From Clostridium sp. (GTDB lineage Bacteria; Bacillota_A; Clostridia; Lachnospirales; Lachnospiraceae), in the NCBI GenBank assembly GCA_023666975.1, contig JAMPAW010000064.1, positions 1 through 17,698 on the forward strand: a stretch of DNA of 17,698 nucleotides. The letters run 5' to 3'. Below, in pieces: positions 1 to 17,698 of the stretch (positions are counted from its first letter, which is position 1; every line of letters starts with the position of its first letter). The notes beneath the pieces are model-generated. The model was not told where the DNA came from and did no database searches. It was given only the letters and a program-made list of their open reading frames with translations. Made by a program: the position numbers and the translations under genes.

Positions 1-670
1 TGGTAAATGCCTTTACGACCTTCTGTCCCAGCAGGCTGTCCTCAATGCGGGCATTTAATTCCCCGATCTGATACCGCTGCCTGGAAAATGCCGTTTTCAT
101 TTTGCGGTTTAATGCCATGCAGGTAAAAAACATCACCGGAACGATACAAAAGATGATCAGGGTGAGCCAGAAATTGATTCCCGCCAGAATGATAAATCCC
201 ACCACAGCTTTAATCGCCGCAATGAAAAATTCTTCTGGACAGTGATGTGCAAACTCAGTCACATCAAACAGATCGTTCGTAATCCTTCCCATAATCTGCC
301 CGACTTTGGTATTGCTGTAATAGGTATTGGAAAGCTTTTGCAGATGCGAATAGGCATCCTCCCGCATCGTCGTCTCGATCTTTGCCCCCATCACGTGTCC
401 GACATCCGCCATATAATAATTCGCTACGCTGTCCACAATGCGGAGGACAAAATAAAGCCCGCCAAGCATCAACACGGTACACACGGACAATGCCGCCAGG
501 TCCCGCATGCCCTCGTTCGTGATATAGCGCATGATCAGTGGCAGCACCAGTTCACAGATCGTTGTCAGTGATGCACAAAACAAGTCTAACACCACAGTTC
601 CGATATGCGGCTTATAATAAGGTATAAACCGTTTCAAAAGCTCTGTTGTCTTATATTCCCTCGTATCCAT
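1..670 (-). CDS. ABC transporter, membrane (exporter) domain, N-terminal part; truncated by window edge
   Basis: This is the first 223 codons of an ABC exporter half-transporter; the rest, including any nucleotide-binding domain, lies outside the window. The start is the ATG at 670, preceded by a GCGAGG ribosome binding site about 6 bases away. Hydrophobic segments lie near residues 22-46, 58-80, and 149-186 (two close segments), as expected for a type I exporter transmembrane domain. Family-like stretches include GRITNDLFDVTEF (129-140) and EDSLLGQKVVKAFT (210-223), which matches the usual cytoplasmic coupling region just before the ATPase. It lies 175 bp downstream of uvrB on the same strand, so it may be read through from that operon. 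The substrate cannot be told: lipid, drug and peptide exporters look alike here. The family call is firm; the product's specific role is unknown. Confidence 0.88.
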   Translation of the reverse strand, partial: MDTREYKTTELLKRFIPYYKPHIGTVVLDLFCASLTTICELVLPLIMRYITNEGMRDLAALSVCTVLMLGGLYFVLRIVDSVANYYMADVGHVMGAKIETTMREDAYSHLQKLSNTYYSNTKVGQIMGRITNDLFDVTEFAHHCPEEFFIAAIKAVVGFIILAGINFWLTLIIFCIVPVMFFTCMALNRKMKTAFSRQRYQIGELNARIEDSLLGQKVVKAFT

Positions 671-733
671 TTCTACCTCGCTGTAACTTTACTCCGGTTT
701 TCAAATGCGAACCCTAAAACCGTTTCTATCCAT

Positions 734-865
734 TCACTGTCATAATCCCGCAATCTGCAGCTTATGAGTGCACCACAAGCATGATATATCAACTGTCATA
801 ATCCCACACTCTGTAGCTTTATGAATGCACCACAAACACGATATATCAACTATCATAATCCCGCA
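734..865. repeat. Tandem repeat, 55-57 bp, about 2.3 copies, overlapping the uvrB 3' end
   Basis: Two near-complete copies (734-788 and 789-845) and a 20-base partial copy (846-865) follow each other head to tail. The partial copy is the last 20 bases of uvrB including its stop. The shared core CATAATCCC recurs at 741, 797 and 854, a spacing of 56 and 57. Read on the minus strand, the copy at 789-845 also encodes the uvrB tail DYDS followed by TGA. The simplest reading is a duplication of the uvrB 3' end plus about 37 bases of downstream sequence. No strong hairpin or ORF is seen in the unit. Confidence 0.85.
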
Positions 866-2843
866 GTGCCACCTTAAGCTCTTTTAGCTTATCCCGGTAC
901 TCTGCCGCCATTTCAAAATTGAGCTCTGCCGCCGCTGTCTCCATCTTTTTCGTGTACTTCTTAATCTGCTCCTGAAGCTCCTTTTTCGTCATGGATTCGA
1001 TGTCCTTTTCCTTAAATGCCGCATTCAGTGCCTCTAAGTCTTCCTCGGTCGATGTGGTGATCAGGTCACGGACGGATTTCTGAATCGTCGTCGGCGTAAT
1101 CCCATGCTCCTTGTTATACGCATCCTGAATTTCCCTTCTGCGGTTGGTTTCATCAATCGCCGCACGCATGGAGCGGGTAATCTCATCCGCATACATGATC
1201 ACCCGTCCCTCGCTGTTCCGCGCAGCACGTCCCACGGTCTGTACCAGTGAGGTTTCCGAACGCAGAAACCCTTCCTTGTCCGCATCTAAAATGGCGACCA
1301 GCGTAATCTCCGGAATATCCAGGCCTTCCCGCAGCAGATTGATACCGACCAGCACATCAAAAATACCCATGCGCAAATCCCGGACAATCTCAATCCGCTC
1401 CAATGTATCAATATCGGAATGCAGGTATTTTACCTTAACTCCCTGATCCCGCAGATAATCCGTTAAATCTTCTGCCATCCGCTTCGTCAGAGTCGTAACC
1501 AATATCTTATGTCCTTTTTCTACCTCTTTATTTACCTCGGAGAGCAGATCATCTACCTGTCCCGCTACCGGTTTCACCTCGATCAGCGGATCGAGCAGCC
1601 CGGTCGGGCGAATCAACTGCTCCGTCCGAAGCAGTTCATGTTCCGCTTCGTAATCAGATGGAGTTGCCGATACAAACATAACCTGGTCCACTTTTTCCTC
1701 AAATTCATCAAACCGCAGCGGGCGGTTATCCAGCGCCGACGGCAGGCGGAAACCAAAATCCACCAGTGTCTGCTTCCTCGAACGGTCACCGGCATACATG
1801 CCCCGAATCTGCGGAACCGTGATATGGGACTCGTCAATAATCATCAGGAAATCATCTTTAAAAAATTCCAGCAGCGTATTGGGTGTGGCCCCCGGCTCCA
1901 ATCCGGCAAGCGGTCGCGAATAATTCTCCACGCCGGAACAAAATCCGGTCTCCTTCAGCATTTCCATATCAAAATGTGTCCGCTCATTAATCCGCTGCGC
2001 CTCAATCAGCTTATCATTTTCTTTGAAATAGGCAACCTGCCTTTCTAACTCCTGTTCAATCTCCTCCACTGCCCGTTCAATCTTCTCCTGCGCAACCACA
2101 TAATGCGAAGCCGGAAAAATAAAGGCGCAGTTAATTCCCCGCTTGACCTCCCCGGTCAGCGGATCAAATTCCACCATACGGTCAATCTCATCTCCAAAAA
2201 ATTCAATCCGTATTGCATCCTCGAACGTTGACACGGGAAGAATCTCCAACACATCTCCATGCACCCGGAACGTTCCCCGCTTAAAATCCATTTCGCTTCT
2301 CTCATACTGGATATCAATCAAATCGGTAATCAGTTTGTCCCACTCATAAGTCATTCCCGTGCGGAGCGACAGCATCATCTCCTCATAATCCTCCGGCGAA
2401 CCGATACCGTAAATGCAGGAAACCGAGGAAATGACAATGACATCTTTCCGCTCAATCAAAGCAACCGTTGCGGAATGCCTCAATTTATCAATCTCATCAT
2501 TGATAGAGGAATCCTTCTCAATATAGGTGTCCGTGGACGGAACATACGCCTCCGGCTGGTAATAGTCATAGTAGGACACGAAGTATTCAACGGCGTTTTC
2601 CGGGAAATATTCCTTGAACTCACTGTATAGCTGGGCTGCAAGTGTTTTATTGTGCGCTATGACAAGTGTCGGCTTGTTAAGCTGGGCGATCACGTTTGCC
2701 ATCGTGAAGGTCTTACCGGAACCGGTGACACCAAGGAGTGTCTGGAACTGGTTCCCTTCCTGAAAGCCCTTGACTAACTCCGCAATTGCCTGCGGCTGGT
2801 CGCCGGTGGGCTGGTATTCTGAATGAAGTTTAAATTCTGACAT
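846..2843 (-). CDS. uvrB: UvrABC system protein B (excinuclease ABC subunit B)
   Basis: UvrB is the damage-verifying helicase-like subunit of bacterial nucleotide excision repair. It receives damaged DNA from UvrA and recruits UvrC for incision. The 665-residue length is typical. Visible motifs are Walker A GVTGSGKT (38-45), the damage-probing beta-hairpin region [12 protein letters not shown] (91-102), the DEAD-type box DESH (337-340), helicase motif [11 protein letters not shown] (535-543), and a C-terminal UVR motif (about 623-658) that contacts UvrC. The ATG at 2843 has an AGGAGAGG ribosome binding site 7 bases upstream. Only 22 bp separate it from the stop of the upstream PIN toxin, so it is probably co-transcribed with the toxin-antitoxin genes. 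I see no LexA/DinR-type box (CGAAC-N4-GTTCG) close upstream. The last codons are part of a tandem duplication. The gene looks intact and functional. Confidence 0.98.
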
Positions 2844-2865
2844 ATAAAAACCTCTCCTTCCACAC

Positions 2866-3285
2866 CTATTTGCCTTTTTTCATCAATTCACAAAACTCTT
2901 CCGGCGTGATTGCTTTTGTTTCCGCCATGGCAAAATCTTTCTTATTTCTTGTCACAATATAGTCTGCCGCTACACTAGCTGCACATCTGTCCTGCAGACA
3001 GTCTTCAAAGTCCTGAAAGCCAGAATTTTCTATTGCCTTAACCACTTCTTCCTGATCTGCACCTGCAACGGTAAGCACCTTGCAAATATTCAATAAAATC
3101 TCCCTGCGGATTTTTTCAGGCGATTTCCTCAATATAAACCAAATGTTCGAGAGTGAATGGAATGCCACATACCCATTTACACCGTCCTCACCGCACCATG
3201 TCATCACAGCTTTAGAAGCTTTATAAAATTCTTCTCTTTCACAGTAATAATCAATAATTATATTTGCATCAACCAATACTACCAT
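2866..3285 (-). CDS. PIN-domain toxin (VapC-like, PIN_3 type), pair 1
   Basis: This 139-residue protein has the PIN ribonuclease layout. The opening [11 protein letters not shown] carries Asp6, an acidic cluster DFEDCLQ (Asp92, Glu94, Asp95) lies in the second half, and [12 protein letters not shown] carries Asp108 and Asp117. Together these form the metal-binding acidic site of PIN nucleases. [12 protein letters not shown] (43-54) is a conserved feature shared with the neighbouring toxin. PIN toxins cut RNA, often tRNA, and are held inactive by a cognate antitoxin. The open frame extends upstream to 3327, but the ATG at 3285 is the better start: it aligns with the PIN fold start and has a GAGGG site 9 bases upstream. 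It overlaps the antitoxin gene by 17 bases, so translation is probably coupled. The RNA target is unknown. Confidence 0.85.
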
Positions 3286-3544
3286 ATTTTGCGGCCCTCG
3301 CTTCTTCCAGTTCTCTGTCAGGATCAAAATCTGTAGGGAAAGTAAACTCTGCCCTCAATTCTTCCATTCTCATAAGCGCTTTCTTCTTGTCAGATAACGG
3401 CTCCTGCAAATCCATTCTGCCGACATCCGAATCTCCTATCTTCACAGACCGGGCATATGCCCTGATAATCTCCAATAGCGGCTCTCTATATGCTTCGCCT
3501 ATCCCAGACACAGATTGAAGCACCTGCTTTTCCCATGCAGACAT
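3269..3544 (-). CDS. Putative antitoxin of PIN pair 1
   Basis: This 91-residue, charged and largely helical protein precedes a PIN toxin and overlaps it by 17 bases, which is the usual antitoxin-first order. The frame is open from a GTG at 3556, but the ATG at 3544 is chosen because AAAGGTGG lies 8 bases before it. The N-terminus shows no clear helix-turn-helix or ribbon-helix-helix motif by eye. The C-terminus ends in [12 protein letters not shown], which resembles the last residues of the neighbouring antitoxin (AQAREEKYAGID). That end is probably the toxin-binding segment, by analogy with other PIN antitoxins. The codons for this tail also carry the toxin's ribosome binding site. The function is inferred mainly from context. 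Confidence 0.72.
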   Translation of the reverse strand: MSAWEKQVLQSVSGIGEAYREPLLEIIRAYARSVKIGDSDVGRMDLQEPLSDKKKALMRMEELRAEFTFPTDFDPDRELEEARAAKYGSIG

Positions 3545-3559
3545 TTTCCATACCACCTT

Positions 3560-3640
3560 TCAAAACATTTCTGATTCATTGTTCTTTGTGTCATCCATTA
3601 ATGCCCAAAGTTCTATATGTGTATCAATCAAGATTTTCAT
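3560..3640 (-). pseudogene. Remnant of a third PIN toxin (VapC-like N-terminal fragment, 26 codons)
   Basis: Between the two toxin-antitoxin pairs lies a 26-codon frame that begins MKILIDTHIELWAL. That is the hallmark first strand and helix of VapC-type PIN toxins that open with (K/R)-x-L-(I/L)-DTH, including the first catalytic Asp. It is a different subfamily from the two flanking PIN proteins (DAN / DTN). The frame keeps a start codon with a GGGG site 7 bases upstream but runs into TGA after 26 codons, so the remaining catalytic acids are gone. The stop lies 15 bases before the antitoxin ATG at 3544. I read it as a decayed toxin gene. A retained leader-like role in translational coupling is possible but is speculation. 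Confidence 0.6.
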
Positions 3641-3679
3641 CATTCCACCCCAAACATTTTTGCAATACTATTCCGTCAT

Positions 3680-4093
3680 CTATTCACATTTTTTCAAAAA
3701 ATCCTCTGGCAAAACTGCCGGGATTCTCGAATGAGCAAAATCTTTTACATTCCTTGTCACAATATAATCCGCTGTCATTGCAACTGCGCACTCTTCCTGA
3801 AGGCAATCCTCCAAATCCAAGAAATCCTTATTATCAATAGCTGAGATGACTTTATACGAATCCAGTCCCTCCACTTTGACAATCTGGCAGAGATCTTTTA
3901 ATACCTTTCGGCGTTCTTCATCAGACATAGTTTTTCTCAAAATATAAAAGATATTCGGGACAGAATGAGCAGCCATTTTCCCTTCAACTTTTTTGTCCGC
4001 ACACAACTTAATGATACGGTCCGCAAAATCATAGTAAGGCTGACGTCCCATCAAAGCGTCAAGCAGAATATTCGTATCAATCAATACCCGCAT
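3680..4093 (-). CDS. PIN-domain toxin (VapC-like, PIN_3 type), pair 2
   Basis: This 137-residue PIN ribonuclease-like toxin is paralogous to the one at 2866-3285. Both share HS-x-x-NI-x-x-ILRK, (D/E)DCLQ and [12 protein letters not shown], and by eye roughly a third of positions are identical. Putative catalytic acids are Asp6 in VLIDTNILLD, Asp93/Glu95/Asp96 in FLDLEDCLQ, Asp109 and Asp118. The frame is open upstream to 4135, but the ATG at 4093 fits the family start and has GGAGG 6 bases before it. It overlaps the antitoxin gene by exactly 17 bases, the same overlap as in pair 1. It would act in the cytoplasm on an unknown RNA when not bound by antitoxin. Confidence 0.86.
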   Translation of the reverse strand: MRVLIDTNILLDALMGRQPYYDFADRIIKLCADKKVEGKMAAHSVPNIFYILRKTMSDEERRKVLKDLCQIVKVEGLDSYKVISAIDNKDFLDLEDCLQEECAVAMTADYIVTRNVKDFAHSRIPAVLPEDFLKKCE

Positions 4094-4322
4094 ATTTCTC
4101 CTCCCTTGCCTGCGCCAGCTCTGCCTTATAATCAATATCTACCTCACTACATCTGCGGAATTTCTGTAAATCTTCATATGCCATCTGCTCTAATGTCTTT
4201 TCTCCATCAGATACAGGTGAAGCCAAAACATCCATTCCCTCAAGCAACTGTACAATATGATATACTTTATCATCAGGCAAACGCCGTATCATCTCAAACG
4301 CTCTTTTCTGTATTGCTGTCAT
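4077..4322 (-). CDS. Putative antitoxin of PIN pair 2
   Basis: This 81-residue protein is encoded immediately before a PIN toxin. The ATG at 4322 has AAAGGAG 9 bases upstream. The N-terminal half (IQKRAFEMIRRLPDDKVYHI, residues 4-23) looks helical, and its LPDDK-x-Y-x-I-x-x-L pattern is common in small Firmicute antitoxin-like proteins. The C-terminal tail AQAREEKYAGID resembles that of the other antitoxin here and is probably the toxin-neutralising peptide. A candidate promoter with a palindrome over its -10 box lies about 70 bases upstream, fitting the autoregulation usual for type II systems. No DNA-binding motif is obvious, so the operator role is an inference. It is the first gene of the minus-strand cluster. 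Confidence 0.75.
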   Translation of the reverse strand: MTAIQKRAFEMIRRLPDDKVYHIVQLLEGMDVLASPVSDGEKTLEQMAYEDLQKFRRCSEVDIDYKAELAQAREEKYAGID

Positions 4323-4388
4323 ACATATTCACTCCTTTGCAATAAAATACCATTCCTGACACCCACTTCGCTGTTCTGCTGAATATAT

Positions 4389-4421
4389 TGTTATTATAAC
4401 ACGAACCCCACAAACTGACAC
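4389..4421 (-). promoter_or_regulatory. Candidate promoter and operator of the toxin-antitoxin/uvrB cluster
   Basis: On the minus strand a perfect TATAAT -10 box (4393-4398) lies 17 bases from a weak -35 box GTGTCA (4416-4421), about 70 bases before the first antitoxin ATG. A 13-base inverted repeat (4389-4401, arms TGTTAT and ATAACA) covers the -10 box and is a natural candidate operator for antitoxin autorepression. AT-rich palindromes can arise by chance, so the operator part is tentative. Confidence 0.45.
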
Positions 4422-4527
4422 TTGTTATTTCAAAAAATGTTTTTTATGTTCTTTATCGTTTTTCATCGTCTACTATCCTTCTCCATTTGTGCAAGTTCCT
4501 ACACAAATCATATTATCAAATTTTCTT

Positions 4528-4556
4528 TTGCCATTTCCCGTGTATCATGATAAACT
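4528..4556 (+). promoter_or_regulatory. Candidate promoter of azlC
   Basis: TTGCCA (4528-4533) and TAAACT (4551-4556) are separated by 17 bases and lie about 70 bases before the azlC start. The match to a vegetative promoter is fair (4 of 6 at the -10 box). The gap 4323-4629 contains this and the divergent toxin-antitoxin promoter. I see no T-box or other riboswitch motif in it. Confidence 0.4.
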
Positions 4557-4629
4557 ATTCAGGGTCAAATCCAGAAATGCGGTTTGGATAAAATGATAAA
4601 CAAATACTACGGAATTGAGGATTTATCTC

Positions 4630-5331
4630 ATGAAGCACACCTATAAAGACGGCCTGCACGACGGAATTGCCGTTGCTCTGGGATACTTTGCCGTATCTTT
4701 TACTTTCGGAATGGAATCGGTAACAAACGGATTGGGTATCTGGCAGGCTGCATTAATCTCACTGACGAATGTCACATCAGCAGGACAATTTTCCGGACTT
4801 GCGATAATCGCCGCGAACGGCACTTACCTTGAGCTTGCCCTGACACAGCTCATTATCAATCTCCGATACTGCCTGATGTCCTTTTCACTGGCACAAAAAC
4901 TGGACAAAACAGCGCCAAACCGGCATCGGTATCTAATGGCATACAGCGTGACAGACGAAATATTTGCACTGGACGCCAGCCTGACCGATACCCTATCCCC
5001 CGCTTACCACTACGGAATTACCACTGTCGCCGTTCCCGGCTGGGTGCTGGGTACGTTGGCAGGCGCTATATCCGGAAACCTCCTCCCCTCATTTATCATG
5101 AGTGCGCTGGGCATTGCCATTTACGGAATGTTCTTAGCCATTATCATCCCGCCGGCAAAGAAGGACCTTGCTATTCTGCTTGTCGTTTTGTGCTCCATGG
5201 GACTCAGCTTTTTATGTTCGATACTTCCGGGACTGAAAGAAATCACTTCCGGCTTTGTCATTATTTTCACTACGATAATTGTAGCCGGAATTGCGGCAAA
5301 GCTAAAGCCTATTGAAGATGAACCCCGCTAA
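4630..5331 (+). CDS. azlC: AzlC family branched-chain amino acid export permease
   Basis: AzlC is the large membrane subunit of a two-component exporter that works with AzlD. Bacillus azlCD exports branched-chain amino acids and analogues such as azaleucine. The 233-residue length is normal and most of the protein is hydrophobic, with several membrane helices. Family-like stretches are TNVTSAGQFSGL near the N-terminus, QLIINLRYCLMSFSLAQKL, and VTDEIFAL. The frame is open from a TTG at 4615, but the ATG at 4630 is preferred because GAGGA lies 8 bases before it. azlD follows after 119 bp, a larger gap than the usual direct overlap of these two genes. No regulator gene of the AzlB type is adjacent. 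The substrate is inferred from the family. Confidence 0.92.
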   Translation: MKHTYKDGLHDGIAVALGYFAVSFTFGMESVTNGLGIWQAALISLTNVTSAGQFSGLAIIAANGTYLELALTQLIINLRYCLMSFSLAQKLDKTAPNRHRYLMAYSVTDEIFALDASLTDTLSPAYHYGITTVAVPGWVLGTLAGAISGNLLPSFIMSALGIAIYGMFLAIIIPPAKKDLAILLVVLCSMGLSFLCSILPGLKEITSGFVIIFTTIIVAGIAAKLKPIEDEPR

Positions 5332-5450
5332 GCACTGGCATTTTCAACGTGCCTTGCTTATGACATTTCCGTATTGAACAATCAGATTTTGAAAATAAGA
5401 AATTTTACAATTACCTAATAAAATAAGAACATGTAAGGAGAATTTGCAAC

Positions 5451-5756
5451 ATGAAACACAATATCTACCTCTATATCCTGACCATGGCCGGAGTGACCTA
5501 TTTCATCCGCATGCTGCCACTAGCACTTTCAAAAAAGGAAATCACCAATACCTATATCAAATCTTTCCTTTACTATGTGCCGTATGCCTGCCTCGCCGCA
5601 ATGACCTTTCCGGCAATTTTATCTTCTACCGCCAATACATACTCTGCTCTTATCGGATTTGCAGTTGCCGTTATCGCCGCCTACAGGGAAAAGAAACTGT
5701 TAACTGTCGCCTTACTGGCCTGCGCTGCCGTATTTATTGCAGAACGTATCTTATAG
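5451..5756 (+). CDS. azlD: AzlD family branched-chain amino acid transport subunit
   Basis: This small membrane protein of 101 residues is the normal AzlD size and has about four hydrophobic segments. The pattern TYFIRMLPLALSKK near the N-terminus and YVPYACLAAMTFPAIL in the middle are typical of the family, where a conserved R-x-LP motif follows the first helix. It pairs with AzlC to form the exporter in the cytoplasmic membrane. AAGGAG lies 10 bases before the ATG. The 119-base stretch between azlC and azlD holds no gene, no clear hairpin and no convincing promoter. An overlapping longer reading frame from 5444 is only a shadow of this gene. Confidence 0.92.
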   Translation: MKHNIYLYILTMAGVTYFIRMLPLALSKKEITNTYIKSFLYYVPYACLAAMTFPAILSSTANTYSALIGFAVAVIAAYREKKLLTVALLACAAVFIAERIL

Positions 5757-5767
5757 CCACATCTTTC

Positions 5768-5796
5768 TTTACGGATTTCCTTTTTTCGTGTATAAT
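5768..5796 (+). promoter_or_regulatory. Candidate promoter of the motif-repeat membrane protein
   Basis: TTTACG (5768-5773) and a perfect TATAAT (5791-5796) are spaced by 17 bases, just after azlD and about 60 bases before the ATG at 5858. No terminator is visible between azlD and this site, so read-through from azlCD is also possible. Confidence 0.55.
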
Positions 5797-5857
5797 ATAT
5801 AAATAATGACGAAACGCACATTCGAGTGCAGGAAAGATAACATGGAGGTACAACATT

Positions 5858-7456
5858 ATGAACAAACAGGACAAAAAGCTGGCATTATCAGTGCTGGCGG
5901 CACTAGCAGCGGGAATCGCATTAATCTATACGATGATTATGTATCATGACATTATTTTTGCTGTTGCGGGAATGAGCGTAATATTCCTGATTACTGCATT
6001 TATTATGACACAGAATATTATTGCTTTTGTCTCAAAACAGAATACCTCTTACAATGTTCGTATGCGTGACAGCATAGATGACATTTCCTCATTAATCGAG
6101 AACATCAACAATATGCAGACACGGATCGCCAAGGCCAATTTCATCTATACCAGACAGATTGCTCAATCCGTGGTAACGTTAGAAAACAATTATATGGAAA
6201 GCCAGGAAGCGCTCTACAAGAATTTATCCTACATATCCAATGCTCAGAACAAATCTACCAAATTAATGATAAAATATGATTTAAGCAATACCACCAAACT
6301 TATCTCGACGCTGAAGGATTTGCGCAATCAGTTGAGCAATACGATGATACAGGGGTTTGACCAGATTCAGCCGAATAACACGGATATGGTATCTCTCTTG
6401 GAAGATATCGTCAATTATCTGAAGGCACAGCCCTCAGGAATAGATGAGGAAATGAGTAACCAGCTAAACACGCTGGCACAAGAACTACAAAATATATCCC
6501 ACAATATTGAGCACATTCAAATCCCTTCGGCCGCCACCCCTGCAAATATGGCAGGCATGAACAGCACAGCTGATGACTTGACCGAAGCTTTCCCACAGGC
6601 AAGCAGTGCCAGTCTCGACGACCTGCTCGGTTCTTTGCAGCCGGAAGACAACGGCAGTTCTTCTCCTGTAGAGGACAGCAGCAGCCTTGATGACCTGCTC
6701 AGTGCTTCTCAAGCTGAACACAACGACAGCCTTGACGACCTGCTTGGTGCTTCGCAGCCAGAAGACAACGGCAGTTCTTCTCCGGTAGAAGACAGTGACA
6801 GCCTTGATGACCTGCTCAGTGCTTCGCAAGCTGAACACAGCGACAGCCTCGATGACCTGCTCGGTGCTTTGCAGCCGGAAGACAACAGCAGTTCTTCTCC
6901 GGCAGAAGACAGTACCAGCCTTGACGACATACTCAGTGCTTCACAGAGCGAAAACAGCGACAGTCTCGATGACCTGCTTGAGACAGCCAACGAACTCGAT
7001 GTCTTACTTGGTGCTTCTCAGGCAGAGGAATCACACAACCTTGAAGAAGCCGCCACTCCAACTTTTACGGTCATTGACGGTTCACAGCCAAAGGAGGAGG
7101 CAGTACAGACGGACACAATGGACAATGCAAATAAGCAGCTTTCGCCTGACGAAATCAGTGCACTTTTTGCTGCCGCAGAACCCGCTCCAAAGAAAGCGGA
7201 GGCTGCGCCACAACCGGCATCTCCTGCAGCACCTGCTGATGATAACCCGAACAAACAGTTATCTTCCGATGAAATCGCTGCACTGTTTGCCGCGGCAGAA
7301 CCCGCGCCGGCAAAGGACGCTTTGGCAGAAGAAAAGAAAATGGACGAAGCGATTGCAAAAGCCACTCCGGAACCGCCTACACTGGCCGACCTTCCGAATG
7401 ACCCAAACAAGCAGCTCTCTCCTGATGAAATCGCTGCCTTGTTTGCCTCTATGTAA
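5858..7456 (+). CDS. Membrane protein with coiled coil, SLDDLL repeats and FliM-like LSxDEIxALF motifs; function unknown
   Basis: I do not recognise this 532-residue protein as a named family. It starts at an ATG with GGAGG about 9 bases upstream. Two hydrophobic helices (about 8-27 and 32-54) form a hairpin. Charged flanks (KQDKK before, SKQ...VRMR after) predict both ends in the cytosol. Residues 65-225 look helical or coiled-coil, rich in Asn and Gln. Residues 252-374 are a 39-residue unit in three copies, each holding two SLDD(L/I)L motifs at spacings of 24 and 15, with acidic Ser-rich linkers; a seventh motif starts at 369 and ELDVLL at 379. Residues 425-532 hold three copies of NKQLS(P/S)DEI(A/S)ALF (425, 465, 517), joined by Ala/Pro linkers. 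The last ends three residues from the C-terminus (ALFASM). LSxDEIxALL is the N-terminal peptide of FliM and FliY that binds CheY-type proteins. A scaffold that recruits a cytosolic partner through many short motifs is plausible but is inference. Confidence 0.85.
   Translation: MNKQDKKLALSVLAALAAGIALIYTMIMYHDIIFAVAGMSVIFLITAFIMTQNIIAFVSKQNTSYNVRMRDSIDDISSLIENINNMQTRIAKANFIYTRQIAQSVVTLENNYMESQEALYKNLSYISNAQNKSTKLMIKYDLSNTTKLISTLKDLRNQLSNTMIQGFDQIQPNNTDMVSLLEDIVNYLKAQPSGIDEEMSNQLNTLAQELQNISHNIEHIQIPSAATPANMAGMNSTADDLTEAFPQASSASLDDLLGSLQPEDNGSSSPVEDSSSLDDLLSASQAEHNDSLDDLLGASQPEDNGSSSPVEDSDSLDDLLSASQAEHSDSLDDLLGALQPEDNSSSSPAEDSTSLDDILSASQSENSDSLDDLLETANELDVLLGASQAEESHNLEEAATPTFTVIDGSQPKEEAVQTDTMDNANKQLSPDEISALFAAAEPAPKKAEAAPQPASPAAPADDNPNKQLSSDEIAALFAAAEPAPAKDALAEEKKMDEAIAKATPEPPTLADLPNDPNKQLSPDEIAALFASM
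6611..6979 (+). repeat. 117-bp coding tandem repeat (39 residues, three copies)
   Basis: Within the membrane protein gene, AGTCTCGACGACCTGCTC-like segments encoding SLDDLL recur with alternating spacing of 72 and 45 bases, giving a 117-base super-unit repeated three times. The linkers (QPEDNGSSSPVEDS and ASQAEHNDS types) are also repeated with few changes. Near-identity at DNA level suggests recent expansion and possible copy-number variation. Confidence 0.9.
7130..7453 (+). repeat. Three coding copies of the LSxDEIxALF motif
   Basis: AATAAGCAGCTTTCGCCTGA-type segments encode NKQLSPDEISALF (residue 425), NKQLSSDEIAALF (465) and NKQLSPDEIAALF (517). The first two are followed by AAAEPAP. Spacing differs (40 then 52 residues), so the motif rather than a fixed-length unit is conserved. 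Confidence 0.88.
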
Positions 7457-7477
7457 GTACTTTTTCTGTTTATTGAA

Positions 7478-7570
7478 GTCAATAACCCCGATGCAAGCAA
7501 CGGGGTATTGACCCTCGCGGCATTCGCCAAATGCTCGTGCAAGCACGCACTTGGCTCATTGCTCGCGGGA
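7478..7570. repeat. Palindromic intergenic element (REP-like), two hairpins
   Basis: The first hairpin has arms 7478-7490 and 7501-7512 (GTCAATA-ACCCCG against CGGGGTATTGAC, one bulged base) around a 10-base loop, with no U-run after it. The second has arms GCCAAATGC (7526-7534) and GCACTTGGC (7547-7555) with one mismatch, inside flanks CCCTCGCGG and CTCGCGGGA. GC-rich arms in an AT-rich gap and the lack of a U-run argue for a dispersed palindromic repeat rather than a simple terminator. Whether it occurs elsewhere in the genome cannot be seen from one window. Confidence 0.5.
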
Positions 7571-7580
7571 ATAAATGTAT

Positions 7581-7627
7581 AATACTCCGAATAGCGACTG
7601 GCCTATTCGGAGTATTTTGTATATCTT
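7581..7627 (+). terminator. Intrinsic terminator after the motif-repeat membrane protein
   Basis: A perfect 14-bp stem (AATACTCCGAATAG, 7581-7594, against 7603-7616) with an 8-base loop is followed by TTGTATATCTTTTT. It ends the plus-strand unit. Because the next gene converges on it from the right, it may also serve that gene, though the U-tract on the minus strand is weaker. Confidence 0.85.
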
Positions 7628-7659
7628 TTTAAAAAATTTGTTCACACTCTATAAAGGGA

Positions 7660-9852
7660 TTATTTTACCGTTATTTTTATTTTTTCGGCATATCCGTTTC
7701 TGGCATAGACGTAAGCAATGCAGGTACCCGTTCCTACGGCTTTAACCTTGCCATTTTTTGATACCGTTGCAATCTGTTTATCGCTGCTGGCATAACGAAA
7801 CTCTCTGGCATGGGCATTGGAAAGCTGTTTTTTACCTTTGCTTACTAATACCGCTTTTGCTTTTATCGTCACTGTACCACCTTGATTCAGTGTATATGAA
7901 TTTTTCTTCACCTTGACTGCTTTAACATTCGTATATTTTGAATTATTCTTCCCAACAATATGAGCAGTGATCGTTTTCCCCAGTATTTTCTTTTGTCCGT
8001 CTGACAGCTTATAGGCTTCTACATAAACCTTATAATTCTTTTTAAGGTTCAGCTTTTTTCCATTTACTTTTTCTATTTTAATACTTGTATTTTTTGCACC
8101 TACCACCTGATTGAGTGATTTATTATTAAATTTCCTGCCGCAATACTGCACATATACATTATAGCCGTCAGCATCAGACAATCTTCCCCATGATATATTA
8201 ATTTTTTTGCCTTCCTGACTGACTTTCAGTCCGGCATTTAATGTCATGTCTCTCTGCTCCTGCTGTTCTTGCCACTCTTTATCTGGTTTATTGTCTTCTT
8301 TATCCGGCTTCTTTTCTTCCTCTTTTATGTCTGGTTTATCGTCTTCTTTATCCGGTTTCTTCTCCTCCTCTTCTGCTGGCAAGGGTGGGGTACCACCTGT
8401 TGCGGGAATTGTAACTGTCACCGTGCCAAATTCAGAGATGTACTGCTGCGAGCCACTTTCTTTCTCCGTCGGCTGTTTTTGCTCTCCTTCCGTCCACACC
8501 TCTGTGTCCGTCAGCACGGGCAGTTCTTTTATTTCCTTATGCGTTTCGTCTGCCTGACAGACACGCCTTGCTTCCCCCTTTGCTTCCAGTGTCGGTGCAG
8601 CCGTTATCTCCCAATTGCCATAGCTATGGCCTTTTGCTTCCTCCCCTTCCGGAATATCTTCAGTCTCTACTGTGCCATCTTCATCACGGAACATTTTCCC
8701 GCAGCCGTCTTCTCCCTCGCACTTCCAGTATTCTCCTGTTCCCGGCTCGGTGCAGGTCGCTGCTGCTTCATCATAATGTGTCAGCGTATGGGTATGGGAA
8801 TCCTCACCCGTTAGCAGATACGGGGTATCCGCTTTCCCATCACCCGTTGGAAACACGGTATCTTCTTTTATATAAAAGGCAGGGCGGACTCCGATATCAT
8901 CTGCTTTCGTCACACTGTTGCCAATTTGACCATCCCTGTTCACATGCCGAACAGAACACTGATTCCCTTCATCATGTACATAAGGTGAACGCAGCCAGTT
9001 ATACCAATCTTCATCCGCTTTAATCAAGGAACTCTTATAATCGCTGTTTTCTACCGCTTTATCGGTAAGTTTTCCTATATGATACCAAAGCCCCAGCTTA
9101 GGAGTATTATTAAATACATTTTGTATCTGCTTTACATCCAACAGGAATACTCTGTCCTCTACCTCTTCAAAATATGCATCATCGTAATTTTCCAGTATAC
9201 TTTCATATACAAGCCTGCCATCACTTACAGAATATATGATTTTATTATATGTATGTAATTCACTGCCCTTTGCACCCGCAATTTCCTTATCGGCAGCCGC
9301 CAGAAGCGACTTCTGCGTAACAGGCTTTATTACCTCTTTTTCCAAAGAAGTGAACGCATTTAAAAACCCCGCTTCATCCGCATAGGCATTATGTTCCGTG
9401 TTCTCTTCACTTGGCGGATTACCGCAGGTCCACGCTATCTCACCAGCCGCCGCATCCGAATTAAGCCATTGACGGATATTACTGTCCTTCCAGTAATTCG
9501 ACCCATGAGTTTTTCTGCCTGCATATCTGCTATGGGAGCCTGACTCATTTTCACCCGGTGCATCATAAGTTTTTAGGCATAAAATTCTATCTGACAACAT
9601 AAGCATTCCTTTTTCATCAATATCCACACACCGCCATAGTATTGGCTCATCATAATATGAACCCATTTGCACATAATCACCTATCTGCAGGTCTTCTGCT
9701 TTTACACTTCCCCCAGAACCGCCTGCCGTCTGACTGATCTGCTCTTCTGCCCTGACCGGCATAGCAGAACCTGAAGATAACAACATAACTACTGTCATAA
9801 AAAATGACAGCCTTTTTCGTATCTTCATCGTATCTCCCTCATTTTTCATCAT
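7660..9852 (-). CDS. Secreted DUF6273 / FnIII-like / Big_2 surface protein
   Basis: This 730-residue exported protein begins with a signal peptide (KIRKRLSFFMTVVMLLSS, cleavage near ALA-type sites before residue 36). Residues about 52-328 carry the DUF6273 pattern, with YWKDSNIRQWLNS (120-132), WLRSPY (286-291) and GVRPAF (321-326), a fold seen in many gut Firmicute surface proteins. Residues 366-446 hold a Cys-bearing segment (TCTEPGTGEYWKCEGEDGCG) often found in Lachnospiraceae secreted proteins. An acidic Lys-Pro linker (495-526) follows, then an FnIII-like domain (about 536-633) and a C-terminal Big_2-like domain (643-730). No LPXTG motif or transmembrane tail is present. Two starts are possible: ATG 9852 with GGAGG 7 bases upstream, or ATG 9828 with GGGAG 5 bases upstream, which would give a more standard signal peptide. 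Ligand and role are unknown. It is expressed separately from the GH9 gene, whose terminator lies between them. Confidence 0.85.
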   Translation of the reverse strand: MMKNEGDTMKIRKRLSFFMTVVMLLSSGSAMPVRAEEQISQTAGGSGGSVKAEDLQIGDYVQMGSYYDEPILWRCVDIDEKGMLMLSDRILCLKTYDAPGENESGSHSRYAGRKTHGSNYWKDSNIRQWLNSDAAAGEIAWTCGNPPSEENTEHNAYADEAGFLNAFTSLEKEVIKPVTQKSLLAAADKEIAGAKGSELHTYNKIIYSVSDGRLVYESILENYDDAYFEEVEDRVFLLDVKQIQNVFNNTPKLGLWYHIGKLTDKAVENSDYKSSLIKADEDWYNWLRSPYVHDEGNQCSVRHVNRDGQIGNSVTKADDIGVRPAFYIKEDTVFPTGDGKADTPYLLTGEDSHTHTLTHYDEAAATCTEPGTGEYWKCEGEDGCGKMFRDEDGTVETEDIPEGEEAKGHSYGNWEITAAPTLEAKGEARRVCQADETHKEIKELPVLTDTEVWTEGEQKQPTEKESGSQQYISEFGTVTVTIPATGGTPPLPAEEEEKKPDKEDDKPDIKEEEKKPDKEDNKPDKEWQEQQEQRDMTLNAGLKVSQEGKKINISWGRLSDADGYNVYVQYCGRKFNNKSLNQVVGAKNTSIKIEKVNGKKLNLKKNYKVYVEAYKLSDGQKKILGKTITAHIVGKNNSKYTNVKAVKVKKNSYTLNQGGTVTIKAKAVLVSKGKKQLSNAHAREFRYASSDKQIATVSKNGKVKAVGTGTCIAYVYARNGYAEKIKITVK
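8275..8370 (-). repeat. Acidic Lys-Pro linker repeat in the DUF6273 protein
   Basis: Two 16-residue units of the form EEEKKPDKED(D/N)KPD are encoded in tandem (residues 495-526). It is a flexible, highly charged spacer between the N-terminal domains and the FnIII/Big_2 end, likely spanning the cell wall. The DNA is a low-complexity purine-rich tract, prone to slippage. Confidence 0.75.
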
Positions 9853-9991
9853 CGTGATTCCTCCATTTCCTTTTTTCTTAAACTATCACATCGACAGAGG
9901 ATATCAACCGATTAGGAATAAACCGCACTTTTTAGGGTATAATTTGCTTAATTTACACTTTTTCCTGAGATTACAGGCTTTATTCCAAACG

Positions 9992-10041
9992 AAAAAAAGA
10001 GCTGCGCACTAGTCAATTTTTAATGTGCTAGTGCGTAGCTC
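9992..10041 (-). terminator. Intrinsic terminator of the CAP-GH9 operon
   Basis: A 14-bp stem with one mismatch (arms 9999-10012 and 10028-10041, GAGCTGCGCACTAG type) and a 15-base loop is followed on the minus strand by seven T residues (9992-9998). It lies 27 bases past the stop of the GH9 gene. The remaining gap to 9852 shows no gene and no convincing promoter for the DUF6273 protein. Confidence 0.9.
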
Positions 10042-10067
10042 CTTTTCATTGTATTAACTTTACCTTA

Positions 10068-13000
10068 TCATTTTACCTGAATCGTTATTGTTGCTTTCTT
10101 GCCACTTCCGTCTGTAGCTACAGCCGTAATCTTCGCTTTACCTTTCTTAACTCCCTGTACCACGCCTGAAGCAGAAACTACTGCAACCTTCGTGTTACTT
10201 GATTTCCAGTATACGGAATCACTTGCCTGTTTTTTATTCGGAGTAAGGGCAGTCTTTAATTTCAGTTTCTTCTTTACCTTTACGACCTTCTTAGACGCCT
10301 TGATTTTCACCTTCTTTACCGGCTTTTTCATCACTTGCACCTTAAAGGTCTTTTTCAGTCCGCCTTCCGCAGTAACCGTAATGACTGTCGTACCAGCTTT
10401 CTTACCCGCAGTAATCTGTCCATCTTCATCTACTGTTGCAATGCTCGAATTGCTGCTAGTAAAGGTTAAATCTTCCTCAGCCGCATCTTCCGGTGCAAAG
10501 GTGATATTCAGTGCCATCTTCTTCTTTGGTGCCAGCTTAAATGTACTCTTAACCGGAACATCCGATGCCCCTTTCACATCTGCCGTTATCGTCATGCCGG
10601 TAGCCTTGATTGCCTCATCATCAGCCTGACCGTTATCCTGACCACCTGTCTGACTGTCATCCTTAACCGTTATCTCAGCCTCTCCACTTATACCGCTTCC
10701 GTCATTTGCCGTTGCAATAATTTTTGCGTTACCTGCTGCAACCGCTGTAACTACACCACTTGGCGAAACAGTTGCCACTGAAGACTTACTGCTGGACCAG
10801 GTAACCGTCTTATCCGTTGCGTCAGCCGGTAACACTTCCACTGATGCCGTTGCCGTCTGCCCTTTGGTAATGCTGGCCGCAGACAGAGTAACCTTAATGG
10901 ATTCCACCGGCTTCTTCTCATCCTTTTTATCAGGGTCTTCTGAACCTTCCGGGTCTTTATAGTCCTCTCCGTCCGTCTTTTTAATTTCTATCGTAATCTT
11001 CTTGTCTGCTGCATCTATCGCCGGTTTATTGCCCTGTCCGGTTACGCTCACGGTTCCTCCGGTAATCGTCACCTTATCAGCGTCAATCGCTGCTGTATCG
11101 CCAGCTCCGCCAGTCACCGTTACGGTTCCACCCGTAATGGTTACTTCATCAGCTTCGATACCTGCTGCTCCAGTTCCGCCAGTCACCGTTACGGTTCCGT
11201 CTGTAATGGTGACTTCGCCAGCCTTAATACCTGCTGCTCCGGTTCCGCCCTGAATGGTGACCGTTCCAGTTTCTGTCTCACCCTTTGAAATGGTAACCGT
11301 TCCACCTTCAATTGCACTGGCATTCTCTGTATCCGAACCAATCTTGGATGAACCCACTAACTGTATTGTAATATTTTTGTCACCCTTAATTGCTGCCACC
11401 TCTGCATTATCCAGAATAATGGTTACATTTTCCTTCGCCACAATCGTCACATTCGGATTCTCGCCTGTAATCGTGTAAGTTCCCTCTTTTTCCAAGGTTA
11501 AGGTATTGTTGTCTACGGAAATCGTATCACCGTGGTTACCTACATAATCGGCATCCTCTAACTTGGTGACGTCTACCACGTAGCTGTCTTTCTGGGACAT
11601 CAAAGTCGTTGCCTCTACGGTGTCACTTGGCTCGCTTGCCTCCTCATCATCTGTGGCTTTATAACGGATTGCAAATGTATAGGTTGTATTTGACTCTAAG
11701 TCCACAAATACACGGGAATCCTGCCAGTCAAACTCTCCACCCTTCTTAATACCATACTGTACACCATCTACTAAATCCAACGTAATGGCATCACTTGTTC
11801 TGTCCACAATAACCGGCTTATCGTTCGGCTTTGCAGCCTGAGCCTTCTTAACCGTTCTTGTTATCTCCGTCTCAATTATATCTTTTGACTCCTGCAGCTC
11901 ATCACAGCTTACGGTAAGTTTTACCTTATAGCCATCTGTACTAACACCTTTTCCTTTTTTCAGTTTTACATAAATGTTCTCTGAATCTCCAGCAGCAACA
12001 TTCTGCAAACGGTCCACATCTATTGTAAAATCATCATCGGAAGCCAAATCCAGCTTAATCTCATCTAATGTTACATTTGTCCTATTGGTTATCGTTACCA
12101 ATATTCCTTCATCTGACGCATATCCCACTGTAAGTGGTGTCACTTCCTCTTTTACTTCGACGGTTATGCTGTCTGTAATTTCCTCATACTTCGCAATGTA
12201 TACAATATCTGCACTCACCGTTACCTTACTGCCCGGAAGTAACATTTCATCGGAACCCTCTACCGTCCAGCCTTGAGCTTTAAAGCCTTTTTTCCGTGTC
12301 AAACTTTTAAGGGTAATTTCTCCACCCACATTTACAGAATACGGTTCAGATTCAGTATCTCCTTCTTTGTAAGTAACCGTACATGTACTAACCTCGTTTC
12401 CATTTTTATCCACCGGTTTCGGAGAATATATCGGATCTGCCTTTGACTGTACCTGACAGCCATCTAATTTAATTGTAGTTGCCTGTATTGGTATTACTCC
12501 TGCATCTGCATTCGCCGTCAGACTTCCACCAAACAATTCAATAGTGTCACTGGCTTTTAGTGCTGCAGCTGTACCGCTTCCAGTAGCCGTTACCTGCCCG
12601 CTTTCCAATGTAATGCTCTCTGCATAAATGGCTCCGTCACTGTTGCCGGAAACGGTTAACGCTCCCGCTGTTGCCGTTTGACTACCGTTTTGAATCGTAA
12701 TGTCATTTCCGCTAATTCCTTCTGTAACAACATTCTTTCCAATCAGCTTAATCACTACATCCGAATCTGCCTCTAATCTCTTGAACTCTGCATTATCCAG
12801 TGTCACAGTATTGGCGCTTTCGCAGGAAATCGTAATATCATTGCCCTTGCCTGTAATTGTATAGGCCTCGTTCTCCAATAACGTAACCGTCTTCGTCTTA
12901 CTGTCATAGGAAATCGTTCCGTTATGTGCATCCACATATTTGTCGGAAATTTTTGATAAGTCTATCTTATAGCAATCCTGCTCTGACAGATAAGTGGTCA

Positions 13001-16000
13001 CCTCAAGAGCCTCGCTCGCACTACCCGCATTATAAATATCATCTGCCACAAAACGCTCAGCAAAGGTGTAGGTTGTATATGGTGATAAATTTATAAATTC
13101 ATTACTTGCCTGCCACTTATAATTTCCGCTGCCGGATTTGCAGCCATATTCAACTTTTCCCGCTCCTGCATATACAGTCAGGGTAACCGATTCTGCCGTC
13201 TTGCTGGTAAGAACCGGCTTTTCCGGTGTTTTCGGATTCGCTATTTTCTGTACGTTAAACGTAACCGTCTTTTTGGCAGAATCATAACTGTCTGTATCAT
13301 CCGGAGTAAAGACTAGCGTAAATGACTTATCTTTACTCGTTAGCGTCTTATCTGCCTCTTCCCATGAAAATGTTCCTTCTACATCGCCAACACTAAAAGC
13401 ATTCGTTCCAGTAAGCGGAATGTCAACCTCTGTCAGTTTTGTTCCTGCATTAACCGTAATGCTTGAAGGCCCGGTAATCGTCAGTTTTTTCTTCGTCACT
13501 GTAAATGCAACATTCCGGGTCACTGCACTCTTATCGGCATTAACACCTGCAACAGCTGCACTGATCTCTACATTTGCGCTGTCTTTTAATGTATATACAA
13601 CATCAGCTCCCGTCATCGAACCTTTGGCAACCGTATCCGGATTTTTCCAAGCAAAGGTTCCATAATCATCAGAGGTCTTGGAAAGTTTGATACCGCTTAG
13701 CTTTGTCCCTGCCGTTACTGTGCTGGATACTGTTGGGAAAGTAATTTCGGTGATGATTTTGGGAGAAACAGTTACACTTACTTTTCTAATTACCTTTTTG
13801 CTTGCTGTATCATATCCTGTTAATTTTGAATAGTCATAGTTCTTTGCATTTGTTGGCGTATATTCAACTTCATATTCCTTTGTACCTACAGTCGGCTTTA
13901 TAGTTGCATCTTTCCATGCATATCCGCCATAATCGTCAGAAGTTTTTGATAGTATTGCTGCTGCTAATGTCTGTCCATATGTAATACCCTTAGCTGTAGG
14001 AAATTCTATATCCGTATCCTTCAATTCCGTTTTCACTATCTCTTCTGAACCATTTGCTGCAATTCCCCCCTCATTTGCTGGACAGGTAGCCGAACTGTCA
14101 ATTGCATAATTAGAATCCAGCATTTGATCCTCATCTTCTTCATTTAAAAGATATAATGCCGCTACCGCACCAGTGAAAGCGGCATTATAATCAATTGCCA
14201 CTTCATTACAGTAGTAATCTGCTGACGAATCATGATAGGTTCCATCTGAACCCTCAATTCCTCCGACCAATGCCCCCATCAAGACATGCGCCTGTACTGC
14301 CGTTTGATATCCGCTATCAGGGAACCCACCATATCCTGATGAAGAACGATGATGTGGATACTTGCTGGAATTTTCATTATAACCTACAACATAGCACCTC
14401 TTATCCGCACTATTTCCGAGCAGAAATTTCATCTGACCGTTTGCCCATGTTGTATATTGGTCTTTGTCGGTATTTTTATCATAAATCAAACCTTCCAATT
14501 GTATATTACTGTTATATCTTGCAGATCCCCACATGCATAAATATGCATAACCGTTGCTAATTGTCGTTGTTTGGTTAATCGTTGCTGTAGCATTTGCCGC
14601 CAAAGGAGAAAAATCATCTCCTCCATAAGCCAACGCATACGGTCCTACCTGATCCCATGATGGCCAAGCTCCTGCCTCAATAGCACCCTTATTAGCATTA
14701 TATTCACTTAAATAATCGCTATCTTTTGTCGCTTTATACAACCACGCAGCCGCAAGACAATAGTCATCCGCCCATGAACTGGATGTATAAAAGGTTCCGT
14801 TATCTGTAGTCTTTGCCGCCTTTTTATTTTTCTTTGCCATTGCAAATAACTTTTTTGCATAATCAAGGTATGTCTCATTTCCGAAATTCAGGTAATGAAT
14901 TGCAAGTGCTGCTGCCGCCTCGCTCACCTGATCCGTTGCCGGATTTGAACTATCTGCAAAATAAGCAGGTCTATTAATGTTCTCTTTCTCGGCACTTACC
15001 CAATACGAGTGGGATGAACCGTCCCCGACCTGATAACAAAATGCTTGCGCATTTCCAGATCCATCCAATACAGTACACCGTACAAAATAATCACAGAAAT
15101 AATCTAAAATCGTTTTAAAATGACTTGTTTGCCCCGTTTTCGTATATGCATCCTTATACTCATAGTAGCCAATTCCTAACATGGAGGCAGTATATCCTTG
15201 TGGCAGACCAAACTTATCATGATCTCCGGCATCATGGAATCCTCCTGATACATCCACTGTTTTTCCGTTATACGTTGCCTTTTTATCAGCCAAATGACAA
15301 TTTTTTCTCCAATCTACCGCACATTTCCCCTCTAACTCACCACACATATTAGCATCATAAAAATATAACGAATATTGCAATAATTTTGCAAAATTATATT
15401 CTACTTCTAAATTTAAATTTGTTGTTGTATCTCCTTGTACACTGCCAGAACCACCAATGCTTCCGCCTCCGCCAGATCCACTGTCCACATTAGCATTATC
15501 TATAACCTTATCAAAAGCCCCTGTAGCTGAAGAACCAGTCTTATAATATACTACTACTTTGGCACTATCCACATCATTATTTCCCTTATAATTAAACTTG
15601 TATGCACCTTCTGTAGAAGAGCCGAAAGTCGTGCCAGCAGAAATAACAGCATCTCCCACTGGTGACACATACAAATAATCACTAGTATAATAAGCCTGAA
15701 CTTTCGCCCAACCTTCACTCGCCCAATTTTGTACTCCGGTAACACCCGTTAACGGAATTGCAACCACCCAATCAGAAATATTCTCTCCAGAAAGCCCATT
15801 ACTTACTTGTAAATAATACTCATGGTAATCTCCAGCAATATTACTCTTAGTAATTGTGGCTGTCACTTTAGAAGACGTACTCCCGATCTGGGCTGGGTCC
15901 GTTGCCGTATCATCCACACTGACAGAGCCAGAGGACTCCCCCTTCTTATAAATTAATGTATAGGTCGCATTTTCCAATTCTTTTGCTGCTACCTGAAAAC

Positions 16001-16448
16001 CTGCGCCACTGGCACTTTCCCCTGCGGCAATCGTGGCATTCGTCCATACGCCATCATTCCCAGTACCCTTATATGTACCTACTTTAATATTATTTCCACT
16101 TTTAGAAGCACCATTCCAGCCTGCATTAAAAGTGCTAAGACTACTGCAGGCAATGGTTAATTCCCAATCACTGATTGTCTCACTGCTTCCATTCACAATC
16201 TCAACTTTGTATTGAGTCAATGGTTCAGAAAGAACCGTACCGTCGTCCCATTGTGTTATTACTTTTTCCTCCGTTACCTTGACATGTACTGCTTTAGAAG
16301 TATCCTTCGCTCCGGTTACAGTGATCTTATCTCCTTCCGCCGCCTCAACCGTCCCAGCCGGCACCATCACCAAACTCAGCACCATCACTGCCGTGAGCAG
16401 CCATGCACTAATTCGTTTTCTCTTTCCTGTCTTTCCCATTTGTCTCAT
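10068..16448 (-). CDS. Giant secreted GH9 cellulase-like enzyme with CBM2-like, Ig-like, beta-helix and Big_2 modules
   Basis: This 2126-residue enzyme has a signal peptide (1-37, WLLTAVMVLSLVMVPAGTVEA then AEG). Two tandem CBM2-like domains (about 52-168 and 195-304) would bind cellulose, followed by a Gly/Ser linker. The GH9 catalytic domain spans about 345-768. It shows GGFHDAGDHDKFGLP with Asp406/Asp409 (base side), YPHHRSS (697-703), and YHDSSADYYCNEVAIDYNAA (738-756), which fits the second GH9 signature with Glu749 as catalytic acid. The likely reaction is hydrolysis of beta-1,4-glucans. Three MBG/YDG-like Ig repeats follow (about 809-1069). Then come two FnIII-like plus beta-helix modules (1074-1338 and 1540-1820) separated by an InlB-repeat-like segment (1355-1421) and a further beta domain, and three Big_2 domains (1846-2126). 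No dockerin, SLH or LPXTG is seen. The ATG at 16448 has AGGAG 7 bases upstream, and the CAP gene ends 18 bp before it. Confidence 0.93.
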   Translation of the reverse strand: MRQMGKTGKRKRISAWLLTAVMVLSLVMVPAGTVEAAEGDKITVTGAKDTSKAVHVKVTEEKVITQWDDGTVLSEPLTQYKVEIVNGSSETISDWELTIACSSLSTFNAGWNGASKSGNNIKVGTYKGTGNDGVWTNATIAAGESASGAGFQVAAKELENATYTLIYKKGESSGSVSVDDTATDPAQIGSTSSKVTATITKSNIAGDYHEYYLQVSNGLSGENISDWVVAIPLTGVTGVQNWASEGWAKVQAYYTSDYLYVSPVGDAVISAGTTFGSSTEGAYKFNYKGNNDVDSAKVVVYYKTGSSATGAFDKVIDNANVDSGSGGGGSIGGSGSVQGDTTTNLNLEVEYNFAKLLQYSLYFYDANMCGELEGKCAVDWRKNCHLADKKATYNGKTVDVSGGFHDAGDHDKFGLPQGYTASMLGIGYYEYKDAYTKTGQTSHFKTILDYFCDYFVRCTVLDGSGNAQAFCYQVGDGSSHSYWVSAEKENINRPAYFADSSNPATDQVSEAAAALAIHYLNFGNETYLDYAKKLFAMAKKNKKAAKTTDNGTFYTSSSWADDYCLAAAWLYKATKDSDYLSEYNANKGAIEAGAWPSWDQVGPYALAYGGDDFSPLAANATATINQTTTISNGYAYLCMWGSARYNSNIQLEGLIYDKNTDKDQYTTWANGQMKFLLGNSADKRCYVVGYNENSSKYPHHRSSSGYGGFPDSGYQTAVQAHVLMGALVGGIEGSDGTYHDSSADYYCNEVAIDYNAAFTGAVAALYLLNEEDEDQMLDSNYAIDSSATCPANEGGIAANGSEEIVKTELKDTDIEFPTAKGITYGQTLAAAILSKTSDDYGGYAWKDATIKPTVGTKEYEVEYTPTNAKNYDYSKLTGYDTASKKVIRKVSVTVSPKIITEITFPTVSSTVTAGTKLSGIKLSKTSDDYGTFAWKNPDTVAKGSMTGADVVYTLKDSANVEISAAVAGVNADKSAVTRNVAFTVTKKKLTITGPSSITVNAGTKLTEVDIPLTGTNAFSVGDVEGTFSWEEADKTLTSKDKSFTLVFTPDDTDSYDSAKKTVTFNVQKIANPKTPEKPVLTSKTAESVTLTVYAGAGKVEYGCKSGSGNYKWQASNEFINLSPYTTYTFAERFVADDIYNAGSASEALEVTTYLSEQDCYKIDLSKISDKYVDAHNGTISYDSKTKTVTLLENEAYTITGKGNDITISCESANTVTLDNAEFKRLEADSDVVIKLIGKNVVTEGISGNDITIQNGSQTATAGALTVSGNSDGAIYAESITLESGQVTATGSGTAAALKASDTIELFGGSLTANADAGVIPIQATTIKLDGCQVQSKADPIYSPKPVDKNGNEVSTCTVTYKEGDTESEPYSVNVGGEITLKSLTRKKGFKAQGWTVEGSDEMLLPGSKVTVSADIVYIAKYEEITDSITVEVKEEVTPLTVGYASDEGILVTITNRTNVTLDEIKLDLASDDDFTIDVDRLQNVAAGDSENIYVKLKKGKGVSTDGYKVKLTVSCDELQESKDIIETEITRTVKKAQAAKPNDKPVIVDRTSDAITLDLVDGVQYGIKKGGEFDWQDSRVFVDLESNTTYTFAIRYKATDDEEASEPSDTVEATTLMSQKDSYVVDVTKLEDADYVGNHGDTISVDNNTLTLEKEGTYTITGENPNVTIVAKENVTIILDNAEVAAIKGDKNITIQLVGSSKIGSDTENASAIEGGTVTISKGETETGTVTIQGGTGAAGIKAGEVTITDGTVTVTGGTGAAGIEADEVTITGGTVTVTGGAGDTAAIDADKVTITGGTVSVTGQGNKPAIDAADKKITIEIKKTDGEDYKDPEGSEDPDKKDEKKPVESIKVTLSAASITKGQTATASVEVLPADATDKTVTWSSSKSSVATVSPSGVVTAVAAGNAKIIATANDGSGISGEAEITVKDDSQTGGQDNGQADDEAIKATGMTITADVKGASDVPVKSTFKLAPKKKMALNITFAPEDAAEEDLTFTSSNSSIATVDEDGQITAGKKAGTTVITVTAEGGLKKTFKVQVMKKPVKKVKIKASKKVVKVKKKLKLKTALTPNKKQASDSVYWKSSNTKVAVVSASGVVQGVKKGKAKITAVATDGSGKKATITIQVK
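11036..11237 (-). repeat. Coding tandem repeat, about 70 bp, in the second beta-helix module
   Basis: Residues 1738-1805 of the GH9 protein repeat a 23-24 residue unit of the form (G/D)(E/K)VTIT(D/G)GTV(T/S)VTG, three times, each one likely one coil of a right-handed beta-helix. At DNA level blocks such as GCCAGTCACCGTTACGGTTC are identical between copies, so unequal recombination could change the number of coils. Confidence 0.85.
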
Positions 16449-16466
16449 AAATAATCTCCTTCCCTG

Positions 16467-17381
16467 CTACTTTGTTTTCTTGCTGGCACTCTGCCATTTG
16501 CTATATTGTTTCCGTTCAGTTCCGTCAGCTCCCTCGCTCTTGATGTAAGCACTGATTCTGACATAGTACTTTTTATTTTTCTTTAATTGTTTTCCGTTAA
16601 TCTTTTTTATCACCTTTTTGGTCGTCCCCGATTTCACGGTGAAAGTCTGCCCGTTCTTAAAAGACTTGCTCGTGGACACCTGAATCCGGTACCCGTCAAC
16701 GCCTGCCTTTTTCTTCCATGTAAGGGTAAGCTTTCTGCTGCCCGCCTTAACCTTAAATCCAGAGACCTTGGTCGCCAGCGGATTATCCCCCTCTTCCGGC
16801 TCTTCGTCCTGCACACTCTCGGTCTTTATCAGCGTTGTCTCTTTGGAAGCAGACAGTGACACCTGATAGGTATTCCGGCTGTTTCCGGGATTTGCCGCCT
16901 CCTGTGCCTCGTCAAAACCAAAGCATTGCACCCAGTATGTACTGCCGCCTTTATGAAAGCAGCCGATACCTATGGACTGATAACTGCTGTTCAGTATGTT
17001 TGCCTTATGTCCCGCTGAACTCATCCAGCCTGACACAACTGCTTTCGGTGTTCCGTAGCCCATAGCAATATTTTCCCCGTACATTTTGTCCGATGCGTCA
17101 AAGCATAGCGTTCCGTTTGGTCTGCTATGGCTAAACTCAACCGTACACTCCGCAGCCCTCATCATCGCCACCTTCAGCAATTCCTCGTCCATTACCAGAC
17201 TGCTTCCACCGGCCTTACTGCGCTGTTCGTTCACCAGCTTCAACACCTGATAGGCATAATCATAATCACAGGTACCGCTTACGGTTTTGTAATCTGCTGC
17301 CTCTGCCCGTCCTGTACAGGCCAAAACCGCAAACCACATCACGGTCATCAGAATCAAATATTTAATTTGTTTACCTTTCAC
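16467..17381 (-). CDS. Secreted CAP (SCP/PR-1) domain protein with C-terminal FnIII-like domain
   Basis: The 304-residue protein starts at a GTG (17381) with AAAGGGG about 12 bases upstream, a rather long spacing. Starting there gives a complete signal peptide (1-29, ending AEA-A). An alternative lipobox-like VLAC (19-22) cannot be excluded. The CAP domain (about 38-158) carries the usual metal-site residues: His85 in FSHSRPNG, Glu103 in YGENIA and His125 in GHKANIL. CAP proteins are secreted and have varied, often unknown, activities. A short acidic linker (192-200) leads to an FnIII-like domain (about 204-296) of the same type as in the DUF6273 protein (INGKQL/VNGKKL before the last strands). 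It lies 18 bp before the GH9 gene and is almost surely co-transcribed with it, so it may help place or anchor the enzyme; that role is inference. Confidence 0.9.
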   Translation of the reverse strand: MKGKQIKYLILMTVMWFAVLACTGRAEAADYKTVSGTCDYDYAYQVLKLVNEQRSKAGGSSLVMDEELLKVAMMRAAECTVEFSHSRPNGTLCFDASDKMYGENIAMGYGTPKAVVSGWMSSAGHKANILNSSYQSIGIGCFHKGGSTYWVQCFGFDEAQEAANPGNSRNTYQVSLSASKETTLIKTESVQDEEPEEGDNPLATKVSGFKVKAGSRKLTLTWKKKAGVDGYRIQVSTSKSFKNGQTFTVKSGTTKKVIKKINGKQLKKNKKYYVRISAYIKSEGADGTERKQYSKWQSASKKTK

Positions 17382-17485
17382 TTTGTTATCACACCCCTTT
17401 TACACATCTTTGTTACACTTCACGGCAATCTGCTTTGTAGCAGGCAGCTATTTCGTCTATCTGCCACAAAAAATCTCTATTTATT

Positions 17486-17514
17486 ATTATACCAATTTAT
17501 TTCCTTGTGCACAA
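17486..17514 (-). promoter_or_regulatory. Promoter of the CAP-GH9 operon
   Basis: On the minus strand, TTGTGC (17509-17514) and a perfect TATAAT (17486-17491) are spaced by 17 bases, and the -10 box has an upstream TGG that fits an extended -10 element. A leader of about 95-100 bases follows, with only small hairpins (GGCAG/CTGCC and CTGC/GCAG). I recognise no riboswitch in it. Confidence 0.6.
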
Positions 17515-17584
17515 TGATTTTCTTTTCGTAAAAACAGCAAAAAATTATAGTGATTTTGCACAAACCTTCTACGTAAAAAATAAC

Positions 17585-17626
17585 AAAAAAAGAACCAACC
17601 CAATGTGCTACGACATCAAATCGATT
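17585..17626 (-). terminator. Possible terminator after tRNA-Lys
   Basis: On the minus strand AATCGATT can pair with GGTTGGTT through several G-U pairs, followed by seven T residues (17585-17591). The stem is weak, so this is only a candidate 3' end for the tRNA transcript. Nothing else is seen between the tRNA and the operon promoter. Confidence 0.35.
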
Positions 17627-17636
17627 CCTTTGTAAG

Positions 17637-17698
17637 TGGGCCGCCGGGGGCTCGAACCCCGCACACCCTGATTAAGAGTCAGGTGCTCTACCAAATGA
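17637..17698 (-). tRNA. tRNA-Lys (anticodon CTT), 5' end cut by window edge
   Basis: The minus strand shows the end of a D arm (TTGGTAGAGCA), an anticodon stem CCTGA/TCAGG with loop CTCTTAA and anticodon CTT, a T arm CGGGG-TTCGAGC-CCCCG, and the 3' acceptor strand GCGGCCC plus discriminator A. CCA is not encoded. About 12 bases of the 5' end lie beyond the window. It reads AAG lysine codons. Confidence 0.95.

Follow-up and report, generated by a model that had tools for sequence, protein, structure and literature searches.

The EIDAL peptide of the FliM and FliY N-termini has so far been known from the flagellar C-ring, where it is read by CheY and FlhG. What, then, might several copies of a peptide of this type be doing at the end of a membrane-anchored protein? 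The question is raised by a gene in the window (the entire stretch of 17,698 nucleotides of Clostridium sp. DNA that was analysed), whose open reading frame starts with an ATG that has a GGAGG a few bases 5' of it. The initial annotation of this DNA had described the product as a two-helix membrane anchor with a tail facing the cytosol, a long helical region, a 39-residue repeat and three C-terminal NKQLSxDEIxALF peptides, and had proposed that the tail is a docking platform for a response regulator or another cytosolic partner. The helical region, the repeat and the three peptides are all present in the reading frame. We use the term family A for the window protein, its close relatives and the divergent proteins with the same layout.

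Anatomy of the window protein

The features of the gene are as follows.

5858..7456, + strand: family-A gene, coding for a membrane-anchored FliM-like motif array protein (ORF of 532 aa, relatives, alignment)
5885..5941, + strand: transmembrane helix 1, aa 10-28 (hydropathy; AlphaFold2 helix 3-28)
5951..6007, + strand: transmembrane helix 2, aa 32-50, continuous with the stalk helix (hydropathy; AlphaFold2)
6008..6514, + strand: predicted cytosolic helical stalk, conserved, aa 51-219 (alignments; AlphaFold2 core model)
6610..6978, + strand: 117-base tandem repeat, 39 aa x 3.2, which holds the SLDD(L/I)L peptides, the seventh ending at 6979
7058..7084, + strand: PTFTVIDGS segment, aa 401-409, conserved (alignment)
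7130..7168, + strand: FliM-like motif 1, NKQLSPDEISALF (alignment; AlphaFold2 helix 430-439)
7250..7288, + strand: FliM-like motif 2, NKQLSSDEIAALF (alignment; AlphaFold2 helix 470-480)
7406..7444, + strand: FliM-like motif 3, NKQLSPDEIAALF, at the extreme C-terminus, its position conserved in the family (AlphaFold2 helix 522-531)
NKQLSPDEIAALFAS: FliM-like array peptide, putative ligand of CheY, the CheV receiver or FlhG

Across 29 aligned sequences, the window protein included, lysine and arginine total 77 before the first transmembrane helix and 92 within the 20 residues that follow the second; the loop between the helices has 19. By the positive-inside rule, these counts predict an N-in/C-in topology with both ends cytosolic, in line with the two-helix anchor and cytosol-facing tail of the initial annotation and not with a tail outside the cell. 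The AlphaFold2 models of the core and of the full protein are both of low confidence, and we take only secondary structure from them. The core model (29 sequences; mean pLDDT 65, pTM 0.29) has helices at 3-28 and 33-139 along with shorter ones, and the full-protein model (12 sequences; mean pLDDT 53.5, pTM 0.19) has them at 3-28, 30-140, 145-169, 175-190 and 197-219. The window tail, comprising 307 residues of which 22% are Asp or Glu, falls mostly below a pLDDT of 50 in the full model. Three of its helices, 430-439, 470-480 and 522-531, coincide with the three LSxDEI sites, on which ten-residue blocks have mean pLDDT values of 61, 62 and 74; further short helices with lower values are modelled at 276-296, 317-324, 332-338, 356-361, 371-388 and 488-502.

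The tail thus carries two sets of short motifs: seven SLDD(L/I)L peptides, at aa 252, 276, 291, 315, 330, 354 and 369, within the 117-base repeat (3.2 copies with 88% matches at the DNA level), and three NKQLSxDEIxALF peptides, at aa 425, 465 and 517. When the window tail is shuffled, FliM-like motifs arise at an average of 0.0012 per sequence, and three together were seen in none of 20,000 shuffles.

At E<=0.1, Pfam gives the window protein only sub-threshold matches to Prok_Ub and HAMP, the latter being rejected at an E-value of 0.072, below the cut-off. The Prok_Ub (PF14454) matches span 18-21 of 64 model positions and cover the motif only; we take them to be chance matches, although two relatives exceed the 25-bit cut-off (27.6 and 26.6; E down to 2.6e-06), with the window protein scoring 14. 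The same library detects in the window protein neither the FliM/CheC-like middle domain (PF02154) nor the SPOA domain of FliM, FliN and FliY, and likewise no LysM domain, C-terminal FimV/TPR region or MCP signalling domain. Over cut-off, NCBIfam has no match to the window protein, four family-A relatives or three family-B proteins (a second motif-bearing family considered below), and Pfam matches the window protein, three family-A and three family-B relatives only through the motif-only Prok_Ub hits in two of them. These motif-only matches aside, Pfam and NCBIfam uphold the earlier remark that no named family has this layout. The string DEIAALF is absent from the literature searched, from whose coverage subscription journals mostly fall out, and among the titles and abstract openings listed for the CheY, FliM, FliY, CheV, CheZ and FlhG literature, none describes FliM-like peptide arrays of this type. 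We regard family A as a new setting for what is probably a docking peptide of known type.

Conservation of the FliM-like motif

A protein search yielded 406 proteins at E<=1e-3, and we examined the best 120 of these 406, which are closer relatives, the window protein included. All 120 contain three to five copies of the LSxDEI-type motif, one of which ends no more than 6 residues from the C-terminus in every case; at least two LDD(L/I)L copies are found in only 4 of the same 120. Therefore, the FliM-like peptide is the device of the family and the SLDDLL peptide a local elaboration, and the idea that the SLDDLL repeats belong to the conserved device finds no support. The PTFTVIDGS segment of the window protein appears as PTFTVVGKS in relatives, with a general form of PTFTV(V/I)(G/D)(K/G)S, and the stalk segment NAQNKSTKLMIKYDLSNTTKL is still recognisable in alignments of distant members.

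For more distant relatives, genome contigs were scanned and 80 of 91 confirmed loci were taken; as the search patterns include DEIAALFA, these loci are biased towards the motif. The closest of them to the window protein (73% identical) is L001, whose genome, G001, codes for FliM, CheV and a CheA-type domain. Divergent family-A members share only 14-24% identity with the window protein in the core and have the same layout; those of Roseburia faecis (L073), Agathobacter ruminis (L069) and Anaerosacchariphilus polymeriproducens (L065) all end in the motif. A less biased set was obtained with a profile of the core without the tail, the stretches of 40 matches giving 39 proteins (L132 was not recovered in the ORF calls). 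From the start of the motif to the end of the protein there are 13-15 residues in 31 of the 39, and C-terminal variants in this set include MSPDDIAALL, MTPEEIAALI and LSPEEIAKLF. Among the other eight, three (L131, L136 and L142) are cut by contig ends, L150 and L158 have the near-variants LGPDEIAALF and MDPDDIAALI, and L159, L160 and L161 are tail-less core matches from genomes that hold another copy with the motif. The motif is hence conserved among orthologues, both in the best 120 of 406 and in the last 15 residues of those 31 further members.

One could regard the tail as a low-complexity repeat expansion without function, a view that suits the lineage-specific SLDDLL peptides and the likeness of their repeats at the DNA level. 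For the LSxDEI motif it is disfavoured and, in our estimate, highly improbable: that motif is kept at the same C-terminal place in divergent members, while the sequence between is not.

Six genomes (G105, G385, G381, G016, G170 and G343; L159, L160, L161 and L231) have a second family-A core match beside the main one. Several of these second matches lie in frames of about 190-220 aa, and those of L159-L161 are without a motif tail. At L136 (G143, contig C85), the family-A protein meets the contig end with MSPCLLYTSPSP, which resembles a sequencing-adapter artefact.

Relationship to FliM, FliY and other known systems

In four genomes carrying the array motif or its LGADEIAALF variant (G011, G012, G013 and G016), the FliM N-termini read LSQNEID(S/A/N)LL or LSQSEIDSLL, and the gene adjoining fliM, which is FliY-like by position and sequence, starts with LSQDEINALL, LSQEEIDALL or LGQDEINALL. 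The array peptide LSPDEIAALF is identical to LSQDEINALL at 7 of 10 positions and to the other FliM/FliY peptides at 5 or 6. Shuffling the whole window protein produces at least 7 of 10 identities to a FliM/FliY peptide in 45 of 3,000 cases, so that this likeness is modest when taken alone; it draws its strength from the flagella-only distribution, the FliM-closer variants of family B and the CheV link. Both are short peptides of the type L-S-x-[DE]-E-I-x-x-L-[LF] in flagellated bacteria. However, against the pattern L-S-x-x-E-I-[DN]-x-L-L, the window motifs have Ala or Ser at position 7 and Phe at position 10; more generally, the arrays mostly have Ala at position 7, where FliM and FliY have Asp or Asn, and often Phe at position 10. 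A further difference is that the tail that displays the array is membrane-anchored and ends in three or more of these peptides; in addition, Pfam finds no FliM, CheC or SPOA domain in the window protein.

The readers of the C-ring peptide are described in passages of several studies: CheY binds the EIDAL motif of FliM (PMC6946799), its alpha4-beta5-alpha5 face contacting the N-terminal helix of FliM (PMC11528121), and FlhG interacts with FliM by way of the N-terminus of the latter and, in B. subtilis, with FliY as well (PMC12826062). In a Caulobacter study, a double change of Ile and Asp in FliM led to loss of CleA binding (PMC5677366), a result that tells against a simple docking interpretation, given that most array copies have Ala where this Asp would be. 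CheY binding has also been reported for a peptide at the extreme C-terminus of CheZ (Guhaniyogi et al., 2006, as cited in passages of PMC11528121 and PMC3084719). Its location is like that of the last array motif; in contrast, the window protein is membrane-anchored, has multiple copies and has no phosphatase domain that we could see. The sequence of the CheZ peptide presumably resembles the array motifs.

The combination of a membrane anchor with a long acidic cytosolic repeat region for docking recalls HubP/FimV (as described in passages of PMC8789113), and by prediction the window protein has these features. It could accordingly be a landmark of this kind, with acidic repeats recruiting several clients, a chemotaxis receiver being just one. 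The high content of Asp and Glu in the tail speaks for this idea; against it, Pfam finds no LysM or TPR/FimV-type domain, and the window protein combines a two-helix hairpin anchor with FliM-like motifs. We consider such a landmark quite unlikely as a separate explanation, but as one landmark could do more than one thing, it overlaps with the readings in which the tail is a docking scaffold or binds FlhG. Other flagellar-placement factors named in passages of PMC12826062 are FipA, a membrane protein that interacts with FlhF, and GpsB, a cell-cycle regulator that interacts with FlhG.

Distribution with flagellar and chemotaxis genes

We compared, by reading, presence lists for an evenly drawn sample of 396 Lachnospiraceae genomes. 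FliM (PF02154) is present in 202 of the 396, and the family-A core profile has matches in 63 genomes at E<=1e-5, a number that rises to 69 if E<=1e-3 is allowed. All but one of the 63 have FliM; the one without it, G337, is a 1.7-Mb assembly that has FliG. Fisher's exact test for family A against FliM alone gives 1.3e-19 when genomes are counted as independent and phylogeny is ignored. Homologues are therefore not common in genomes lacking flagellar genes, and the co-occurrence with fliM suggested at the outset is seen. Four of the six weaker family-A matches come from genomes with FliM; G118 (1.9e-4) and G312 (2.8e-4), which have neither FliM nor FliG, are weak, partial matches excluded by the 1e-5 limit. 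FliM is also present in all 17 genomes of the chosen loci, G001 among them. Among 313 genomes of the wider class, an unstated share of them Lachnospiraceae, family A matches in 4, all of which are already in the Lachnospiraceae sample. A DNA pattern for DEIAALF matches 26 of the 396 genomes, 5 of them through DEIAAFF, a product of YTN degeneracy. Of the remaining 21, 19 have FliM, G210 has FliG and G069, with a single match, has neither; the reversed control pattern matches in one genome of the 396. In this sample, family A is confined to flagellated Lachnospiraceae.

CheV (E<=1e-40) is found in 189 of the 396 genomes and in 62 of the 63 with family A, G224 being the exception. For FlhF, likewise, 62 of these 63 genomes have a match above the curated threshold, and G102 has a partial one just below it. 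FlhF is the partner of FlhG, and its presence bears on the main rival to a receiver-binding tail, namely that the tail docks the MinD-like ATPase FlhG, making the protein a membrane landmark or reservoir for the place and number of flagella. The binding of FlhG to the N-terminus of FliM (or FliY) fits this account, as does the statement, in a passage of the same source, that the spatial cues in peritrichous B. subtilis are unclear (PMC12826062). However, the presence of FlhF does not discriminate, and family B, the other carrier of the motif, has its link to cheV and not to flhF or flhG; we regard FlhG as an unlikely primary partner.

A second family encoded beside cheV

Ten of the 80 loci (L028, L045, L046, L047, L053, L056, L058, L059, L061 and L064) code for proteins of a different layout, family B, those of L046 and L058 being in pieces. 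A disordered, motif-rich part, predicted to be cytosolic, leads through a lysine-rich stretch into a single transmembrane helix, beyond which the C-terminal part is predicted to lie outside. At all seven loci that are uncut on the relevant side, a CheV gene lies upstream, adjoining or with one gene between; a representative CheV has CheW (8.5e-31) and receiver (4.8e-17) domains. A further 100 CheV stretches, chosen by hand and not at random, gave 99 CheV proteins. We called as family B the longest same-strand ORF of more than 350 aa with a hydrophobic segment, either in the interval that separates cheV from a hisH-like gene or within the four genes that follow. Of the 99 loci, 88 yielded a protein, 3 were dropped because the long neighbour was another gene and 8 had none. 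All 88 match, at 1e-5, a joint profile of the transmembrane and C-terminal parts that was built from them, and one built from just the 19 members with the motif detects each of the remaining 69 at the same limit. The family-A profile matches none of the 88. The 20 residues before the transmembrane helix total 690 lysines and arginines and the 20 after it 217, and we therefore predict that the motif part is inside. Those 19 of the 88 have the FliM-like motif in anything from one copy (e.g., LSQDEISALL) to ten. Judged from sequence comparison, this class of motif is found in two unrelated membrane proteins, one of which is encoded beside a chemotaxis receiver protein.

All 99 CheV receivers (L085-L124 and L165-L224) keep the phospho-acceptor Asp and have Gln at the aromatic switch position, because of which they may not switch like CheY; non-canonical switch residues are also described for CheV of MotV-bearing gamma-proteobacteria in a passage of PMC8789113. 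The cheV-adjacent protein carries the motif in 0 of 37 family-A genomes as against 19 of 51 others (Fisher 7.8e-6). We tried and rejected the idea that arrays were swapped between the two families in a mutually exclusive fashion: on the CheV tree, family A changes nine times and the B array twelve times, and independent pairs show no effect, so that shared ancestry explains the contrast as well as function does.

Near the N-terminus, 76 of the 88 family-B proteins have a YLDxLL-type peptide (e.g., L059:2110-4857), which in type resembles the window protein's SLDDLL repeats and is possibly a second docking peptide. A recurrent gene order in flagellated Lachnospiraceae is cheV, a gene of about 190-330 aa, family B, and then hisH-, hisF- and ung-like genes (named by eye); it is seen at L059:290-6914 and, in whole or in part, at L045, L046, L053 and L061. 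The intervening gene of about 190-330 aa codes for a VLVGxGEE motif, is absent at some loci and has no Pfam match in the two cases examined.

A candidate docking scaffold away from the motor

We propose that the two-helix hairpin would fix the family-A protein to the membrane, its N- and C-termini both on the cytosolic side, and that the long helical stalk would hold the disordered acidic tail out into the cytosol. There the tail would present its three copies (three to five in close relatives) of the FliM/FliY N-terminal, EIDAL-type peptide, on which a cytosolic reader of such peptides could dock, and so accumulate at the membrane and not at the motor. This reader would most likely be a receiver domain, that of CheY~P or CheV, and the possible consequences, which the present data do not separate, include buffering of CheY~P and positioning of the chemosensory machinery. 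We assign a probability of about one half to family A being such a membrane-tethered, multivalent docking scaffold, because the motif is conserved, the core is confined to flagellated genomes, the FliM/FliY N-termini are similar, the tail is predicted to be inside and the second family is linked to CheV. Several observations count against it: the cheV-adjacent protein is without the motif in all 37 family-A genomes, the CheV receivers have the switch-position Gln, and G118 and G312 have weak, partial matches in the absence of FliM and FliG. Moreover, the only chemotaxis-type neighbour among the 40 most widespread clusters is CheV (by eye), at the family-B loci, with none such at family-A genes. 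The docking platform of the initial annotation thus stands as a reading of the tail; a response regulator as its proven partner does not, since FlhG, too, binds the FliM N-terminus (in passages of PMC12826062) and the Asp of EIDAL is mostly missing.

The same missing Asp, together with the modest likeness (7 of 10 positions; 45 of 3,000 shuffles) and the location of some copies near parA/parB- or dnaB-like genes (by eye), would accord with a different motility or cell-envelope partner, the likeness to FliM being convergent and the co-occurrence a result of shared regulon or ancestry. The near-fixed positions of the motif, its flagella-only distribution and the CheV link all agree against this, and we think it improbable.

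Returning to the docking scaffold, a broader and more tentative proposal, which we do not favour on balance, is that flagellated Lachnospiraceae have an overlooked, membrane-bound level of control over chemotaxis or flagella: the two unrelated membrane proteins would have independently gained tandem FliM-like arrays that capture CheY~P or CheV off-motor, as a multivalent sink or an organising centre, with SLDDLL and YLDxLL as a second, related docking peptide. In more general terms, the FliM-like tail peptide and the near-restriction of relatives to genomes with flagellar genes suggest that the family-A protein may be an unrecognised part of flagellar steering or placement. If so, gut bacteria such as Roseburia and Agathobacter would have a new chemotaxis or flagellar-placement component. 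This makes testable how CheY~P and CheV are handled away from the motor and what positions non-polar flagella.

Genomic neighbourhood

AzlC and AzlD genes lie 5' of 5858-7456 on the same strand, and the three long 3' genes that were scanned, coding for a DUF6273/Big_2 protein, a GH9/Big_2 protein and a CAP-domain protein, are on the opposite strand; none of these five scanned neighbours is a motility gene. At seven loci (L036, L044, L050, L054, L057, L065 and L069), parA- and parB-like genes (by eye) are on the same stretch as the family-A gene. The large GH9 glycoside hydrolase with Big_2 domains occupies 10068-16448 on the - strand of the window, and similar large genes are seen at 10 other family-A loci. 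Two PIN_3-domain genes, at 2866-3556 and 3680-4322 of the window (- strand), each adjoin a small unmatched ORF in a layout like that of toxin-antitoxin pairs.
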